Source of the DNA: Catenulispora sp. EB89
GTDB taxonomy: Bacteria; Actinomycetota; Actinomycetes; Streptomycetales; Catenulisporaceae
NCBI RefSeq assembly: GCF_041261445.1
Contig: NZ_JBGCCU010000013.1
Coordinates: 186,001-250,000, forward strand
DNA length: 64,000 nucleotides
Reading direction: 5' to 3'
Positions within the stretch are counted from its first letter, which is position 1. Every line of letters begins with the position of its first letter. The translations under genes were made by a program, and so were the position numbers. Below the pieces are notes generated by a model, which ran no database searches, was not told the DNA's origin, and saw only the letters and a program-made list of their open reading frames with translations. Positions 1 to 64,000 of this stretch are shown here, in pieces.

Positions 1-875
1 TAGTCGATGCTCTGGACGGCGTTGTAGAGCTGGTAGCCCAGACCCGGGTAGTTGAAGATCTTCTCGACCAGGATCGCGCCGGTGAGCACGAAGCCGATCG
101 ACATCGCGAAGCCGGACAGGTTCGGCAGGAAAGCGTTGCGCGCGGCGTAGTTCAGCATCACCTTGCGGTCCGACAGGCCCTTGGCCCGGCCCATCCGGAT
201 GTAGTCCTCGGCCAGCGTGGTGATCATGTTGTTCCGCATGGTCAGCACCCAGCCGCCGATCGAGGTGATCAGCAGGGTCAGCGCGGGCAGCGCCGCGTAC
301 TTCAGGACGCTGCCGATGAAGCCGGGCGAGAAGCCCGGGACGATCGACGTGTCGTAGTTGCCGGAGGACGGCAGCCAGGTGTTGTCGACGGTCAGGAACA
401 GGATCAGGAACAGCCCGACGACGAAGTACGGCAGCGCGCTGGTGACCACGAAGACCGAGGGCAGCACCGAGTCCACGACGCCGCCGCGGCGCCACGCGGC
501 GATGGTGCCGACCAGCGAGCCGAGCAGGAACGCCAGCACCGTGGTGATGCCGACCAGGCCCAGCGTCCAGGGCAGCGCCTCACCGATCAGCTTCGACACC
601 GGCGTGCCCAGCGAGCTGCCCAGGGACACGCCCCAGTTGCCGGTGACCATGTTGCCCAGGTAGTTGAAGTACTGCTGGACGATGTTCTCGTGCGGCTTGT
701 AGCCGAACGAGGTCAGGATCTCCGTCAGCTGGGCGTCGGAGACCCGGCCCTTGGTCTGGGCTCGCAGGGTGTTGATGGGGCTGCCGGGCATGAAGTGCGG
801 CAGGAAGAAGTTCAGCGTGAGGGCGGCCCAGAGGGTGAGAAGGAAGAACCCTACTCGGCGCAGAAGATATCTCAA
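1..875 (-). CDS. ABC transporter permease, DppB/OppB family (3' end outside window)
   Basis: Inner-membrane permease of an oligopeptide/oligosaccharide-type ABC importer. The start was read by eye as TTG at 873-875, preceded by an AAAGGACAGAGGG stretch; the N-terminus reads L/M-RYLLRRVGFFLLTLWAAL, the basic-then-hydrophobic start typical of DppB. Further in are hydrophobic segments such as GLVGITTVLAFLLGSLVGTI and the cytoplasmic EAA-like loop, here AEDYIRMGRAKGLSDRKVM, which docks on the ATPase. The reading frame continues off the window edge. It lies directly downstream of the solute-binding protein gene on the same strand, so the two probably form one uptake operon. The substrate cannot be read from the permease; the upstream ROK kinase hints at a sugar rather than a peptide, which is inference. 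Confidence 0.9.
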   Translation of the reverse strand, partial: MRYLLRRVGFFLLTLWAALTLNFFLPHFMPGSPINTLRAQTKGRVSDAQLTEILTSFGYKPHENIVQQYFNYLGNMVTGNWGVSLGSSLGTPVSKLIGEALPWTLGLVGITTVLAFLLGSLVGTIAAWRRGGVVDSVLPSVFVVTSALPYFVVGLFLILFLTVDNTWLPSSGNYDTSIVPGFSPGFIGSVLKYAALPALTLLITSIGGWVLTMRNNMITTLAEDYIRMGRAKGLSDRKVMLNYAARNAFLPNLSGFAMSIGFVLTGAILVEKIFNYPGLGYQLYNAVQSID

Positions 876-1003
876 CCCTCTGTCCTTTCGTTGATTTGCT
901 GTTTACGCGAGTTGCGGGGGCGGGAAGCTGCGGCGTCCGGGGGTACGGTTCCGGACGCCGCCTGCGGTCCCCGCTGAGCGCGGGGCGGTCTCGCGGTTAG
1001 CGG

Positions 1004-2725
1004 TTACTGGGCCGGCTTGTAGTACAGGTGCAGCAGCACCTGCTCGTTGTCCGGGTAGTTGTACGCCGCGGGCTGCGCGTACGGGTTGTCAGCGGTCGGC
1101 CAGCCACCGAAGTTCTTGGTGTTGTACTGGAACCAGTCCGCGGACTCGGTCACCGGGATGAACGGCAGGTCCTGGAGCACGTGCGTGGTCACCTGCTTGA
1201 TCACCGAGACCTGCTGGTCCGCGGAGCTCGCGGTGGCGTACTGGTCGAGCAGGCTGTCGACCGCGCTGTTCTTGTAGCGCTCGAAGTTGCCCGCCGAGGC
1301 GCTCTGGCCGATCGGCGCGGTGTTGGCCGAGTGCAGCCACGCGCGCAGCTCGGTGTAGGGGGACGGGCCGGCGGACGGCTGGGAGCCGTAAGCCAGGTCG
1401 AAGTCGCCCTTGTAGAGCTTGTCGTAGTACGTCTGGTTGGTCAGCGAGCTCTCGGTGATGTTGATGCCCAGCGGCTTGAGCTCGTCCTTGATGATCGCGA
1501 TCGAGGCGTCCCAGTCGGTGTAGCCCTGGATCGAGATGATCGTCAGGTTCAGCGGGTTGCTCGGGCTGTACCCGGCGGTGGCCAGAGCCTGCGCGGCCTT
1601 CGTCATGTCCGGCTTGTCGAACCCGGCCGCGGCGATGGCCGCGGCGTCGTTGTACTTGTCGAAGGTCGGCGTGACCACGCCGGTCTGGTTCCCGGGCGGC
1701 TGCTGGCCGTCCTCACCGATCGCCGAGACCTTGGCCTTGTCGATCGCGTAGGCGATGGCCTGGCGGACGCCCAGCTGGCTGGTGGCCTTGTGCGAGGGGT
1801 CCAGGTTCGGGATGACCGCCACGTTGAGCACCGGCGGGGACCAGGTGTGGTTGTCCGAGGACTTGCTCAGGTAGAAGGACTTGATGCCGGTGATGAACTG
1901 CGAGCCCCACTGCGCCTTGCCGCTGGCCAGGTCCTGGTTCGCCGGTCCGTTGTCCAGGTAGGCCGGGTACTCCAGCTTGGACACGTAGGGCTTGCCGGGC
2001 TGCCAGAAGTTCGGGTTGGCCGTGTACTCCATGTTGTTGGGGGTGCACTTGACCGTGTACGGGCCCGAGCCGATCGGGTTCGGGTCGGTCCAGGTGTCCG
2101 GGTGCGCCGCGGCGTCGCCGGTGGACCAGATGTGCTTGGGGATGATCCCGACCAGCGTGGCGAAGGTGTAGAAGTACACCTGCGCGTTCTGCTTGAAGGT
2201 CATCGAGACCTGGTTGCCGGTGGCGGTGACGTCGGTCAGGCCGGCCGCGGACCACAGCGAGTAGTTGTCCAGCGCCGGGGTCTGCTTCATCAGGTTGTAC
2301 GTGTACGCCACGTCGTCGGCGGTCAGCGGCTGGCCGTCGCTCCACTTCACCCCGTCCCGGATGGTGAAGGTGATCTTCGTCTTGTCCGCGTTCCACTGGT
2401 AGCTGGACGCCAGCATGGGCGTCTCCTTGGCGTCCTGCAGGATGTTGGTGTAGATGAGCGGCTCGTAGATGAAGCCGAGGGATTCCAGGTTGAACGTCGA
2501 GTTGTACGGGTTGAACGAACACGGCCAGGTCTGGCCCTGCTCGTTGGAGATGGTGAGCGTCCCGCCCTGCTTGTAGGTCTGGGCCCCCGTGGACGAGCCG
2601 CCGGCGGAGGACGCCGTGGACGAGCCCCCGCTGGAGTCCGTGGTGTGCTTGGTGCTGGAGCACGCGGAGGCCGCCAGGCCTATGGAGACGGCGACCGCTA
2701 GCAGTGACGACTTGCTGCGCCTCAT
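1004..2725 (-). CDS. ABC transporter substrate-binding lipoprotein, SBP family 5
   Basis: Extracellular ligand-binding lipoprotein of 573 residues. It has a basic start (MRRSKSS), a hydrophobic stretch and a lipobox ending ASAC, with the lipidated Cys at residue 22. A Ser/Thr/Gly-rich linker to about residue 50 follows, as in actinobacterial lipoproteins. The body carries family-5 signatures: FTIRDGVKWSDGQPLTADDV and a GSGPYTVK segment. Family 5 proteins deliver peptides, nickel or oligosaccharides to DppB/C-type permeases. The gene sits between the ROK gene (163 bp upstream) and the permease (128 bp downstream), all on the minus strand. The ligand is not identifiable from sequence alone. Confidence 0.93.
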   Translation of the reverse strand: MRRSKSSLLAVAVSIGLAASACSSTKHTTDSSGGSSTASSAGGSSTGAQTYKQGGTLTISNEQGQTWPCSFNPYNSTFNLESLGFIYEPLIYTNILQDAKETPMLASSYQWNADKTKITFTIRDGVKWSDGQPLTADDVAYTYNLMKQTPALDNYSLWSAAGLTDVTATGNQVSMTFKQNAQVYFYTFATLVGIIPKHIWSTGDAAAHPDTWTDPNPIGSGPYTVKCTPNNMEYTANPNFWQPGKPYVSKLEYPAYLDNGPANQDLASGKAQWGSQFITGIKSFYLSKSSDNHTWSPPVLNVAVIPNLDPSHKATSQLGVRQAIAYAIDKAKVSAIGEDGQQPPGNQTGVVTPTFDKYNDAAAIAAAGFDKPDMTKAAQALATAGYSPSNPLNLTIISIQGYTDWDASIAIIKDELKPLGINITESSLTNQTYYDKLYKGDFDLAYGSQPSAGPSPYTELRAWLHSANTAPIGQSASAGNFERYKNSAVDSLLDQYATASSADQQVSVIKQVTTHVLQDLPFIPVTESADWFQYNTKNFGGWPTADNPYAQPAAYNYPDNEQVLLHLYYKPAQ

Positions 2726-2805
2726 GCTGGGGTTCCTTTCCTGTCGCGGGATATGGCGCCCGTGGTTGGTTTCTCGGTGTGGTGCCTTGCTTTTGTCGGT
2801 TGTGG

Positions 2806-2846
2806 TGCGGTGGTGCCGGTGGTGCGTCGTGCGGTGGTGCCGGTGG
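2806..2846. repeat. 17-bp direct repeat upstream of the SBP gene
   Basis: TGCGGTGGTGCCGGTGG occurs at 2806-2822 and again at 2830-2846, a 24-bp period, in the 163-bp gap between the ROK gene and the SBP gene. On the minus strand this would be 5' leader of the SBP gene. It may be a GC-rich slippage product; no regulator motif is recognised. Confidence 0.5.
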
Positions 2847-2888
2847 AGCGAAGTCCCTGATCGTCACAGAGGGAGCAGACGGATGTCA

Positions 2889-3854
2889 TCAGGGGGCTTT
2901 TGAGGTCGTGGAGGTTTCGGCCGCGAGGTCGGCGACGACCGGGACCGCCTCCCGGGCCGCGACCCGGGCCAGGGTCAGGGCGCCGGCCAGCGGCGCGTCG
3001 AACGGGAACGCGGCCTGCACCAGCTCCGGCGGGAAGGGCACCGCGGCGTCCAGCGCGCGGCGCAGCGGGGCGTACAGCACCGGCCAGGAGCGGACCATCC
3101 CGCCGCCGACCGCGATGCGCGCCGGGTCCACGGCGATGGCCAGGTTCACCAGGTGGAACGCCAGCTCCTCGGTGAACTCCCGGAGGATCTCGGCGGCCCG
3201 CGGGTCCTGGCTCGCCGCGGCGAACAGGTCCTTCGCGCCGGTGGCGTCCGGCTGGATCTCCCGGGCCCGGGCCAGCAGCGCGATGCCGCTCACCCGGTCC
3301 TCCAGGATCGAGCGCTGCCCGGCGGCCAGCCCGACGTCGGCGAGCGCGCGCAGGTTGTAGCCGATCTCCCCGGCGGCGCCGTTGCGCCCGGCGATGACCT
3401 GGCCCTTGGTGACGATGCCGACGGCCAGGCCGGTACCCAGGTTCAGGTACAGGCCGGGGTCGGCATCCCTCAGCGCGCCTTCGACGGCCTCGACGCGGGT
3501 GGCGGCCTTGACGTCGGTCTCGACCCGGATCTCGGAGGCCGGGAAGGCCGCCTGGATCTCCTTGGCCAGCGCCAGGTCGGCCCAGCCGGGGATGTTCGGC
3601 GCCAGGTCGACCCCGGACTCCCTGGGGATCCCGATCGTCGACACGCCGACCGCGAGCGGCTCACGCCCGGGCGCGACCCGTTCCAGCAGCGCCCGCGCGG
3701 CCCGCAGGCCCCGGCCGAGCGAGACCCGGCCGCCGTCGGCGGCGTGGGTCGGGACGGTGGACGCCCCGAGGCGGGGGCCGGGCGTGGGCTCGGCGACCGC
3801 CATCGCGGTCTTGGTGCCGCCGAAGTCGATTCCCAGCACAACGGGCGGAAGCAA
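2889..3854 (-). CDS. ROK family protein (sugar-kinase-like), non-canonical
   Basis: Member of the ROK fold (321 residues). Start is TTG at 3852-3854 with an excellent GAGGAGGA Shine-Dalgarno. The phosphate-1 motif is intact near the N-terminus (GIDFGGTKTAMAV), followed later by NLGTGLAVGIV. There is no helix-turn-helix, so it is of kinase rather than repressor type. Two family hallmarks are altered: the usual ND-x-N segment around the catalytic Asp reads ETDVKAA, and the zinc-binding Cys cluster after the GEIGH-like motif is absent (GEIGYNLRALADVGLAAGQR). It precedes the ABC transporter genes on the same strand and probably acts on the imported compound. Activity is uncertain because of the missing residues. 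Confidence 0.82.
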   Translation of the reverse strand: MLPPVVLGIDFGGTKTAMAVAEPTPGPRLGASTVPTHAADGGRVSLGRGLRAARALLERVAPGREPLAVGVSTIGIPRESGVDLAPNIPGWADLALAKEIQAAFPASEIRVETDVKAATRVEAVEGALRDADPGLYLNLGTGLAVGIVTKGQVIAGRNGAAGEIGYNLRALADVGLAAGQRSILEDRVSGIALLARAREIQPDATGAKDLFAAASQDPRAAEILREFTEELAFHLVNLAIAVDPARIAVGGGMVRSWPVLYAPLRRALDAAVPFPPELVQAAFPFDAPLAGALTLARVAAREAVPVVADLAAETSTTSKAP

Positions 3855-3945
3855 GCGTCCTCCTCGACGGGGATGTTCATGCCTTGCGGGTGGGGCCTGG
3901 ATGGTGCGGGGGTGAAGCGGGGGTGAAGCGCCGTGCGAGTTCGTC

Positions 3946-3965
3946 AGTAAAGTAAACTAAATATT
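3946..3965. promoter_or_regulatory. AT-rich operator/promoter candidate between divergent genes
   Basis: AGTAAAGTAAACTAAATATT is a strikingly AT-rich island in the 316-bp gap (3855-4170) between the minus-strand ROK gene and the plus-strand gene at 4171. It contains overlapping AGTAAA/AGTAAAC/ACTAAAT elements with partial dyad symmetry. It is a likely site for the promoter or operator of the transporter operon; the binding protein is unknown. The rest of the gap shows only GGGGGTGAAGC twice and no coding signal. Confidence 0.4.
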
Positions 3966-4170
3966 GTCGCGACGGAAGGGGTCCGGGCGCCCGGGCGGGT
4001 AACCTTTCGGCAACGCCGTGATGGGCATGAGATGGGCGTCCGGTGATATTTCGGACGCCGCGCGGGGGCCTCACGGGGCCTGCCCGGCGCTCTCGCGAAG
4101 CCCTCCCCTGTCGGTACCTCCCTCTAGCGTGAAGCCCGTTGCCACTGGAGCCACGGGAGAAGGAGGGGCC

Positions 4171-4515
4171 GTGTACCGCCAAGGAGACGTGCTCATCGTG
4201 CCGGTCACGGAGAACGCCGTACCGGAGGACGTCCGCACCGCCGGACCGAAGCACCGCCGCCCGCGCGAGTCGATGGTCCTGGCGCTCGGGGAGAGCACCG
4301 GCCACGCGCACGCGCTGGTCGCCACCCGCGACGAGGGCGATTTCTACCCGGCCCCCAGCGAGAGCGAGCCGGCCTTCGTGTTCCTGCCGCTCGGCGGCAA
4401 GGTCGTGCACGAGGAGCACGGCACCATCCCGCTGCCCGAGGGCTGGTTCAAGGTGGTGCGCCAGCGGGAGTACGAGCCGCGCGCCCTGCGCTCGTTCCGG
4501 GTGGTGGCGGACTGA
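4171..4515 (+). CDS. Small conserved hypothetical protein paired with a DUF6745-like protein
   Basis: A 114-residue protein starting at GTG 4171 with a strong GGAGAAGGAGG ribosome site; an upstream in-frame ATG at 4018 was rejected because it would cover the promoter region with unconvincing coding sequence. It begins VYRQGDVLIVPV and contains LALGESTGHAHAL and a FLPLGGKVVHEEHGTI segment, a pattern suggesting a small beta-rich (cupin-like) fold with His residues. No enzyme function is recognised. Its stop overlaps the next gene's ATG by one base (TGATG), so the two proteins are almost certainly translationally coupled. Confidence 0.75.
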   Translation: MYRQGDVLIVPVTENAVPEDVRTAGPKHRRPRESMVLALGESTGHAHALVATRDEGDFYPAPSESEPAFVFLPLGGKVVHEEHGTIPLPEGWFKVVRQREYEPRALRSFRVVAD

Positions 4516-5591
4516 TGCAGAGCCCTGCGACCACCGAGGCCCCGCGGCCCGACCTGACCGCCGACGCGATCGTCGCGGTCGCCGCCGCCACGCACGAGAC
4601 CTGGCGCGCGATCGCCCTGTCCACCGAGAGCGTGGACCGAGAGGTCGCCGAGCAGACCGTTCGCAAGCTCTACGTCGACGCGCGGCCCGACGCCGCGCCG
4701 CCGGAGATCATCTGGTGCCGCTCGCCGCTGGAGGCCGCGCGGCTGGTCGTCGAGCAGGCCGACCGCCTCGGCGCCCCGGCGCGCGACCGGGTCAGGGACC
4801 TGATCTGGGCGCGGGGCCGGGCGCAGCTCGCCGAACGCCTCGGCCCGCGCGAGTTCGGCCGGGTCTGGCAGGCCGCCTGCGGCGAGCTCGCCCCGCTGAT
4901 GAGCACCCTGATCACGCGCATCGCCGCCGGCGTCGAGGAGCACGTCGACGCCGAGAACACGGCGGAGCGCGCGGCCCTGCGCGTCGCCCTGACCCACGCG
5001 GTCCACGGCCCGTTCGACGCCGCCTGGCTCCCGCTCTACGAGGCCGCGGGCATGGCCGAGGACCTGGGCCGGATGGCCCGCTCGGCGGGCTGGTGGTGGC
5101 CGTTCGAGAACGCCGTCGTCCTCACCGAGCGCCCCCTGGCCCTGCGCCTGGACGACCAGGACCGCCTGCACCACGGCGACGGCCCGGCGCTGGCCTACTC
5201 CGACGGCTTCGCCCTGCACTCCTGGCGCGGCACCCCGCTGACCCCGGAGTTCGGGCAGCGCCTGGCCGCCACCACGCCGGAGTCGATCCGCGCGGAGGAG
5301 AACGCCGAGCTGCGCCGGATGATGGTCGAGCACTACACGCCCGAGCGCTTCCTGAAGGAGTCCGGCGCGACGCCGCTGCAGGAGGACGAAGCCGGCAAGC
5401 TCTGGCGCGTCGAGATGGGCTCCGACGAGGCCATCGTCATGGTCGAAGTGGTGAACTCCTCGCCGGAGCCGGACGGCACCTTCAACGTCTACTTCCTGCG
5501 TGTGCCGCCGGACACCCGTACCGCCAAGGCCGGCGTCGCCTGGACCTTCGGCCTCACCGAGGACGAGTACCAACCGCTCCGACAAACGTGA
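4515..5591 (+). CDS. DUF6745-like conserved hypothetical protein
   Basis: A 358-residue protein whose C-terminal half carries the pattern I associate with DUF6745: a WWPFENAVVLTERP motif, LHHGDGPALAYSDGFALHSW, then GKLWRVEMG and VEVVNSSPEPDGT, ending with a YFLRVPPDTRTAKAGVAWTF-type segment. The N-terminal half is alpha-helical and rich in Ala/Arg/Glu. No catalytic motif is evident. It is coupled to the upstream 114-residue protein. Its 3' end overlaps the convergent radical SAM gene (5554-6480) by 38 bp. Function is unknown; the family name is from memory. Confidence 0.78.
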   Translation: MQSPATTEAPRPDLTADAIVAVAAATHETWRAIALSTESVDREVAEQTVRKLYVDARPDAAPPEIIWCRSPLEAARLVVEQADRLGAPARDRVRDLIWARGRAQLAERLGPREFGRVWQAACGELAPLMSTLITRIAAGVEEHVDAENTAERAALRVALTHAVHGPFDAAWLPLYEAAGMAEDLGRMARSAGWWWPFENAVVLTERPLALRLDDQDRLHHGDGPALAYSDGFALHSWRGTPLTPEFGQRLAATTPESIRAEENAELRRMMVEHYTPERFLKESGATPLQEDEAGKLWRVEMGSDEAIVMVEVVNSSPEPDGTFNVYFLRVPPDTRTAKAGVAWTFGLTEDEYQPLRQT

Positions 5592-6480
5592 CCGACGAGA
5601 CACCGACACCGGCACCGGCACCGGCACCGGCGGGGATCCGGGACAGGACCCCGCCGGCGAACGTGTTGTAAAGACCGAGTTCCGGCATGTGCACATAGCC
5701 GATGTGGCAGTCGCACTGTGTCAGGGGACAGAGTCGCGGACCCAGAGCCTTGCGATACGAGTCGTCGTACAGGTTCCCGAGCCGCTCCGTGGGATCGGTC
5801 CGCGACACGAAGTGGCAGCGGTAGACCTCGCCGTCGCCGTTGACGGAGATGACCGACTCCCCCGCGCGGCACGCGTGCCCTTGCGAGGGATGCGGGAAGC
5901 GGGAGACGGGGAACAACGGGTCTATCTCGGCCCAGGGCTCGGCCTCATCATCGGTGTAGGTGTGGCCTTCGGCCGCGTTGACCCACAGATACACGTCCTC
6001 CGGCAGGTCAGCGCGCAGACGCCGAGCCGCCGCCAAGTGCTCCGGCAGACCGACGATCCCCACGCTGAACCGCACGCCGCCGGCCCGCAGCTCACGGCAG
6101 CGCGCGAGGAACCGCTCGTACGGGACCTGGTCCGGGTGGTACGTGCACCACAGCGCCAGCGACTCCGGATCGGCGTCGGCGGTCCACTCCGTCCGCGAGC
6201 TCAGATTGGTCTGGATCGCCACTTCGCCGACGTGCCCGAGACGGCTGAGCTCGACCAGGGCGTGCCGGTACCAGCTCCGCGTCAGCCCTTCGCCCCACGG
6301 CGTGAACAGGACGTTGATTCTGTCCTCGGTCTGCGCACCCGCCCACGCCACGAACCGCTCCAACGCCGCGCGGTCGGCGCGCAGCGTCTCCGGCGAATCG
6401 CGGCGCTTGGCGAAGGGGCAGTAGCCGCAGTCGTAGTCGCAGCTGGCCAGCGGGCCGCGATAGAGAATCGACAGTTCCAT
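5554..6480 (-). CDS. STM4011 family radical SAM protein
   Basis: Last gene of the eight-gene operon; 308 residues. The SAM-cluster motif is visible as C14-DYD-C18-GY-C21. The C-terminal part has further cysteines (HACRAGESVISVNGDGEVYRCHF, then LCPLTQCDCHIGYVHM), resembling an auxiliary-cluster SPASM/twitch-like region, as in enzymes that modify peptides or proteins. The tail after about residue 283 is Ala/Gly/Val low complexity made by a microsatellite and is probably not part of the fold. It starts 7 bp downstream of the STM4012-type gene. The family is named after a Salmonella Typhimurium locus; its reaction is not known to me. Modification of the co-encoded LRR proteins is an inference. 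Confidence 0.87.
   Translation of the reverse strand: MELSILYRGPLASCDYDCGYCPFAKRRDSPETLRADRAALERFVAWAGAQTEDRINVLFTPWGEGLTRSWYRHALVELSRLGHVGEVAIQTNLSSRTEWTADADPESLALWCTYHPDQVPYERFLARCRELRAGGVRFSVGIVGLPEHLAAARRLRADLPEDVYLWVNAAEGHTYTDDEAEPWAEIDPLFPVSRFPHPSQGHACRAGESVISVNGDGEVYRCHFVSRTDPTERLGNLYDDSYRKALGPRLCPLTQCDCHIGYVHMPELGLYNTFAGGVLSRIPAGAGAGAGVGVSSVTFVGAVGTRPR
5601..5630. repeat. CACCGG hexanucleotide microsatellite
   Basis: About five tandem copies of a CACCG(A/G) hexamer just past the DUF6745-like stop. On the minus strand it lies within the 3' end of the radical SAM gene and encodes an Ala-Gly-rich (AGAGAGAGVG) tail. It is divisible by three, so length changes would only lengthen or shorten the tail. 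Confidence 0.85.
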
Positions 6481-6487
6481 CAGGGCC

Positions 6488-7789
6488 CTACTTCAGCTCA
6501 TAGGCGCGCATCGCCTCGCGCACCGGCTCGGAGAAGAACATCGGCCCGACGGAATCCGACCAGGCCAGGCCCTCGGCGCTGAGCCGCAGCCGACCGTCCG
6601 CCGCGGGCTCCAGGAAGCCGCGGGCAATCAGCAGCTCCAGCTCCGCGCCGAAATGCTCGTCCGCGTCGCCGCACGCCATGCCGTCGGCTTGGAGCAGTGA
6701 CTGGATCAGGAACCTGCGAGCCCGCTCCTCCTCGTCGAGCCGGTAACCGACCTGCGCGCGGCTGAAGTCGGCGGCGGCGACGTACTCGTCGATGATCCCG
6801 CGCACCTCTGACGCCGACACCGCGTAGTCGAACGAGTAGTGCAGCGAACCGGTGTACGACCGGGCGCCACAGCCCAGCCCGATCATCCCGTCCGTCTGGC
6901 ACGCGTAGTCCTCGCCGCCTTCGACGACCGGCGCGTCCAGGCGGCGGAACATCCGCATGGACACCTGCTCATAACCGCTCTCCAGCAGGAGGTCACGGCC
7001 ACAGCGATAGAGATCCAACCGCTGCGCGTCCCACGTCGCGTCCGCACCCGCGTTCATCCGACCGAGGCCTGTCAGTGGCCTGACGTAGAGCGGGTAGAGG
7101 TAGATCTCCTCCGGCGTCCAGCGCAGCGCCGTCTGAAGCGAAGCCCGCCAGGATTCGCGCGTCTGGCCGTCGATGCCGTAGATCAGGTCGATGTTCAGGA
7201 CCGGGATGTCCGCGGCTCGGACGGCGTCCAGGGCGGCGAAGACGTCGGCCGCCTTCTGCGGACGCACCGCCGAGCGGGCCTCGACGTCGTCGAAGCTCTG
7301 CACGCCGAGGCTGAGCCGCGTGGTCCCGCGCTCGGCGAGCACCGTCAGCCGGTCCGGGGTGGCGGTGGACGGCGAGGCCTCGACCGACAGCGGAACGGCC
7401 CCGAGGCCGACTCCCATCACCTTCTCGGCGATATCGAACAGCCGCGAGAGCTCGTCAGGGTTCAGATACGTCGGAGTGCCGCCGCCGATCGCCGCGTTGG
7501 CGAAGCGGGGCGCGGGACCGGATTCGTCCAGCGCCGCGCGGACCGCGATCGCCTGGCGTTCCAGGGCGTCCAGGTACGCCGTGGTCAGCGTTTCGGGCGC
7601 GCCGGTCCGGGTGAACAGGTTGCAGAAACCGCAGCGGACTTCGCAGAACGGGACGTGCGTATAAAAGGACAACGCGTCGCGCGCCTCGTCCCGCCAGACG
7701 TCGGACAGCAGCGGCCTCGGCGCGAGCGGCCGATACGCGGTCTTGTGCGGATAGGCGTACACGTACGACTCGTAGGGACGGTCCAGCAT
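6488..7789 (-). CDS. STM4012 family radical SAM protein (HemN-like)
   Basis: A 433-residue HemN-related radical SAM enzyme. The cluster motif is C49-EVR-C53-GF-C56, within SFYTHVPFCEVRCGFC; GGGTPTYL at 102-109 is the SAM-binding glycine motif, followed by SVEASPSTATPDRL and RLSLGVQSFDD, all HemN-like. A GLGCGARSY segment corresponds to the HemN GLGxGAxS motif. A winged-helix-like C-terminus follows. Despite the similarity it is not a dedicated haem enzyme by context: its ATG overlaps the stop of the STM4013-type gene (TGATG) inside the LRR operon. Substrate unknown. Confidence 0.9.
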   Translation of the reverse strand: MLDRPYESYVYAYPHKTAYRPLAPRPLLSDVWRDEARDALSFYTHVPFCEVRCGFCNLFTRTGAPETLTTAYLDALERQAIAVRAALDESGPAPRFANAAIGGGTPTYLNPDELSRLFDIAEKVMGVGLGAVPLSVEASPSTATPDRLTVLAERGTTRLSLGVQSFDDVEARSAVRPQKAADVFAALDAVRAADIPVLNIDLIYGIDGQTRESWRASLQTALRWTPEEIYLYPLYVRPLTGLGRMNAGADATWDAQRLDLYRCGRDLLLESGYEQVSMRMFRRLDAPVVEGGEDYACQTDGMIGLGCGARSYTGSLHYSFDYAVSASEVRGIIDEYVAAADFSRAQVGYRLDEEERARRFLIQSLLQADGMACGDADEHFGAELELLIARGFLEPAADGRLRLSAEGLAWSDSVGPMFFSEPVREAMRAYELK

Positions 7790-8610
7790 CAGCCCACATA
7801 TCCCTTCGGCAGCACGAAATCGGCGTAGGGCACGGTCCAGACGACGTCGTGGCCGATGCGGTGCCCGACGTGGCCGTCCTCGCCGTAGGCGGTGCCGTGG
7901 TCGGAGCAGACGATGGTGAAGCAGGGGCGGCGTGCTGCCATCAGGGTGAACAGCCGGCCGATCCGCGTGTCTATGTAACGCAAAGCCGCTGCGTGCGAAG
8001 CTCGGGTGTCGCCGGATTCCCTGGTCGCTCCGTCGAGGTAGAACCAGTTCGGCTGGTGCAGCGCCGGGACGTTCACGAACAGGAACAGCGGCTGGTCGTC
8101 CGGCTGCGCCGCGACCACCCGCGCCGCGACCTCGACCTGGTTCCCGAACGAGTCCGGATCGGTCACGCCGGTCGCCGCCGACCAGTGCGCCTCGTCGAAG
8201 TAGCCCGGCAGCACCTGCCCGAGCCGGCTCTCCGGGTTGAAGAAGCCCACTCCGCCGACGCAGACCGTGCGGTACCCGGCCTTGCGCAGCCCGGCCACCA
8301 GATCCGGCTCGTCGAAGACCCAGGTGTCCGAAGCCGTGGTCTCGCTGCCGCCGAAGCGCGCGGCGAACAGGCGCGGATGGCGGCCCGGCGCTTCGGGCGT
8401 CGGGAGGAAGCCGGCGAAGAACGCGGAGTGCGCGGCGAAGGTGAACGAGCCCGGCGTGTGCCGTCGCTCCCAGCCTTGCGGGAGCACGCGCGCCAGGTTC
8501 GGCAGCCGGCCGGCGGCGAGTTCTTCGGCGGCGACGTCGTGGCGCAGGGTGTCGAGGGTGACGAACAGGAGGTCGTGGGTTCCGACGACGGCGTTCATGT
8601 TCAGGGTCAT
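7789..8610 (-). CDS. STM4013/SEN3800 family hydrolase (alkaline-phosphatase/sulfatase fold)
   Basis: A 273-residue protein of the alkaline phosphatase superfamily. Near the N-terminus LLFVTLDTLRHD supplies the first metal Asp (D20) and a Thr in the nucleophile position. HTPGSFTFAAHSAFFAGFLP follows, and near the C-terminus CSDHGTAYGEDGHVGHRIGH supplies the Asp/His metal ligands. It is short compared with classic sulfatases. It overlaps the ATP-grasp gene upstream (ATGA, 8607-8610) and the HemN-like gene downstream. It probably hydrolyses a phospho- or sulfo-ester, perhaps trimming a product of the operon; this is inference. Confidence 0.88.
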   Translation of the reverse strand: MTLNMNAVVGTHDLLFVTLDTLRHDVAAEELAAGRLPNLARVLPQGWERRHTPGSFTFAAHSAFFAGFLPTPEAPGRHPRLFAARFGGSETTASDTWVFDEPDLVAGLRKAGYRTVCVGGVGFFNPESRLGQVLPGYFDEAHWSAATGVTDPDSFGNQVEVAARVVAAQPDDQPLFLFVNVPALHQPNWFYLDGATRESGDTRASHAAALRYIDTRIGRLFTLMAARRPCFTIVCSDHGTAYGEDGHVGHRIGHDVVWTVPYADFVLPKGYVG

Positions 8611-9761
8611 AGCGTTGTGCGGCCTATCAGTGAACGTACTTGGGCGCCGTACGTGCCGACGCCTTCCCCGGAGGTGCCCGGAAGTCCCATGAGGTTCGGC
8701 AGCAGGTCGCCGTAGGCGTTGACCTCGCCGATGAAGTCGAGCCCGTCGGCGCCCGGGAGCACGTCGATCCCGAGGCAGTGCACGCCGGGGAAGCAGGCCG
8801 CCGCCGACTCCGCGAGGTCGAGGATCGCCGGCCAGCGCTTCTCCCCGACCAGGGCCTGGAACGCCGCCAGGTCGCCGCGCCGGCCGCCGAGGTGCAGGTT
8901 GGTCATCGGGGAGGCGCTGGTGCGGACGACCGCGTGCGTGGCCCGGCCGCCGACGGTGACGACGCGCAGGTCACAGTCCCAGCCGCCGATGCTCACCTTG
9001 CGGACCCAGCGCTCGGCGTGCAGGCCGTCGGGGGCCAGGGCGGCGAGGACGTCGTCGATGTCCGCGTCCCGAAGGTAGGTGCGGACCTTCAGCGAGTTGT
9101 AGAGCTCGACACCGGTGGCGGTGCGCACCAGCTCGGCCGAGGTCACGGAGCGGCGCCTCGGACCGCGCACGGTCAGCGCCACGACGCCGGATGCCGAGGA
9201 ACCGTGCCGGATCTTGATGAACGCCGACTCCGAACCGTCGGTCGCGGCGGCGGGTGGTACGGCGACGCCGGCGTCGGCCAGGAGGGTGTGTGTGGCCTGC
9301 TTGTCGAAGGCTGTCGCGACGCCCTGCGCGGTGAAGAGTCGCGCGGCGCCGGCGTCGTCGATACTGTGCTCCAGCTTCGCCAGGGCTGTAGTAAAACCCT
9401 GATACCACTCACGCGTGCCCTCGGCGCGGTACATGTCGACCGGTTGGTCAGAGCCGCGCAGCAACCGGGTCACCTCGGCGTCCTCGCCCGGGGAGTCGAC
9501 GCGGACCAGCTCGCCGGGGCGGAAGGAGGCTTCGCCGCGCAGCACGTCGAGCCACGGCACGATGCGCGGCTCGGGCAAGCCCTCCGCGCGAACGGCTTCC
9601 GTGAAGAGCGTCACGCGGCGGTTGTCCGGATTGCCGACGACCGCGAAGCGCAACGGGAGCGCCGGGCTGTGCGGGCCGGCCACGCCGCCGGAGCCGCGCG
9701 AACCGTGCGAGACCGTCGGCGAACCCGACCCAAGCCTCGAACCCAGCCCCGACCCCGTCAT
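8607..9761 (-). CDS. STM4014 family protein (ATP-grasp-like)
   Basis: A 384-residue protein. The start ATG (9759-9761) overlaps the stop of LRR gene 1 as ATGA, which fixes it although an open frame extends further upstream. Residues 1-36 are Gly/Ser-rich and probably disordered; the conserved part begins RFAVVGNPDNRRV. Later features fit an ATP-grasp ligase: FIKIRHGSSASGV (ATP-binding Lys and Gly/Ser loop), ERWVRKVSIGGWDCDLRVV, and FIGEVNAYGDLLPN near the end with the E-x-N magnesium ligands. ATP-grasp enzymes join a carboxylate to an amine or thiol through an acyl-phosphate, so a peptide- or amino-acid-ligation step is plausible. The substrate is unknown. Confidence 0.86.
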   Translation of the reverse strand: MTGSGLGSRLGSGSPTVSHGSRGSGGVAGPHSPALPLRFAVVGNPDNRRVTLFTEAVRAEGLPEPRIVPWLDVLRGEASFRPGELVRVDSPGEDAEVTRLLRGSDQPVDMYRAEGTREWYQGFTTALAKLEHSIDDAGAARLFTAQGVATAFDKQATHTLLADAGVAVPPAAATDGSESAFIKIRHGSSASGVVALTVRGPRRRSVTSAELVRTATGVELYNSLKVRTYLRDADIDDVLAALAPDGLHAERWVRKVSIGGWDCDLRVVTVGGRATHAVVRTSASPMTNLHLGGRRGDLAAFQALVGEKRWPAILDLAESAAACFPGVHCLGIDVLPGADGLDFIGEVNAYGDLLPNLMGLPGTSGEGVGTYGAQVRSLIGRTTL

Positions 9762-10729
9762 TCCGCCACCGCGATATACCGATCGCGCCGGCCCGACCCC
9801 TGCGCGTCCGACAGGTCGACCTCCACCCCCGGCCACGCCCGCCCCACCCGCGTCCGCATCCCCGGCGAGATGTAGTGGTGGCTGAGGTCCAGCCGCCGCA
9901 GGTGCCCCAGCGGCTGTCCGGCGAGCAGCGCCGCCGCGCCCGCGTCGCCAAGCGTGCCGAGCGACAGATCCAGCGACTCCAGCTGCGCCACGACCGGCGC
10001 CCGCGCCACCGCGGCGGCGATGTCGTCCTGGATCAGCGCGTTCCGCAGACCCAGGTGCCGCAGGCGGGGGAAGCGGCCAGCTTCGAGCAGTGGGGCGAGG
10101 TCGTCGAGGGTCGCGTCGCCGCCGTAGAGCGGGTCGCCGAGGTAAATCTCCAGGTGCGTCAGCTCGGGGAGGTCGCATTCGGCCAGGGCGCGGATCGTGC
10201 TCCCGGGTAGACCGCCGGACTGGAGCACCAGAGTGCGCAGGCCCGAGTGCTTCAGCGGCGCGATCAGCGGATCGGGGCCTTCGGCCCGCGCCCGGCCCTC
10301 CGGCGTCCCGCGGACCCAGAGTTCGGCCAGGTTCGGGTACGCCTCCAGCACCGGGCCGAGGTCCGGCACGTAGATCCACGAGGGCTGGCTCTGCTCGTCG
10401 ACCAGGTCGTTGACGAAGAGCGCCCGCAGCCCCGGCAGCCGGCCGGCGACCGCGACCAGGTCGTCGGCGACCGTGCAGTCGTCCTCGCCCCACTCCAGCC
10501 ACTGGCCGGTGACCAGCGCCTCGACCCCGGTGCTCGGCACCCGGTCCAGGAACGCCGCGAGCAGTTCGGGGAAGTCCCGGTCGAAGTACTCGCCGTCCTT
10601 GTTGCAGTCCAGGCGCCAGGCCACGCCGCCGGGATCGGCGGCCGCGGCCGGCGTCGGCAGCGCGGGGTCGGCGGGGAAGTCGACGACCGGCCGGCCGGCG
10701 AACTCGGTCAGGTGGTGGTAGAAGGCCAT
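9758..10729 (-). CDS. STM4015 family leucine-rich-repeat protein (paralogue 1)
   Basis: A 323-residue LRR protein, one of four tandem paralogues. Start taken as ATG 10727-10729 (MAFYHHLTEFAGRPVVDF); a GTG six bases upstream is in frame and overlaps the previous stop. Shared features in order: an N-terminal GxPVVDF motif, an AWRLD segment, YVPDLGPVLEAYPNLAELWV, LRTLVLQSGGLPG, LTHLEIYLGDPLYGGDATL, LRHLGLRNALIQDDIAAAVA, LDLSLGTLGDAGAAALLAGQ, then LDLSHHYIS and GVEVDLSD, ending RYIAVAE. Repeats of 22-30 residues with LxxLxL spacing suggest a curved recognition surface. No signal peptide. Likely a partner or substrate of the downstream enzymes (inference). Confidence 0.88.
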   Translation of the reverse strand: MAFYHHLTEFAGRPVVDFPADPALPTPAAAADPGGVAWRLDCNKDGEYFDRDFPELLAAFLDRVPSTGVEALVTGQWLEWGEDDCTVADDLVAVAGRLPGLRALFVNDLVDEQSQPSWIYVPDLGPVLEAYPNLAELWVRGTPEGRARAEGPDPLIAPLKHSGLRTLVLQSGGLPGSTIRALAECDLPELTHLEIYLGDPLYGGDATLDDLAPLLEAGRFPRLRHLGLRNALIQDDIAAAVARAPVVAQLESLDLSLGTLGDAGAAALLAGQPLGHLRRLDLSHHYISPGMRTRVGRAWPGVEVDLSDAQGSGRRDRYIAVAE

Positions 10730-10731
10730 GA

Positions 10732-11709
10732 TCACTCCGCCACCGCTATGTAGCGGTGTCCTGTGTGGTCGGTCAGGGCATCGGAAAGGTCGACGTCGAC
10801 CCCCGGCCACGCGGTCCGCAGCCGGTCTTGCATCGCCTCGGAGACGAAATGGTGGTGCAGGTCCAGCTTCTCGAGGTGCCCCAGCGGCTGACCGGCGAGC
10901 AGCGCCGCCGCGCCCTCGTCGCCCAACATGCCCAGGGACAGGTCCAGCGTCTTCAGCCGGGAGACGATCGGCGCGTGAGCCACCTCGGCCGCGATCGCGT
11001 CCTGGAACACCGAGTCCCGAAGGCCCAGATGCGTCAGATTCGGGAAGCGCCCGCCGCCGAGCAGCCATTCGACGTCCGCGGGAGTCGCGTCGCCGCCGTA
11101 GTTGGGCTCCCCGAAGTAGAACTCCAGGTGCTGCAACGCCGGGAAATCGCACTCGCCGACCGCACGCATCGCCGCCACCGGCAGGCCACCGGACTCGAAG
11201 ACCAACCGGCGCAGAGAGCTGTGACTCAGCGGCTCGAAATGCGGCGCGAAGTCCCCGTGCGGCCGGCCCCGCACCCACAACTCCTCCAGCGCCGGATACG
11301 CGCGCAGGATCGGGGTGAGGTCGCGGTGATCGATGTACGCGGTGTCCGAACCGCCGTCGCCGCCTTCGAAGATGTCGCCGAGGAACAGCGAGCGCAGCGC
11401 CGGGAGCCGTCCGGCGCTCGCCGCCAGGATCTCGGCCACCGGGTAGTAGGCCTCCGCGTCGAGGTATTCGGCCCACATCCCGATGGTCAGCGCCGTCACC
11501 TTGGACGTGTCGGCCCGGGCCAGGAACCGCTCCCAGATCTCCTCGAAGGCGAACCAGTCCGAGTCCCAGTCCCCGAACTCGTCGTCGTAGTAGCAGTCGA
11601 TCCGCCACGCCGACTTCGCCTCGTCCTGCGGCGCCGGCGCGTCCGGATGCGGTGCGAACGCAACGACCGGCAGCCCGCCGAACTCGTCCAGATACTCTAC
11701 GAACGACAT
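10732..11709 (-). CDS. STM4015 family leucine-rich-repeat protein (paralogue 2)
   Basis: A 325-residue paralogue starting at ATG 11707-11709 (MSFVEYLDEFGGLPVVAF); an in-frame GTG six bases upstream overlaps the preceding stop exactly as at the next junction. The central part is the most acidic and aromatic of the four (CYYDDEFGDWDSDWFAFEEI). LRR motifs include LRSLFLGDIF, LEELWVRG, LRRLVFESGGLP, LQHLEFYFGEPNYGGDATP, LTHLGLRDSVFQDAIAAEVA and LDLSLGMLGDEGAAALLAGQ, then LDLHHHFVS, GVDVDLSD and the terminal RYIAVAE. The gap to paralogue 1 is two bases. The differing central face compared with conserved ends suggests diversification of what each copy binds. Confidence 0.88.
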   Translation of the reverse strand: MSFVEYLDEFGGLPVVAFAPHPDAPAPQDEAKSAWRIDCYYDDEFGDWDSDWFAFEEIWERFLARADTSKVTALTIGMWAEYLDAEAYYPVAEILAASAGRLPALRSLFLGDIFEGGDGGSDTAYIDHRDLTPILRAYPALEELWVRGRPHGDFAPHFEPLSHSSLRRLVFESGGLPVAAMRAVGECDFPALQHLEFYFGEPNYGGDATPADVEWLLGGGRFPNLTHLGLRDSVFQDAIAAEVAHAPIVSRLKTLDLSLGMLGDEGAAALLAGQPLGHLEKLDLHHHFVSEAMQDRLRTAWPGVDVDLSDALTDHTGHRYIAVAE

Positions 11710-11711
11710 GC

Positions 11712-12611
11712 TCACGCTCCGATTCCCACGTACCTGCGGCCCGATTCGTCGACCGTCCGGCACCCGGACAGGTCGACGTCCACTCCCGGCCACGCCGCGC
11801 GCAGCCGATCTTGCACCGGCTCGGAGACGTAGTGGTGGTGCAGGTCCAGCACGCTGAGGTGCCCCAGCGGCCGACCGTTCAGCAACGCCACCGCGCCGTC
11901 GTCTCCGAGCGCGCCCAACGACAGGTCCAGCACCCGCAGCCCGGCCACCACCGGGGCGTGCGCGACGGCCGCCGCGATCTCGTCCTGGATCAGCGCGTTG
12001 CGCAGACCCAGATGGTCCAGTTTCGGGAAAGCCTCTCCGGCCAGGAGCCAGGCGAGGTCTTCCGGCTTCGTCCAGCCGCACCAGTCGGGGTGTCCCAGGT
12101 ACAGCTCCAGGTGCCGCAGCTCCGGGAAGTCGCAGGCGCTGATCGCCCGGATCACGTCGGGATGGAGCCCGCCGGACTGGAGTACCAGCCGACGCAGGCT
12201 GGTGTGCCGCAGCGGCTCGAAGTACCGGGACGGCTTCTGCGCCAGGTCCGGCGTCCCGCGGACCCAGAGCTCTGCCAGCTGCGGGAACGCTTGCAGGACC
12301 GACGTGAGGTCGCCGTGCTCGATGTACACGATGTCTTCGGCGATGTCCTTGGCGTCGTCGCCGGCGATGCCGCCGAAGAACACCTTGCGCAGCGCCGGGA
12401 ACCGGTCCGCCGCGGCGACGAGTGACCGGGCCGGGTGGTGGTCGTCGGCGAACGCGTCCTCGAAGGCTTCGTCACACCAGCGGCCGAAGACCAGCTCTGT
12501 CACCTGTGTCGTGTCGACTGTGTCGAGGAAGCGCCCGAAGGCCTCCTCGAACTCGAGCGGCGGCGCGCCGTCATCGTCGCCGCGGCGCTCGATCCGCCAA
12601 GCGGATCCCAC
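11712..12611 (-). CDS. STM4015 family leucine-rich-repeat protein (paralogue 3, N-terminally short)
   Basis: A 299-residue paralogue beginning at GTG 12609-12611 as V/M-GSAWRIERR. This aligns to the AWRI segment that lies about 30-40 residues inside the other copies, so the N-terminal GLPVVxF block is missing. Only six bases separate its start from the stop of paralogue 4, so there is no room for the missing part. The remaining LRR body is complete: LRKVFFGGI, LAELWVRGTP, LRRLVLQSGGLHP, LRHLELYLGHPDW, LDHLGLRNALIQDEIAAAVA, LDLSLGALGDDG, LDLHHHYVS, GVDVDLSG. The terminal motif is altered (RYVGIGA instead of RYIAVAE). It may have lost one function while keeping the repeat surface. Confidence 0.85.
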   Translation of the reverse strand: MGSAWRIERRGDDDGAPPLEFEEAFGRFLDTVDTTQVTELVFGRWCDEAFEDAFADDHHPARSLVAAADRFPALRKVFFGGIAGDDAKDIAEDIVYIEHGDLTSVLQAFPQLAELWVRGTPDLAQKPSRYFEPLRHTSLRRLVLQSGGLHPDVIRAISACDFPELRHLELYLGHPDWCGWTKPEDLAWLLAGEAFPKLDHLGLRNALIQDEIAAAVAHAPVVAGLRVLDLSLGALGDDGAVALLNGRPLGHLSVLDLHHHYVSEPVQDRLRAAWPGVDVDLSGCRTVDESGRRYVGIGA

Positions 12612-12617
12612 GTCCGG

Positions 12618-13601
12618 CTACTCGGCCACGGAGACGAACCGGTGCTCCACCTCGTCGTCCCAGTCGTCCGGTTCCTGCGGATCCGACAGGTCCACCTCCA
12701 CCCCGGGCAGCGCCTCGCGCAACCGCTCCTGCATCGGCTCGGAGATGAAGTGGTGGTGCAGGTCCAGCTTCTTCAGGTGGGTCAGCGGCTGCCCAGCCAG
12801 CAGCGCGGCCGCGCCCTCGTCGCCGAGGGCGCCCAGCGAGAGGTCCAGGACCTCCAGGCGGGCCACGATCGGGGCGTGCGCGACAGCAGCGGCGATCTCG
12901 TCGGCGTTCTCGGCGTTCCGCAGGCCGAGGTAGCGGAGCTCGGGAAAGCCGGTACCGGCCAGAAGGTCGTCGAGGTCGTGGGCCTCGGAGCCGCCGAAGT
13001 AGTTCTCGGTGCCGAGGTACAGCTCCAGGTCGGTCAGCCGCGGGAACTCCGAGCTGGCGACCGCGCGCACCACCTCAGGCGGCAGGCCGCCGCTCTGGAA
13101 CGTCAGCTCCCTGAGTTCCGGGTAGGCACGCCGCTCCCACCCCAGGTTCTCGCTGCCCCGGACGCCGAACGTCGCCAGGTTCGGGAAGGCACGCAGCAGC
13201 GGCGTCAGGTCGGCCTGGTGGATCCAGGAGATCTCCCACTGCCAGGACTCGATGTCCCCGACGAACAGGTGCCGCAGGTTCGCAAACCGGTCGGCGGCGG
13301 CGATCAGCGGCGCGAACGCGTCAGCCGAGGTGAGCTCCATCTCGTCGCTGGTGACCCAGCTGCCGATGACGAACGCGCTGATCCCGGCGGTGTCGACGCC
13401 GCGCAGGAACGCGTCGAAGAGCTCGGTGTAGGCGATGCTGTCGAACCCGGCGACCGCGACACGCCACGCCGACGCCGCGGGCTCGGCCGGGATCTCAACC
13501 TCGCCCGGCCAGTCGGCCATCTCCTCGAAGCCCTCGCCGGGCACGGTCCGGACGGGCAGCCCGCCCCACCGCACCAGCGCGGCGCACTCGCTGTCGATCA
13601 C
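12618..13601 (-). CDS. STM4015 family leucine-rich-repeat protein (paralogue 4, first in operon)
   Basis: A 327-residue paralogue, first of the LRR genes in transcription order. GTG start at 13599-13601 overlaps the stop of an upstream short frame as GTGA. It begins MIDSECAALVRWGGLPVRTV, then ASAWRVAVAG and repeats such as LRHLFVGDI, LRELTFQSGGLPP, LTDLELYLGTENYFGG, LRYLGLRNAENADEIAAAVA, LDLSLGALGDEGAAALLAGQ, LDLHHHFIS and GVEVDLSD, with an acidic stretch (DDWDDEVE) before the terminal RFVSVAE. The most divergent copy at its N-terminus. As first gene it is nearest the unidentified operon promoter. Confidence 0.88.
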   Translation of the reverse strand: MIDSECAALVRWGGLPVRTVPGEGFEEMADWPGEVEIPAEPAASAWRVAVAGFDSIAYTELFDAFLRGVDTAGISAFVIGSWVTSDEMELTSADAFAPLIAAADRFANLRHLFVGDIESWQWEISWIHQADLTPLLRAFPNLATFGVRGSENLGWERRAYPELRELTFQSGGLPPEVVRAVASSEFPRLTDLELYLGTENYFGGSEAHDLDDLLAGTGFPELRYLGLRNAENADEIAAAVAHAPIVARLEVLDLSLGALGDEGAAALLAGQPLTHLKKLDLHHHFISEPMQERLREALPGVEVDLSDPQEPDDWDDEVEHRFVSVAE

Positions 13602-13828
13602 GTGGACCCCTCCCGGTGGCTGGCTTCGATGCGAGCCTTTCTACCAGCCGCCGCCGACCGGATCGCGCGGCGCCACGCGAATTCGGCGTCCGGCAACCGG
13701 ACGGACAGGTCGGGGCGAGCCAACCTGCCGAGCACGAACCGGCTCACCTTCTCCCCCTTCGCCGGCCGCCCCACGCCGAACCGCAGCCGCGCGTAAAACC
13801 CGTGTTGTGGCGCGTCCCCGCGTATCAA
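13598..13828 (-). pseudogene. Possible peptidyl-tRNA hydrolase C-terminal fragment at the head of the LRR operon
   Basis: A 76-codon frame (TTG at 13828) whose stop overlaps the LRR-4 start as GTGA, the same coupling seen elsewhere in this operon. Its central part reads FYARLRFGVGRPAKGEKVS then RFVLGRL, resembling the RxRxGxGRP...xxxVL block near the C-terminus of peptidyl-tRNA hydrolases. The catalytic N-terminal two thirds is absent: upstream sequence has an in-frame stop and looks like a promoter region. Codons in the middle have the high third-position GC of real genes. It could be a decayed gene, a reduced small protein serving to couple translation, or chance. The family assignment is tentative. 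No other gene is seen in the gap 13602-13916. Confidence 0.4.
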
Positions 13829-13916
13829 GGGCCTGCGTTGCCGAGACCCCGAACACTTCTGTCCCCGGTTGGCTTAATGAGATGCCGCGGCCCTCTCCGC
13901 CTGCGAGACTCGCGCC

Positions 13917-15407
13917 ATGGGTGGTGAGTACTGGCGTGCCGAGCCCGACGGTCCCGCGCGCGAGCGCGTCGTGAGCCTCGACGTCCCGGGTCGCGAGCAG
14001 CCGATACCGCTGGTCAGCGCGGAGGGCGTGTTCGGCGCGCAGCGCGTCGACCGGGGCACGAGCGTCCTGATCCGCAACGCGCCGATCCCCGCGCCGTGCA
14101 CCGGGGTCGTCGACCTGGGGTGCGGGTACGGCCCGATCGCCGTGTCGATGGGGATGCGCCAGCCCGACGCCGGGTTGTGGGCGGTGGACGTCAACCGGCG
14201 CGCGCTGGCCCTGACCGCGCGCAACGCCGCGTCGGCCGGCGCGCACAACGTCGTCGTCGCCGAGCCCGAGGCCGTGCCCGCCGCGCTCCGCTTCGACCGC
14301 ATCTACTCGCACCCGCCGATCAAGATCGGCCGCTCGTCGATGCACGAGCTCCTCGACGGCTGGCTGCGGCGCCTGTCCCACGGCGGCGACGCCTACCTCG
14401 TCATCAAGCAGTCGATGGGCGCCGACGCCCTGCACTCGTGGCTCAACGACACCGGCTTCCCGGCCCGGCGTGCCGCGTCGAAGCAGGGATACCGGTTGCT
14501 GCACGTATCAGAGAACGACGCCATGCGGCAGCAGCCGGCGGGACTGACCTCTGACGACCTCCGCACGGTCAACCGCGCCACCGGCCGCGCCTGGAACGTG
14601 CTCGGCCGCCTCGTCGGCGGGCGCTCCGACAGCGTCCAGCTTCTCGGTTCCGGCGACGACCGTGCCGTGGTGAAGATCAAGCACGGCACGTGGTGGGGTC
14701 CGCAGCTCGCCGCGTTGGAATCCACAGTCGCCGCGCTGCGCGCCGCCGGTTATCCGACGCCGCCGGTCCTCGCCCATGGCGCGCTGGACGAGGAACGCCA
14801 CTTCCTTGTGACCGGCTTCGAGGTCGGCTCCGATGCTGCTGGCCCGGACGCCGACGTCCTAGCCCAGGCGGTAGCGGCCATCGAGCTGCACGCCGACGTT
14901 CGGCCCCGCCCCGAACGGGACTGGTCGGCGATGATCACTCTGTTCCTCAACGGGGGAATCACAGAGCACGAATTCCATCCGAGCCTGTCCGGCCTCGCCG
15001 CCCAAGCCCTCGCGCTCGTGCCGCATCCGGTCCCGGCGCTGCCCAGCACGGAGTTCGTCCACGGCGACTTCACCATCGCCAACCTGCTCAGCCGGAACGG
15101 CGCGCTGTCGGCCGTCGTCGATCTGGAGGGGTTCGGCCGGGGTACCCGCACCATCGACCTGACGAGCCTGCTCGCGTCGGTGATCGGCACGGCGCCCGCG
15201 GCGGCGGTCGAAAGCCTGGCCCGTGCTGCGATCGCGGCGTCTGATGTGGCGACGTTCCGGACCTGCGTGGCACATCGTGTACTGGCGAGTCTGCTGGCCG
15301 TGGGCGTCGAAGGTGACGGCGGCGACGGTAGTGACGGCGGCGGCGTTGCGGCGCGTATCGCAGAGGTCTCAGAACGGGCTCGGCTTCTTCTCGCAGTCGC
15401 GGACTGA
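13917..15407 (+). CDS. Fusion: RsmC-like methyltransferase plus APH-fold phosphotransferase domain
   Basis: A 496-residue two-domain protein. Residues 1-200 are an RsmC/MTS-type Rossmann methyltransferase: VFGAQRVDRGTSVL, SAM motif DLGCGYG at 66-72, acidic loop AVDVNRRAL near 90. The catalytic NPP motif of this family reads SHPPIKIG at 131-138, with His for Asn. Residues about 215-496 form an aminoglycoside-phosphotransferase-fold domain: VVKIKHG (Lys 253), the catalytic loop HGDFTIAN at 382-389 and a metal-binding VDLEGFG at 401. A Gly/Asp stretch lies near the end. RsmC-type proteins normally end at about 200 residues in actinobacteria, so this is an unusual fusion. Whether it acts on rRNA is uncertain given the changed motif. 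Confidence 0.85.
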   Translation: MGGEYWRAEPDGPARERVVSLDVPGREQPIPLVSAEGVFGAQRVDRGTSVLIRNAPIPAPCTGVVDLGCGYGPIAVSMGMRQPDAGLWAVDVNRRALALTARNAASAGAHNVVVAEPEAVPAALRFDRIYSHPPIKIGRSSMHELLDGWLRRLSHGGDAYLVIKQSMGADALHSWLNDTGFPARRAASKQGYRLLHVSENDAMRQQPAGLTSDDLRTVNRATGRAWNVLGRLVGGRSDSVQLLGSGDDRAVVKIKHGTWWGPQLAALESTVAALRAAGYPTPPVLAHGALDEERHFLVTGFEVGSDAAGPDADVLAQAVAAIELHADVRPRPERDWSAMITLFLNGGITEHEFHPSLSGLAAQALALVPHPVPALPSTEFVHGDFTIANLLSRNGALSAVVDLEGFGRGTRTIDLTSLLASVIGTAPAAAVESLARAAIAASDVATFRTCVAHRVLASLLAVGVEGDGGDGSDGGGVAARIAEVSERARLLLAVAD

Positions 15408-15412
15408 CTCCC

Positions 15413-16042
15413 TCACCCCAACAATCGCTGCTCCTTCGCCACCGCTACAGCTCCAGCGCGCGTGTCCACCCCGAGCTTGTCGTAGATCCGGCCGAGGTGG
15501 GTCTTCACCGTGGCTTCGCTGATGAACAGCGTCTTCGCGATGTCGCGGTTGCCGAGCCCCTGCGCGAGCTGCGCGAGGATGTCCTTCTCCCGGTCGGTGA
15601 GCGACGGTCGCGGCGAGCGCATCCGCGCCAGCATGCGGCTGGCGACCGGCGGCGACAGCGCGGTGCGGCCTGCGGCGGCGGCTCGGATAGCAGCGTAGAG
15701 CTCGTCCGGCGGCTCGGCTTTCAGGAGGTAGCCGGTGGCGCCGGCTTCGACGGCACGCGTGATGTCGGCGTCGGTGTCGAAGGTGGTGAGGACCAGGATG
15801 CGGGGCGTATCAGGGGTCGGATTCGACGTGCGGATGCGGCGAGTGGCCTCCACGCCGTCGATGCCGTCGCCGAGTTGCAGGTCCATCAGCACGACGTCCG
15901 GACGCAGCGACGCCGCGGTGACCACCGCTTCCTCGCCGCCGGCCGCCTCGCCGACCACCTCGATGTCGTCCAGGCCGGCCAACAGCGCGCGCAGCCCGGC
16001 ACGCACCACCGCGTGGTCGTCGCAGATGAGGACCCTGGTCAT
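15413..16042 (-). CDS. NarL/FixJ-family response regulator (possible SenR-like)
   Basis: A 209-residue regulator: receiver domain with acidic pocket D8/D9, phospho-acceptor D54 (VVLMDLQLGDG) and a conserved Lys near LLKAEPPDEL, then a LuxR-type helix-turn-helix (LTDREKDILAQLAQGLGNRD then SEATVKTHLGRIYDKLGV). The receiver signals phosphorylation by the kinase encoded immediately upstream; the start codon overlaps the kinase stop as ATGA (16039-16042). It converges with the methyltransferase fusion gene, stopping 5 bp away. An HbpS-like gene lies divergently beyond the kinase, which makes a SenR-type role in redox/haem response a reasonable inference. Confidence 0.93.
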   Translation of the reverse strand: MTRVLICDDHAVVRAGLRALLAGLDDIEVVGEAAGGEEAVVTAASLRPDVVLMDLQLGDGIDGVEATRRIRTSNPTPDTPRILVLTTFDTDADITRAVEAGATGYLLKAEPPDELYAAIRAAAAGRTALSPPVASRMLARMRSPRPSLTDREKDILAQLAQGLGNRDIAKTLFISEATVKTHLGRIYDKLGVDTRAGAVAVAKEQRLLG

Positions 16043-17586
16043 GGCTGTGGCTCCACGGGAAGTGCGACGGAGATGACGGTGCCCTGGCCGGGTGCTGATT
16101 CGACCGTCAACGTGCCGCCGAGCTGGGCGGTTCGGGCCCGCATCGCGGCCAGGCCGTGCCCACGACCGCTGTGCGTGGCGCGGTTGCTGGCACCGCTCGG
16201 CGAGTCACCGGCCCGATTAGTCGAGGGATCGAACCCCTTCCCGTCATCGGCGATGTCGAGCAACACCCGGTCCTCCATATAAGTAAGAGTGACCGCGGCC
16301 CGCTCAGCCCCCGCGTGCTCCGCCACGTTCGCCAACGCCCCCTGCGCGATCCGCACCAGCGTCGACTGCACGCGCTCTGGCAGCACGCGCGACGCCCCGT
16401 CCACCGCGAACACGGTCGGCGGCGACGGCTGCCGCTCGGCCACGGCCCGCAACGCGGCCTCCACCGTCACCCCGGCCAGATCCGACGGCGCCAGATCCTG
16501 CACCAGGCGCCGCGCCTCAGCGAGATTCCGCCCGCCGATGCGCGAGGCGGTTCGGACGTACTCCTGCGCCGCCCCGGGATCGACCGCCCACGTACGCTCG
16601 GCCGCCTGCAACAGCATCGCCTGACTCGACAGCCCCTGCGCGAGCGCATCGTGGATCTCCATCGACAGCCGCTGCCGCTCATCCAGCACCCCGGCCCGCC
16701 GCTGCGACTCGCGCAGCCGCACAGCCTGCCGCCGCATATGCGTGATGACCGCGGCACTGACCGCCGCAACGGCCACAGGAACCATGGTCAGCGTCGGATC
16801 AAAACCCGACGCCAGCCGATTCTGCGACACCACCACCAGCACCGTGACACCAGCCACCAACGCCAGCGCCGGCCACGTCGGCAACGTCCGCAACCCGGTG
16901 ACGAACAGCGGCACCGCACACCACGCAAAACTCGGCGCGAGCAGCACGAGCACCGCCCACACCGCAGTCGCCGCACCAAGCCACACCAGGTGCGCCCGCG
17001 TCGGCCGCCCCACATCCGGCTCCCCGGTGATACCCACCACCAACCCGGCGCCATAGACCACCGCCAACGCCCCAGACAACGCGATGACCCACGGCGCCCG
17101 CAGCTCGCCACGATGGTGCTGCAGGAAGCGGACAGCCGACGCGACCAGGAGGAGGAAGAAGGCGGAATGCATGACGGCCGCGAGCCAACGGGCATCGCGG
17201 GCGGGGGTCGCGGCACGATTGCCAGCGCGGTCGGCGACGCGGGGCGGGTCGGCGGCCGTGTCGCGATCGGGGCCCACAGCACGATCAGTGGTGCGCTGCG
17301 AGTCGCCGACTTGGTGAGAGTCGGCGCTCCGGTACCAGGTGGTGTCGTGGTCGGAGCCGGCGTCGCGATGCGGGTCGAAGTCGGGCACTCGGCCGGCGGC
17401 TTGGCGACGGTCGGCGTTGCGGTGAGCGGCGGCATCGCGGTTATAGGTCGCGGCACGATCGGGGCCGCGGTGCGGGTCGGCGGCTGCATCCCGATCCGGG
17501 TCGGCACCGCGATCGGGCGCCGAGCGGTGCTGGCTCATCCCTGCGCTCCCTTCGCGTCGACCGGCTCTTGATCTCGTCATATCCAT
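16039..17586 (-). CDS. NarL-type sensor histidine kinase with disordered N-terminal extension (possible SenS-like)
   Basis: Membrane histidine kinase, up to 515 residues. About 130 N-terminal residues are a hydrophilic Asp/Arg/Ala-rich repeat region (blocks like PDRDAAADPHRGPDRA). Some five to six membrane segments follow between about 135 and 285. The dimerisation/phospho-acceptor helix carries MEIHDALAQGLSS with His 312, and a HATPase_c domain shows NVAEHAGAERAAV, DDGKGFD and GHGLAAMRARTAQLGG. An alternative ATG at 17536-17538 (residue 17) has a nearby AGGG and would shorten the protein slightly. Five or more membrane passes, a NarL-type partner and an adjacent HbpS-like gene match the SenS/SenR architecture of Streptomyces. 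The N-terminal extension is not part of that family as I know it. Confidence 0.88.
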   Translation of the reverse strand: MDMTRSRAGRREGSAGMSQHRSAPDRGADPDRDAAADPHRGPDRAATYNRDAAAHRNADRRQAAGRVPDFDPHRDAGSDHDTTWYRSADSHQVGDSQRTTDRAVGPDRDTAADPPRVADRAGNRAATPARDARWLAAVMHSAFFLLLVASAVRFLQHHRGELRAPWVIALSGALAVVYGAGLVVGITGEPDVGRPTRAHLVWLGAATAVWAVLVLLAPSFAWCAVPLFVTGLRTLPTWPALALVAGVTVLVVVSQNRLASGFDPTLTMVPVAVAAVSAAVITHMRRQAVRLRESQRRAGVLDERQRLSMEIHDALAQGLSSQAMLLQAAERTWAVDPGAAQEYVRTASRIGGRNLAEARRLVQDLAPSDLAGVTVEAALRAVAERQPSPPTVFAVDGASRVLPERVQSTLVRIAQGALANVAEHAGAERAAVTLTYMEDRVLLDIADDGKGFDPSTNRAGDSPSGASNRATHSGRGHGLAAMRARTAQLGGTLTVESAPGQGTVISVALPVEPQP

Positions 17587-17734
17587 CCTGACCTGCCCCG
17601 ATCATCCCGGCATCGACCGATCGGATGACAAGGTGGTCGGCCACCCGGCGCGCCAGGTCGAGCCGTCGTGTCGATCCGCGCTCCGGATCCCGGCAGCAAG
17701 ATCGAAGGCAAGCAATCGAACCTCAGGAGCGATC

Positions 17735-18289
17735 ATGACCACCTTCTCCACCCGGGCCCGCATCGTCACCGGAGCCGCCGGCCTGGCCGTCGTCGGCGCC
17801 GCCACCTTCGGCGCGCTCTCCGCCAACGCCGACGCCAAGCCGGCGGCCAAGCCCGCCGCACCCGCAGCCGCCGAGGCCAAGGGCGTCATCACCACCCAGC
17901 ACCTCTCCGTCGCCTCCGCGTCCAAGGCGGCGCAGGCCGCCCTCGACGCCGCCGCCAAGGCCGGCCAGCACGTCTCGGTCGCCGTGGTGGACCGCGACGG
18001 CAACGTCATCGTCCAGCTGCGCGGCGACGGCGCCGGCCCGCAGTCGTTCTCGTCCGCCGAGGAGAAGGCCTTCACCGCCGTGTCCTGGAACGCCAAGACC
18101 TCGGTCCTGGTCGGCAACCTGCAGCAGAACCCGACCCTGAAGGACATCCCCGGCACCCTCTTCCTGGCCGGCGGTGTGCCCGTGGACAACGCCAACGCCC
18201 CGATCGCGGGCGTCGGCGTGGCCGGGGCGCCGAGTGGTGCGATGGACGAGGCGTACGCTCAGGCCGGGGCCGACGCCGTCACCAGGTAG
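17735..18289 (+). CDS. Secreted GlcG/HbpS-family haem-binding-like protein
   Basis: A 184-residue protein starting at ATG 17735 after an AGGAG ribosome site. The N-terminus is a Sec-type signal peptide (MTTFSTRARIVTGAAGLAVV, ending near ALSANADA), then an Ala/Pro/Lys linker to about residue 48. The mature part is a GlcG/HbpS (DUF336) domain: VSVAVVDRDGNVIVQLRGDG, SSAEEKAFTAVSW, LAGGVPVDNANAPIAGVGV and MDEAYAQAGADAV. HbpS proteins bind haem outside the cell and tune the SenS sensor kinase in Streptomyces. Here the gene is divergent from a kinase/regulator pair, 148 bp apart, supporting that role. Haem ligation is not proven by sequence. Confidence 0.87.
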   Translation: MTTFSTRARIVTGAAGLAVVGAATFGALSANADAKPAAKPAAPAAAEAKGVITTQHLSVASASKAAQAALDAAAKAGQHVSVAVVDRDGNVIVQLRGDGAGPQSFSSAEEKAFTAVSWNAKTSVLVGNLQQNPTLKDIPGTLFLAGGVPVDNANAPIAGVGVAGAPSGAMDEAYAQAGADAVTR

Positions 18290-18346
18290 GACCGTCGCCA
18301 AGCAGGAAAGCGTCAATGCTCGAACACAACCCCCAGAAGGAGACCC

Positions 18347-19552
18347 ATGTCCTCCCCGACCACCGTCTTCACCGGGATCCGCCCCTTCGGCGGCGCGCCG
18401 ATAGACCTGGTCGTCGCCGACGGCGTCGTCGCCCGGCACGCGCCGTCGGGCACCGCGGCCCCGGCCACGCCCGGCGCGCAGGTCGTCAACGGCGCCCACC
18501 GGATCGCGCTGCCGACCATGGTCGACGCGCACATCCACCCGGACAAGACCGCGTGGGGCGAGCCGTGGGTGTCGCGCAGGCGGGCGATGGGGATCGCCGA
18601 GCTCGGACAGGCGGACGCGGAGCTGTTCCGCGCCCTGCCGACCCCGGTCGGCGAGCGGGCCCGGCGGCTGATGGCGCACGCCGCCGCGCAGGGCACGCGG
18701 GCGATGCGCGCGCACGCCGACGTCGCCCCGGCCTTCGGCCTGGCCGGGCTGGAGGGTGTGGTCGAGGCGCGGGAGAAGCTGCGCGGGATCGTGGACGTGC
18801 AGACCGTCGCGTTCCCCCAGCACGGCGTGCACGTCGCGCGCGGCACCGCCGAGCTCATGACCGAGGCCGCGCGCGCCGGCCTGGCCGACTTCATCGGCGG
18901 CATCGACCCGATCGCGTTCGACCACGACCTGGCCGGCCAGCTCGACCTGATGTTCGGACTGGCGGACCGGTACGGCGTCGGCGTGGACCTGCACCTGCAC
19001 GACACCGGGCCGGACGGCCTGGACGTCTTCGACGCCGTGGTCGCGCGCACCCGGGCGCTGTCGCTGGGCGGCCGGGTGACGGTCAGCCACGCGTTCGCGC
19101 TGGTCGGCCTGCCGGACGGCGACCTGGACCGGCGTGCGGCGGAGCTGGCCGAGGCCGGGATCGGGCTGACGACGGTCGCGCCGGCGGGCCGGACGCTGCC
19201 GGTGCGGCGGCTGCGGGAGCTCGGCGTGAACGTGGGGCTGGGTTCGGACGGGGTGCGGGATTCGTGGTCGCCGTTCGGAAACGCGGACATGCTGGACCGT
19301 GCGCATCTGATGGCGCGCTCGATGCGGGCCCGGGTCGACGAAGACCTCGAACTCGGGTTCCACGCCGCCGCGGAGTACGGGGCCGAGCTGCTCGGGCTGC
19401 CGGTCAGCGACCTGAGTGTCGGCTCGCCCGCGGACTTCTTCCTGGTGCGGGGCGAGTGCCTGGCGCAGGTGGTGGTGGACGTGCCGGCGCGCGAGATCGT
19501 GGTACGCGGCGGGCGGGTCGTGGCGCGGGACGGGGAGCTGGTCAGCGGGTGA
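18347..19552 (+). CDS. Amidohydrolase family protein, cytosine-deaminase-like
   Basis: A 401-residue metal-dependent amidohydrolase with an AGAAGGAG site just before ATG 18347. Metal-site motifs appear in order: VDAHIHPDK (H-x-H), RAHADV, VDLHLHDTG, VSHAFAL and GSDGVRDSW (final metal Asp). The arrangement HxH...HxDV...LHLH...SHA...SDGxRD resembles cytosine deaminase/N-isopropylammelide hydrolase relatives. The composite N- and C-terminal beta-sandwich segments are present (SPADFFLVRGE near the end). It follows the HbpS-like gene by 57 bp on the same strand. Its 3' end overlaps the convergent DedA gene by 11 bp. Substrate likely a cyclic amidine or nucleobase-like compound, not determined. Confidence 0.88.
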   Translation: MSSPTTVFTGIRPFGGAPIDLVVADGVVARHAPSGTAAPATPGAQVVNGAHRIALPTMVDAHIHPDKTAWGEPWVSRRRAMGIAELGQADAELFRALPTPVGERARRLMAHAAAQGTRAMRAHADVAPAFGLAGLEGVVEAREKLRGIVDVQTVAFPQHGVHVARGTAELMTEAARAGLADFIGGIDPIAFDHDLAGQLDLMFGLADRYGVGVDLHLHDTGPDGLDVFDAVVARTRALSLGGRVTVSHAFALVGLPDGDLDRRAAELAEAGIGLTTVAPAGRTLPVRRLRELGVNVGLGSDGVRDSWSPFGNADMLDRAHLMARSMRARVDEDLELGFHAAAEYGAELLGLPVSDLSVGSPADFFLVRGECLAQVVVDVPAREIVVRGGRVVARDGELVSG

Positions 19553-20288
19553 CGTCGCCGCCGGGGGCGGTTGGACCTTCGGCGCCGTCGGGGGCGGCCG
19601 GGGTCTCGGCGCCGCCGTCCCCGCCGGCCCCGGCACCCTCGCCGACTTCCGCGGCGTGGCCCGCGCCCCCAGCGTCCCCCGCCTCCTCCTCGGCGCGCTC
19701 GACCCGGCCGCGCCGAACCCGCCACATGATCAGCCCAATGATGATGATCACCGCCACCACGCCGGCGAGGATCCGCCCCACAACGTGCTCGACCCGCGAA
19801 TAGGCGGCGCCGGCGAAGTAGCCCAACAGAGTGAAGCCGACGCCCCACACAATCCCGCCGAGCGCATTGAAGAGCAGGAACTTCCGATACGGGATGCGCG
19901 ACATCGCCGCCAACGGCGGCATCAGCGCCCGGAAGAAGGACACGAACCGCCCGAGGAAGACCGCCTCCGGCCCTCGCCGCCGAATCAGGGCACGCGCCTT
20001 GTCGATCTTGACCTTGTGGCGCCGCAACGGCCGCGTGTTCAGCAGGCGCTCGCCGAAATGGCGCCCCACCTCGTACCCGACGCTGTCACCGGCGATTGCC
20101 GCGCAGACCACCAGGAACGCCAGCAGCCAGATGTTGACCGTCCCGCGGTTCGCCAGCACCCCGCCGATCACCGCCGCGGTCTCCCCCGGCAGCACGAAGC
20201 CGACGAACAGCGCGTCCTCGGCGAAGACCAGCAGCGCGACGACGACATAGATGAGCGCGGGCGGCAGATTGCTGAGCCAGTTGAGCAT
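19542..20288 (-). CDS. DedA family membrane protein
   Basis: A 248-residue integral membrane protein starting at ATG 20286-20288 (MLNWLSNLPPALIYVVVALL). DedA/VTT-domain signatures: FVGFVLPGETAAVIGG, GDSVGYEVGRHFGERLL, and FLGRFVSFFRALMPPLAAMS containing the characteristic FxGRF..xR..P pattern. About five hydrophobic segments. Related proteins take part in lipid scrambling and membrane homeostasis. The C-terminus after about residue 195 is a cytosolic Gly/Ala/Glu tail that overlaps the convergent amidohydrolase gene. The potassium channel gene ends five bases upstream, so the two are cotranscribed. Confidence 0.92.
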   Translation of the reverse strand: MLNWLSNLPPALIYVVVALLVFAEDALFVGFVLPGETAAVIGGVLANRGTVNIWLLAFLVVCAAIAGDSVGYEVGRHFGERLLNTRPLRRHKVKIDKARALIRRRGPEAVFLGRFVSFFRALMPPLAAMSRIPYRKFLLFNALGGIVWGVGFTLLGYFAGAAYSRVEHVVGRILAGVVAVIIIIGLIMWRVRRGRVERAEEEAGDAGGAGHAAEVGEGAGAGGDGGAETPAAPDGAEGPTAPGGDVTR

Positions 20289-20293
20289 CGGCC

Positions 20294-21274
20294 CTACCCA
20301 CCCGTCCGGCGCACCAGCTTGGCCCGCGCCCGCGTCCGCACCGCCGCAACCCCGCCGACCAGGAACGCGAACGTGTAGACGAGCTGCACCAGCACCACCC
20401 CCCGCGCCAACTGCCCACTCGGATGAATGTCGCCATACCCGACGGTCGCCATCGTGATCCCGGTGAAGTAGAGCGCATCCAGGCGCGTGACGAGCCCGAC
20501 GAACTGGCCGTGCCGCGCGGCCATCGCCCAGTAACTGGCCGCGAAGACCAGGATCGCAGCCCACGACAGCAACACGATGCCGACACCCGGATGCCGATAA
20601 CGGCCGACCCGGTCGGTCAGCGCCCGATTGGTGGTGACCACCATCCCGACGGCCAGCAGCGCGAGCAGGCCCGCAAGGATCAGCCAGGCCAGCACCCGGT
20701 GCTTGGGTCCGATCGGGTCAAAGGGCACGGTGAAGTACGCGGCGGTGAGGAGCACCGGGCCGAGGACAGCTGCGGCGATGCGCGCGACCCGGTTGCTCAG
20801 CCCGCCGCGCCCGAGCCCGCCGCTCTCCCCGCGACCAGCACCGCCCGCGGCAGCACGACCGCCATCGCCGCCCGGCTCGCCCGAGCCCTCTGAATCGCCG
20901 CATTCGTCGAACCGCCCGAACCCGCCGGCGCCAGCACCGCCAGCACGAGCACCCCCGCCGCTCGGCTCGCCCGAACCTTCTGGCTCCCCGCGCTCGCCAG
21001 TCGGCCCGAGTTCGCCCCTCCCGCTTTGACCAGCACCGCCAACGCTGCCTTGCTCTCCCAGCCCGCCGCCCGAGCCCTCCAGCTCGCCGCGCCCGAGTCC
21101 GCCGCTCTCCCCGCGACCAGCACCGCCACCGCCACCGCCACCTTGCTCGCCCGACTCGCCGGTCGGCTCGAGCCCGCCCCTCCTATCGCGACCAGCACCG
21201 CCAGCACCAGCACCAGCGCGGCCGTCATCCCCAGCCGCCCCGCCGCCCGCACCCGCCTCGCCCTGGTCGCTCAT
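20294..21274 (-). CDS. Potassium channel family protein with long glycine-rich N-terminus
   Basis: A 326-residue membrane protein. The canonical selectivity filter TVGYGD is at about 277-282, inside TGITMATVGYGDIHPSG. Four hydrophobic helices surround it (about 163-183, 194-213, 231-251 and 291-310), so it has two helices more than the simplest channels. Residues 1-160 are an unusual Gly/Ser/Glu-rich region with imperfect repeats (GRGESGGLGRG occurs near 53 and again near 148; GEPEGSGEP and DSEGSGEPGG). No cytosolic RCK domain is present. The start ATG 21272-21274 follows a GGCAGG site; a later start cannot be excluded. Cotranscribed with the DedA gene. Confidence 0.85.
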   Translation of the reverse strand: MSDQGEAGAGGGAAGDDGRAGAGAGGAGRDRRGGLEPTGESGEQGGGGGGGAGRGESGGLGRGELEGSGGGLGEQGSVGGAGQSGRGELGPTGERGEPEGSGEPSGGGARAGGAGAGGFGRFDECGDSEGSGEPGGDGGRAAAGGAGRGESGGLGRGGLSNRVARIAAAVLGPVLLTAAYFTVPFDPIGPKHRVLAWLILAGLLALLAVGMVVTTNRALTDRVGRYRHPGVGIVLLSWAAILVFAASYWAMAARHGQFVGLVTRLDALYFTGITMATVGYGDIHPSGQLARGVVLVQLVYTFAFLVGGVAAVRTRARAKLVRRTGG

Positions 21275-21319
21275 CAGCTACCTGCCTTCCCGCCGCGGCC
21301 CCCGCCGACGCAGCCGGCG

Positions 21320-22234
21320 TCACCCATCCAGCCGCTCGGCGGGTCGCTCGGCCAGGCGCTCCACCACCTGCTCGCATAGCTCGTGCGTGGCCAGCGCGTC
21401 CTGGAGGTCCGGGTACTGCGTCTCGCCGCGTACCGCTGCGAGGAAGTGCTCGCATATCTGCTCGATGCCCTTCACGCGTCCCACCGGGGCCCAGCCGGTC
21501 GGGGCCTCGACCAGGTCGTGGATGTCGCGGTGGTGGCCGTCGCCGATCAACTGGAGGCGCTCCGCCTTTGCGCCCGCGCGGCGGTTCATCGCGCCGAAGC
21601 AGGTGAAGCCGGGGCCGGACAGGGTCAGCGCGGCGTGTTCCAGCATTCCGTCCTCGACGCGGCCGGAGACCGTCACGTCCGAGACGTCGCCCGGGGCCAG
21701 GAAGCGGAGGGTGTCCACCACGTGGATGAAGTCGTCGAACACGACGTCGCGGACCGCCCCCGGTGCGTCGGCCTCGTTCTTCTGCAGGATCACCGTCTCG
21801 CGGGGGGAGCGGGCCGCCTCGACGTAGGCCGGTGCGTGGCGCCGGTTGAAGCCGACCATCAGCGGGGTGCCGGTGCGCTCCGCGTGCGCGATCAGGGCGC
21901 GCGAGGCGGCGAGCGTGTCGGCCAGCGGTTTGTCGACGTACGTCGGGACGCCGGCGTCCAGCAGGCGGGTCACGACCTCCGCGTGCGCGACCGTCGCGAC
22001 GTGCACGAACGCCGCCTGTGGCGGATCGGCGAGCAGCACCTCCAACTCCGTGAACCGGCACTCCGGCGGTACGTGGTACGCCGCCCCGAGTGCGTCCAAG
22101 CGGGACCGGTCGCGCGTCATCAGCCGGAGCCGCAGGTCCGCGCGCGTGCCCAGTACCGGCAGGTACGCGCCCCGGGCGATGCCGCCCAGGCCGATCACCG
22201 CGACCGCGAGTCCGTCGTTCTTCATATAAGCCAT
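21320..22234 (-). CDS. Gfo/Idh/MocA family oxidoreductase
   Basis: A 304-residue NAD(P)-dependent oxidoreductase. The Rossmann motif VIGLGGIARGAYLPVL is near the N-terminus and the conserved Lys-containing motif appears as TYVDKPLAD, followed by LMVGFNRRHAPAY. The C-terminal domain is shorter than usual and contains a HVVDTLRFLAPG segment with the catalytic-region His/Asp. Family members oxidise or reduce sugars and inositols, but the substrate here is not clear. Its ATG is 42 bp from the divergent SUKH-like gene. Confidence 0.9.
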   Translation of the reverse strand: MAYMKNDGLAVAVIGLGGIARGAYLPVLGTRADLRLRLMTRDRSRLDALGAAYHVPPECRFTELEVLLADPPQAAFVHVATVAHAEVVTRLLDAGVPTYVDKPLADTLAASRALIAHAERTGTPLMVGFNRRHAPAYVEAARSPRETVILQKNEADAPGAVRDVVFDDFIHVVDTLRFLAPGDVSDVTVSGRVEDGMLEHAALTLSGPGFTCFGAMNRRAGAKAERLQLIGDGHHRDIHDLVEAPTGWAPVGRVKGIEQICEHFLAAVRGETQYPDLQDALATHELCEQVVERLAERPAERLDG

Positions 22235-22276
22235 GGTCGCGCACGTTGACGGTGGCCGCCGCTACGGTGTGGCCCC

Positions 22277-23080
22277 ATGACCGACATCGATGCGCAAGCG
22301 GCCCCCGAAAGCGCCGCCGCCCGCATATCCGCGGCCCTCCACGCCGCCGTGGCCGCCCCCGCCGTGGCCGCCCCCGGCGACCGCGCCGCCGCCTGGCGCG
22401 TAGCCGAGGTCCTTGCCGCCGACTGGTCCGAGCGCCCCCTCGCCGACGGTGACGGATACGCCGACGCCGATCTCGACGCCGCCGCGGCCGCTCTCGGCCT
22501 CCCGCTGCCGGCCGCGCTGCGCGAGGGTCTCAAGCGCTTCGGCCGCCGCGACGACCTGACCCGCAACCAGGACCCGCTGAGCGCGCCGGAAGACCTGGAG
22601 ACGTACGAAGGCGCCCTGGTCTTCCGCGACGAGAACCAGGGCGTCTGCTCGTGGGGCGTCCTCATCGAAGACCTCGGCCAGGACGACCCGCCGACCTACT
22701 ACCGCGCCGACCTCCTCGACAAGACCGAGGAGGAGTGGCTGCCCTGGACGGACAGGCTCTCGCTGGCCCTCGTCGAAGCCCTGATGTCCGAGACGGTCCT
22801 CACGGAGGTCGACAGCATGGAGAAGTGCTGGGGCCAGCTCGGCCCCGAAGCCGCCGACGAAGACGGCCTCACGGCCCTCCCGCGCATCCAGCCCGACTGG
22901 TACAAGACCACGTACTACGTCGGCGACGACCTCCTCGCGCACGCCGCCGACGGCGCGTGGATCAGCGTCCTGGCCCGCTCCCGCGAGGCGCTGAACGCCT
23001 ACACCGGCGAGGACGACGAAGAGCTCGACGAAAAAAAGTTCGACGAAGAAGTCACCGAAGACAAAGACATCGAGAGCTGA
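22277..23080 (+). CDS. SMI1/KNR4 (SUKH)-like protein
   Basis: A 267-residue acidic protein. The middle part reads LGLPLPAALREGLKRFGRRD followed by EDLETYEGALVFRDENQGVC and SWGV, the pattern of SUKH/SMI1-KNR4 domains (a helix ending in (Y/F)(G/x) then an outlined strand region). The N-terminus is Ala-rich, and the C-terminus ends in a highly acidic Glu/Asp/Lys tail. SUKH proteins often act as immunity proteins in contact-dependent toxin systems or as housekeeping scaffolds. No toxin gene is visible next to it. It is 10 bp upstream of a DUF4259 gene, which suggests an operon. Family assignment is moderately secure. Confidence 0.7.
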   Translation: MTDIDAQAAPESAAARISAALHAAVAAPAVAAPGDRAAAWRVAEVLAADWSERPLADGDGYADADLDAAAAALGLPLPAALREGLKRFGRRDDLTRNQDPLSAPEDLETYEGALVFRDENQGVCSWGVLIEDLGQDDPPTYYRADLLDKTEEEWLPWTDRLSLALVEALMSETVLTEVDSMEKCWGQLGPEAADEDGLTALPRIQPDWYKTTYYVGDDLLAHAADGAWISVLARSREALNAYTGEDDEELDEKKFDEEVTEDKDIES

Positions 23081-23090
23081 GGCCGCCACC

Positions 23091-23504
23091 ATGGGTTTCT
23101 GGGACGCCGGACCGTTCGACAACGACGACGCCGCCGACTTCTCCGGCCGCCTCGACGACCTCCCGCAGGAAGACCGCGCCGCCGCCATCCGCGAGGCGCT
23201 TCGCGAAGCCGCGGAATGCGACGGATATCTGGAAGGGGACGTCGGCGCGTACGCGATAGCCGCGGCCGCGCTGGTAGCCCGCGAACTGTCGGACGGCGGC
23301 GCGCGCTTCGTAGCAGCCGCCTACGGCCCGAAGCAGCCGCTCCCGCCCCTCACCCCCGACCTGTTGCCGCTGGCGATCGCGGCGATCGACCGCACCATGG
23401 CCGACGACAGCGAGCTCGGCGACGAATGGAGCGGGGTCGACGGATCCGACAGCCCCTGGCACGCGAAGACGCGCGAACTGCGCGCCGTACTGACAGCCGA
23501 CTGA
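23091..23504 (+). CDS. DUF4259 domain-containing protein
   Basis: A 137-residue protein starting MGFWDAGPFDNDDAADFSG, the hallmark N-terminus of DUF4259 (G-x-W-(D/G)-x-x-x-F-D-N-D-x-A-x-D-(F/W)). It continues with EGDVGAYAIAAAALVA and ends DSPWHAKTRELRAVL, matching the family's typical length. No catalytic function is known to me. It follows the SUKH-like gene closely, so the pair may work together. Confidence 0.88.
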   Translation: MGFWDAGPFDNDDAADFSGRLDDLPQEDRAAAIREALREAAECDGYLEGDVGAYAIAAAALVARELSDGGARFVAAAYGPKQPLPPLTPDLLPLAIAAIDRTMADDSELGDEWSGVDGSDSPWHAKTRELRAVLTAD

Positions 23505-23505
23505 C

Positions 23506-23538
23506 ACGGCACGACTACGGCACGACCACGGCACGACC
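23506..23538. repeat. Three tandem 11-bp repeats
   Basis: ACGGCACGAC(T/C) is repeated three times directly after the DUF4259 stop (23506-23516, 23517-23527, 23528-23538), just before a strong hairpin. No coding role is seen. Confidence 0.85.
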
Positions 23539-23541
23539 ACC

Positions 23542-23577
23542 TCGTCGGCCCTCCCCGCGCAGCAGGAGGGCCGACGA
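23542..23577. terminator. Perfect 13-bp hairpin, bidirectional terminator
   Basis: TCGTCGGCCCTCC at 23542-23554 pairs perfectly with GGAGGGCCGACGA at 23565-23577 around a 10-nt loop. It lies between the converging DUF4259 and aldo/keto reductase genes, where a shared terminator is expected. There is no U tract, as is common for actinobacterial hairpin terminators. Confidence 0.8.
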
Positions 23578-23592
23578 ACCACACCCGCGCGC

Positions 23593-24423
23593 CTACCCCA
23601 CGTAGTTGAAATGCGCCGGATCCGGCCCGATCCGGCCGTCGTCCCGCCGCAGCATCGTGATCTCGTCCATCTCGGCCTCGGTGAGCTCGAAGTCGAAGAC
23701 CTCGAAGTTCTCCTTGATCCGCGACGGCGTGACCGACTTGGGGATCACCACGTCGCCGAGCTGCAGGTGCCAGCGCAGCACGACCTGCGCGGCGCTCTTG
23801 CCGTGCGCCTCGGCGATCCGCGCCAGCACCGGCTCCTTGAGCAGGTCGCCGCCCTGGCCGAGCGGGCTCCAGTCCTCGGTGACGATGCCCAGCTTCTCGT
23901 CCAGCTGGCGCATCGCCGGCTGCGGGAAGTAGGGGTGCAGCTCGATCTGGTTGATCGCCGGGATCTTGGACGACTCCTCGACCAGGCGCTCCAGCGTCTC
24001 GGCGGTGAAGTTGCAGACACCGATGCTGCGGGCCCGGCCGTCGGAATTGATTTTCTCCAGGGCGCGCCAGGTCTCGATATACAAATCCTGTTCGGGCACC
24101 GGCCAGTGAATCAAATACAGGTCCACGTAGTCGGTGCCGAGGCGCTCCAGGCTCTGGTCGAAGGCGCGCAGCGCGGCGTCGTAGCCGTGGTCGCCGTTCC
24201 AGAGTTTGGTGGTGAGGAAGATGTCCTCGCGCGGGACGCCGGAATCCCGGATACCGCGGCTCACACCGGCTTCGTTCTCGTAGGCGGCCGCGGTGTCCAG
24301 GTGCCGGTAGCCGACCTCGAGCGCGGTCGCGACCGCGGCCTGCGCCCCGGCGTCGGGCACCTGCCAGACGCCGAAACCCAACTGCGGGATGCGCGCGCCG
24401 TCATTCAAAGTGATGTATTGCAT
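23593..24423 (-). CDS. Aldo/keto reductase
   Basis: A 276-residue NADPH-dependent aldo/keto reductase. The tetrad is visible: D43 and Y48 (YRHLDTAAAYENE), K73 (FLTTKLWN) and H106 (LYLIHWPVP). The family C-terminal IPKSVTPSRIKENFEVFDF coenzyme-binding segment is complete. It resembles the 2,5-diketo-D-gluconate reductase branch. The gene starts 4 bp after the stop of the NAD(P)-binding protein gene on the same strand, suggesting a small oxidoreductase operon. The natural substrate is not known. Confidence 0.94.
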   Translation of the reverse strand: MQYITLNDGARIPQLGFGVWQVPDAGAQAAVATALEVGYRHLDTAAAYENEAGVSRGIRDSGVPREDIFLTTKLWNGDHGYDAALRAFDQSLERLGTDYVDLYLIHWPVPEQDLYIETWRALEKINSDGRARSIGVCNFTAETLERLVEESSKIPAINQIELHPYFPQPAMRQLDEKLGIVTEDWSPLGQGGDLLKEPVLARIAEAHGKSAAQVVLRWHLQLGDVVIPKSVTPSRIKENFEVFDFELTEAEMDEITMLRRDDGRIGPDPAHFNYVG

Positions 24424-24427
24424 TTCT

Positions 24428-25084
24428 TCATCCCTTCCAGGCTTCGACGGCTTGAAAAATCGGGGTGGACCCGGACACCAGTTCGAGGGTCTGGTGGACG
24501 GCCGCGTGCTGTTCGATGACCTCGGCGAGGACGTTCGCGACGTCGACGCGCGGGACCGTGCCGCGACCGGTGTGCGGGACGAGGTGCACCAGTCCCAGGC
24601 CCGGCGTGTTCACCAGGCCGCCGGGTCGGATGATGGTCCAGTCCAGGTCGCGGCGCCGGAGATCGTCTTCGGCCTTGGTTTTCGCGTCGATGTAGGCCAC
24701 CCAGGTCGCGTCGGAGCCGGGCGCCGCGGGCGCCCCGGCGCCCATCGAGGAGATCTGCACGAAGCGCCGCACCCCGGCCAGCTCGGCGGCGTCGGCCAGC
24801 AGCACCGAGCCCCCGAGGTCGACGGTGTACTTCCGCTCGGCCGAGCTCCCGGCGCCGGCGCCGGCCGCGAACACCACGGCGTCGGCGCCGCGGATGACCT
24901 CGGCCAACGACTCGGCGGTGGCGCTCTCCAGATCGAACACGACCGGCTCGGCCCCGGCGGCCACCAGATCGTCGGCACCGTCGGGGCGGCGCAGCAGCCC
25001 CTGCACGGTGTGCCCGTCAACACTCAGCCGCGCCTCCAGCAACAGAGCGATCTGTCCGTGGCCGCCCGCAATCACGATTCGCAT
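24428..25084 (-). CDS. Atypical SDR / NAD(P)H-binding protein
   Basis: A 218-residue Rossmann-fold protein with MRIVIAGGHGQIALLLEARL (GxxGxxG-like nucleotide motif), a conserved VVFAAGAGAGSS after the fourth strand, RFVQISSMGAG, YIDAKTKAEDDLRRRDLDWT and TIIRPGGLVNTPG. This is the pattern of YwnB/NmrA-like atypical short-chain dehydrogenases, which often lack the classic Tyr-x-x-x-Lys and serve as redox sensors or flavin reductases. It lies 65 bp after the next reductase gene and 4 bp before the aldo/keto reductase gene on the minus strand. Confidence 0.88.
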   Translation of the reverse strand: MRIVIAGGHGQIALLLEARLSVDGHTVQGLLRRPDGADDLVAAGAEPVVFDLESATAESLAEVIRGADAVVFAAGAGAGSSAERKYTVDLGGSVLLADAAELAGVRRFVQISSMGAGAPAAPGSDATWVAYIDAKTKAEDDLRRRDLDWTIIRPGGLVNTPGLGLVHLVPHTGRGTVPRVDVANVLAEVIEQHAAVHQTLELVSGSTPIFQAVEAWKG

Positions 25085-25149
25085 GCGTCCTCCCTATCCC
25101 ACCCGGGCGCGGTGCGGGAGGTCGAGACGACCGTTCGGACCAGAAACCC

Positions 25150-26166
<1,017 letters not shown>

Positions 26167-26254
26167 GGGTTGCTCCAGGAGAGTGAGGGGTGGGGGATAC
26201 AAGATGATGAGCGCGAGCGGTTGGGTCCGGTCTGCTCATCGTCGCCGACGGGCA

Positions 26255-26283
26255 CCGGCGCTGCCACTGCTCGGCAGCGCCGG
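26255..26283 (-). terminator. Perfect 11-bp hairpin after the DJ-1/PfpI gene
   Basis: CCGGCGCTGCC at 26255-26265 pairs with GGCAGCGCCGG at 26273-26283 around a 7-nt loop. It lies 36 bp past the DJ-1/PfpI stop and upstream of the MDR gene, so it probably separates the two transcripts. Confidence 0.7.
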
Positions 26284-26318
26284 ACGCCGGGACGACCGGC
26301 GCGAGCTCACGGGCAAGC

Positions 26319-27014
26319 TCAGCCGAGCGCCTTCAGCAGCTCGGCCGCCAGCGGCGCGGAGGACATCGGGTTCTGCCCGGTGATCAGGTTCCGGTCCACG
26401 ACCACGTGCGGCGTCCACGGCGCGGCCTTGTCGACCACCACGCCGTCGGCGACCAGGCGGTCCTCCAGCAGCCACTTCGCCTTGTCGGCGAGGCCGCCCT
26501 GGACCTCCTCCTCGTTCGTGAACGCGGCGACGCAGTAGCCGGCGAACGCCGAGGTGCCGTCCGGCGTGTGCGCGGCGAGCAGGGCCGCCGGGCCGTGGCA
26601 GACCACCGCGAGCGGCTTGCCGGAGGCCAGGGCGGTGCTCAGGACGCGGCCGGAGTCGGCGTCCTCGGCCAGGTCCTCCATCGGGCCGTGGCCGCCGGGG
26701 TAGAACACCGCGTCGTAGTCGTCGACCGAGACGTCGGCCAGCGCCACCGGGCTGCGGAGCTCGGTCATCGCCGCGACGGCGTCGGCCATCTGCTGCGCGC
26801 CGTCCTCGCCGCCGGTGAACTGCGCGGACAGGCTGCCGGCGTCCGCGGTGGGGACCACGCCGCCGGGCGTCGCGACCGTCACTTCGTGCCCGGCCGCCTT
26901 CAGCGCCTGGTAGGGCACCACGGCCTCCTCGGCCCAGAAGCCGGTCGGGTGCTTCGTGCCGTCCTTCAGCGTCCAGGAGTCGGCACCGGTCAGAACCATC
27001 AGGATCTTTGCCAT
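26319..27014 (-). CDS. DJ-1/PfpI-family (type 1 glutamine amidotransferase-like) protein
   Basis: A 231-residue protein of the DJ-1/PfpI superfamily. The nucleophile elbow is AVVCHGPAALL with Cys at about 139 followed by His; E30 in GFWAEEAVVPY matches the conserved acidic residue that tunes the Cys. YPGGHGPMEDLAED precedes it. This is the Hsp31-like/glyoxalase III branch, associated with methylglyoxal detoxification. It is divergent from a LysR-type regulator 92 bp away and is therefore a likely target of that regulator. Confidence 0.92.
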   Translation of the reverse strand: MAKILMVLTGADSWTLKDGTKHPTGFWAEEAVVPYQALKAAGHEVTVATPGGVVPTADAGSLSAQFTGGEDGAQQMADAVAAMTELRSPVALADVSVDDYDAVFYPGGHGPMEDLAEDADSGRVLSTALASGKPLAVVCHGPAALLAAHTPDGTSAFAGYCVAAFTNEEEVQGGLADKAKWLLEDRLVADGVVVDKAAPWTPHVVVDRNLITGQNPMSSAPLAAELLKALG

Positions 27015-27060
27015 GCCAAGACGGTAAACCTCATGAACCTATCGAGACCAATGGGCACTC

Positions 27061-27075
27061 CGATAGCGACTATCG
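27061..27075. promoter_or_regulatory. Inverted repeat between LysR and DJ-1/PfpI genes (candidate LysR operator)
   Basis: CGATAG-CGA-CTATCG is a perfect 6-bp-arm dyad in the 92-bp divergent intergenic region (27015-27106), followed by a further AT-rich CGATTTTCCGAT segment. Position and symmetry fit a LysR binding site controlling both directions. Confidence 0.55.
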
Positions 27076-27106
27076 ATTTTCCGATGGATCGCGGTAGCCT
27101 CGGCGC

Positions 27107-28015
27107 ATGGCCGAACCACTGGACCTCAACCAACTGCGCACCTTCCTCGCGGTGCACCGCTCCGGTTCCTTCACCGCCGCGGCGCACCTGCTCGGCCTGT
27201 CCCAGTCGACGGTCACCACACAGATCCGCGCGCTGGAGACCCGGCTGGGCCGCGAACTGTTCGAGCGCCGGGCCCGCGGCGTCGCCCCGCTCCCCTACGC
27301 CGACGACCTCGCCGCGCAGGTCGCCTCGCCGCTGGACCGGCTGTCCGGCCTCAGCGACGACGCCGACACCCCGGCCACCGAGCCGGTCCACCTCGCCGGC
27401 CCCGCGGAGTTCCTGGGCGCGGTCGGCATGGGGCTGGTCGCCCCGCTGATCGCCGCCGGCGTCCAGCTCCGGGTCACCACCGGCCTCACCGACGACCTGC
27501 TCGACGAGCTCCGCGCCGGCCGCCACGACCTGGTGATCTCCACCCGCCGTCCGAACTCCCGGGGCCTGGTCTCAGAGCCCTTCGCCGACGAGGAGTTCGT
27601 GCTCGTGGCGGCGCCGCTGTGGGCCGAAAGACTGAAGGACGCAACCCTTCCGGCAGCACTGGCCGACGTCCCCCTCATCGCGTACGACGCCGACCTCCCG
27701 ATAGTCCGCCGCTACTGGCGCTACGTCTTCAACCAGCGCCTGACCGCCCCGACGCAGCTCACCACGATCCCTGACTTGCGCGGGATCCGCACCGCCGTGG
27801 TGGCGGGCGCCGGCTGGACAGTCCTCCCGAAGTACCTCTGCCGCGCCGAACTCGACAGCGGAGCCCTGATCCTGCTCCACGAGCCCGACGAAGCGCCCCT
27901 GAACACCGCCTACCTGGTGCGCCGGCCCGGCGGTTCGGCCAACCCGCACGTGGCCGAAGTCCGCCGTCATCTCCTCGCCGCGGCGAAGGCGTGGTGGGCC
28001 GATCATGAGTGCTGA
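27107..28015 (+). CDS. LysR-family transcriptional regulator
   Basis: A 302-residue LysR regulator. The winged HTH occupies residues about 5-62 (LNQLRTFLAVHRSGSFTAAA then LLGLSQSTVTTQIRALETRL, GRELFERRARG), with the effector domain after about 90. The C-terminal LYR substrate domain has ELRAGRHDLVISTRRP and a GAGWTVLPKYLC segment. Divergently transcribed from the DJ-1/PfpI gene, the usual LysR-target arrangement. The inducer is unknown. Confidence 0.93.
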   Translation: MAEPLDLNQLRTFLAVHRSGSFTAAAHLLGLSQSTVTTQIRALETRLGRELFERRARGVAPLPYADDLAAQVASPLDRLSGLSDDADTPATEPVHLAGPAEFLGAVGMGLVAPLIAAGVQLRVTTGLTDDLLDELRAGRHDLVISTRRPNSRGLVSEPFADEEFVLVAAPLWAERLKDATLPAALADVPLIAYDADLPIVRRYWRYVFNQRLTAPTQLTTIPDLRGIRTAVVAGAGWTVLPKYLCRAELDSGALILLHEPDEAPLNTAYLVRRPGGSANPHVAEVRRHLLAAAKAWWADHEC

Positions 28016-28030
28016 ATTCGATCACCCCTG

Positions 28031-28060
28031 TTGACACCACCCTCGCCGGGAGAATACTGA
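28031..28060 (+). promoter_or_regulatory. Promoter candidate for the acyl-CoA dehydrogenase pair
   Basis: TTGACA at 28031-28036, an 18-bp spacer and TACTGA at 28055-28060 form a good housekeeping-sigma promoter between the LysR stop (28015) and the GTG at 28093. The -10 overlaps a short dyad (ACTG-AGCGGA-CAGT) that could be a repressor site. Confidence 0.6.
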
Positions 28061-28092
28061 GCGGACAGTTACCGACCGGTTGGAAAGCAAGG

Positions 28093-29301
28093 GTGCCGCC
28101 ATTGATCACCCAGCACGACCTCGAGAACCGCGTCCAGGACTTCCTGGCCGCCCATGATCCCCGCACCACCAGCAAACAGGACTTCCTCCGAGCCCGCTTC
28201 GACGCCGGGCTGGCCTGGCTCCACTATCCCGAAGGCCTCGGCGGGCTGGGGCTGCCGCGTGACCTGCAGCCGGTCGCCGAGAAGGCGTTCGCTGCGGCCG
28301 GCGCGCCCGACAACGACCCCCGGCGTATCGGCATCGGGTTGGGGATGGCCGCGCCGACCATCCTCGCCTTCGGCAGCGACGAGCAGAAGCAGCGCTGGCT
28401 GCGGCCGCTGTGGTGCGGGGAGGAGGTCTGGTGCCAGCTCTTCTCCGAGCCCGGCGCCGGATCCGACCTCGCCGCGCTGGCCACCCGCGCCGTCCGCGAC
28501 AGCGAAGGCGAAGGCGACAGCGCCGACTGGATCGTCAACGGCCAGAAGGTCTGGACGTCCATGGCGCACGAGGCGCGCTGGGCAATCCTGGTCACCCGCA
28601 CCGATCCGGACGTCCCCAAGCACCAGGGCATGACCTATTTCGTCCTGGACATGACCGCCCCCGGCGTCGAGGTACGGCCGCTGCGGCAGCTCACCGGCGA
28701 GGCCGAGTTCAACGAGGTCTTCCTCACCGACGTCCGCATCCCCGACAGCCAGCGCCTCGGCGCGGTCGGCGAAGGCTGGAAGGTCGCGCAGACCACGCTG
28801 ATGAACGAGCGCGTGGCGATCGGCGGCGGGTCCTCGCCGCGCGAGTCGGGGATGATCGGCGTGCTGGCCCAGCGCTGGCGCGACAATCCCGGGGTCCGCG
28901 ACGCCGCGCTGCACGACCGGCTGATGATCCTCTGGGTCGCCGCCGAAGCCGCGCGCCTGACCGCGATGCGCCTGTCCGCGCAGCTCGCGGCCGGCCAGCC
29001 CGGCCCCGAGGGCTCGGCGGCGAAGTACGCCTTCGCCACGCTCAACCAGCAGATCTCCGGCCTGGAGCTGGAACTGCTCGGCGAGGAGGGCCTGCGCTAC
29101 GACGACTGGACCATGCGCCGGCCCGACACCGTCGACTTCGTCGGCCGCTCCCCCGGCTACCGCTACCTGCGGGCCAAGGGCAACTCGATCGAGGGCGGCA
29201 CCTCGGAGATCCTGCTGAACATCATCGCCGAACGCGTCCTGGGCCTGCCCGGCGAGATCCGGGCGGACAAGGACGTCGCGTGGAAGGACCTCCCCCGGTG
29301 A
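28093..29301 (+). CDS. Acyl-CoA dehydrogenase family protein
   Basis: A protein of about 402 residues; the start is taken as GTG 28093 (V/M-PPLITQHDLENRVQDFLA) after an AAGCAAGG site, TTG 28102 being an alternative. An upstream in-frame GTG at 28009 overlaps the LysR stop and lies above the promoter, so it was rejected. The core contains QLFSEPGAGSDLAAL, WIVNGQKVWTSMAHEARWAI and NSIEGGTSEILLNIIAERVL, all standard for FAD-dependent acyl-CoA dehydrogenases. The stop overlaps the next gene's GTG (GTGA), so the two subunits probably form a heteromer, as in actinobacterial steroid/fatty-acyl enzymes. Confidence 0.92.
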   Translation: MPPLITQHDLENRVQDFLAAHDPRTTSKQDFLRARFDAGLAWLHYPEGLGGLGLPRDLQPVAEKAFAAAGAPDNDPRRIGIGLGMAAPTILAFGSDEQKQRWLRPLWCGEEVWCQLFSEPGAGSDLAALATRAVRDSEGEGDSADWIVNGQKVWTSMAHEARWAILVTRTDPDVPKHQGMTYFVLDMTAPGVEVRPLRQLTGEAEFNEVFLTDVRIPDSQRLGAVGEGWKVAQTTLMNERVAIGGGSSPRESGMIGVLAQRWRDNPGVRDAALHDRLMILWVAAEAARLTAMRLSAQLAAGQPGPEGSAAKYAFATLNQQISGLELELLGEEGLRYDDWTMRRPDTVDFVGRSPGYRYLRAKGNSIEGGTSEILLNIIAERVLGLPGEIRADKDVAWKDLPR

Positions 29302-30419
29302 GCGAGGAACTGCTCTACTCAGAGCCCGAAGAAGAGCTGCGCACCGCCGTCGCCGACCTGCTCGCCGACCGCGCGCCGTGGGCCTCGGTGCTGGCCCGGA
29401 CCGAGTCGGCCGAGCCCTACGACGCGGAGCTGTGGAAGGCGCTCGGCACCGGGATCGGCGCGGCGGGACTGCTGATCCCCGAATCGCTCGGCGGCGCCGG
29501 CGCTTCGCTGCGCGAGGCCGCGGTGGTCGCCGAGGAGCTGGGCAAGGCGGTCGCGCCGGTCCCGTTCCTGGGCAACCTGACCGCCACCGCGCTGCTGCTG
29601 GCCGTCCACGACGCCGGCAACGGCACCGCCGCCGCGGCCGACGAACTGCTCCGCCGGATCGCCGCGGGCGAGCAGACGGTCGCCGTCGCGATCCCGTTCA
29701 CGCGCTCGCCGGACACGACGTACAAGGGCCGGGTCTCGGTCACGCCCTGGCCGCCCCGCGAGGATCCGCACGAGGCCCGCGTCACCGGTCGGGTCACGAG
29801 CGTCGCGGACGCGCTGCCGGCCGATGTCCTGCTGGTCCCGGCCGACGGCTCGATCTACGTCGTGCAGGCCTCGGACGCGAAGCGCACGGCGGTGACGTCG
29901 CTCGACATGACGCGCGTCCTGTGCGACATCGAGTACGACGACACCCCCGCCATGCTGCTGACGACGCGCTACGGCGCGCTCCAGAGCGCGCTGCTCAGCG
30001 CGGCGGCGATCCTCGCCTCCGAGCAGTTGGGGCTGGCCGAGCGCTGCCTGGCAACCACGGTCGAGTACGTGAAGACGCGGCACCAGTTCGGCCGCGCGGT
30101 CGGGTCCTACCAAGGCCTCAAGCACCGGCTGGCGCAGCTGTGGGTACAGATCGCGCAGGCCCGCGCAGTCGCGCGCCACGCGGTGTCGGCCACCGGCGAG
30201 GAGCAGGCGATCGCGGTCGCCGTGGCGCAGGCGCACTGTTCGGCGGTCGCGGTTCAGGCCGCCGAGGAGTGCGTGCAGATGCACGGCGGCATCGGCTTCA
30301 CCTGGGAGCACCCCGCGCACCTGTATCTGAAGCGCGCGAAGAGCACGTCGCTCGCGCTCGGCGCTCCTTCGCGGCACCGGCGGCGCCTCGCGGAGTTGGT
30401 GGACCTGCCGGCGAGCTGA
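29298..30419 (+). CDS. Acyl-CoA dehydrogenase family protein (partner subunit)
   Basis: A 373-residue protein starting at GTG 29298, coupled to the previous gene by a GTGA overlap. It has the acyl-CoA dehydrogenase fold (GIGAAGLLIPESLGGAGASL, ILASEQLGLAERCL, YVKTRHQFGRAVGSYQGLKH, QMHGGIGFTWEHPAHLYLKR). The middle beta-domain is short and divergent and the SEPxAGSD-type FAD/substrate motif of its partner is not evident, suggesting a regulatory or half-site subunit. Paired ACAD genes of this type in actinobacteria encode alpha2-beta2 enzymes for bulky side chains; the substrate is not determined here. Confidence 0.9.
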   Translation: MSEELLYSEPEEELRTAVADLLADRAPWASVLARTESAEPYDAELWKALGTGIGAAGLLIPESLGGAGASLREAAVVAEELGKAVAPVPFLGNLTATALLLAVHDAGNGTAAAADELLRRIAAGEQTVAVAIPFTRSPDTTYKGRVSVTPWPPREDPHEARVTGRVTSVADALPADVLLVPADGSIYVVQASDAKRTAVTSLDMTRVLCDIEYDDTPAMLLTTRYGALQSALLSAAAILASEQLGLAERCLATTVEYVKTRHQFGRAVGSYQGLKHRLAQLWVQIAQARAVARHAVSATGEEQAIAVAVAQAHCSAVAVQAAEECVQMHGGIGFTWEHPAHLYLKRAKSTSLALGAPSRHRRRLAELVDLPAS

Positions 30420-30449
30420 GCGCGCCCGGCGGTTGACGACGAGGGCAGG

Positions 30450-31034
30450 TCAGAGCTCATCGGAAGCGGTGAGCTCGGCCTCCGCTCGCAGGTAAACGCC
30501 CCACGCGGTGTCCGTGATCGGAGCGGACTCCTCGCCGTCGGCGCGCGTGGTGACCACGTTGTCGGTGACGATGAGCTGCCAGACGTCGTCCTCCTCCTCG
30601 CCCTCCGCGTCGATGACTCCGTTCACCAGGTGGTCAAACGTGAAGTGGGCGAACTCCGGCGCGTAGTAGCGGCCTTCGACACGGGACTTCAGCTCTTCGG
30701 CAAGGAGCGCGTCCGGCATGAGGAAGTTCCTCACCAGGTACGCCATCCACAGCTCGCCGTCATAGAACTTCTCGATCTGGTTCCACTGGATCCGGCCGCC
30801 GTCGTCCGTCGGCTCCCACTTGCACCACAGCCCGGGCTGCTCGAACCCCGGCTTGTTGTAGTCGCGGATGTCCGGTTCCTCATCCTGGCCCCTAAATCCC
30901 GTACCGCAGTAGTACGGTCCGAGATCCCGGTCCATGCGCCGGGTGCCCGCGAAACGCCGGAGATACGCGATCTCATGCCGGTTCAGCGGCGGCACGACCG
31001 CGACCGCGCCCCGGAAGTCGGTGTTGTAGCCCAT
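30450..31034 (-). CDS. Conserved hypothetical protein, phage/plasmid-like family
   Basis: A 194-residue acidic protein, MGYNTDFRGAVAVVPPLNRH, with MDRDLGPYYCGTGFRG, QPGLWCKWEPTDDG and a conserved FYDGELWMAYLVRNFLMPDA segment. This recalls a small uncharacterised family common in actinobacteria and phages, but I assign no function. No membrane segment or catalytic motif is visible. It begins 11 bp after the TetR gene stop on the same strand and may be cotranscribed with it. Confidence 0.75.
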   Translation of the reverse strand: MGYNTDFRGAVAVVPPLNRHEIAYLRRFAGTRRMDRDLGPYYCGTGFRGQDEEPDIRDYNKPGFEQPGLWCKWEPTDDGGRIQWNQIEKFYDGELWMAYLVRNFLMPDALLAEELKSRVEGRYYAPEFAHFTFDHLVNGVIDAEGEEEDDVWQLIVTDNVVTTRADGEESAPITDTAWGVYLRAEAELTASDEL

Positions 31035-31045
31035 GGGCCCGGAGC

Positions 31046-31702
31046 CTATTCGGAGCCGCCCACAGAGCCGTTCATAGAGCCGCCCACAGCCGGCAGGCTC
31101 AGCGCCTTGATCCAGATCCGGTTCAGCGTCTCCACCAACTTCTCGAACGGCATCGGCACCTTCTGCACGTACGCCACGAAGGCCATCCGCGACACCATCC
31201 CCGACAGCGCGTGCGCCGTCAGCAGCGGATCCAGCTCCGGATCGGCGGCCCCGGCGTCCTGCAACGTCCGGATCATCTTCGCGTTGCGCTGCACGAAGGC
31301 GTTCGCGCGCTCGATCCGCACCGCGCGGAACTCCTCGTCGATGTGCGACACCTGCTCGAACAGGCCCATCAGCTTGGCGTTCTTCTTGTACGCGCGCAGG
31401 TACTCGCGATTGGCGAGGTCGATCAGCTCGCGCGGGTCCGTGACACCGGTCCGGGCGCGCAGGTGCGGGTGCACCATCTCCTCGGTCACCTGCTCGGCGA
31501 CCGCCTGGAAGATCTCCTCTTTGCCCTCGAAGTAGGTGTACAGCGAGCCGGAGGCGACGCCGGCTTCGGCCGAGATGTCGGCCAGCCGGGCGTCCAGGTA
31601 TCCGTCGCGCTCGAACACCACGCGCGCGGCCGCGACCAGTGCGTTCCGCGTGCGGATCCCGCGTGCGCTGCGCGGTGTGACGCGAACCTCAGACTTCACC
31701 AT
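31046..31702 (-). CDS. TetR/AcrR-family transcriptional regulator
   Basis: A 218-residue TetR regulator. The DNA-binding helices are at about 14-60 ([20 protein letters not shown] then [20 protein letters not shown]). A ligand-binding all-helical domain follows. It is divergent from the acyl-CoA dehydrogenase gene at 31759 with only 56 bp between, so it very probably represses the fatty-acyl degradation operon, possibly responding to an acyl-CoA. Confidence 0.94.
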
Positions 31703-31723
31703 GCCGAAACGCCGTCTCCCTAC

Positions 31724-31752
31724 TTGAACTTGACGCCGACCTCAACTATACC
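31724..31752 (+). promoter_or_regulatory. Promoter of the acyl-CoA operon; probably leaderless
   Basis: TTGAAC (31724-31729), 17-bp spacer, TATACC (31747-31752). The -10 box ends only six bases before the ATG at 31759, so the transcript would begin at or next to the start codon. No Shine-Dalgarno is present. The spacer holds TTGA and TCAA half-sites that may form the TetR operator. Confidence 0.65.
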
Positions 31753-31758
31753 GGAATC

Positions 31759-32967
31759 ATGTTCGTTGTCTCCGACCGCGCGAAGCGCTACCAGGACGAT
31801 CTCCTCGCCTTCATGGACGAGCAGATCTACCCCGCCGAAGAGGTCTACGAGGAGCAGATGCGCGCCTCCGGGGACCCTCATCACCAGCCCGCGGTCATCG
31901 AGGAGCTGAAGACCGAGGCCCGGAAGCGCGGGTTGTGGAACCTCTTCCACCCGCACCCCGAATGGGGCCCCGGGCTCACCAACTTCGAGTACGCGCCGCT
32001 GGCCGAGATCATGGGCCGCAGCCACCTCGCGCCGGAGGCCACCAACTGCGCCGCCCCCGACACCGGCAACATGGAAGTGCTCACGCTCTTCGGGTCCGAG
32101 GCGCACAAGGAGAAGTGGCTCAAGCCGCTGCTGGACGGCGAGATCCGGTCCGGGTTCGCGATGACCGAGCCGGCCGTGGCCTCCTCGGACGCGACCAACA
32201 TCGAGATGCTCATGGTCCGCGACGACGCGCGCGGCGGCTACGTGCTCAACGGCCGCAAGTGGTTCACGTCCAACGCCATGCACCAGAACTGCCGCGTGCT
32301 GATCGTCATGGGCAAGACCGACCCGGAGGCCGAGCCGCACCGCCAGCAGTCGATGATGGTGGTGCCGCTGGACGCGCCGGGCGTCACGATCGTGCGCTCG
32401 CTGCCGGTCTTCGGCTACCAGGACCGCGAGGGGCACGCCGAGATCACCTTCGAGGACGTCTTCGTCCCGGCCGAGGACCTGCTCAAGGGCGAGGGCGAGG
32501 GCTTCGCGATCAGCCAGGCGCGCCTGGGCCCGGGCCGGATCCACCACTGCATGCGCACCATCGGCATGGCCGAGCGCGCGCTGGAACTGATGTGCCGCCG
32601 CGCCTCCGAGCGCGTCACCTTCGGCCGGCCGCTCGCCGAGCGCGCCAACATCCAGGACTGGATCGCCGAGTCCCGGATCGACATCGAGCAGACGCGGCTG
32701 CTGACGCTGAAGGCCGCCTGGATGATGGACACGGTCGGCAACAAGGCCGCGCGCACCGAGATCGCCGCCATCAAGGTCGCGGCCCCGGAGATGGCGCTGC
32801 GCATCATCGACCGCGCGATCCAGGTGCACGGCGGCGCCGGGGTCACCGACGACTTCCCGCTGGCCTGGGCCTGGGCCCACCTGCGGACGCTGCGGCTGGC
32901 CGACGGACCGGACGAGGTCCACAAGCGCTCCATCGCCCGGATCGAACTCGCCAAGTACAAGCACTGA
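31759..32967 (+). CDS. Acyl-CoA dehydrogenase family protein
   Basis: A 402-residue acyl-CoA dehydrogenase: [20 protein letters not shown] (substrate/FAD motif), [40 protein letters not shown], and [20 protein letters not shown] carrying the C-terminal glutamate-less active-site region of long-chain/ACAD10-11-like enzymes. It probably starts without a leader. The stop lies inside the first unit of an 18-bp tandem repeat. It heads an operon with SDR, APH-like, FabG-like, enoyl-CoA hydratase and HAD genes. Confidence 0.94.
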
Positions 32968-33031
32968 TCTGTGTTCTAGCACTGATCTGTGTTCTAGCAC
33001 CAATCTGTGTACAAGCACTGATATACAGGAG
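32960..33031. repeat. Four tandem copies of an 18-bp repeat in the acyl-CoA operon
   Basis: AGCACTGATCTGTGTTCT at 32960-32977 is repeated exactly at 32978-32995, then imperfectly at 32996-33013 and 33014-33031. The array contains the acyl-CoA dehydrogenase stop and fills the 76-bp gap before the SDR gene; the last unit carries the SDR ribosome site (CAGGAG). It is noticeably AT-richer than its surroundings. Confidence 0.95.
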
Positions 33032-33043
33032 TCCCCTCAGCTC

Positions 33044-33811
33044 ATGACCAGCCCCCTCATCCCCTCGCTGAACGGCCGCACGGCCATCGTCACCGGCGCT
33101 TCGCGCGGCATCGGCCTGGCGATCGCGCAGACGCTGGCCGCCGGCGGCGCGAACGTCGTCCTCACCTCGCGCACCAAGGAGAACGCCGAGGAAGCCGCCA
33201 AGCAGGTCGAAGGACCCGGCACCGCGGTCGGCTTCCAGGCGCACGCCACCGACGAGGACGCGGCCCGCGCCTGCGTGGCGTTCGCCATCGAGCGCTTCGG
33301 CAGCCTGGACATCCTGGTCAACAACGCCGGCACCAACCCGGCGTACGGCCCGCTGATCGACATCGAGAAGAGCCGCTTCGCCAAGACGCTCGACACCAAC
33401 CTGTGGGGCCCGATCCTGTGGACCTCGCTGGCGGTGAAGGCGTGGATGGGCGAGCACGGCGGCTCGGTGGTGAACACCGCCTCGATCGGCGGCATCCACG
33501 TCGCGCCGAACCTCGGCGTCTACAACGCCAGCAAGGCCGCGCTGATCCACGTCACCAAGCAGCTTGCGCTGGAGCTGGCGCCGAAGGTGCGGGTCAACGG
33601 CGTAGCGCCGGCGGTGGTCCGCACCAAGCTGGCCGCGGCCCTGTTCGAGCGCGAAGAGGAGGTCGCCGGCTCCTACCCGCTGGGCCGCATCGGCGAGCCG
33701 GAGGACGTGTCCTCGGCGGTCGCCTTCCTGGCCTCCGACGCCGCGGCCTGGATCACCGGCGAGACGCTGGTCATCGACGGCGGCGCGCTGCTGGGGCAGG
33801 CCGGTGTCTGA
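33044..33811 (+). CDS. SDR-family oxidoreductase
   Basis: A 255-residue classical short-chain dehydrogenase. TGASRGIGLAIAQTLAAGG near the N-terminus binds NAD(P); NNAGTNP follows; the catalytic Ser (NTASIGG) and YNASKAA Tyr-x-x-x-Lys motif are intact. The C-terminus has GRIGEPEDVSSAVAFLASDA. In this operon it probably oxidises or reduces a beta-hydroxyacyl intermediate. Confidence 0.94.
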   Translation: MTSPLIPSLNGRTAIVTGASRGIGLAIAQTLAAGGANVVLTSRTKENAEEAAKQVEGPGTAVGFQAHATDEDAARACVAFAIERFGSLDILVNNAGTNPAYGPLIDIEKSRFAKTLDTNLWGPILWTSLAVKAWMGEHGGSVVNTASIGGIHVAPNLGVYNASKAALIHVTKQLALELAPKVRVNGVAPAVVRTKLAAALFEREEEVAGSYPLGRIGEPEDVSSAVAFLASDAAAWITGETLVIDGGALLGQAGV

Positions 33812-34826
33812 GGCATCGGCCGGTCCCGCACCAGAGGAGCTGCCAGGGCTGGTCTCCGGCTGGCTGCGCGAATCAGGGATCGACCACGAGCTCCCGCTGT
33901 CGCTGACCCGGGTCGGCGTCGGGCAGTCGAACCTGACCTACGCGGTCACCGACAGTTCCGGGCGCCGCTGGATCCTGCGCCGCCCGCCGCTGGGCCACCT
34001 GCTGGCCTCGGCGCACGACGTGGCCCGCGAGGCGCGCATCCTGACCGCGTTGCAGGACTCTGACGTGCCCGTCCCGCAGGTGTTCGGCGTGTGGGACGCG
34101 GACGGCGTCCCGATGGTCCTGATGGAGTTCGTCGACGGCCTGGTCCTGGACCGGGAGAAGACCGTCGCCGGAGTCGACGAGCCGACCCGGCACGCGGTCG
34201 GCCTGTCGATCGCCCGCGCCCTGGCGCCGGTGCACGCCGTCGACCTGGACAAGACCGGACTGGTCGACCTGGCCAGCCACAAGCCCTACGCCGAGCGCCA
34301 GCTGAAGCGCTGGACGACGCAGTGGCAGCACTCGAAGACCCGCGAGTCCGCCGACCTGGACACGCTGACCGCCCGGCTGGCCGCGGCGATCCCCGAGCAG
34401 CGCGAGCTCACCCTCGTGCACGGCGACTTCCACCTGCGCAACGTGATCGTCTCGCCCCGGGACGGCGCGGTCACCGCGGTCCTGGACTGGGAGCTGTGCA
34501 CGCTCGGCGACCCGCTGGCCGACGTCGGCACGCTGCTGGCCTACTGGCCGGCGGCCGGCGAGGCCGGCGCGGGCCTGCTCAGCCACTCGATGATGCCCGG
34601 CTTCCCGAGCCGCGACGAGCTGGCCGCGGCCTACCTCGACGCCAGCGGCCGGGACGGCTCCGCGCTCGGCTTCTGGCACGCGCTGGGCCTGTGGAAGATC
34701 GCCATCATCGCCGAGGGCGTGCTGCGGCGCGTCCTGGACGAGCCGCGCAACCGCGCCTCCTCGTCCGCCCCGACCACCGACATGATCGACGCCCTGATCA
34801 CCGAAGCGCTGAGGACTCTGCCATGA
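33804..34826 (+). CDS. APH-fold phosphotransferase family protein (ACAD10/11-type)
   Basis: A 340-residue phosphotransferase. GTG start 33804 overlaps the SDR gene by eight bases. Conserved motifs: GVGQSNLTYAVTDSSGRRW (nucleotide loop), VLRRPP-like RWILRRPPLGHLLASAHDV, catalytic LVHGDFHLRNVIVS, and VLDWELCTLGDPLADVGTLL. These match the APH-like domain fused to acyl-CoA dehydrogenase in animal ACAD10/11, where it phosphorylates 4-hydroxyacyl-CoAs for their breakdown. Standing beside acyl-CoA dehydrogenase, SDR and HAD genes, a hydroxyacyl-CoA kinase role is likely. Confidence 0.9.
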   Translation: MSEASAGPAPEELPGLVSGWLRESGIDHELPLSLTRVGVGQSNLTYAVTDSSGRRWILRRPPLGHLLASAHDVAREARILTALQDSDVPVPQVFGVWDADGVPMVLMEFVDGLVLDREKTVAGVDEPTRHAVGLSIARALAPVHAVDLDKTGLVDLASHKPYAERQLKRWTTQWQHSKTRESADLDTLTARLAAAIPEQRELTLVHGDFHLRNVIVSPRDGAVTAVLDWELCTLGDPLADVGTLLAYWPAAGEAGAGLLSHSMMPGFPSRDELAAAYLDASGRDGSALGFWHALGLWKIAIIAEGVLRRVLDEPRNRASSSAPTTDMIDALITEALRTLP

Positions 34827-35605
34827 CCGACCAGACCACCGCCGCCCCGCACGACACCCCGCGCACCGCGATCGTCACCGGAGCCGCCCGCGGCATCGGC
34901 GCGGCCGTGGCCGCCCGGCTGGCCGCCGACGGGCACGCGGTCGCCGTCGTCGACCTGGACGAGACCGCGTGCGCGGACACCGTCGCGGCGATCACCAAGG
35001 CCGGCGGCAGGGCGCTGGCCGTGGGCTGCGACGTGTCCGACGAGGAGCAGGTGGCCGCGGCGGTCACCCGGATCGCCGCCGAGCTCGGCGCGCCCACGAT
35101 CCTGGTCAACAACGCCGGGATCCTGCGCGACAACCTGCTGTTCAAGATGACCGTCGGGGACTGGGACGCGGTGATGAACGTCCACCTGCGCGGCGCGTTC
35201 CTGATGTCGCGGGCCGCCCAGAAGCACATGGTGGACGCCGGGTTCGGCCGGATCGTGAACCTGTCCAGCACCTCGGCGCTGGGCAACCGGGGCCAGGCGA
35301 ACTACGCCGCGGCGAAGGCCGGCATGCAGGGCTTCACCAAGACGCTGGCGATCGAGCTCGGCAAGTTCGGCGTCACCGCCAACGCCATCGCGCCGGGCTT
35401 CATCGAGACCGACATGACCAAGGCCACCGCGGCTCGGATGGGCGTCGACTTCGACGTCTTCCGCGAGGTCGCGATCAGCCAGATCCCGGTCGGCCGCTCC
35501 GGCAAGCCCGAGGACATCGCGGCCGTGGCCTCGTTCCTGGTGCGCGAGGACGCCGGGTTCGTCTCCGGCCAGGTGATCTACGCGGCCGGCGGGCCGAAGG
35601 ACTGA
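34823..35605 (+). CDS. SDR-family 3-oxoacyl reductase-like protein
   Basis: A 260-residue short-chain dehydrogenase starting at ATG 34823 with an ATGA overlap onto the kinase gene. TGAARGIGAAVAARLAADGH, NNAGILRDNLLFKM, NLSSTSALGNRGQANYAAAK (Ser/Tyr/Lys triad) and IAPGFIETDMT are FabG-like. In this context it more likely works in beta-oxidation than in fatty-acid synthesis. Confidence 0.93.
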   Translation: MTDQTTAAPHDTPRTAIVTGAARGIGAAVAARLAADGHAVAVVDLDETACADTVAAITKAGGRALAVGCDVSDEEQVAAAVTRIAAELGAPTILVNNAGILRDNLLFKMTVGDWDAVMNVHLRGAFLMSRAAQKHMVDAGFGRIVNLSSTSALGNRGQANYAAAKAGMQGFTKTLAIELGKFGVTANAIAPGFIETDMTKATAARMGVDFDVFREVAISQIPVGRSGKPEDIAAVASFLVREDAGFVSGQVIYAAGGPKD

Positions 35606-35650
35606 GACGCCCGACCGATCCGGCCTGTTGAGAAGAAGGCAGAGGCAGCA

Positions 35651-36469
35651 ATGACGCAAAGCACTGAGGCACCCGAGCTGGTCCTGGCCGAGCGGCACGG
35701 CGCGGTCCTGCTGCTCACCCTCAACCGGCCGGAGCGCCTGAACGCCTGGAACATCCCGCTGGAGGAGCGGTACTTCGCGCTGCTCGACGAGGCGGAGGCC
35801 GACGACGACGTGCGGGTCGTGGTGGTCACCGGCGCGGGACGCGGGTTCTGCGCCGGGGCCGACATGGAGGACCTGTCGCAGCTCGGCACGGTCGATCCGG
35901 ACGCCATCACGCAGGCCCAGGCGCAGGCCGAGCGCCGGCCCCGCGAGCGGCCACTGTCCTTTCGCAAACCCCTGATCGCAGCGATCAACGGACCGGCGGC
36001 CGGGCTCGGACTCGTGCAGGCGCTGTACTGCGATCTGCGCTTCACGACGCACGAAGCCAAGTTCACGACGGCCTTCGCGCGGCGCGGCCTGATCGCCGAG
36101 TACGGGATCGCCTGGCTGCTGCCGCGCCTGGTCGGACAGAGCCGGGCGCTGGACCTGCTGATGTCGGCGCGGGTGGTGCTCGGCGACGAGGCGCGCGCCA
36201 TGGGCCTGGTCGACAGGCTCCTACCCGCCGAGTCCCTGGTCGCCGAGACTCTGGCCTACGCGGCGGACCTCGCCGAGAACTGCTCGCCGCGGTCCATGGC
36301 GTTGATGAAGCAGCAGGTGTACCAGGCGATGGATTCGGACCTGCCGACCGCGATCGCGGTGGCGGACAAGCTGATGCACGAGTCGTTCCGCCACCCCGAC
36401 GCCGCCGAGGGCGTGCACAGTTACCTGGAGCGTCGTCCGCCGCGGTTCGCGCCCTTGGAGTCGGCATGA
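35651..36469 (+). CDS. Enoyl-CoA hydratase/isomerase family protein
   Basis: A 272-residue crotonase-fold protein. The first oxyanion-hole stretch reads LTLNRPERLNAWN and the second GAGRGFCAGADMEDLSQLG, then AAINGPAAGLGLVQALYCDL and FARRGLIAEYGIAWLLPRLV with the acidic catalytic region. It sits downstream of the FabG-like gene after a 45-bp gap, and overlaps the HAD gene by ATGA. Hydration of a 2-enoyl-CoA is the expected step. Confidence 0.93.
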   Translation: MTQSTEAPELVLAERHGAVLLLTLNRPERLNAWNIPLEERYFALLDEAEADDDVRVVVVTGAGRGFCAGADMEDLSQLGTVDPDAITQAQAQAERRPRERPLSFRKPLIAAINGPAAGLGLVQALYCDLRFTTHEAKFTTAFARRGLIAEYGIAWLLPRLVGQSRALDLLMSARVVLGDEARAMGLVDRLLPAESLVAETLAYAADLAENCSPRSMALMKQQVYQAMDSDLPTAIAVADKLMHESFRHPDAAEGVHSYLERRPPRFAPLESA

Positions 36470-37092
36470 GCACCACCCCCCGCGCCGTCCTCACCGACTT
36501 CGGCGGAGTGCTGACGTCGAGCATCTTCGAGGCCTTCGAAACGTATTCGGTGTCGGTGTCCGGTGATCCGACGTTGTTCGGGACGCTCTTCCGGAGCGAG
36601 CCGGCCGCCGGCGCGCTGCTGGTGGAGCACGAATGCGGCCGGATCGACCAGGCGGAGTTCGAGCGCGGGATCGCCGAGCTGTTGGCGCCGCGCGGGATCG
36701 TCGTGCCGGCGCCCGGGTTCGTCGACTCGTTCCAGGCGCTGCTGAAGCCGGACGCGGAGATGGTCGCCGCGATACGTGCGCTGCGGGCCGCCGGCGTGCC
36801 GGTGGCGATCGTCTCCAACTCGCTGGGCGACGACGCCTATGCCGGGTACGACCTGGCGGAGCTGGCCGACACGTCGGTGATCTCCGGCGAGGTGGGGGTG
36901 CGCAAGCCGTCGCGGGCGATCTACGAGATCGCGTGCACGCGGCTGGGGGTCGAGCCGTCGGACTGCGTGATGATCGACGACCTGGAGCACAACCTGCAGG
37001 GCGCCGCACGGCTCGGCATCGTCGGGCTGCACCACACCGACTCCAAGCGCACGGTGGCCACCTTGGCCGAATGGTTCGGTATAAGCGTTTGA
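36466..37092 (+). CDS. HAD-IA family hydrolase (ACAD10-type HAD)
   Basis: A 208-residue haloacid-dehalogenase-fold phosphatase. The nucleophile loop is LTDFGGVLTS, followed by AIVSNSLGDDAYAG (motif II), GVRKPSRAIYEIACTRLG (motif III Lys) and CVMIDDLEHNLQGAARLGI (motif IV). The same HAD type is fused to the APH and acyl-CoA dehydrogenase domains in ACAD10, so with its neighbours it completes an ACAD10-like set on separate genes. Start overlaps the upstream gene as ATGA. Confidence 0.91.
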   Translation: MSTTPRAVLTDFGGVLTSSIFEAFETYSVSVSGDPTLFGTLFRSEPAAGALLVEHECGRIDQAEFERGIAELLAPRGIVVPAPGFVDSFQALLKPDAEMVAAIRALRAAGVPVAIVSNSLGDDAYAGYDLAELADTSVISGEVGVRKPSRAIYEIACTRLGVEPSDCVMIDDLEHNLQGAARLGIVGLHHTDSKRTVATLAEWFGISV

Positions 37093-37124
37093 TCACCGGA
37101 GGCTGGCACACCTACGGTCATTCC

Positions 37125-37481
37125 ATGACCGACCCGAGTTCCCTGCGTGACCGCCTCCGTGCCGCCCTTCCGGCCGCGATGAAGGCCCGCGACCGTGCCA
37201 CCGCCTCCACGCTGCGCGCCACGCTCGCCGCGATCGAGAACGCCGAAGCCGTGGACGTGGCCGTGGTGCCGGCCGCCGGGGCCATCGAGGCCAGCGCGGT
37301 CGGGATCGGCGCGGCCGAGGCGGCGCGCCGCGAGCTGAGCGAGGCGGACGTCGCGGCGATCGTGCGCGCGGAGATCGCCGAACGCGAGCACGCCGCTGAG
37401 GTCTACGAGGGCTCGGGCCACGCGGACAAGGCGGCTGAACTGCGGGCCGCGGCGGCGGTGCTGACGACCTTCCTGGCCTAG
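37125..37481 (+). CDS. GatB/YqeY domain-containing protein
   Basis: A 118-residue protein starting at ATG 37125: LRDRLRAALPAAMKARDRATASTLRATLAAIENAEAVD region (residues 6-45) matches the YqeY N-terminal helices, and the C-terminal AAEVYEGSGHADKAAELRAA is typical. Compared with the family it has a shorter C-terminal helix bundle. YqeY proteins resemble the tRNA-binding tail of GatB; exact role unknown. It follows the HAD gene by 32 bp. Confidence 0.88.
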   Translation: MTDPSSLRDRLRAALPAAMKARDRATASTLRATLAAIENAEAVDVAVVPAAGAIEASAVGIGAAEAARRELSEADVAAIVRAEIAEREHAAEVYEGSGHADKAAELRAAAAVLTTFLA

Positions 37482-37566
37482 CCGGACCTGAGTGATGTCC
37501 CGCGGTTCTGTCACAACCTTCGGTTCGAGATCGCGTTCGACGCGGGGGCTCCGCTAGCTTCGATGG

Positions 37567-38742
37567 GTGCCCAATCCAGAACTGGAAGAGCAGGCGGCAT
37601 CGGAGCGCTCTGAGATCCCGGCGACCGAGCCGGAGTCCGAGCGGTCCGAGGCGGCGGCGCCAGCGGTGGAGTCGGCGCCGGGATCCGAGGCTGCGCCTGG
37701 CCGATTAGAGAAGCCGCCCGCGCAGCGCGCTGCGGAAGCCACAGAGAAGCCCGCAGAGAAGCCCGCCGAGAAGTCAGCCGACGAACCGCCACCGCCACCG
37801 TCCGCCGAGAAGCCCCGGCCCCGGCGGCGTCTGCGCACCGCCGCCATCGCCGCCGGCACCGTGCTGGCGCTCGGCGGCGGCACGATCGCGGCCGTCTACG
37901 CCACCCGTGGCAACTCGCCTCCGCAACCCGACCTCAAGATCGTCGCCCCGGCCTACCGCACCCTGGCCATCTCCCTGCCGTGGCCGCAGGACGGCGAGAC
38001 CGCGCTGTGGGCGCAGGGCATCGGGGACCTCGGCACCTGCGGGGACCAGACCCCCGTGCCGATCGCGAGCGTGGCCAAGGTGATGACCGCCTACGTCATC
38101 CTCAAGGACCATCCGCTGGCCGACGGCCAGAACGGGCCGGACATCACCGTCGACCAGCAGGCGGAGACGGAGTCCTACTCGCGTGACGAGAGCTCGGCGC
38201 CGGTGCGCGCCGGCCAGCGGCTCAGCGAGCGGTCCCTGCTGGAGCTGATGCTCGTCCCGTCGGCGAACAACGTCGCCCGGCTGCTGGCCCGCTGGGACGC
38301 CGGCGACCAGACGGCCTTCGTGGACCGGATGAACAACGCGGCGGCCGAGCTGGGCATGAGGAACACCACGTACACCGACCCCAGCGGCCTGGACGCCACC
38401 ACCCGCAGCACCGCCGCCGACCAGCTGCTGCTCGCCGAGAGCGCGCTGACCGACCCCACCCTGGTCACCCTGACCGGCGAGCCCTCGACCCAGGTCCCGG
38501 ACGACCCGACGGTCCTGCCCAACACCGACTCGCTGCTCGGCTCCGACGGCGTGGTCGGCGGCAAGACCGGCTCCAGCACCCCGGCCGGCGGCGCCCTGAT
38601 GTGGGCCGCGCACCGCACCATCGACGGCGAGGACCACCTCGTCCTGGGCGTCGTCCTGCACCAGGCCTCCGGCACCTCACCGGAACAGGGGCTCTACCAA
38701 GCGCTGATCGTCAGCCGCCGCCTGATCGAGGCGATGGTCTGA
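37567..38742 (+). CDS. D-alanyl-D-alanine carboxypeptidase (peptidase S11), membrane-anchored
   Basis: A 391-residue penicillin-binding protein, GTG start at 37567. Residues 1-88 are a cytoplasmic Glu/Pro/Ala/Lys-rich low-complexity tail (KPAEKPAEKS repeats); a membrane helix spans about 90-112. The extracytoplasmic domain carries the serine triad: S168-VA-K171 (IASVAKVM), SAN at 232-234 and GGKTGSST at 331-338. It trims peptidoglycan stem peptides. The anchor is N-terminal and uncleaved rather than the C-terminal amphipathic helix of DacA. A strong terminator follows. Confidence 0.92.
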   Translation: MPNPELEEQAASERSEIPATEPESERSEAAAPAVESAPGSEAAPGRLEKPPAQRAAEATEKPAEKPAEKSADEPPPPPSAEKPRPRRRLRTAAIAAGTVLALGGGTIAAVYATRGNSPPQPDLKIVAPAYRTLAISLPWPQDGETALWAQGIGDLGTCGDQTPVPIASVAKVMTAYVILKDHPLADGQNGPDITVDQQAETESYSRDESSAPVRAGQRLSERSLLELMLVPSANNVARLLARWDAGDQTAFVDRMNNAAAELGMRNTTYTDPSGLDATTRSTAADQLLLAESALTDPTLVTLTGEPSTQVPDDPTVLPNTDSLLGSDGVVGGKTGSSTPAGGALMWAAHRTIDGEDHLVLGVVLHQASGTSPEQGLYQALIVSRRLIEAMV

Positions 38743-38763
38743 CCGTCCGCGTACCGCCGAGGT

Positions 38764-38800
38764 CGAACCGACGCCGGTGGGGGAAACCGGCGCCGGTTCG
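38764..38800. terminator. Hairpin terminator after the carboxypeptidase gene
   Basis: Outer arms CGAACCG (38764-38770) and CGGTTCG (38794-38800) and inner arms CGCCGGT (38772-38778) and ACCGGCG (38786-38792) give a 14-bp stem with one mismatch and a 7-nt loop, 22 bp past the stop. It is followed by CGAAAAAGG. It also faces the convergent FBP gene. Confidence 0.8.
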
Positions 38801-38895
38801 CGAAAAAGGCCGCGTGGTAGGACGTCAGCCTGCTCCGACGGTAGATCGGGGCGGTTGCGCCGGGATTGCGTGCGCCTTGCGGGGCCGATCACCGG

Positions 38896-39396
38896 CTACT
38901 CCGTGAAGATCCGCTTCAGGAACGCGCGCAGATTGTCGTCGGCGCGGGCGATCCGGCTGTCCACGTCCACCGTCTCGTCCAGGTCGTGGCCGTTCGCGGA
39001 GCCCTTGATCCCGCGTACGAACAACGAACACTGCAGATCAGAGCACAGATACTGGCCGACCGAGTTCCCGTTGCGGCCGGACTCGCCGATCCGCCGCGCG
39101 GTCATCAGCACCACGCCGCCGCCGGTGCGGGTGGTCAGGCAGATCGAGCACATGCTGCGGGCGCTGAAGCCGCGGGCCGAGCCGCCGGAGGCGCGCAGCG
39201 AGATGCCGACCGTGCGGCCCTCGTGCTGGACCACCAGGTAGGCGCGCTCGGGGGCGCCGGGATCGCGCCAGCCCAGGAAGTCCAGGTCGGCCCACGGCTT
39301 GTCGGCGAAGTCGGCGGGCAGCCCGAGCCGCTGGGCCTCGCCCTTGGAGCAGTTGACGAAGCTGGTGCGGATCTCGCGCTCGGTGATCGGTTCCAT
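38896..39396 (-). CDS. FBP-domain (EF-G-binding, treble-clef zinc finger) protein
   Basis: A 166-residue protein whose N-terminal helices (FVNCSKGEAQRLGLPADFAD region) and C-terminal zinc ribbon match the FBP/FusB-like EF-G-binding family. The four Cys ligands are C83 and C86 (MCSICL) and C118 and C123 (LCSDLQCSLFVRG). Family members bind elongation factor G and release it from stalled or fusidic-acid-blocked ribosomes. It is divergent from a TetR regulator with a palindrome between, a typical resistance-gene arrangement. Confidence 0.9.
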   Translation of the reverse strand: MEPITEREIRTSFVNCSKGEAQRLGLPADFADKPWADLDFLGWRDPGAPERAYLVVQHEGRTVGISLRASGGSARGFSARSMCSICLTTRTGGGVVLMTARRIGESGRNGNSVGQYLCSDLQCSLFVRGIKGSANGHDLDETVDVDSRIARADDNLRAFLKRIFTE

Positions 39397-39412
39397 GTCC
39401 GGTACGGTAAGC

Positions 39413-39433
39413 TTGCCTAAGTGGGTTAGGCAA
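39413..39433. promoter_or_regulatory. Perfect inverted repeat, candidate TetR operator
   Basis: TTGCCTAA-GTGGG-TTAGGCAA, 8-bp arms with a 5-bp spacer, midway in the 61-bp divergent region between the FBP gene (39396) and the TetR gene (39458). The site fits a dimeric TetR repressor controlling both genes. An AT-rich TTAATTAA just downstream (39438-39445) may belong to the TetR promoter. Confidence 0.75.
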
Positions 39434-39457
39434 ATCGTTAATTAACCAAGGAGATAG

Positions 39458-40030
39458 ATGGCGCGCGCCGGACTGTCCCCCGACGTCCTCGTGACCGCGG
39501 CCGCCGAGCTGGCCGACGAGATCGGCTTCGAGAACGTCACCATCGGGGTGGTGGCGCGCCGGTTCGGGGTGCGCGAACCGAGCCTGTACTCGCACATCCG
39601 CAACGCCAACGACCTGCGGGTCCGGGTCGCGGGCCGGGCGCTGACCGAGCTCGCCGACCGGCTCTCCGAGGCGCTGGCGGGCCGTTCGGGCCGGGAGGCG
39701 CTGATGGCCTTCGCCGCCGCCTACCGCGACTACGCCAAGGAGTGCCCCGGCCGGTTCGCCGCCGCGCGGATGCCCCTGCCCGTCGACTCCCCCGCCGCCG
39801 ACGCCGCGCGCCGGCACTCCGACCTGACCCGCGCGCTGCTCCGCGGCTACGCCCTGGGCGAACCGGCGGAGACCGACGCGGTCCGGCTGCTCGGCGCCAC
39901 GATCCTGGGGTTCGTCACGCTGGAGGCGGCCGGCTCCTACCTCCACAACCCGCGCACCGCCGACGCCTCCTGGAACGCCGCGTTCGAGGCGTTGGACATG
40001 GCTCTGCGGAACTGGCCGGAAACCGCGTAA
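39458..40030 (+). CDS. TetR/AcrR-family regulator with WHG-type ligand domain
   Basis: A 190-residue regulator with an AAGGAG site before ATG 39458. The HTH is at about 10-55 (TAAAELADEIGFENVTIGVV then FGVREPSLYSHIRNANDLRV). The C-terminal part matches the WHG/TetR_C_13-like ligand pocket, ending WPETA. It probably controls the divergent FBP gene and its own transcription. The last codons lie in the first unit of a 20-bp repeat array. Confidence 0.92.
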   Translation: MARAGLSPDVLVTAAAELADEIGFENVTIGVVARRFGVREPSLYSHIRNANDLRVRVAGRALTELADRLSEALAGRSGREALMAFAAAYRDYAKECPGRFAAARMPLPVDSPAADAARRHSDLTRALLRGYALGEPAETDAVRLLGATILGFVTLEAAGSYLHNPRTADASWNAAFEALDMALRNWPETA

Positions 40031-40114
40031 GGCACCGGGAAACGGCGCGAGACAGCGGGAAACGGCGTGCGACAGCGCGAAACCGTGTGCAGCAAAGCGA
40101 AGCGGCGTGCGGCA
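40016..40114. repeat. Five tandem 20-bp imperfect repeats at the TetR 3' end
   Basis: Units CCGGAAACCGCGTAAGGCA (19 nt, includes the stop), CCGGGAAACGGCGCGAGACA, GCGGGAAACGGCGTGCGACA, GCGCGAAACCGTGTGCAGCA and AAGCGAAGCGGCGTGCGGCA follow one another at 40016-40114. The common core is GxGAAxCxGxGTG. The last unit overlaps the terminator stem. Confidence 0.85.
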
Positions 40115-40137
40115 AGCCGGAGCTCACCGCACGCCGC
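40102..40137. terminator. Perfect 11-bp hairpin between TetR and gnd
   Basis: GCGGCGTGCGG (40102-40112) pairs with CCGCACGCCGC (40127-40137) around a 14-nt loop. Located between the converging TetR and 6-phosphogluconate dehydrogenase genes, so probably a shared terminator built partly from the last 20-bp repeat unit. Confidence 0.7.
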
Positions 40138-40149
40138 GATGCGAACGAA

Positions 40150-41589
40150 TCAGGCCTCGACCTCAGGCCGCCCCGGCTCCGCCCACAGCGTGTGGAACGC
40201 GCCGTCGCGATCGGTCCGGTGGTACGTGTGCGCCCCGAAGAAGTCCCGCTGCCCCTGGATCAAAGCCGCCGGCAGCCGCTCGGCGCGCAGCGTGTCGTAG
40301 TACGCCAGCGCCGCCGAGAACGCCGGGACCGGGATCCCGCGGCGCGTCGCCGCGGCGATGACCTCCCGCCACGGCACCTGGGCCTTGGAGATCTCGTCGG
40401 CGAACTCCGGCTCGGACAGCAGGCTCGGCAGCGACGCGTCGGTGGTGTACGCGGCCCGGATCCGGTCCAGGAACGCCGCGCGGATGATGCAGCCGCCGCG
40501 CCAGATCGCCGCGACGCTCCCCAGGTCGATGTCCCAGCCGAACTCCTCGGCGGCGTCCTTGATCATCGTCCAGCCCTGGTCGTAGGCGATGACCTTGGAC
40601 GCGTAGAGCGCGTGCTCGACGGTGGCGACGTAGCGCTCGGCCTCGTGCGGCCGCAGCGGGTGCTCGGTGCCGCCGGGCAGCTGCCGGTACGCCTCGCGCA
40701 GCGCGGTCCGGCTGGAGGCCACGCGGGCGAACGTGGCCTGCGCGATCGCGGTCACCGGCGAGCCGAGGTCCAGCGCGGTCTGCACGGTCCAGCGGCCGGT
40801 GCCCTTCTGCTCGGCGGCGTCGCGCACGATGTCCACGAACGGCTTGTCGGTCCCGGCGTCGGTGTGCGCCAGGATCTCGGCCGTGATCTCGATCAGGTAG
40901 GAGTTCAGCCGGCCCTTGTTCCAGACCCGGAAGACGTCCGCGATCTGCGCCGGGGTGTAGTCCGCGACGTGCCGCAGCAGGTCGTAGGCCTCGGCGATGA
41001 GCTGCATGTCGGCGTACTCGATGCCGTTGTGCACCATCTTCACGAAGTGCCCGGCGCCGTCGGTGCCGATGTGCGTGCAGCACGGCTCGCCGTCCACCTT
41101 GGCGCTGATCGCCTCCAGCATCGGCCCGAGCACGGCGTAGGACTCCGCGGAGCCGCCGGGCATGACCGAGGGGCCGTGCAGCGCACCCTCCTCGCCGCCG
41201 GAGACGCCGGAGCCGACGAAGTGGATGCCCTGCTCGCGCAGCGCCTTCTCGCGGCGCCGGGTGTCCAGGAAGTGCGCGTTGCCGCCGTCGATGATCATGT
41301 CGCCGGGCTCCAGCAGCGGGGCGAACTCGTCGATCACGGCGTCGGTGGCCTCCCCGGCCTTCACCATGATCATCAGGCGCCGGGGTTTCTCGAGCGCCGC
41401 GACGAACTCCTCGGGGTCTGAAGTCGGGACGAACGTCCCCTCGCTCCCGAACTCCTCGACGAGAGCGTGGGTACGAGTGGCCGTACGGTTGTGAAGGGCG
41501 ACGGTGTAGCCGTGCCGGGCGAAGTTCCGCGCCAGGTTGCGGCCCATGACGGCGAGTCCGGTGACGCCGATTTGCGCTGATGCCTGCAT
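40150..41589 (-). CDS. gndA: 6-phosphogluconate dehydrogenase, decarboxylating
   Basis: A 479-residue pentose-phosphate enzyme oxidising 6-phosphogluconate to ribulose 5-phosphate, CO2 and NADPH. GVTGLAVMGRNLARNFARHG binds NADP, HNRT marks the phosphate-binding loop, and the active-site GSGVSGGEEGALHGPSVMPG and KMVHNGIEYADMQLIAE segments are complete. Length matches the long (480-residue, dimeric) family. It is a single-gene transcript: convergent with TetR and preceded by a short gap with a hairpin. Confidence 0.97.
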   Translation of the reverse strand: MQASAQIGVTGLAVMGRNLARNFARHGYTVALHNRTATRTHALVEEFGSEGTFVPTSDPEEFVAALEKPRRLMIMVKAGEATDAVIDEFAPLLEPGDMIIDGGNAHFLDTRRREKALREQGIHFVGSGVSGGEEGALHGPSVMPGGSAESYAVLGPMLEAISAKVDGEPCCTHIGTDGAGHFVKMVHNGIEYADMQLIAEAYDLLRHVADYTPAQIADVFRVWNKGRLNSYLIEITAEILAHTDAGTDKPFVDIVRDAAEQKGTGRWTVQTALDLGSPVTAIAQATFARVASSRTALREAYRQLPGGTEHPLRPHEAERYVATVEHALYASKVIAYDQGWTMIKDAAEEFGWDIDLGSVAAIWRGGCIIRAAFLDRIRAAYTTDASLPSLLSEPEFADEISKAQVPWREVIAAATRRGIPVPAFSAALAYYDTLRAERLPAALIQGQRDFFGAHTYHRTDRDGAFHTLWAEPGRPEVEA

Positions 41590-41644
41590 GAGGGGAAACC
41601 TAACACCTCAGGCCTTTGACGGCATTTCCATCAACCCCAGCTTT

Positions 41645-41662
41645 ACCCCTGTATTCAGGGGT
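41645..41662 (-). terminator. Small hairpin between PspA-like gene and gndA
   Basis: ACCCCTG (41645-41651) and CAGGGGT (41656-41662) form a 7-bp stem with a 4-nt loop. It lies 10 bp past the PspA-like stop on the minus strand and 56 bp above the gndA start. It could terminate the upstream transcript or serve as an operator dyad. Confidence 0.5.
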
Positions 41663-41671
41663 CGGCGGTGC

Positions 41672-41998
41672 TCAGCCCCAGCGCCGGGCGTCCTCCGCCA
41701 GCCGCGCCATCTCCTCCTCCAGCCGGTCCGCCGCCGAGGCCGAGGCCCCGGCGGACTGCGAAGCCTTCAGCCGCGCGATGATGCCCTGGAACTCCGAGAT
41801 CCGCCCCTCCAGATCGGACTTGGCCTTGAGCAAGTTCGTCTCCTCCAGGGAGCCGGGCTGCACCAGCAGAAGCCGGTGCTCCAGGTCGCCCAGCAGATCC
41901 AGCTGCCGCCGCCGGGCCAGTTCGAACTGCTCCAGCGGATCCTCGAACCGGCTCAGGAACCGGTCCGTACTCTTGCGCAGCCATCCACCGACACCCAT
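41672..41998 (-). CDS. Short PspA-like coiled-coil protein
   Basis: A 108-residue protein beginning MGVGGWLRKSTDRFLSRFED, which resembles the amphipathic N-terminal helix of PspA/IM30, then PLEQFELARRRQLDLLGDLE and a coiled-coil rich in Leu/Glu/Ala. Full PspA proteins are about 220-270 residues; this one carries only the first helices, so it may be a mini-PspA that associates with the membrane or regulates a full-length homologue elsewhere. No phage-shock neighbours are seen. Confidence 0.65.
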   Translation of the reverse strand: MGVGGWLRKSTDRFLSRFEDPLEQFELARRRQLDLLGDLEHRLLLVQPGSLEETNLLKAKSDLEGRISEFQGIIARLKASQSAGASASAADRLEEEMARLAEDARRWG

Positions 41999-42050
41999 GC
42001 AGCGCTCCCTTTCAGAAGGCCCAGTTCCACTGGCCTAACAGGCCTAACGC

Positions 42051-43394
42051 CTATTCTGCCGCCGGCGTGCCCGCCAGCCACGCGCTCGCGGCGGCCACCA
42101 TCAGCCGCACCCCGACCTCCAGCGTCGGGTCGATCGCCGGGGCGAACTTCGGGGAGTGGTTGCTGGGCAGCGTGGCCGGCACCCCGTCCTCCAACAGGGA
42201 CAGGATGTCCTGCTCGGTGAAGTCGGCGAGGTCCAGGCCGCCGAAGTGCCAGAACACGGACGGGACGCCGAGCGTGGCGCCGAAGTGCCCGAAGTCCTCG
42301 CTGCCGGTCAGCGTGCTCGGCAGCACGAACACCCGGTCCGGGCCGAGCAGCGTGCGGAACGCGTCGAGCACCACGTCGGTCGCCGCCTGGTCGTTCACCA
42401 GCAGCGGCAGCTCGTCCAGCGGCGTGATCTCCGGCATCCGCTCCGCCCCGGAGGCGGCGGCCTCGGCGTTCACCACGCGCGTGATCGCGGCCAGCACCTT
42501 CTCCCGCACCGCCGGCGTGGTGGTGCGGACGGTGACGGCGAGCTCGGCGTCGTCCGGGATGACGTTGCCGCGGGTGCCGGCGTGGATGGAGCCGACGGTG
42601 ACCACGGCCGACCGGCTCGCCGCGATCTCGCGGGACACGATCGTCTGCAACCGCATGACGATCGCGGCGGCGATGACCACCGGGTCGATGGTCGCCTCGG
42701 GCATCGACCCGTGCCCGCCACGCCCGAAGATCTTGACGCGCAGCGTGTCGCAGGAGCTCATCACCGGGCCGGGGCGAGTGCCGACCAGCCCGGCCGGCGC
42801 CGGGCCGACGTGCTGCCCGAGGCAGATCTCGGGGCGGGGGAAGCGGTCGGGGAAGCCGTCCTCGATCATCTTCGGCGCGCCGCCGACCTCCTCGGCCGGC
42901 TGGAAGACGGCCACCACCGTGCCGCCCCAGGACGCGCGGTTGGCGGCCAGCAGGTCGGTGACGCCGAGCAGGCAGGTGACGTGGACGTCGTGGCCGCAGG
43001 CGTGCATCACCGGGACCTCGGTGCCGTCGAGATCGGTGGCGGTGACGGTGGAGGCGTAGGGGAGGCCGGTCTCCTCGCGGACCGGGAGGGCGTCCATGTC
43101 GGCGCGGAGCAGGATCACCGGGGCTTCGGCTGAGCCGTTCAGGCCATCGCTCAGGCCACCGTGGAGCACGCCCACGACGCCGGTACCGGCGATCTTCTCC
43201 GTGCCGCCGAGCCCTTCGGTGACGTCCCACCCCGCCGCGCGCAGCCGCTCCACGACGATGCCCGCTGTCCGGACCTCCTGAAAGGAGAGCTCGGGATGCT
43301 CATGGAGATCCTTGTAGAGGTCGCGCAGTCCTGGGAGGACATCCTCCAGCCCACGCAAAAGGTCGGCAGCGGCTGCTCTGGCGGGCTCGGTCAT
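42051..43394 (-). CDS. M20-family amidohydrolase (hippurate/IAA-amide hydrolase-like)
   Basis: A 447-residue metallo-amidohydrolase. HEHPELSFQEVRTA near residue 31, ADMDALPVREETGLPY, the metal-binding MHACGHDVH, and FQPAEEVGGAPKMIEDGF with the catalytic Glu pair; the final metal His lies in SEDFGHFG. It removes an acyl group from an N-acyl amino acid or a related conjugate. It is separated from the PspA-like and methyltransferase genes on the same strand by 52 and 77 bp. Confidence 0.93.
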   Translation of the reverse strand: MTEPARAAAADLLRGLEDVLPGLRDLYKDLHEHPELSFQEVRTAGIVVERLRAAGWDVTEGLGGTEKIAGTGVVGVLHGGLSDGLNGSAEAPVILLRADMDALPVREETGLPYASTVTATDLDGTEVPVMHACGHDVHVTCLLGVTDLLAANRASWGGTVVAVFQPAEEVGGAPKMIEDGFPDRFPRPEICLGQHVGPAPAGLVGTRPGPVMSSCDTLRVKIFGRGGHGSMPEATIDPVVIAAAIVMRLQTIVSREIAASRSAVVTVGSIHAGTRGNVIPDDAELAVTVRTTTPAVREKVLAAITRVVNAEAAASGAERMPEITPLDELPLLVNDQAATDVVLDAFRTLLGPDRVFVLPSTLTGSEDFGHFGATLGVPSVFWHFGGLDLADFTEQDILSLLEDGVPATLPSNHSPKFAPAIDPTLEVGVRLMVAAASAWLAGTPAAE

Positions 43395-43471
43395 GCTGGC
43401 TCCGTTCCGGGAAAGATGCCTCCACCTTGGTCAACGCGGGGCTCTCAAGCAACCGGCGGGTAACCTCGGCT

Positions 43472-44281
43472 CTACTTCTTGCGCCCGAGTGCCCCGTACA
43501 TCCAGATGTCGTCGGCGTCCCTCGGCACCGGACCGTCCGGGCGCCACCGGGGCAGCAGCACGACGCCGGGGTCGAGCAGGTCCAGGCCGTCGAAGAACGC
43601 GGCGGTCTCCTTGGCGCTGCGGACGGTCAGCTTCGCCGTCGACTTCTCGTACGCCTGCGCCGACACCGCCAGGCGCTCCTGGTCGAAGTCGCCGGTCACG
43701 TGCGTCAGGGCCAGGAAGCTGCCGGCCGGGACCGCGTCCATCAGGGTGCTGACGATGCCGTACGGGTCCTCGTCGTCGCTCACGAAGTGCAGCACCGCGA
43801 TCAGCAGCACGCCGATCGGCTGCTCGAAGTCGAGCACCCCGCGCACCTGCGGGTCGGCCAGTATCGCGGCCGGATCGCGCAGATCGCCCTTGACGATCGT
43901 CGCGGCCCCGATCCCGGCGTCCACCGGCCTGGCACGCGCGTGGGCCAGGACGATCGGGTCGTTGTCGACGCCGACGATGCGGGCGTCCGGCCGGGCCGCC
44001 AGCGCGGACGCGACCGTCCCACCGGGCCCCGGCAACCCGATGCCGACGTCCAGGAACTGCGAAACCCCCTCGGCCGCGATCCCCCGCACCGCACGCCCGA
44101 GGAAGGCCCGGTTGGCGCGCGCGAAGGCCCGCACCTTCGGCATGTTCTTCAGGACCTTCTCGGCGGCCTCGCGGTCGGCGGCGAAGTTGTCCTTGCCACC
44201 CAAGTAGTAGTCGTACATGCGCGCCGGCGTGGCGACTTCGGTGTCCACTTCCGGCGTCGTCCACTTCGCCTCGTCGGACAT
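43472..44281 (-). CDS. DUF574-type S-adenosylmethionine methyltransferase
   Basis: A 269-residue protein starting at ATG 44279-44281 (MSDEAKWTTPEVDTEVATPA) with a GGGAGG site; an open frame extends further upstream but without coding character. It has ARMYDYYLGGKDNFAADREA, the hallmark of the actinobacteria-specific DUF574 family, RAFLGRAVRGIAAEGVSQFL, the SAM motif DVGIGLPGPG, and VGVDNDPIVLAHARA. Natural substrate unknown, although relatives are expanded in actinomycetes. Upstream lies an imperfect dyad (TCTCTG/CAGAGA, about 44355-44377). Confidence 0.93.
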   Translation of the reverse strand: MSDEAKWTTPEVDTEVATPARMYDYYLGGKDNFAADREAAEKVLKNMPKVRAFARANRAFLGRAVRGIAAEGVSQFLDVGIGLPGPGGTVASALAARPDARIVGVDNDPIVLAHARARPVDAGIGAATIVKGDLRDPAAILADPQVRGVLDFEQPIGVLLIAVLHFVSDDEDPYGIVSTLMDAVPAGSFLALTHVTGDFDQERLAVSAQAYEKSTAKLTVRSAKETAAFFDGLDLLDPGVVLLPRWRPDGPVPRDADDIWMYGALGRKK

Positions 44282-44448
44282 GTCGCCTCCCCATCCCGGC
44301 CGGACCCGGCCATCGGCGGTGTTGATCGCTTGGCGCGGATCATACCCATCGTCTCTGCTTCCTGATAACAGAGATCGATAATCACGCTCAGGCGTCAGGC
44401 GATACCCGGCAGACCAGTTCGCCATGCGTCGCCAGGCCCGGCGTTCCC

Positions 44449-44490
44449 GCCGACCGCCGACCGCCGACCGCCGACCGCCTACCGCCTACC
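44449..44490. repeat. Six tandem 7-bp repeats at the 3' end of the kinase fusion gene
   Basis: GCCGACC repeated four times (44449-44476) and then GCCTACC twice (44477-44490). The repeat includes the kinase gene's stop (44486-44488 on the minus strand). Since seven is not a multiple of three, copy-number change in the last units would shift or extend the protein C-terminus. Confidence 0.9.
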
Positions 44491-47395
44491 GCCCGCCCTC
44501 ATCCCCCACCCCGGCACTGTCCAGCAGCCCGTCCAGCACCCGGCGGCGCTCGTCGACGAGCGCCTTCAGCTTGTCCGCCATCGAGTCCAGCCGCCGCATC
44601 GCGGCCGGCATGCCGGCGTCCTGCCCCGGCGCGAACACGATGCGGCCCAGCTCCGACTCGCGCGCGGACGTCAGCTCGTCGCGGATGCGGTCCAGCCGGT
44701 TGTGCACCGACGACAGCGCCTGCAGCAGGTGGTCCTTCAGCTTCCGGCGCTCGCCCGGGTCCTTCGGCGGCGCGGTGGTGCCGTCCGGCCCCTCCGCGTC
44801 CCACTCGCGCGACAGCTGCGCCAGCAGGCCGATGTCGCCGCGGGTGTAGGCGTCGTTCACGCGCGCCATGAAGACCTCGCGGCGCTGGCGGTCGGCCTCG
44901 TCGTCGGACAGGTCGGGGTGGCAGCGGCGGGCGAGTTTGCGGTACATGCGCTTGGCTTCGCCGGTCGGGGCCGGGCGCGGGGGGTCGGCGCGGGTGGCGC
45001 GGACCTTCTCCTCGTCGGCCTGGCGGGCCGACTGCTGCGCGCGCTCGCGCGCCGTCTCGGCGTCGCGCTGGTCGTCCGCGCGGCCGCTGCGCGCCGCGTG
45101 CACCTCGGCGATGCGGGCCTCGATCTCGTCGAGTTCGGCCAGCAGCGGCGCGAACATGCGCGCGTGCGCACGGCCGAACACCGCGAGCAGGTTGCGGACC
45201 TCCGCGAGTTCGGCCTCGGCCTGCGACAGCTCGTCGGCCAGACCCGCCAGTTCGCGCTCCAGGTCCCCGATCTCCGGGTCCACCCACAGATCGGCCTCGG
45301 CCTGCTGCCCGGACTGGCCCGGCTGCCCGCTGTAGGGGCCGACCTTCGACACGACGCGCATCACCAGCGTCTCGTCGTCGACCCACACCGCGCGGATCTT
45401 GCCCTCGCCGAGCACCTCCACGGCCTCCGGCCCGCGCGCCGTGAGCTGCACGCGCGCGGCCAGCTTCTCCTGCCCGAGCTCGCCGGGCGCGACCTCGACG
45501 CAGATGTGGAACTCCCGCGTCTCCTCGCCCCACGCCCCGGTCGGGAAGCCGACCGTGCGGACCGCGTCGCCGGGGATCCGGTTGTCCGTCAGGTCGCGCA
45601 GCACCGGATCGACCTGCTTCACGTAGCGGATCACGGCTCCGCTCGGCGTCCAGAGGCTGAGTTCGACGTCTGCGACCCGCTTCGCCGCGGCCCCGACCGT
45701 CGCGTCGCGCACCGCCGACGGCAGCGCCTCGGGCTCGGCCACCAACGCCATCGTGCCGGACAGCTGCTCGGAGACCAGGCGCATCTCGTGGACGTCCCAG
45801 TCGTCGCCCAGACCCAGGCAGTCGGCCGTGAACAGCCCGGTGCAGGCGCGCGCGGTCATCGCCAACCGCGACGGATGCAACCCTTCGTCCCGGCCGTTCA
45901 CGATGAGGATCGCGTGCCGCACCGGCCCGGACCCGAGCGCGAACATGCGGGCCGCGCGGCTGAGCCAGAGCCCGATCTCGCGGCCCCCGTACGCCGTGAG
46001 CCGGTCCACCGCCGCCTTCGCCGCCGCGCGCGAGGCCGCGGTCACCGCCTCGGTGCCGCCGTCCTCGGGGTACACGGCCTGGCTGTCGGCGCGCCCGGCG
46101 ATCACCGCGAACCGCGCGCCGTCGGGCAGCTCGTCGATCCCGGCGCGCAGCGCGGCCTTGACGCCCGCCAACCGCCCCGGCTCGGCCAGCGAGCGCGAGC
46201 AGTCGGCGATGAAGACCACCGACGGCGGCCCGTCGGCGCTGGCCACCGCCGCCGGCTTCGAGGAGTAGCTGCGGTCGGCACGCCGTGCCGCGGCCGCGGC
46301 GTGGGCGCGCGTCGGAGCCCCGGCCCCGGAGTCCGCGGTGCTGACCCGGACCACGGCGTGCACCTCGCGCCGGCCGGCCGCCAGGAACTCGTTCTGGTTG
46401 ACCCCGATCTCGGTCCGGATGCCGCGGATCGCCTCCGAGGCGTTGGCCGTGCGCGCGCCGCGGCTGGCCGCGACGTCGTCGTTGCGCAGGCGCTCGTTGA
46501 CGAACGCGAAGTGCTCGACCCACTCCACGCCGAGCTGCACGTCCTGCGCCAGCGAGGACACCAGCGAGCCGGACGCCTCGACGGTCGGCGGCGGCGTCCA
46601 GTCGCCGACCAGCGCGAGCGCCGCGGCGACGTCCGGCCGGGTCGAGGGGTCCTTGTCCAGCAGCCGGGTGATCAGCGGGGTCAGCCGGCCGCCCCGGCGC
46701 AGCGGCGCCGGCTGCCCGGCCACCACGGAGCCGATGATGTCGGCCCGGAACGCCGGAACGCCTTCCACCGCCTCGTAAAGCGTGGCCCCGAGGGAGAACA
46801 GGTCGCCGATCGCGCCGGCGTCCTGGGAGATCACGCGCTCGGGCGCGACGTAGCCGGGCGAGCCGATGAAGGTGCCGGTCCGGGTTACACGCTGGTCGTC
46901 GAAGCGGACGGCGATGCCGAAGTCCGCGAGCAGCGCGGTGCCGTCGGAGGCCAGCAGGACGTTGCCGGGCTTCACGTCCCGGTGCACGATCCCGGCGGCG
47001 TGCGCGGCGGCCAGTGCGCGCAGCAGGTCCCGGGCCAGGGCCACGGCGTCGTTCTCGGTGAGCGGGCCGTGCCGCACCAGGCGCTCGGCCAGGCTCTCGC
47101 CCTTCACCAGCTGCATGACGATCCACGGCGCGCCGTTCTCGATGTGGACGTCGTGCACGGTCACGATGTTGGGGCAGTCGCGCAACCGCGCGGTGTTGCG
47201 GGCCTCGCGGGCGGCGCGCGCGACGCGTTCGGCGGCCTGCGGGCCCTTGCCCTCCATCGGGAGCAGGACCTGCTTCACCGCGACGTCCACCCCGAGGTGC
47301 ATGTCGTAGGCGCGCCACACTTGTCCGAACGCTCCGGAACCCAACCGATCCACCAGTCGGTAGCGTCCCCCGATCACCCGTCCTGGCTCGGTCAC
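44486..47395 (-). CDS. Ser/Thr protein kinase - VWA-like - J-domain-like fusion protein
   Basis: A 969-residue cytosolic protein with three recognisable parts. Kinase, residues about 8-268: glycine loop GSGAFG (19-24), K41, HRD with D140, DFG at 158-160, APE at 184-186; a complete Hanks-type active site. VWA-like domain, about 391-570, with a MIDAS-type D398-CSRS motif. A beta-rich region, then long coiled coil (about 710-800), and a J-domain-like segment, YRKLARRCHPDLSDDEADRQ, with the HPD triplet at 826-828 followed by a helix to about 850. No transmembrane segment. The J-like portion could recruit Hsp70. Combined kinase, VWA and J modules in one chain are unusual. The gene stands 45 bp from the CsoR-family gene on the same strand. 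Confidence 0.9.
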   Translation of the reverse strand: MTEPGRVIGGRYRLVDRLGSGAFGQVWRAYDMHLGVDVAVKQVLLPMEGKGPQAAERVARAAREARNTARLRDCPNIVTVHDVHIENGAPWIVMQLVKGESLAERLVRHGPLTENDAVALARDLLRALAAAHAAGIVHRDVKPGNVLLASDGTALLADFGIAVRFDDQRVTRTGTFIGSPGYVAPERVISQDAGAIGDLFSLGATLYEAVEGVPAFRADIIGSVVAGQPAPLRRGGRLTPLITRLLDKDPSTRPDVAAALALVGDWTPPPTVEASGSLVSSLAQDVQLGVEWVEHFAFVNERLRNDDVAASRGARTANASEAIRGIRTEIGVNQNEFLAAGRREVHAVVRVSTADSGAGAPTRAHAAAAARRADRSYSSKPAAVASADGPPSVVFIADCSRSLAEPGRLAGVKAALRAGIDELPDGARFAVIAGRADSQAVYPEDGGTEAVTAASRAAAKAAVDRLTAYGGREIGLWLSRAARMFALGSGPVRHAILIVNGRDEGLHPSRLAMTARACTGLFTADCLGLGDDWDVHEMRLVSEQLSGTMALVAEPEALPSAVRDATVGAAAKRVADVELSLWTPSGAVIRYVKQVDPVLRDLTDNRIPGDAVRTVGFPTGAWGEETREFHICVEVAPGELGQEKLAARVQLTARGPEAVEVLGEGKIRAVWVDDETLVMRVVSKVGPYSGQPGQSGQQAEADLWVDPEIGDLERELAGLADELSQAEAELAEVRNLLAVFGRAHARMFAPLLAELDEIEARIAEVHAARSGRADDQRDAETARERAQQSARQADEEKVRATRADPPRPAPTGEAKRMYRKLARRCHPDLSDDEADRQRREVFMARVNDAYTRGDIGLLAQLSREWDAEGPDGTTAPPKDPGERRKLKDHLLQALSSVHNRLDRIRDELTSARESELGRIVFAPGQDAGMPAAMRRLDSMADKLKALVDERRRVLDGLLDSAGVGDEGGR

Positions 47396-47440
47396 GCACT
47401 GAGCCTACGGGGATCGGCGGCTCGGCGCGATGGTCGTTTG

Positions 47441-47707
47441 CTAAGCCAGCGACAGGAACAGCTTCTCCATCTGCGCCACGTTGGCCGCGCGCTCCTCGCC
47501 GTCGGCGGTCTCCAGGCACTGCTGCAATCCGCCGGCGATCACCTTGAAGCCGGCCCGGTCCAGCGCCCGGGACACGGCGGCGAGCTGGGTCACGATCTCC
47601 GAGCAGTCCCGGCCGGACTCCAGCATCGCGATGACGCCGCGGATCTGGCCCTCGGCGCGGCGCAGCCGCTTGGTCACGTCGGAAACGGTCTCAGGCTCGA
47701 CCTGCAC
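47441..47707 (-). CDS. CsoR/FrmR-family regulator lacking the canonical His
   Basis: An 88-residue all-helical DNA-binding protein: VTKRLRRAEGQIRGVIAMLE, then C35 in GRDCSEIVTQLAAVS and C64 in GLQQCLE. The position equivalent to the copper-binding His of CsoR (60 in this numbering) is Gly, so the C-H-C copper site is not formed. Relatives with two Cys and no His include the persulfide sensor CstR. A palindromic operator lies 56 bp upstream. No copper or sulfur gene is seen beside it, only the kinase fusion downstream. Metal or sulfur sensing is therefore open. Confidence 0.9.
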   Translation of the reverse strand: MQVEPETVSDVTKRLRRAEGQIRGVIAMLESGRDCSEIVTQLAAVSRALDRAGFKVIAGGLQQCLETADGEERAANVAQMEKLFLSLA

Positions 47708-47762
47708 CTCGGCGCTCCTTCCCGGCGCGAGGCGCCGGATCGGGGATCATCGCCGCGGAGCA

Positions 47763-47776
47763 TACCCCCAGGGGTA
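47763..47776. promoter_or_regulatory. CsoR-type palindromic operator
   Basis: TACCCC-CA-GGGGTA is a perfect G-tract palindrome of the kind bound by CsoR/CstR tetramers. It lies upstream of the CsoR-family gene (start 47707, minus strand), and read on that strand its downstream half merges into TATGCT, a possible -10 box, so binding would block transcription. Confidence 0.8.
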
Positions 47777-47827
47777 CAGATCGGCACCCCCTCCCGGCGC
47801 ATAATAAGCAACGCTAAGTATCGTATT

Positions 47828-47850
47828 TTCCGGGGAACATTTCCCCGGAA
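47828..47850. promoter_or_regulatory. Perfect 10-bp-arm palindrome, candidate operator
   Basis: TTCCGGGGAA-CAT-TTCCCCGGAA in the 340-bp divergent gap (47708-48047) between the CsoR-family and TetR genes. It is embedded in an AT-rich patch (AGTATCGTATTT) that looks like a promoter. It could be the TetR operator or a second site for the CsoR-family protein. The gap holds no gene that I can support. Confidence 0.6.
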
Positions 47851-47868
47851 GATGCGTTACCCTGCACA

Positions 47869-47883
47869 GGGGACCTGGTCCCC
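47869..47883. promoter_or_regulatory. Short GC palindrome
   Basis: GGGGACC-T-GGTCCCC, 7-bp arms around one base, 18 bp downstream of the larger palindrome in the same divergent gap. Its G-tract arms recall the CsoR-type operator; it may be an accessory site or a leader hairpin. Confidence 0.4.
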
Positions 47884-48047
47884 AACGAGGATCCCTCCGC
47901 AGGTAGATCCTTGGAAAACGGCCGCCGCGCCCGGGTACGCACCCCCTCCGTGTCCCGTGCGCGGCGGCTCCAATCTCCCACCAGGATCCGACCACTCACG
48001 TCGACCACTCAGCCCAGCCACTCAGCCCGACCGCCCAGGAGGAACCC

Positions 48048-48668
48048 GTGGACGTCGTGGCCGCCACCCCACGCCGCGCACCGCGCGCCCGAGCACCCCG
48101 CGTCGACGCCCTGCGCAACCGCGAACGCATCGTCGCCGCCGCCCGCGACCTGTTCACCGAGGTCGGCTGGCAGGTCCCGATCGACGAGGTGGCGCGCCGC
48201 GCCGGCATCGGCAACGCGACCGTCTACCGCCACTTCCCGGACCGCGACGCCCTGGTGCTCGCGGTGGTCCGCAGCGTTCTGAAGCGCACCGCCGACCGCG
48301 CCGAGTCCGCGCTGGCCCTGGGCGACGACCCCTTCGACGCGCTGAGCCGCTTCGTCCTCGCCGCCGCCGACGAACGCATCGGGGCGATGTGCATGATGCT
48401 CGACGGGGCCTACGACCCGGGCGACCCGGACGTCAAGGCACTGGAAGCCCGGCTGAACGAACTGGTCGAGACGATGCTCGCGCGAGCGCGGCGGGCGGGG
48501 ATGCTGCGGCCGGACGTCGATCTGGCCGACATCATCGTGGCCGTCGCGCAGCTGACGCGGCCGCTGCCGGGGTATGTCACGGTGCGGCGGAGTTCGCGGC
48601 GGTATTTGCAGCTCTTCTTGGATGGGCTGCGGGCTCCGGGCTACTCGGCGCTGACCGCGGAGGAGTAG
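48048..48668 (+). CDS. TetR/AcrR-family transcriptional regulator
   Basis: A 206-residue regulator starting at GTG 48048 after a GGAGGAA site. The HTH occupies about 20-70 (LRNRERIVAAARDLFTEVGW, then RRAGIGNATVYRHFPDRDAL). The ligand domain continues with DPFDALSRFVLAAADERIGA. It converges with the SpoIIE phosphatase gene, 11 bp away. Targets are not visible other than possibly the palindromes upstream. Confidence 0.93.
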   Translation: MDVVAATPRRAPRARAPRVDALRNRERIVAAARDLFTEVGWQVPIDEVARRAGIGNATVYRHFPDRDALVLAVVRSVLKRTADRAESALALGDDPFDALSRFVLAAADERIGAMCMMLDGAYDPGDPDVKALEARLNELVETMLARARRAGMLRPDVDLADIIVAVAQLTRPLPGYVTVRRSSRRYLQLFLDGLRAPGYSALTAEE

Positions 48669-48679
48669 ACCTCAAACCC

Positions 48680-49900
48680 TCAAGGCCGGTGCACCAACAA
48701 CATCGCCAGATCCCGAGCCCGTGCCCCGCGAGCCCGCACCGTCACCTCGGCCTCGATCGCCGACAACACGTACTCCGGCCCGGCGTCCGCCAAATCCTCG
48801 AGGATCTGCGTCAGCGGCAGCGGTTCCACATCCGGCCCGCCGGAATCCGTGACGCCGTCGGTGTAGAGCAACAACGAATCGCCGCTGTCGAACGGCGTCA
48901 CCACCAAGCGCGCCCGGCCGTCCGCACCCGGTGCCAGGGTGCTGAGTCCCAGCGGCAGCCCCACCGACTGGCCCTGCACCGTGGACACCGCCCCGCAGCG
49001 CACCATCAGCGGCGGGGCGTGGCCGCAGCTCACGTGCTCCAGCCGGCCGTCGGGGCGGATCGAGACCACCGCGACGCTGGCGAACTCCTCGCGCACGTCC
49101 ACCACCGTGCGGGGCGGCGCGACCGCGAGCGAGTTCGAGGTCTCCCACAGCCGGGCGCCGTCGGCGAGCGGGACGTGCGCCGCGGCGGCGTCCGCGTCGC
49201 CGAGGAAGCGCCGCAGGCTCACCTCTAATCGGCGCACCAGATCGCGCAGGTCCGGTTCGTCGTACGCGGCCTCGCGGAACGAGCCCAGCAGCACCGCCGC
49301 CACCTCGACCGCGCCGAGGCCGCTGCCCCGGACGTCCCCGATGATCGCGCGCACGCCGTACGGGGTGTCGACGATGTCGTAGAAGTCCCCGCCGACCGAG
49401 GCGCCGGCCGAGGCCGAGGCGCTGCGCGCGGCCACCAGCACGTCGCCGACCGCCGGTCGCGGCGGCCGCAGCAGCACCCGCTGCGCCACCTCGGCGACCG
49501 CCCGCACCTGGTTCAGTTCGCCTATCATCCGCTGCCGCCGCACCGAGATCACGTAGCTGACGGCCACGACGGTCAGGATCGCCGCGAACGTGCCGATCCG
49601 TTGCGCCTCGCCGCCGGAGCCGTTGCCCGGGGTCACCGGCAGCAGAGCCACGAACGCGCACAGGCCCGCCAGCCAGACGCACTGCCGGCGGCCGGTGCCG
49701 GCGCAGGCGATCGCGGGGGCGGGGGCGGCGGCCAGCAGCGGCGCGAGCTGGATCCGGGCCGGGAGCAGGACCTGCATGACCAGCACCGCCGCGACCCAGA
49801 TCCCGGGCAGCACCAGCAGGAAAAGGGCGCGCCCGGTGTCGGCCGGCCGGCGCGTGCCCACGCCGCCTGCCCGGACCCATCGTGTCAAAGGACCACCCAA
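48680..49900 (-). CDS. SpoIIE/RsbU-type PP2C phosphatase with N-terminal membrane anchor
   Basis: A 406-residue serine phosphatase. TTG start at 49898-49900 was accepted because no better in-frame start fits; this is uncertain. Residues about 22-115 form three to four hydrophobic segments; the catalytic SpoIIE domain shows GASVGGDFYDIVDT, the metal motif GDVRGSGLGAVEVA, HVSCGHAPPLMVR and LLLYTDGVTDSGG. Such enzymes dephosphorylate anti-anti-sigma factors to activate alternative sigma factors. No sensor domain or partner anti-sigma gene is adjacent. Confidence 0.9.
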   Translation of the reverse strand: MGGPLTRWVRAGGVGTRRPADTGRALFLLVLPGIWVAAVLVMQVLLPARIQLAPLLAAAPAPAIACAGTGRRQCVWLAGLCAFVALLPVTPGNGSGGEAQRIGTFAAILTVVAVSYVISVRRQRMIGELNQVRAVAEVAQRVLLRPPRPAVGDVLVAARSASASAGASVGGDFYDIVDTPYGVRAIIGDVRGSGLGAVEVAAVLLGSFREAAYDEPDLRDLVRRLEVSLRRFLGDADAAAAHVPLADGARLWETSNSLAVAPPRTVVDVREEFASVAVVSIRPDGRLEHVSCGHAPPLMVRCGAVSTVQGQSVGLPLGLSTLAPGADGRARLVVTPFDSGDSLLLYTDGVTDSGGPDVEPLPLTQILEDLADAGPEYVLSAIEAEVTVRARGARARDLAMLLVHRP

Positions 49901-50162
49901 CGCGTGCCCACGCCTCTCAGCGTCCTTAATCCGACAGGACGGAGCATAACCCGGCGCGGCCCGCAGATGTCGAGGAATCGCCCGATTCGCACGTTTGGAC
50001 TACCGCCTTCACCAGGGCTCGAATACCATGCACGAGGCGATGTTCACCTTGCCGAAAACCTCAGGCCAGCTCCCTCACCGGCCCAGTCCGACTCCGGGGT
50101 GTTGGCTCCGCATGGCATCCGCGCCGATCCGGGCGCGGGACGGACGGTACCGAGGGGACCGC

Positions 50163-51629
50163 ATGAGACTTCCCGGGCGACGCCCAAGAACGCTGCGTCA
50201 CATGAGAAAACAGGTTGCCGCCGGCCTGCTGGCACTCGGCGCCACCGCCGCGATGGTGGTGACCACCAGTGGCACCGCGCAGGCCGATTCGGACCACGGC
50301 AAGACGCCGAAGATCGGCCACGTCTGGACGATCATCCTGGAGAACAAGTCCTACGAGGCCACCTTCTCCGGCCTGAACCAGAACAGCTACCTGTGGAAGA
50401 CGCTGCCTTCCTACGGCGAGCTGCTGACGCAGTACTACGGCACCGGCCACTACAGCCTGGACAACTACGTCAGCCTGGTGTCCGGTCAGGCCCCGGCGCC
50501 GGACAACCAGAACGACTGCCCGACCTACAAGGACGTCTCGCCCGGCACCCGCGCGGCGGACGGCCAGGTGAACGCGACCTCCGGCTGCGTGTATCCGTCG
50601 TCGGTCAAGACGCTGTTCAACCAGCTCGACGACAAGCACGTGCCGTGGAAGGTCTACGCCCAGGACATGGGCAACACCCCGAGCCGCGAGAACGCCTACG
50701 CGTGCGGCGCCCCGGGCAGCCCGTCGGGCGCCGGCGTCCCGGACCCGGGCGGCGCGACCGCGGCCGACCAGTACGTGCCCAAGCACAACCCGGCGCCGTG
50801 GTTCCACTCGCTGACCGACAACTCCCACGACTGCAAGAACGTCGTGCCGCTGGACGGCCTGGCCGCCGCTCCCGGCCACCCGGCCGAGAACAGCCTGGCG
50901 CAGGACCTGGCGTCCATCAAGACCACCCCGGCGTTCTCCTGGATCTCCCCGGACAACTGCTCGGACGCGCACGACGCGACCTGCAAGGGCGACAACCTCT
51001 CCGGCGACCCGAACAACCACCAGGGCGGCCTGTACGCCTCGGACCTGTTCCTGGAGAAGACGATCCCCGAGATCATGGCCTCCCCGGCGTTCCAGAAGGA
51101 CGGCCTGATCCAGATCGTCTTCGACGAGGCGTTCCCGCCCTACAAGATGTACGGGAACTCCATCGGCGACTACACGGGCAACCCGGCCGACTCGGGCCTG
51201 AACACCCCGACCGACACCGCGCAGTCGGTGGTCGCGTGCTGCAACGAGCTGCCCGGACCGAACACCGCGCAGCCCGGCGACCAGGCCTTCGGCCAGGACA
51301 CCACGCCCGGCGGCGGCATCACCGGCGCGGTGATGATCTCCCGCTTCATCAAGCCGGGTTCGGTGAGCGCCCAGCCGTACAACCACTACAGCTGGCTGCG
51401 CAGCATGGAGGACCTGTTCGGCGTGCGGCACGGCGGCACCGACGGCAAGGGCCACCTCGGCTACGCCGCGGCCGACGGCCTGCGCCCGTTCGGCGGCGAC
51501 GTCTACAACAACCCGTCCGGGCGCGCCCTGCCTCCGGCCCCGTCCGGCTCGATCACGTACCCGGCGGTGGCCGGCGTGAGCGACGTCGGCCGCCCGGAGA
51601 TCCCGGCCGGCAGCGTCTACGCGCGCTGA
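50163..51629 (+). CDS. Secreted phosphoesterase family protein (acid-phosphatase/phospholipase-C-like)
   Basis: A 488-residue exported protein. The ATG at 50163 has a GAGGGG site; a downstream ATG at 50202 is an alternative. The N-terminus is basic with an Arg pair (GRRPRTLRHMRKQ), then a hydrophobic stretch ending near GTAQA, suiting a Tat or Sec signal. The phosphoesterase fold shows IGHVWTIILENKSYEATFSG, YYGTGHYSLDNYVSLVSGQA, FSWISPDNCSDAHD and LIQIVFDEAFPP. Eight Cys may form disulfides. Relatives are the AcpA/phospholipase-C group of alkaline-phosphatase-like enzymes. A strong terminator follows. Confidence 0.9.
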   Translation: MRLPGRRPRTLRHMRKQVAAGLLALGATAAMVVTTSGTAQADSDHGKTPKIGHVWTIILENKSYEATFSGLNQNSYLWKTLPSYGELLTQYYGTGHYSLDNYVSLVSGQAPAPDNQNDCPTYKDVSPGTRAADGQVNATSGCVYPSSVKTLFNQLDDKHVPWKVYAQDMGNTPSRENAYACGAPGSPSGAGVPDPGGATAADQYVPKHNPAPWFHSLTDNSHDCKNVVPLDGLAAAPGHPAENSLAQDLASIKTTPAFSWISPDNCSDAHDATCKGDNLSGDPNNHQGGLYASDLFLEKTIPEIMASPAFQKDGLIQIVFDEAFPPYKMYGNSIGDYTGNPADSGLNTPTDTAQSVVACCNELPGPNTAQPGDQAFGQDTTPGGGITGAVMISRFIKPGSVSAQPYNHYSWLRSMEDLFGVRHGGTDGKGHLGYAAADGLRPFGGDVYNNPSGRALPPAPSGSITYPAVAGVSDVGRPEIPAGSVYAR

Positions 51630-51639
51630 CACCCTGTTC

Positions 51640-51672
51640 CTCCTCCGGCGGGCTCGGCGCCCGCCGGAGGAG
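51640..51672. terminator. Perfect 14-bp hairpin terminator
   Basis: CTCCTCCGGCGGGC (51640-51653) pairs perfectly with GCCCGCCGGAGGAG (51659-51672) around a 5-nt loop, 10 bp past the phosphoesterase stop. It is the most stable hairpin seen in the window for its length and separates the phosphoesterase from the lipoprotein gene. Confidence 0.88.
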
Positions 51673-51711
51673 CCGAAGGCCTTCTCCACGAAAGGTGATC
51701 GGGTACCTCCC

Positions 51712-52347
51712 GTGAACACCCCGCAGACCGCGGCCCCGCGCCGGACCGGCTCCGGCCGGTCCGGCGTGCGCCGCCTCGCCATCGCGCCGGCCATCGCCCT
51801 GACCGCCGTCCTGGCCGCCGTCGCGGTCGCGCTGCTCGCCGCCGGCTGCTCCAGCGGATCGGGCTCATCGGACTCCTCGGCGCAGGACGTCGTCAACAAG
51901 CTCGGCGCGGTCCCGATCCCCAGCGCCCCGAAGACCCAGCTGACGCCGTCGGCCGACGAGTCGCACCCGCAGCTGGTCGCGGTCGGCTCCCCGGTGGCCG
52001 TCACGCTGCCCGCCGGCACCGGCGTGATCACCGCGCTCGGCCCCACCGAGGACCTGCCGACGCCGCTCCCGGCGACGATGCCCACGCAGGTCGCCGGCAC
52101 CATCACGCTGCGCCTGGCGGCCAACACCGGAACGCTGAAGGCCGCCACCGCCGACCTGTCCTCGCGCGACGACCACGGCACGGACATCAAGCTGACGGCC
52201 GTCGGACCGGCTCAGGCCTCCGCGACCGCCGGCGGCACGGCGGATCTGGTCGTGCGCGGCACGTTCGCCTCCGGCGCGGCACAGATCACGCTGCGCGAGG
52301 ACGGGCACGTGGTCGCGGTGTGGGACTTCACCATCGAGCTGGACTGA
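51712..52347 (+). CDS. Hypothetical lipoprotein
   Basis: A 211-residue exported lipoprotein. GTG start at 51712 (MNTPQTAAPRRTGSGRSGVR), a hydrophobic stretch, and a lipobox LLAAGC with Cys at about 46. The mature part is Ser/Gly-rich, then beta-rich (VAGTITLRLAANTGTLKA, TADLVVRGTFASGAAQITLR), ending VWDFTIELD. No enzyme motif. It is downstream of the phosphoesterase but behind a strong terminator, so is probably transcribed separately. Confidence 0.75.
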   Translation: MNTPQTAAPRRTGSGRSGVRRLAIAPAIALTAVLAAVAVALLAAGCSSGSGSSDSSAQDVVNKLGAVPIPSAPKTQLTPSADESHPQLVAVGSPVAVTLPAGTGVITALGPTEDLPTPLPATMPTQVAGTITLRLAANTGTLKAATADLSSRDDHGTDIKLTAVGPAQASATAGGTADLVVRGTFASGAAQITLREDGHVVAVWDFTIELD

Positions 52348-52391
52348 GCAGGTCTTTCGAAGGCCCCTGATTCCCATAACCCCAGTTCGAA

Positions 52392-52458
52392 CCCTCAAGC
52401 GAACGACGCTGTCTGTTAAGGTGCGACCGCGCCGGGTGACAAGACAAGCGCTTGAGGG
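52392..52458. promoter_or_regulatory. Promoter region with long-range inverted repeat upstream of the broken kinase gene
   Basis: CCCTCAAGCG (52392-52401) and CGCTTGAGGG (52449-52458) are perfect inverted arms 47 bp apart; between them is a possible -10 (TAAGGT, 52416-52421). The right arm overlaps the ribosome site (GAGGGG) for ATG 52468. The spacing suits two sites bound by one regulator with looping. Confidence 0.45.
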
Positions 52459-52467
52459 GACACGGGG

Positions 52468-54189
52468 ATGGAGCCTCTACAGGACACTGATCCCAGACAG
52501 ATCGGCCCGTACGAGATCATCGGGCTGTTGGGCGTCGGCGGAATGGGCCGCGTCTATCTGGGCATCGGCGAGGGCGGCACCAAGGCCGCGGTGAAGGTGG
52601 TCAACGCCGAACTCCTGCGCGACGAGGAATTCCGCAAACGCTTCACCCGCGAGGCCACCGCGACCGCCAAGGTCCGCGGCCGGTTCATCGCGGACATCGT
52701 CGCCGCCGAGATCGACACCCCGCACCCCTGGCTCGCGACCGAGTACATCGACGGCCCGGCGCTGAGCGACAAGGTCGCCAAGCAGGGCCCGCTCACCGCG
52801 TCCGACGCCCAGCAGACGGCCGCCGGCCTGGCCGAGGCGCTGACCACGATCCACGCGGCCGGCGTCGTGCACCGCGACGTGAAACCGGCCAACGTCCTGA
52901 TCGCCGAGAGCGGCCCGCACCTCATCGACTTCGGCATCGCCCGCGACTCGGCAGCCAGCACGATCACCCGCTCCGGCATCGTGGTCGGCACTCCCCCGTA
53001 CATGGCCCCGGAGCAGATCCGCGGCAAGAAGTAGGTCGGACCACCGGCGGACGTCTTCTCCCTGGGCGGCGTGCTCGCCTTCGCACTCACCGGCCGCCAC
53101 CCCTTCGGCGAGGGGGACCCGACGACACTGGCGTACCGGATCGCGCACGAGGAGCCGGACCTCGACGGGGTCGCGGACGAGGTGATCAGGGCACTGATCA
53201 TGACGTGCCTCGCGAAGGAGCCCGGGGATCGGCCGACGGCGGCGGAGCTGCGGGAGGAGCTGGCGGCGTTGGCGACGCGGTTCTTGCCGGCGCCGGACGA
53301 GCCCGCGGATGCTCCCGCCACAGAACCCCTGGATGCCGAGCCTTCACAGGACCCAGACATTCCGGCGGGCATCGCGGCAGCCGAAGCGGCCGAACCGCTG
53401 GGCGCCAAGCCTTCGCAGGACCAGGGGATGCCGGCGGGCATCGCGGTAGCCGAACCGGCCGAACCCCGGCCGGCCGCCTCCAGCCGTCGCCGCTACCTCC
53501 ACATGGCGGCGGCGGCAGCAGCCGTTGCCCTGGTCGTCGTCCTCGCGGTCGTTCTCGGCGATCCCACGACCAAGTCCGGCGCGAATGCCTCGACCAGCGG
53601 TCGCACCGGCACATCCATGTCCTCTGATTCGCCCTACGGATCCACCGGCGCGACCACCTCCACTTCCTCCTCCAGCCACGCCGCCGCCCCCGCAGGATCG
53701 TCCAGCAGCAAGAACCCGACCCCCAGCGGCCCCGGCTCCAGCAGCCAGAACCCGCCGTCGACCACCACTGACGCATCCACCGCCCTCAGCACCACCGCGG
53801 CCACCCACAGCACCACCGCCCCACCCCCGCACACCACCTCGCAACCCGCCAAGCCGCCGACCTCGAACCCGCCCCCGCCGCCGCGCGACACCGCGCCGTC
53901 GGCCCCGACCAACGCGGCGGACTCGATCGGCTGGGCCGATTCCAGCGACAACGACTACCAAGTGACCTTCCACTGGTCCCCCGTGAGTACCGCGACCAGT
54001 TACGACGTCCACTACACCTTCATCGACAGCAACGGGCACACGAAGACCGACGAGATCGACTCGGTGACCGGGAACAGCTTCCAGGCCGTCCCCTACAGCG
54101 ACCCCTCGGCGCAGGCCTGCTTCGTGGTACGTGCCGTGAACGCCTACGGAACCTCCGCCTGGGATTCCGGCTCCCCGCACTGCATCTGA
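52468..54189 (+). pseudogene. Receptor-like Ser/Thr protein kinase interrupted by in-frame TAG
   Basis: One reading frame of 574 codons interrupted by TAG at 53032-53034. Before it lie glycine loop GVGGMG (22-27), K43, HRD with D137, DFG at 154-156 and PPYMAPEQIRGKK; after it the frame resumes exactly with VGPPADVFSLGGVLAFALTG and the rest of the kinase lobe, then a membrane helix (AAAAAAVALVVVLAVVLG), a Ser/Thr/Pro-rich linker and a fibronectin-III-like domain (YQVTFHWSPVSTATSYDVHY). Family members read GKK/GGE directly into VGP, so the TAG looks like one extra codon. It could be a recent inactivation, a sequencing error or read-through. Without it the gene would encode a PASTA-less receptor kinase with an FN3 sensor. 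Confidence 0.85.
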
Positions 54190-54271
54190 CCCCGAGCCGA
54201 CCCCGACCCCCGGCACGACCTGTGAGCCAGGTCACACCACCACAGCGTCACACCCTGTCGACCTCCGGCGT

Positions 54272-54307
54272 CTCGTGTTCGACCTCAGAACGAGACACGA
54301 ACACGAG
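54272..54307. promoter_or_regulatory. 10-bp-arm inverted repeat upstream of the FAD oxidoreductase gene
   Basis: CTCGTGTTCG (54272-54281) and CGAACACGAG (54298-54307), 16 bp apart, end 17 bp before ATG 54325. The segment between also contains GAACGAGACACG, a related half-site. Candidate operator; as RNA it would form a hairpin just above the ribosome site (CTGGAGG). Confidence 0.6.
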
Positions 54308-54324
54308 CACCGCTGGAGGCGGGC

Positions 54325-55665
54325 ATGACCACGACGCTGACCACCCTCAGCCGCGACTTCAGCGGCGACATCATCGAATCCGGACACCCCGAATACGCCG
54401 GGCGCGCCGACACCCTCCTGGCCACCCGTGCCCCGGCCGTCATCCTCCGGCCGAGCAGCGTCGGCGGCGTCCAGGCGGCCGTGAAGTACGCCGCCGCGTC
54501 CGGCCTCCCGCTGGCCGTCCGGGGCGGCGGCCACTCCTTCTCCGGCTTCGGCACCAACGACGGCGGCGTCGTGATCGACCTGGGCGCGCTGGCCGGCGTG
54601 GAGATCGTCGACGGCGGCTGGCACGTCGTCCGCATCGGCGGCGGCGCGACGTGGGGTCAGGTCGCGACGGCCCTGGCGCCGCACGGACTCGCGATTTCCT
54701 CCGGCGACACCAAGGGCGTCGGCGTCGGCGGGCTGACGCTGTCCGGGGGCATCGGCTGGAAGGTCCGCAAGTACGGCCTGGCGCTGGACAGCCTGGTGCG
54801 GGTCGAGGTGGTGACGGCCGACGGCGCGGTGGTGGCCGCCGACGAGGACGAGAACCCCGAGCTGTTCTGGGCCGTCCGGGGCGGCGGCGGGAACTTCGGG
54901 ATCGTGACCGCCTTCGAGTTCGCGGCGCATCCGACCACTGACGTCTTCCACGGACGCATCACCTTCCCGGGCGCGGAGGCCGCGAAGGTGATCCCCGGCT
55001 GGGCCGAGTACATGCGCACCGCCCCCGAGGCGCTGACCGCGGTCGCCGCCTTCGCCAACCCCTTCGCCGGCGGCCCCGACGCCCCGGTGGAGATCTTCGT
55101 GGCCTACGACGGGGACTTCGAGGACGAGGCGGACGCCGCCCTCGCCCCGATCCGGGCGCTCGGCACGGTGCTCGACGACGACGTCACCCTCAAGGCGTAC
55201 GCGGACACGCTTGAAGAAGGACAGGCCCCGCCGCCGGGAATCCGCTTCCACACCCGGAACGCCTTCGTCGAACGCGCCGGCGTGGACGCCGCACTGCGCA
55301 TCATGACCGAGGTCGGGGCCACCGCCCGCGCGCCGTTCCTCACCATCCGCAGCGTCGGCGGCGCGTTCGCCCGGGTGCCCGAGGACGCCACCGCCTTCGC
55401 GCACCGCCGCGCGGAGCTGATGATCGGCACCGCCGCGATCGGCCCGGCCCCGGCGATCGAGGCGGCGCTGCCGGCCCTGGACGCCGTCTGGGAACGGCTG
55501 GCGCCGCACGTCAGCGGTACGTACTCGAACTTCAACACCACCGCCGCCGACTCCGACGTGAAAGCCGCCTACCCCACCGACACCCACAAGCGGCTCGCGG
55601 CGGTAAAGCGCCAGTACGATCCCGCGAACCTCTTCGCCGCGAACTACAACGTGCGGCCTCTGTAG
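54325..55665 (+). CDS. FAD-binding oxidoreductase, BBE-like
   Basis: A 446-residue berberine-bridge-enzyme-type flavoprotein. FAD-binding PCMH domain: PLAVRGGGHSFSGFG with His at about 70 (covalent 8-alpha link), GDTKGVGVGGLTLSGGIGW and VRGGGGNFGIVTAF. The usual second attachment Cys is not visible, so attachment is probably through His alone. The C-terminal BBE motif YSNFNTTAADSDVKAAYPTD and DPANLFAANYNVRPL complete the fold. No signal peptide. Often in antibiotic or sugar oxidation, but the substrate is unknown. Followed by a strong hairpin and then an ABM-domain gene. Confidence 0.93.
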   Translation: MTTTLTTLSRDFSGDIIESGHPEYAGRADTLLATRAPAVILRPSSVGGVQAAVKYAAASGLPLAVRGGGHSFSGFGTNDGGVVIDLGALAGVEIVDGGWHVVRIGGGATWGQVATALAPHGLAISSGDTKGVGVGGLTLSGGIGWKVRKYGLALDSLVRVEVVTADGAVVAADEDENPELFWAVRGGGGNFGIVTAFEFAAHPTTDVFHGRITFPGAEAAKVIPGWAEYMRTAPEALTAVAAFANPFAGGPDAPVEIFVAYDGDFEDEADAALAPIRALGTVLDDDVTLKAYADTLEEGQAPPPGIRFHTRNAFVERAGVDAALRIMTEVGATARAPFLTIRSVGGAFARVPEDATAFAHRRAELMIGTAAIGPAPAIEAALPALDAVWERLAPHVSGTYSNFNTTAADSDVKAAYPTDTHKRLAAVKRQYDPANLFAANYNVRPL

Positions 55666-55689
55666 GCTTGATCGAGGCTTGATCGACAC

Positions 55690-55734
55690 GCGGCGGGGCG
55701 GCCCCGGCGCCTCGCACCGGGGCCACCCCGCCGC
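55690..55734. terminator. 17-bp GC hairpin between FAD oxidoreductase and ABM genes
   Basis: GCGGCGGGG (55690-55698) and GGCCCCGG (55700-55707) pair with CCGGGGCC (55717-55724) and CCCCGCCGC (55726-55734), one C/A mismatch, 9-nt loop. It lies 25 bp past the oxidoreductase stop. Immediately before it GGCTTGATCGA is repeated twice. Confidence 0.82.
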
Positions 55735-55756
55735 ACTCAGGCACGGGAGCCAGCGC

Positions 55757-56083
55757 ATGTACATCGAAACGGTCCGCATCCACATCCCGCCGGACGGCGC
55801 CGAGCCTTTCGAGGCCGCCTTCGCCAGCCTCACCGACCTGCTGCGCCACAACCAGCAGTGCCTCACCTACGAGCTCTCCCGCTCCATCGCCACCCCGGAC
55901 ACCTACGTCCTGCGCATCGAGTGGTCCCCCGACTCCGACCGGATCGGCGGCGTCCGCGACGGCGAACACCTCGCGCCGCTGCTCGCCGAGCTGATGCCGT
56001 ACATCCTCGGCGTCGAGGAGACGTTCCTGACCGAGACCACGGACGTCAGCGGGGAAGGCGGCGCGCTGCTGGGGCCGGCGTGA
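55757..56083 (+). CDS. Antibiotic biosynthesis monooxygenase (ABM)-fold protein
   Basis: A 108-residue ABM-fold protein starting at ATG 55757 (MYIETVRIHIPPDGAEPFEA) with a GGGAG site. Further motifs: QCLTYELSRSIATPDTYVLR and IEWSPDSDRIGGV. The single domain (dimeric ferredoxin-like) typically acts on quinones or as a haem/flavin-independent monooxygenase. Downstream of the FAD oxidoreductase past a hairpin, so perhaps part of the same function at reduced expression. Confidence 0.82.
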   Translation: MYIETVRIHIPPDGAEPFEAAFASLTDLLRHNQQCLTYELSRSIATPDTYVLRIEWSPDSDRIGGVRDGEHLAPLLAELMPYILGVEETFLTETTDVSGEGGALLGPA

Positions 56084-56127
56084 CGTGACGCCGACCCCAG
56101 TCCCGGCCCCAACCCGGCGGCGCGTGC

Positions 56128-58281
56128 TCAGCCGGCGGCCGCCGCTCCCGCCCCGGACCGCTCCCGCTCCCGCTCCGCCGGTCCCACCGGCGACGGCTCG
56201 ACCCGCAGCAGCGGCGCGGCCCAGCCCGGCAGCCACCAGTTCCACCGGCCCAGGACCCCGACCAGGGCCGGGACCAGCAGTGCCCGCACGACCACGGCGT
56301 CCAGCAGGATGCCCGCGCCGAGGCCGGTCGCCAGCACCTTCACGTCCACCGTCGGGGTCGTCGACATCGACAGGAACGACAGGAACAGGATCAGCGCCGC
56401 GCTCGTCACCAGCCGTCCGGTCCGGCCGATTCCGGTGACCACCGCGCGGTCGGTGTCGCCGGTGGCGTCGTACTCCTCGCGCATGCGGGTGAGGATGAAG
56501 ACCTCGTAGTCCATCGACAGCCCGAACAGGAACGCGAACACCATGATCGGCACCCACACCGTGACCGAGCCGGTCGCCGGGACGCCCCACAGCGCGCGGC
56601 TGCCGCGGCCGTCCTGCCAGACCAGCACCATCACGCCGTAGGCCGCGCCGACCGACAGCAGGTTGAACAGCACCGCCTTCGCCGCCAGCACCAGCGACCG
56701 GAACGCGCGGGTGAGCAGCACCAGGGTCAGCAGCGAGATCACCGTGAGCATCAACGGGAAGCTGCCGTAGACCGCGTGGATGAAGTCGTTCTGCGTCGGG
56801 CCGGAGCCGCCGACACCGAGCACGCCGGGCAGCGTCCGCGCCGCGTCCTGGACCGCCGAGATCTCGGCGTTGCCCGCGGTCGTCGACGGCTCGTGCCCGG
56901 TCACCACGTCCACGATCGCGGTCCCGCCGGCCCGGAACGAGGAGGCCGCGTACGCCGTGTACACGCCGGGCACCGAAGCCATCCGCGCGGCCACCGGCGC
57001 GGCGGCGTCCGGCGTGGTCAGCACCTCGATCGGCGCCAGCGCCCCGGACGGCACCCCGCCGTCGGTCAGCCGCACGAGCACGTCGTGCGCCGCACCGCGC
57101 TGCGCCGACGCGGCCGACGGCGGCTCGCCCAACCGCATCGACGTCAGCGGGACGACCAGCGCCACCAGCACCCCGGCGCCGACCACCGCGGCAGTCTTGC
57201 GATGCCGCAGCACGAACCGCGCCCACGCGCTCCACGGCCGGCTCGCGTGCGTCTCGCGGCGCCAGCGCGGCCGGTCGATGCGCGATCCGGCGGCGGCCAG
57301 CAGCACCGGCAGCAGCGTCACCGCCACCCCGATCGACACCAGCGGGATGAAGAACCCCGCGACGGCCATGTTCCGCAGCACCGGGACCGGCACGACCAGC
57401 ATCGCCAGCAGGCTGACCGCCACCGTCAGCCCGGAGAACACCACCGCGCGCCCCGCGTGCTGCATCGCGCGCTCGACCGCGCTGTCGTTGTCGGCGCCGT
57501 TATCCCGCTCCTCCCGCCAGCGCGTCACGACCAGCAGCGAGTAGTCGATCGCCACGCCGAGTCCGATCAGCGCGACCAGGAACTCCACCAGCGAGCTCAC
57601 CGAGGTGATCCGGCTCAGGCCGTTGATCAGCAGGAAGGTGCTCGGGATCGCCACGCCGGCCATCAGCAGCGGCAGGAAGGCCAGCAGACTGCCGAACACG
57701 TACGCCAGCACCGCCAGCGCGCCGAGCGAGCCCAGCAGCACCTCGACCAGCACGCCGTTGCCCTTGCTGGACCCGTTGCCCGACGCCAGCTGGTTGGCCC
57801 CGGTCACGCCGATCTGCCAGCCCGCCGGGGCGGCGCCTGCCGCGGCCACCTTGAGCCGGGGCGTCGTCGTATCGGTGCCGAACCCCTTCTCCGGCGGCGC
57901 GAACAGGAACGCGAAGGTGGTCCGGCCGTCGGTGGTGGTGAACTTCGGGTCGCCGGTGGTCTGCGCGTCCGCGAGCCGGGTGTTGGGGACGGCAGCGGCC
58001 GCCGCGGCGAAGATCTGGTGCGCCTGTTGGGATACCGCGCTTGTCCCTAGCTCAGGTGGTGCGGTCACGGTCAGCAGCGTCGGCAGCGTGTCGCCGCCGT
58101 CGTGATACAGGGCACTGATCTTCTGGTCGGCGACGTATCCGGGCTGCCCGGGCAGCGCGAAGTCGGTCGTCAGCCGGTTCACGGTCGAGCCCAGGGTGGC
58201 GAAGCCGGCGACGGCCATCGCCAGCCAGCACAGGGCCACGACCAGCTTGTGACGCAGGACGAGCTTGGTGATGCCGGGCAT
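56128..58281 (-). CDS. MMPL family RND transporter
   Basis: A 717-residue membrane transporter. N-terminal MPGITKLVLRHKLVVALCWL helix, then a periplasmic loop, five hydrophobic segments with GLGVAIDYSLLVVTRWREER (the MMPL signature Asp-Tyr pair), a second extracellular loop and a second six-helix block with LFGLSMDYEVFILTRMREEY. Twelve helices in two halves, consistent with export of lipids or hydrophobic drugs. It is divergent from a two-component system, 144 bp apart, which may regulate it. Confidence 0.94.
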   Translation of the reverse strand: MPGITKLVLRHKLVVALCWLAMAVAGFATLGSTVNRLTTDFALPGQPGYVADQKISALYHDGGDTLPTLLTVTAPPELGTSAVSQQAHQIFAAAAAAVPNTRLADAQTTGDPKFTTTDGRTTFAFLFAPPEKGFGTDTTTPRLKVAAAGAAPAGWQIGVTGANQLASGNGSSKGNGVLVEVLLGSLGALAVLAYVFGSLLAFLPLLMAGVAIPSTFLLINGLSRITSVSSLVEFLVALIGLGVAIDYSLLVVTRWREERDNGADNDSAVERAMQHAGRAVVFSGLTVAVSLLAMLVVPVPVLRNMAVAGFFIPLVSIGVAVTLLPVLLAAAGSRIDRPRWRRETHASRPWSAWARFVLRHRKTAAVVGAGVLVALVVPLTSMRLGEPPSAASAQRGAAHDVLVRLTDGGVPSGALAPIEVLTTPDAAAPVAARMASVPGVYTAYAASSFRAGGTAIVDVVTGHEPSTTAGNAEISAVQDAARTLPGVLGVGGSGPTQNDFIHAVYGSFPLMLTVISLLTLVLLTRAFRSLVLAAKAVLFNLLSVGAAYGVMVLVWQDGRGSRALWGVPATGSVTVWVPIMVFAFLFGLSMDYEVFILTRMREEYDATGDTDRAVVTGIGRTGRLVTSAALILFLSFLSMSTTPTVDVKVLATGLGAGILLDAVVVRALLVPALVGVLGRWNWWLPGWAAPLLRVEPSPVGPAERERERSGAGAAAAG

Positions 58282-58425
58282 CTCGACTCCTCTTGACTCC
58301 TCGGATCAGGCGCGGGGCGCCATCGGTTTCCGCTTCCGGAGTCTGGCTCCCGGCGGGTTCGGAAACGTCCGGCCGGAGATGCGAATCCGTAGTCGGCCAG
58401 CGCGGTATCCGGGGTCCTCCACAGG

Positions 58426-59775
58426 ATGTGTACAGCCGGGCGCGTACTGCCCCAGCAGTACGTCCCAGACCTCCCGCAAGCCGATGTCACGGCGCCGACC
58501 GGCGCCTATGCTGCGGCCGTGGCCATGTTCGTCTATGTGACGCTGCAACGACGGCGGTTCCCGCTCTTCGCGGACCTGCTCTACGTGGCCGTCCTGCTCA
58601 TGCTCACCGTGCTGGGCTCGATCGGCGAGTCGCACCCGAGCCACGACCCCTTCCCGGCGTCGGCCGTCGCTCCGTGGCCCGCCTACTTGCTGGTCGCCGC
58701 CGGCTCTGTAGCGCTGTTCTGGCGCTATCGCCGACCGGTCGCCGCTTTGACCGTGACGCTCGTCTGCACCCTGACTTACACGGCGTTCGGCTACGAGAAC
58801 GGCGCCGCGCTGCTCAATCCGATGTGCGCGCTCTACACCGTCGTGGTGACCGCGTGGCGGCCCACGACGCCGGGCGGCAGCGTCCGCGCGGTGCGTACGG
58901 CGCTGATCGCGACCGGCGTCACCTTCACCACGCTGGCGGTCGCCACCGCGGCACACAATCCGTTCGGGGCGATCGGCGGGTCGTTCGTCCTCATTCCCGG
59001 CGAGGTGGCGCTGGCGTTCTTCGCCGGGCTCGCGGTGGCGAATCAGCGTGCGTATGTGGACGCGATCCGGCAGCGTGCCGAGGACGCCGAGCGCGGCCGC
59101 GAGGACGAGGCGCGACGCCGCGTCGACGCCGAGCGCCTGCGCATAGCGCGGGAACTGCACGACGTGGTCGCGCACACGATGTCGACGATCAACCTCCAGG
59201 CCGGGGTGGCGGTCCACGTCTCCCGCGACTCCCCCGACCTTCCCGAGCCGGTCGCCGCCGCGCTCGGTACGATCCGCGACGCGAGCAAGAACGGGCTGCG
59301 CGAGCTGCGGGCGATCCTGGCCGTGCTGCGCCAGGTCGACGACGCGGAGTCCTCGGCGCCGACCGCTCCGACGCCCGACCTCGACGGCCTGCCGGCGCTG
59401 CTGGACACGGTGCGTGCGTCGGGGCTCCCGGTCAGCGTCGAGATCACCGGCGAGCGCCGCCGGCTGCCGGCCGCCGTGGAGCTGGCCGCGTATCGCATCG
59501 TGCAGGAGTCGCTGACCAACACGCTGCGGCACGCCGGGCCGGCGACTGCGACGGTGCGGATCCGTTACGGTGACGAGGAGTTGGACGTCCGCGTCACCGA
59601 CGACGGCGTCGGCGCCGAAAACACCGGCAGCGAGACCCTCCACGGCAGCGGCCACGGCCTGATCGGCATGCGCGAGCGCGCCCTCGCCACCGGCGGCACG
59701 TTGCAGGCCCACCCGGGGCCGGCCGGCGGCTTCCTGGTCCGGGCCCGGCTCCCCCTGGGGAAGGAGACCGCATGA
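58426..59775 (+). CDS. NarL-type sensor histidine kinase
   Basis: A histidine kinase of up to 449 residues. GTG 58426 is taken (preceded by CAGGAT); an internal ATG at 58525 is the other possibility. About five membrane segments up to residue 205, then LRIARELHDVVAHTMSTINL (phospho-acceptor His), a coiled linker, and a HATPase_c domain with YRIVQESLTNTLRHAG, DDGVG and GHGLIGMRERALATGG. It overlaps the regulator gene by ATGA and is divergent from the MMPL transporter. Confidence 0.92.
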   Translation: MCTAGRVLPQQYVPDLPQADVTAPTGAYAAAVAMFVYVTLQRRRFPLFADLLYVAVLLMLTVLGSIGESHPSHDPFPASAVAPWPAYLLVAAGSVALFWRYRRPVAALTVTLVCTLTYTAFGYENGAALLNPMCALYTVVVTAWRPTTPGGSVRAVRTALIATGVTFTTLAVATAAHNPFGAIGGSFVLIPGEVALAFFAGLAVANQRAYVDAIRQRAEDAERGREDEARRRVDAERLRIARELHDVVAHTMSTINLQAGVAVHVSRDSPDLPEPVAAALGTIRDASKNGLRELRAILAVLRQVDDAESSAPTAPTPDLDGLPALLDTVRASGLPVSVEITGERRRLPAAVELAAYRIVQESLTNTLRHAGPATATVRIRYGDEELDVRVTDDGVGAENTGSETLHGSGHGLIGMRERALATGGTLQAHPGPAGGFLVRARLPLGKETA

Positions 59776-60446
59776 TCCGCGTGCTGCTGGCCGACGACCA
59801 GGCGCTGATCCGCGTGGGCCTGCGGATGCTGATCGACTCGGCCGCCGACATGGAGGTCGCAGCCGAGGCCACGGACGGCGCGCAGGCCGTACGGCTGGCC
59901 GCCGAGACCCGCGCGGACGTCGTGCTGATGGACATCCGCATGCCCGGCGTCGACGGCCTGGAGGCGACCCGCCGCATCAGCGCCGACGAGGACCTGGCCG
60001 GCATCAAAGTCCTGATCCTCACCACCTTCGAAGCCGACGAGTACGTCTACGACGCCCTCCGCGCCGGCGCCTCCGGCTTCCTCCTCAAGGACACCGACCC
60101 CGGCGAACTCCTCCAGGCGATCCGCATCGTGGCCCGAGGCGACGCCCTCCTGTCCCCCAGCGTCACCCGCCGCCTGATAGCGGACGTGGTGAGCCGCCCC
60201 CGCACTCGCCCCGCACCGACCACCGACCCCCTGTCCGCGATCACGCAGCGCGAACGCGAGGTCCTGACCCTGGTCGGCACCGGCCTGTCCAACGACGAGA
60301 TCGCCGCCACTCTGCACCTCTCGCCGCTGACCGCGAAGACGCACGTCAGCAGGCTGCTGACCAAGCTCGGGGCGCGGGACCGGGCGCAGCTGGTGGTGAC
60401 GGCCTACGAGACCGGGCTGGTGGTGCCGGGGGCGACGGCTTTGTGA
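59772..60446 (+). CDS. NarL/FixJ-family response regulator
   Basis: A 224-residue regulator: receiver with D8/D9, phospho-acceptor D54 (VVLMDIRMPGV), conserved Lys in FLLKDTDPGEL, then a LuxR-type HTH (ITQREREVLTLVGTGLSNDE, then LSPLTAKTHVSRLLTKLGAR). Start overlaps the kinase as ATGA. Likely regulates the divergent MMPL transporter (inference). An octanucleotide array follows its stop. Confidence 0.95.
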   Translation: MIRVLLADDQALIRVGLRMLIDSAADMEVAAEATDGAQAVRLAAETRADVVLMDIRMPGVDGLEATRRISADEDLAGIKVLILTTFEADEYVYDALRAGASGFLLKDTDPGELLQAIRIVARGDALLSPSVTRRLIADVVSRPRTRPAPTTDPLSAITQREREVLTLVGTGLSNDEIAATLHLSPLTAKTHVSRLLTKLGARDRAQLVVTAYETGLVVPGATAL

Positions 60447-60521
60447 GGTGCGGGGCGGGGCAGGGCTGCTTGAGCTTCGGTCGTCTGGCCAGGAACTGCT
60501 GCTAGCTGCCGCTGGCTTGCG

Positions 60522-60620
60522 GGCTTGCTGGCTTGCTGGCTTGCTGGCTTGCTGGCTTGCTGGCTTGCTGGCTTGCTGGCTTGCTGGCTTGCTGGCTTGC
60601 TGGCTTGCTGGCTTGCTGGC
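60522..60620. repeat. Octanucleotide tandem array, 12.4 copies of GGCTTGCT
   Basis: GGCTTGCT repeats without error from 60522 to 60617 (12 copies) plus three bases, preceded by one variant unit (GGCTTGCG, 60514-60521). It fills most of the gap between the converging response regulator (ends 60446) and serine hydrolase (ends 60636). A minus-strand open frame reads it as Gln/Ala/Ser/Lys/Pro repeats but lies past the hydrolase stop, so it is not a real tail. The rest of 60447-60635 shows nothing else. Confidence 0.97.
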
Positions 60621-60635
60621 CGCGCGAGCATCCCT

Positions 60636-61685
60636 TCAGCTCCCGCTGAACACCAGCCGCCGGAACTCGTTCCGCACCTCGGCGATCGTCCCGCGATCGC
60701 GGCTGTAGAACACCTTGTTCGTCAGCAGCACCGCCCAGCGCTGGCGCTCCCGCGAGACCCACATCCCGGTGCCGGTGAAGCCGTAGTGCAGCCAGACGTC
60801 CTCCTCGCCGGTCGCGGTCTTCGGGGAGGGCTGCCAGAACAGGCCGCGTGCCGGGTCCAGGGTGCCGGTGTGCAGGCGGAGCGATTCGCGGGTCCAGCGG
60901 GGGCCGAAGCCGACCGGGCCAGCGGATGCCCCGGGGTTGAGCAGGTACTGCAGGAAGCGGCCCAGATCCGTGGCGTCCGAGAAGGTCCCTGAAATGCCGC
61001 ACACTCCGAGCAGTCGCCCTGAGAAGTCGTGTACCGAGCCGCGGACGTGCGCGCCGGCCTCCTCGTCGAACTCCGTCGGTGCGCACTGCTGAACCAGCTT
61101 GTCCGGGAGCGGGCCGTAGCGCGTCGCCGACATGCCGAGCGGTGTCCACACCGCGTCGCGGGCGACCTCGTCCAGGCGCCGGTCCGTCAGCTGCTCGACC
61201 AGGAATCCCAGGATCAGTGCCGACCGGTCCGTGTATTCCACGGCCTCGCCGGCCGGGCGGCGCATCGCCTCGCGCAGCACGCCGAGGCGCACCGCCTCCG
61301 GGTCCGTGCCGTAGGACGCGCGCAGGTTCGCGCGCAGCGGGACGCCGGAGGTGTGCGTCAGGAACTGGCGGATCGTGACGGCTCCGAGCGGGAACCCGGC
61401 CGCGTCCGGCAGGTGCTTGGCCAGCGGGTCGTCGAGGTCGATCTGCTCGTTCTCCCAGAGCGTCCCGACGGCCGCCCACCCCGCGATCACCTTCGTCAGG
61501 CTCGCCAGGTCGAACAACGTGTCCGCCCGCATCGGCCGCGCCGGGTCCGCCGGGTCCAGCAGCCCCGCCGCCCCCTGCGCCAGCACCCCGTCCGGGCCGC
61601 CGACGGCCCACACCGCGCCGGGGAACACCCGCCGCCCGACACCGCCCTCGACGAGATCGCCGATCCTCGTGGCAAGACTGTCCAT
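60636..61685 (-). CDS. Serine hydrolase, beta-lactamase/class C penicillin-binding fold
   Basis: A 349-residue beta-lactamase-fold hydrolase. The catalytic S62-LT-K65 motif appears in LFDLASLTKVIAGW, the YxN-position motif is EYTDRSALIL (Tyr-Thr-Asp) and GLFWQPSPKT lies further along; HYGFTGTGMW takes the place of the KTG/HTG box. No signal peptide is obvious, implying a cytosolic esterase/peptidase. It is 80 bp downstream of a second serine hydrolase, same strand. Confidence 0.9.
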   Translation of the reverse strand: MDSLATRIGDLVEGGVGRRVFPGAVWAVGGPDGVLAQGAAGLLDPADPARPMRADTLFDLASLTKVIAGWAAVGTLWENEQIDLDDPLAKHLPDAAGFPLGAVTIRQFLTHTSGVPLRANLRASYGTDPEAVRLGVLREAMRRPAGEAVEYTDRSALILGFLVEQLTDRRLDEVARDAVWTPLGMSATRYGPLPDKLVQQCAPTEFDEEAGAHVRGSVHDFSGRLLGVCGISGTFSDATDLGRFLQYLLNPGASAGPVGFGPRWTRESLRLHTGTLDPARGLFWQPSPKTATGEEDVWLHYGFTGTGMWVSRERQRWAVLLTNKVFYSRDRGTIAEVRNEFRRLVFSGS

Positions 61686-61765
61686 CGGGCCCCGCTTCCG
61701 TTCGCCAGTGACACCCGAGCCTAGCCGGGCGCACCTTCGAACCTCGTCATCACGCGTCTATCAGC

Positions 61766-63226
61766 CTATTTACCCGCAGCGGCGCTCCCCAGGAACGGAA
61801 CGCCGAGTTGCCGCTGCACCAAGTCCAGATGATGTCTCGGCATCTGCCGCCGGGTCAGCTTCAGCAACCCGGAGATCGTCCCGTCGGTCGCGGCCACGTC
61901 CCGCACCGCCGCGCCGAACGCCTCCGGATCCCACGGCGTGCCCTCGGAGACGATGACGCCCTCAGCAACAGCCCGGACATCAAGGTCCGCCGGCGCGACA
62001 CGGACACCGATCCGCGTCGTGAGCCGATCGCCGACGAGCAGCCCGGCGACATAGCTCCGCGCAGCGGCAGTACCACGCAGCGGCCGAGGATCCGCACCCT
62101 CCACCCACGCGCTGACCGCCCCCAACATCAACCGCCCGGCCAGATGACTCGGGCGCTCCGACGACCCCTGATCGCCGAGATCCCACTGGTTGACCGAAGC
62201 CGTCACCGCGATCCGCCGCTCCGGCCAGAACCGCGAGACCTGGTTCCATCCCCACATGTACTCACCGCCATGACCGACGTGATAGCCAGGACTCCCGTGC
62301 TGGAAGACGTTCCACACGAACCCGACCGCGCTGTCAGGATCAGGACCACGACCAGCCTGCGGACTCACCATCGCGATCGCGGTCTCCGGCCTCAGGATCC
62401 TGACGTCGCCAAGCCGGCCCCCACCGGCCATCGCCAGCAAGAACCGCGCGTGATCGGACGGCGTCGTCAACGCGGTCCCCGCCGGATAGACGCCGGCATG
62501 GATCTGCGGCAGCCGGAACTGGAAGCCGTCGAGCGTGGCGTACCCGGTCGAGCGCCGAGCGAGCAAGTCAGCAGGCACGTGCTCAGCGTGCTGGGCCGGC
62601 GGGAAGCAGGTCGAGGTCATGCCCAGCGGCGTGAACAGATGCCGCCGCACCCACTCGGAGAACGAGACGCCCTCCGGGTTCAGCCGCTCGACCAGGTACC
62701 CGACCAGCCCGATCCCGACATTGCTGTACTGGTAGTGCGTGCCAACCGGCGTCACCCACAACGGCAGCAGACTGCCCTGGTAGGCATCGGTCCGCCCCTC
62801 GGCGAGGATCTTCGCAAGCAGGTCCCCCAACGCCATCGGCGGCACCAGGTCGCAGAACCCGAGATCCGAGCCGAGCCCGCTGCGGTGGGTCAGCAGATCC
62901 CGCAGGGTTATCTCGCGCTGCCCGTGCGGGTTGGTGACGCGCAGCCCGCCGAGGTGGTCGTTGACCGGATCGTCCAGGCCGATCAAACCTTGGTCGACGA
63001 GTTGCAGGACCGCGGTCGCGGTGTACGGCTTCGCGTCGGACCCGGTCGGGCCGACGGTCGTGGGCGTCATCGGACGGCCGGTGGCCAGGTCGGCGTACCC
63101 GTACCCCTTCGCCCAGACGACCTCGCCGTCCATCCCGAGGGCGATGGACATGCCAGGGGCCTTGCACAGCGTGAGGATCTCCGGGACGAGGACGTCGAGG
63201 GCTTCGGCCAAATGCGTCACGTTCAT
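61766..63226 (-). CDS. Serine hydrolase domain protein (beta-lactamase family)
   Basis: A 486-residue protein with beta-lactamase-fold core: S63-DA-K66 in PTGSDAKPYTATAV, Y167-SN in HYQYSNVGIGLVGYL, and HVGHGGEYMW in the KTG/HxG position. Residues beyond about 370 form an extra domain of unclear role (DRLTTRIGVRVAPADLDVRA). Gene begins at ATG 63224-63226, right next to a TGTCAA/TTGACA dyad. Esterase or D-stereospecific peptidase activity is likely. Confidence 0.88.
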   Translation of the reverse strand: MNVTHLAEALDVLVPEILTLCKAPGMSIALGMDGEVVWAKGYGYADLATGRPMTPTTVGPTGSDAKPYTATAVLQLVDQGLIGLDDPVNDHLGGLRVTNPHGQREITLRDLLTHRSGLGSDLGFCDLVPPMALGDLLAKILAEGRTDAYQGSLLPLWVTPVGTHYQYSNVGIGLVGYLVERLNPEGVSFSEWVRRHLFTPLGMTSTCFPPAQHAEHVPADLLARRSTGYATLDGFQFRLPQIHAGVYPAGTALTTPSDHARFLLAMAGGGRLGDVRILRPETAIAMVSPQAGRGPDPDSAVGFVWNVFQHGSPGYHVGHGGEYMWGWNQVSRFWPERRIAVTASVNQWDLGDQGSSERPSHLAGRLMLGAVSAWVEGADPRPLRGTAAARSYVAGLLVGDRLTTRIGVRVAPADLDVRAVAEGVIVSEGTPWDPEAFGAAVRDVAATDGTISGLLKLTRRQMPRHHLDLVQRQLGVPFLGSAAAGK

Positions 63227-63248
63227 GTGTCAATGTTTTAGTTGACAC
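63227..63248. promoter_or_regulatory. Inverted repeat at the start of the serine hydrolase gene
   Basis: GTGTCAA-TGTTTTAG-TTGACAC, 7-bp arms with an 8-bp AT-rich spacer, abutting the ATG of the minus-strand hydrolase and 45 bp from the plus-strand Clp-N gene. A probable operator for both; the TTGACA arm could also be a -35 box. Confidence 0.65.
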
Positions 63249-63292
63249 TTGCCGACTCGTCAAGCAAACGGTTGACTGCAAGAATAGGCCGG

Positions 63293-64000
63293 GTGCCCGA
63301 GCTGCCCGACCTCTCCTCCCTGATCGCCGAGCTGGACGCCCGCACCGCTGCCGACAGCGAGCCCGGCGACCTGCCCCGCCTCGCCGCCGCCGAGGAGATC
63401 GCCGACGAGCTCGCCGCCCTCGGCGCCCGCCTGGTCGGCTACTACGTCGAGCAGGCCCGCGCGCGCGGGAACTCCTGGGCCGACATCGGCGGCCACCTGG
63501 GCATCAGCCGACAGGCGGCACAGCAGCGGTACGCCCCGGCGCGCTTCCAGCTGACCGTCGGCGACCTCATCGCGACCGGCGCCCTGGACCGCCTCACCGA
63601 CCGCACCCGGGCCGTCCTCGTCCGCGCCGAACAGCACGCCGCCCGGCTCGGGAGCGGCGTCGTCGAACCCGGACACGTGCTGCTCGCGATGCTCGACGAT
63701 GACGACACCCTGGCGGTCCAAGCGTTGGAGCGGCTGGAGGTCGACACAGGCGGAATTCGCCATGCCCTGGAAGGAACGCCTGCGGCCGCACCCCCGCGCC
63801 TGGTCTCGACCCCCCTCGGCGCTCCGGCACGCCGACTCCTGGAGACCGCGCTCGTCCAGGCCCTGAAGCTGAACCACAACTACATCGGCACCGAACACCT
63901 CCTGCTCGCCCTCGCCCACACGCCCAACGACCCCGCCGCGCAACTGCTCGCGGACCGCGGCGTCAGCTACGACCGGGCCCGCGAAGCCGTGCAAGCGGTG
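63293..64000 (+). CDS. Clp N-terminal-domain protein with HTH-like segment (3' end outside window)
   Basis: GTG start at 63293; 236 codons visible. Residues about 30-85 contain VEQARARGNSWADIGGHLGI then SRQAAQQRYAPARF, a helix-turn-helix-like module seen in small actinobacterial regulators. Two Clp-N repeats follow: RAVLVRAEQHAARLGSGVVE with GHVLLAMLDDDD, and RRLLETALVQALKLNHNYIG with TEHLLLALAHTPNDPAAQLL. Clp-N domains bind substrates or adaptors of ClpC/ClpA unfoldases, so this may link DNA binding to proteolysis. The gene continues past the window. Confidence 0.87.
   Translation, partial: MPELPDLSSLIAELDARTAADSEPGDLPRLAAAEEIADELAALGARLVGYYVEQARARGNSWADIGGHLGISRQAAQQRYAPARFQLTVGDLIATGALDRLTDRTRAVLVRAEQHAARLGSGVVEPGHVLLAMLDDDDTLAVQALERLEVDTGGIRHALEGTPAAAPPRLVSTPLGAPARRLLETALVQALKLNHNYIGTEHLLLALAHTPNDPAAQLLADRGVSYDRAREAVQAV

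Follow-up and report, generated by a model that had tools for sequence, protein, structure and literature searches.

The window, a 64,000-nucleotide stretch of a Catenulispora sp. EB89 contig (NZ_JBGCCU010000013.1, positions 186,001 to 250,000), carries a minus-strand run of eight genes at positions 5554-13601, with four LRR genes and a single copy of each enzyme. From LRR1 down, the operon reads LRR1 (12618..13601, GTG start), LRR2 (11712..12611), LRR3 (10732..11709), LRR4 (9758..10729), an ATP-grasp ligase (8607..9761), an alkaline-phosphatase-superfamily hydrolase (7789..8610), a HemN-like radical SAM enzyme (6488..7789), and a second radical SAM enzyme with SPASM-like C-terminal cysteines (5554..6480), all on the same strand. 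In this direction, the genes are separated by gaps of 6, 2, and 2 bp, overlap by 4, 4, and 1 bp, and are separated by a final gap of 7 bp. These coordinates confirm the preliminary description, which had eight minus-strand genes with gaps of at most 7 bp or overlaps of 1 to 4 bp. Its inventory of the operon was right, but it missed a neighboring gene pair, the aberrant form of LRR2, and a conserved C-terminal tail.

The operon is the STM4015-4014-4013-4012-4011 set, as all five families, and all eight proteins, score above the curated NCBIfam cut-offs. The LRR proteins match NF038076 (STM4015; cut-off 275 bits) at 343, 291, 301, and 309 bits for LRR1 to LRR4, with LRR2 covering profile positions 2-270 of 290. 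The ATP-grasp protein reaches 344 bits against NF038074 (STM4014; cut-off 175), the hydrolase 413 against NF038075 (STM4013; 250), the HemN-like enzyme 595 against NF006067 (STM4012; 380), and the SPASM radical SAM enzyme 396 against NF038073 (STM4011; 200). The likeness to Salmonella STM4011-STM4015 stated in the preliminary description holds up: the Salmonella locus (L051) carries this set. Three of the five families have the NCBIfam status "hypoth_equivalog." No functional study of the set was found in the literature searches made, and STM4013 and STM4015 were named only in table rows of two Salmonella papers. No E. coli copy was found by blastn with the window STM4012 or by megablast with the Salmonella STM4012, which is weak evidence if the copy is distant.

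Among 119 genomes of the host's order, STM4011 and STM4015 are both above cut-off in 50 and both below it in 67, and each occurs alone in 1; this co-occurrence is not chance. The gene order of the window is repeated at L051-L054 and L056, which include loci from Salmonella, Paenibacillus, Deinococcus, Methylobacterium, and Streptomyces. Across the loci, the order falls into two blocks, LRR plus ATP-grasp and hydrolase plus HemN-like plus SPASM radical SAM: an LRR gene lies immediately before STM4014 in 69 of the 70 loci that have both, and STM4014 and STM4013 are adjacent in only 44 of 68. In the 67 loci with all five families, there is one LRR gene in 52, two in 12, three in 1, and four in 2, and each enzyme is present as a single copy in every one. 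The prediction that LRR number would vary over single-copy enzymes was thus largely borne out at the loci themselves, but a second STM4013 scores above cut-off elsewhere in 2 of the 119 genomes (G008 and G109). STM4011 is single genome-wide in the order. The copy counts in the 67 loci therefore uphold the earlier idea of several LRR proteins per enzyme set.

The LRR paralogues are separate lineages predating the split of the species compared; these lineages are common to species of the genus. The number of LRR copies ranges from 1 to 6 per genome. In this genome, two further STM4015 genes lie on other contigs. LRR2 stands apart from the others in the window, its N-terminus being shorter by about 30 residues (against LRR3) or about 41 (against LRR1) and its last residue being Ala, not Glu. 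Recent decay of one gene is not favored as the explanation, since the LRR2 clade spans four species of the genus, three of them with the Ala end; the member from G017 has the tail RRSIAVAE. An ATP-grasp-like gene beside an LRR gene on contig C32 was rejected as a second STM4014, as it scores only 44.9 bits and several catalytic-type residues are apparently absent by eye; it was treated as a degenerate or diverged copy. The spread in LRR copy number could also be what an anti-phage or self/non-self recognition family would display, with the enzymes supplying the effector. This is very improbable, however, because the LRR lineages are common to species of the genus, and a role as a defense system found no support in PADLOC 2.0.0, where the sole match among ten proteins was that of the HemN-like radical SAM protein to one model, at 25.7 bits.

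Beside the 3' end of the operon lies a plus-strand pair that is part of the neighborhood, a small His-rich protein (about 4171..4515, with the start set by comparison with homologues, against 4018 in the ORF list) and a DUF6745 protein (4515..5591; PF20530, 299 bits). The DUF6745 gene is convergent with STM4011, and their 3' ends overlap. It occurs in 26 of 90 loci and is above cut-off in 47 of the 119 genomes of the order, some of these matches being outside the cluster. The small protein has the motifs RxGD, GExTGHxH, HxEH, and QREYxP in 27 aligned homologues, and PDB and Pfam searches with it gave no match. Among the shared ORFs listed from the loci, one additional family was clear, a HAD phosphatase present in some phyla; none of the listed ORFs was conspicuous as a peptidase, kinase, reductase, or exporter in that set, which consisted mostly of frame-shadow ORFs and was inspected with Myxococcus-only families left out.

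A new feature of the STM4015 LRR proteins is a common tail, R-[YF]-[VI]-A-V-[GSA]-Glu-stop, which follows a variable, often acidic linker. In the window, the tail R-[YF]-x-x-x-x-Glu is present in three of the four LRR proteins: RFVSVAE in LRR1 (12621..12641, minus strand; the protein ends HRFVSVAE) and RYIAVAE in both LRR3 (10735..10755, minus strand; HRYIAVAE) and LRR4 (9761..9781, minus strand; DRYIAVAE). LRR2 instead ends in RYVGIGA (11715..11735, minus strand), with Ala in place of the terminal Glu. Among LRR ORFs of at least 100 aa with the stop seen, from the window and 89 other loci, 94 of 97 STM4015 proteins end in Glu, compared to 303 of 6,327 ORFs overall, and they come from about a dozen phyla. 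Seventy-one ORFs end in R[YF]xxxxE-stop, and 70 of them are LRR. In an alignment of 91 sequences, the terminal Glu has a weighted frequency of 0.98 and ranks 11th among the columns, making the last residue the most fixed position of a tail whose other positions vary (at the sixth position from the end, 63 of the 91 have Tyr, 18 have Phe, and 10 have Ser, Asn, or Leu).

The tail is not a general property of LRR proteins, which was rejected because it is found in only 1 of 34 other LRR ORFs of the same genomes; it is kept in 12 of the 15 STM4015-like LRR genes outside the cluster that score at least 150 bits. Chance and coupling to the next start codon were likewise rejected as the cause of the terminal Glu. 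Third codon positions are free, the genes employ either Glu codon and any of the three stop codons, and a 4-nt overlap is absent in 56 of the 94 Glu-ending LRR genes, so the coupling does not account for it. The C-termini of STM4011, STM4013, and STM4014 vary. The three exceptions in the count are the window LRR2; the first LRR of L064, which runs four residues beyond AVSE; and an ORF of L091, the last part of which lies in another frame that ends in RYTVAAE and is itself counted among the 94. Within the host's order, Glu is the last residue of 73 of the 78 distinct LRR ORFs, and the others are of the LRR2 type (the window, counted twice via a cut copy, G011, and G023) or L187. L187, at 313 bits in this comparison and 337 against NF038076, and L229, at 210 bits, have no tail at all despite good STM4015 scores. 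The Planctomycete LRR proteins of L066 and L097 have a terminal Glu too, though in tails of another kind (GDYE, GDWE, and GDIE).

The tail is quite probably a site at which these enzymes act or which they recognize. Recognition could suffice, since a residue conserved at the C-terminus might be kept for binding rather than ligation, and LRR folds are generally binding scaffolds. The AlphaFold2 model of LRR3 (pLDDT 90.9) positions the tail with fair confidence (pLDDT 88, not disordered), and in this model the tail may pack on its own LRR. The two linked plus-strand proteins also have conserved ends with no ligase assigned, Asp in 27 of 27 small proteins and Thr in 25 of 27 DUF6745 ends, the latter including a spurious match of 26 bits at L098. 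It is nevertheless improbable that the tail only binds the enzymes or a partner while the enzymes produce a small molecule or have some other protein as their target, as this would leave unexplained why the last residue is the most fixed of the tail and why the LRR gene's near-constant neighbor resembles ligases of C-terminal Glu.

STM4014 is of the RimK/LysX/ArgX type, the nearest among solved structures by profile and fold, by a small margin. LysX (4e-7) and RimK (6e-6) top the profile search against the PDB, although these E-values are modest and come from two aligned segments, each of which is weak when taken singly (0.04 and 0.17 for LysX). The AlphaFold2 model (pLDDT 92.5) gave LysX/ArgX with LysW (5k2m and 3vpb) and RimK with RpsF (5zk6) as the top Foldseek rows, and VIA Z values of 23.1 for 3vpb and 22.3 for RimK; families absent from the VIA-align list were given no evidential use. 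Since glutathione synthetase and inositol-pyrophosphate kinase reach Z 20.6 each (2.5 under the best row and 1.5-1.7 under RimK/LysX) and Foldseek places the graspetide ligase PsnB not far below (rank 11, 2.3e-11), the reaction cannot be read from the fold by itself. RimK R189 and N262 are reported to contact glutamate and N213 to contact ADP (PMC10092738). These three align with STM4014 R266, N348, and N288, respectively, which are invariant in 57 of 57 rows. It is likely, on this residue match and the LRR tail, that STM4014 ligates an amine to the C-terminal Glu of the LRR proteins; we infer the reaction itself and the carboxylate and amine that it would use.

In 77 STM4013 sequences, Thr57, Asp214, Asp237, His238, and His250 are invariant and Asp20 is nearly so, which presumably indicates an intact metal site, and the nearest PDB sequences are nucleotide pyrophosphatase/phosphodiesterases. 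The CX3CX2C motif of STM4012 is invariant in 80 sequences, and its PDB matches are HemN (1olt) and then the radical SAM methyltransferase NocN (9p2u). Eight cysteines are invariant in 88 STM4011 sequences, with a match to the peptide maturase SkfB (6efn) over the SPASM part. Such likenesses, together with the Tyr or Phe six residues from the end, would suit a system in which tail side chains (Tyr/Phe, Val, or Arg) are the targets of the radical SAM and ATP-grasp enzymes, which form cross-links or a macrocycle, the tail then being cut off as a peptide. A search of the 90 loci for short ORFs (20-99 aa; 26,053 in all) ending in R[YF]xxxxE, the one type of end that it covered, gave 8; none belongs to the window, two are pieces of LRR genes, and one, a 39-aa ORF of L106 ending SRYYALYE, lies between the LRR and ATP-grasp genes and would be in keeping with a peptide product. 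Even so, such a route is quite improbable: every other side chain in the tail is less constant than the terminal Glu, substrates of about 300 aa are unlike short precursor peptides, and a general Pfam search of the ten proteins gave no match for an RRE, an exporter, or a leader peptidase.

The reading we prefer, with reasonable but not strong confidence, is that the operon is a protein-maturation system with the LRR proteins as substrates and their terminal Glu modified. Each LRR body would present a short tail with Glu last, and STM4014 would couple an amine to it. STM4012, STM4011, and STM4013 would make up the second block, which would supply the amine in advance or else alter it once it is on the protein, and a phosphorylated intermediate is plausible because the HAD phosphatase joins this block in some phyla. 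The attached group would be common and the LRR body would differ, since several LRR proteins use one enzyme set. The earlier suggestion, in which the LRR proteins are either targets or guides of the radical SAM and ATP-grasp enzymes, is in this way partly supported, being strengthened by the near-invariant Glu and by an STM4014 that resembles C-terminus ligases.

If STM4014 does ligate to the terminal Glu, the chance that the group stays on the protein is slightly better than even and that of its release slightly worse. Release would make the LRR protein an amino-group carrier like LysW, with a small molecule assembled at the terminal Glu before being freed as a metabolite or natural product. 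The nearest structures to STM4014 include LysW-bound LysX/ArgX, and the HAD and STM4013 hydrolases suit a small-molecule route. Amino-group carrier proteins (AmCPs) are reported to react through the gamma-carboxylate of their C-terminal Glu and to be recognized via negative charges (PMC9303977); an acidic linker often stands before the LRR tail. As a whole, this route is rather unlikely, as the well-conserved LRR body of about 250 residues seems more than a carrier needs and the tail is retained by LRR paralogues distant from the enzymes; less weight falls on the limited look in which no peptidase or exporter marking a released product, and no kinase or reductase, was recognized. These alternatives are not mutually exclusive, and the ligation step is common to the carrier route and to our best explanation. 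A further reading, somewhat less likely than not, is a permanent prosthetic group on the LRR terminal Glu. An ATP-grasp ligase and two radical SAM enzymes would assemble this encoded cofactor on a repeat scaffold, several LRR proteins of one cell would carry it, and it would be kept in about a dozen phyla. No such group bound to an LRR protein is known to us, and none was found in the literature searches made.

With this, a widespread set known only by Salmonella locus numbers gains a testable hypothesis that names a substrate (the LRR protein), a site (the last residue), and a first enzyme (STM4014). If true, C-terminal Glu ligation and radical SAM maturation would be joined on an LRR protein, a class that we do not know to carry such groups. 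The mass of the C-terminal peptide is an easy read-out, and LRR2, with Ala for Glu, is a natural negative control within the operon.

Several known systems share parts of this arrangement. Graspetide and SPASM maturase clusters also combine a SPASM radical SAM enzyme with an ATP-grasp enzyme; unlike them, no short precursor peptide, exporter, or peptidase was recognized here, and STM4014 ranks LysX and RimK above PsnB in Foldseek by a small margin. The LysW system has the nearest ATP-grasp fold and profile and a partner protein with a conserved C-terminal Glu, often after acidic residues. However, LysW is small, whereas the candidate carrier here is an LRR protein some 300 residues long that is accompanied by two radical SAM enzymes and a metal hydrolase, and no LysZ/LysY/LysJ/LysK-like genes were noticed among the shared ORF families listed near the cluster. 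RimK glutamylation of RpsF (ribosomal protein S6) is alike in that an ATP-grasp ligase works on a protein C-terminus and R189, N213, and N262 have invariant STM4014 counterparts, but the target here is an LRR protein encoded beside the ligase, with two radical SAM enzymes and a hydrolase linked. The best PDB match of LRR3 (fold E 9e-20, profile 4e-78) is 2ra8 (Q64V53_BACFR of Bacteroides fragilis), a solved STM4015-like LRR in which the alignment reaches the residue before the Glu position; it is a longer chain of 362 residues, matched from residue 53, of structural genomics origin and named uncharacterized. The STM4011-STM4015 set elsewhere has the same five families in identical order and usually one LRR gene, whereas here there are four in tandem, with LRR2 having neither the N-terminus nor the terminal Glu.

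The operon on the minus strand of the window (5554-13601) matches its preliminary description, since all eight genes are confirmed in the sequence. All eight proteins exceed the curated NCBIfam cut-offs: the leucine-rich repeat (LRR) family STM4015 four times, and STM4014 (ATP-grasp), STM4013 (hydrolase), STM4012 (HemN-like) and STM4011 (SPASM radical SAM) once each. The ATP-grasp gene starts at an ATG that overlaps the LRR4 stop (9761). The gene set is already named in NCBIfam, where three of the five models are of type "hypoth_equivalog." No functional work on the set was found in the literature searched, whose coverage of subscription journals is limited, and the terms "leucine-rich" and "LRR" are absent from the main text of papers on ATP-grasp clusters (PMC8939145) and divergent ATP-grasp proteins (PMC4431377). 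The opposite strand immediately upstream of the operon carries a single ORF (13917-15407) with methyltransferase (PF05175) and phosphotransferase (PF01636) domains.

The LRR ORFs share a terminal heptapeptide, R-[YF]-[VI]-A-V-[GSA]-Glu-stop, behind a linker of variable length that is often acidic. In a first count of ORFs above 150 bits with a stop present, made like the others on mutually related rows that are not independent events, 88 of 91 end in Glu; counting from the end, position -7 is Arg in 75, -6 is Tyr in 63 and Phe in 18, -3 is Val in 70, and -2 is Gly in 37, Ser in 27 and Ala in 20. When every LRR ORF of at least 100 aa is included, terminal Glu is found in 94 of 97, compared to 303 of 6,327 ORFs overall. 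In loci of the genus and order, counted separately, Glu is the last residue of 73 of the 78 distinct LRR ORFs, the other five being of the LRR2 type (the window twice, genomes G011 and G023) or from locus L187. The spread over phyla, together with the free third codon positions, points to a constraint on the protein. The L187 gene (1774-2838, genome G116 of the order) is over the STM4015 cut-off, lacks the tail and ends ...SVGPLTY; the three further STM4015 copies of G116 are all tailed.

Low-scoring LRR matches from Gemmata (L066), Singulisphaera (L097) and a myxobacterium (L102) likewise have Glu as their last residue (QGDYE, GDWE, GDIE, RYVATME, RYVAVME). The two planctomycete loci, L066 and L097, have a tail of another kind (GDYE, GDWE, GDIE), the LRR protein of L097 is a WGR-LRR, and the STM4014 proteins beside these genes score low (236 and 229 bits), hinting that tail and ligase may have changed together there.

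As a control, further LRR genes were taken from the same genomes in 40 hand-picked stretches. The pattern R[YF]xxxxE ends 12 of the 15 further LRR ORFs of at least 150 bits (the three exceptions come from L229, from L236 and from the leading half of a broken gene in L240), and it is seen in one of 34 weaker LRR ORFs (L258), four of which end in Glu. Short ORFs of 20-99 aa from 90 loci carry the pattern in 8 of 26,053 cases, two of them LRR gene fragments. Another of the eight is a 39-aa ORF ending in SRYYALYE between the LRR and ATP-grasp genes of Microseira wollei (L106, 5934-6053), which may be what is left of a second LRR gene or may encode a tail peptide on its own. When C-termini were compared across loci, STM4011, STM4013 and STM4014 had no fixed last residue, and STM4012 ended in Arg in 47 of 85.

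Identity to LRR1 is 51, 50 and 48% for the other three LRR paralogues of the operon. In LRR2 the N-terminal segment is missing, and its residue 1 aligns close to positions 42 of LRR1 and 31 of LRR3. In a tree of 33 proteins (31 from the genus and two from elsewhere in the order), LRR1 to LRR4 and the copies on two other contigs of this genome, C26 and C32, each fall in a supported lineage of their own that includes proteins from other species of the genus. Lineages shared in this way argue for an expansion that took place long ago within the genus, not for a recent local duplication. The LRR2 clade (the window, G023, G011 and G017; support 100/100) has tails with Ala in three members and RRSIAVAE in G017, and on this tree the Ala may or may not have arisen just once. 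LRR2 might act as a partner that is not itself a substrate, or as a decoy. The C26 copy (L138, 7078-8028) is a lone STM4015 gene distant from the enzymes with a full tail, RYVAVAE. The C32 copy adjoins a diverged STM4014-like gene (the pair at L139, 7924-9866), as do its counterparts in L178-L181 and L184; this ATP-grasp copy looks degenerate, and the stretches examined around such pairs in several species of the genus held no radical SAM genes.

The families also travel together. Of the families counted over their cut-offs in 119 genomes of the order, STM4011 and STM4015 occur in 51 each, STM4014 and STM4013 in 50 each, and DUF6745, from a neighboring gene, in 47. STM4011 and STM4015 co-occur in 50, each is found singly in one, and 67 have neither. 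The 680-contig draft G005 is the one genome with STM4015 over the cut-off and both STM4011 and STM4014 below, which may be due to a contig break. Below the cut-off, STM4014 matches at E <= 0.001 in 114 of the 119, as expected from the large ATP-grasp superfamily. STM4011 matches once per genome in its 51 genomes, apart from G071, where two partial matches overlap in one place, and STM4013 has a second copy over the cut-off elsewhere in G008 and G109. STM4015 matches, partial ones included, number one in 23 genomes, two in 20, three in two, four in three, five in two and six in this genome. The proposed check, that LRR genes vary in number while the enzymes stay single, is largely borne out: the 67 five-family loci have one to four LRR genes, and each enzyme is single in all 67.

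In a draw across the phylum, STM4015 turns up less often, in 6 of 246 genomes, five of which belong to the order. STM4011 relatives were found by tblastn on 13 plasmid records, the regions of seven being taken for comparison, and on genome contigs in at least 590 stretches, at least 536 of them encoding a relative; the best 80 of these, by similarity to a Deinococcus query and so not a random sample, were used. Judged by their record titles, they represent Actinomycetota, Chloroflexota, Acidobacteriota, Myxococcota, Cyanobacteriota, Planctomycetota, Armatimonadota, Pseudomonadota, Bacteroidota, Deinococcota, Verrucomicrobiota and Lentisphaerota, and a Paenibacillus locus adds Bacillota. Several of the related loci are metagenome bins, and the name of one (L087, titled Comamonas sp. 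KCTC 72670) may be wrong, its gene content grouping with Myxococcus loci. In 45 genomes chosen by hand from the best 80, whole-genome searches found an STM4015-family match in all 45, over the cut-off in 31; the best matches in the L066 and L097 genomes reach just 62 and 51 bits.

Two plus-strand genes converge on STM4011 in the window: one for a small His-rich protein (4171-4515; motifs RxGD, GExTGHxH, HxEH, QREYxP) and one for a DUF6745 protein (4515-5591; PF20530). Out of 90 loci examined, window included, DUF6745 is present in 26, the small protein in 27 and both in 26, and a few DUF6745 matches in the order are located away from the cluster. The last residue is Asp in 27 of 27 small proteins and Thr in 25 of 27 DUF6745 proteins, an unexplained parallel to the LRR tail. 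The 3' overlap of DUF6745 and STM4011 is 38 bp in the window (5554-5591) and 14 bp in Deinococcus (L053). Judged by eye, the N-terminal half of DUF6745 in Deinococcus and Methylobacterium is LRR-like.

Among the other enzymes, STM4013 is nearest in the PDB to nucleotide pyrophosphatase/phosphodiesterases (3e-8), and in 77 sequences T57, D214, D237, H238 and H250 are invariant, with D20 at 0.97. STM4012 matches HemN (1olt, 7e-53 over 13-413) and NocN (1e-33). STM4011 has a SkfB-like SPASM part (2e-4) and, in 88 sequences, invariant Cys at 16, 20, 23, 206, 224, 253, 258 and 260 (aligned-fragment numbering). In 15 of 90 loci, a HAD phosphatase gene closely precedes STM4013. A second type of HAD gene adjoins STM4011 in Salmonella, is near it in Deinococcus and is fused to its C-terminus in Bacteroides (L055, 7965-9530). 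In L055, STM4015 has an N-terminal WGR domain, and STM4013 and STM4012, short partial matches of 72 and 28 bits around the 365 bp that separate STM4014 from STM4011, look truncated or lost.

Gene order pairs the LRR gene with the ligase gene. With adjacency defined as a gap below 200 bp and LRR matches counted down to 35 bits, an LRR gene directly precedes STM4014 in 69 of the 70 loci holding both; STM4013-STM4012 are adjacent in 72 of 77, STM4012-STM4011 in 82 of 83, and STM4014-STM4013 in 44 of 68. These counts set the LRR/ligase pair apart from the remaining three enzymes, which is what a ligase acting on the LRR protein would predict. In the proposed mechanism, STM4014 would act on that protein, with the LRR tail as its substrate site, and this candidate substrate-enzyme pair is the step with the most support. 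A limited look at the neighborhood recognized no peptidase, so retention of the putative attached group on the LRR protein is slightly favored over its release.

The ligase itself resembles enzymes with protein substrates. A profile of 57 STM4014 proteins has LysX (1uc8, 1uc9, 3vpd) and RimK (5zct, 4iwx) as its top matches among solved structures, each made up of two stretches that are weak alone. For an AlphaFold2 model of STM4014 (pLDDT 92.5), the nearest Foldseek entries are LysX/ArgX with LysW (5k2m, 3vpb) and RimK with RpsF (5zk6), the graspetide ligase PsnB appearing from rank 11. VIA-align gives Z 23.1 against 3vpb (rmsd 2.7, 258 aligned), 22.3 against RimK 7qyr and 22.2 against LysX 3vpd, followed by glutathione synthetase and a PPIP5K2 entry (20.6 each) and D-cycloserine synthetase (19.9). 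In Pseudomonas RimK, N262 and R189 are reported to contact glutamate residues, and K141, S212 and N213 are among the ADP contacts (PMC10092738). With RimK numbers assigned by hand, D-I-R189 aligns with D-L-R266 of STM4014, S-N213-L-H with T-N288-L-H, and E-V-N262-A with E-V-N348-A; R266, N288 and N348 are invariant in the 57 rows. On the LRR side, the alignment to 2ra8, a solved STM4015-family structure, reaches the residue just before the Glu position. In AmCPs such as LysW, the loading site is the gamma-carboxylate of the C-terminal Glu (PMC9303977).
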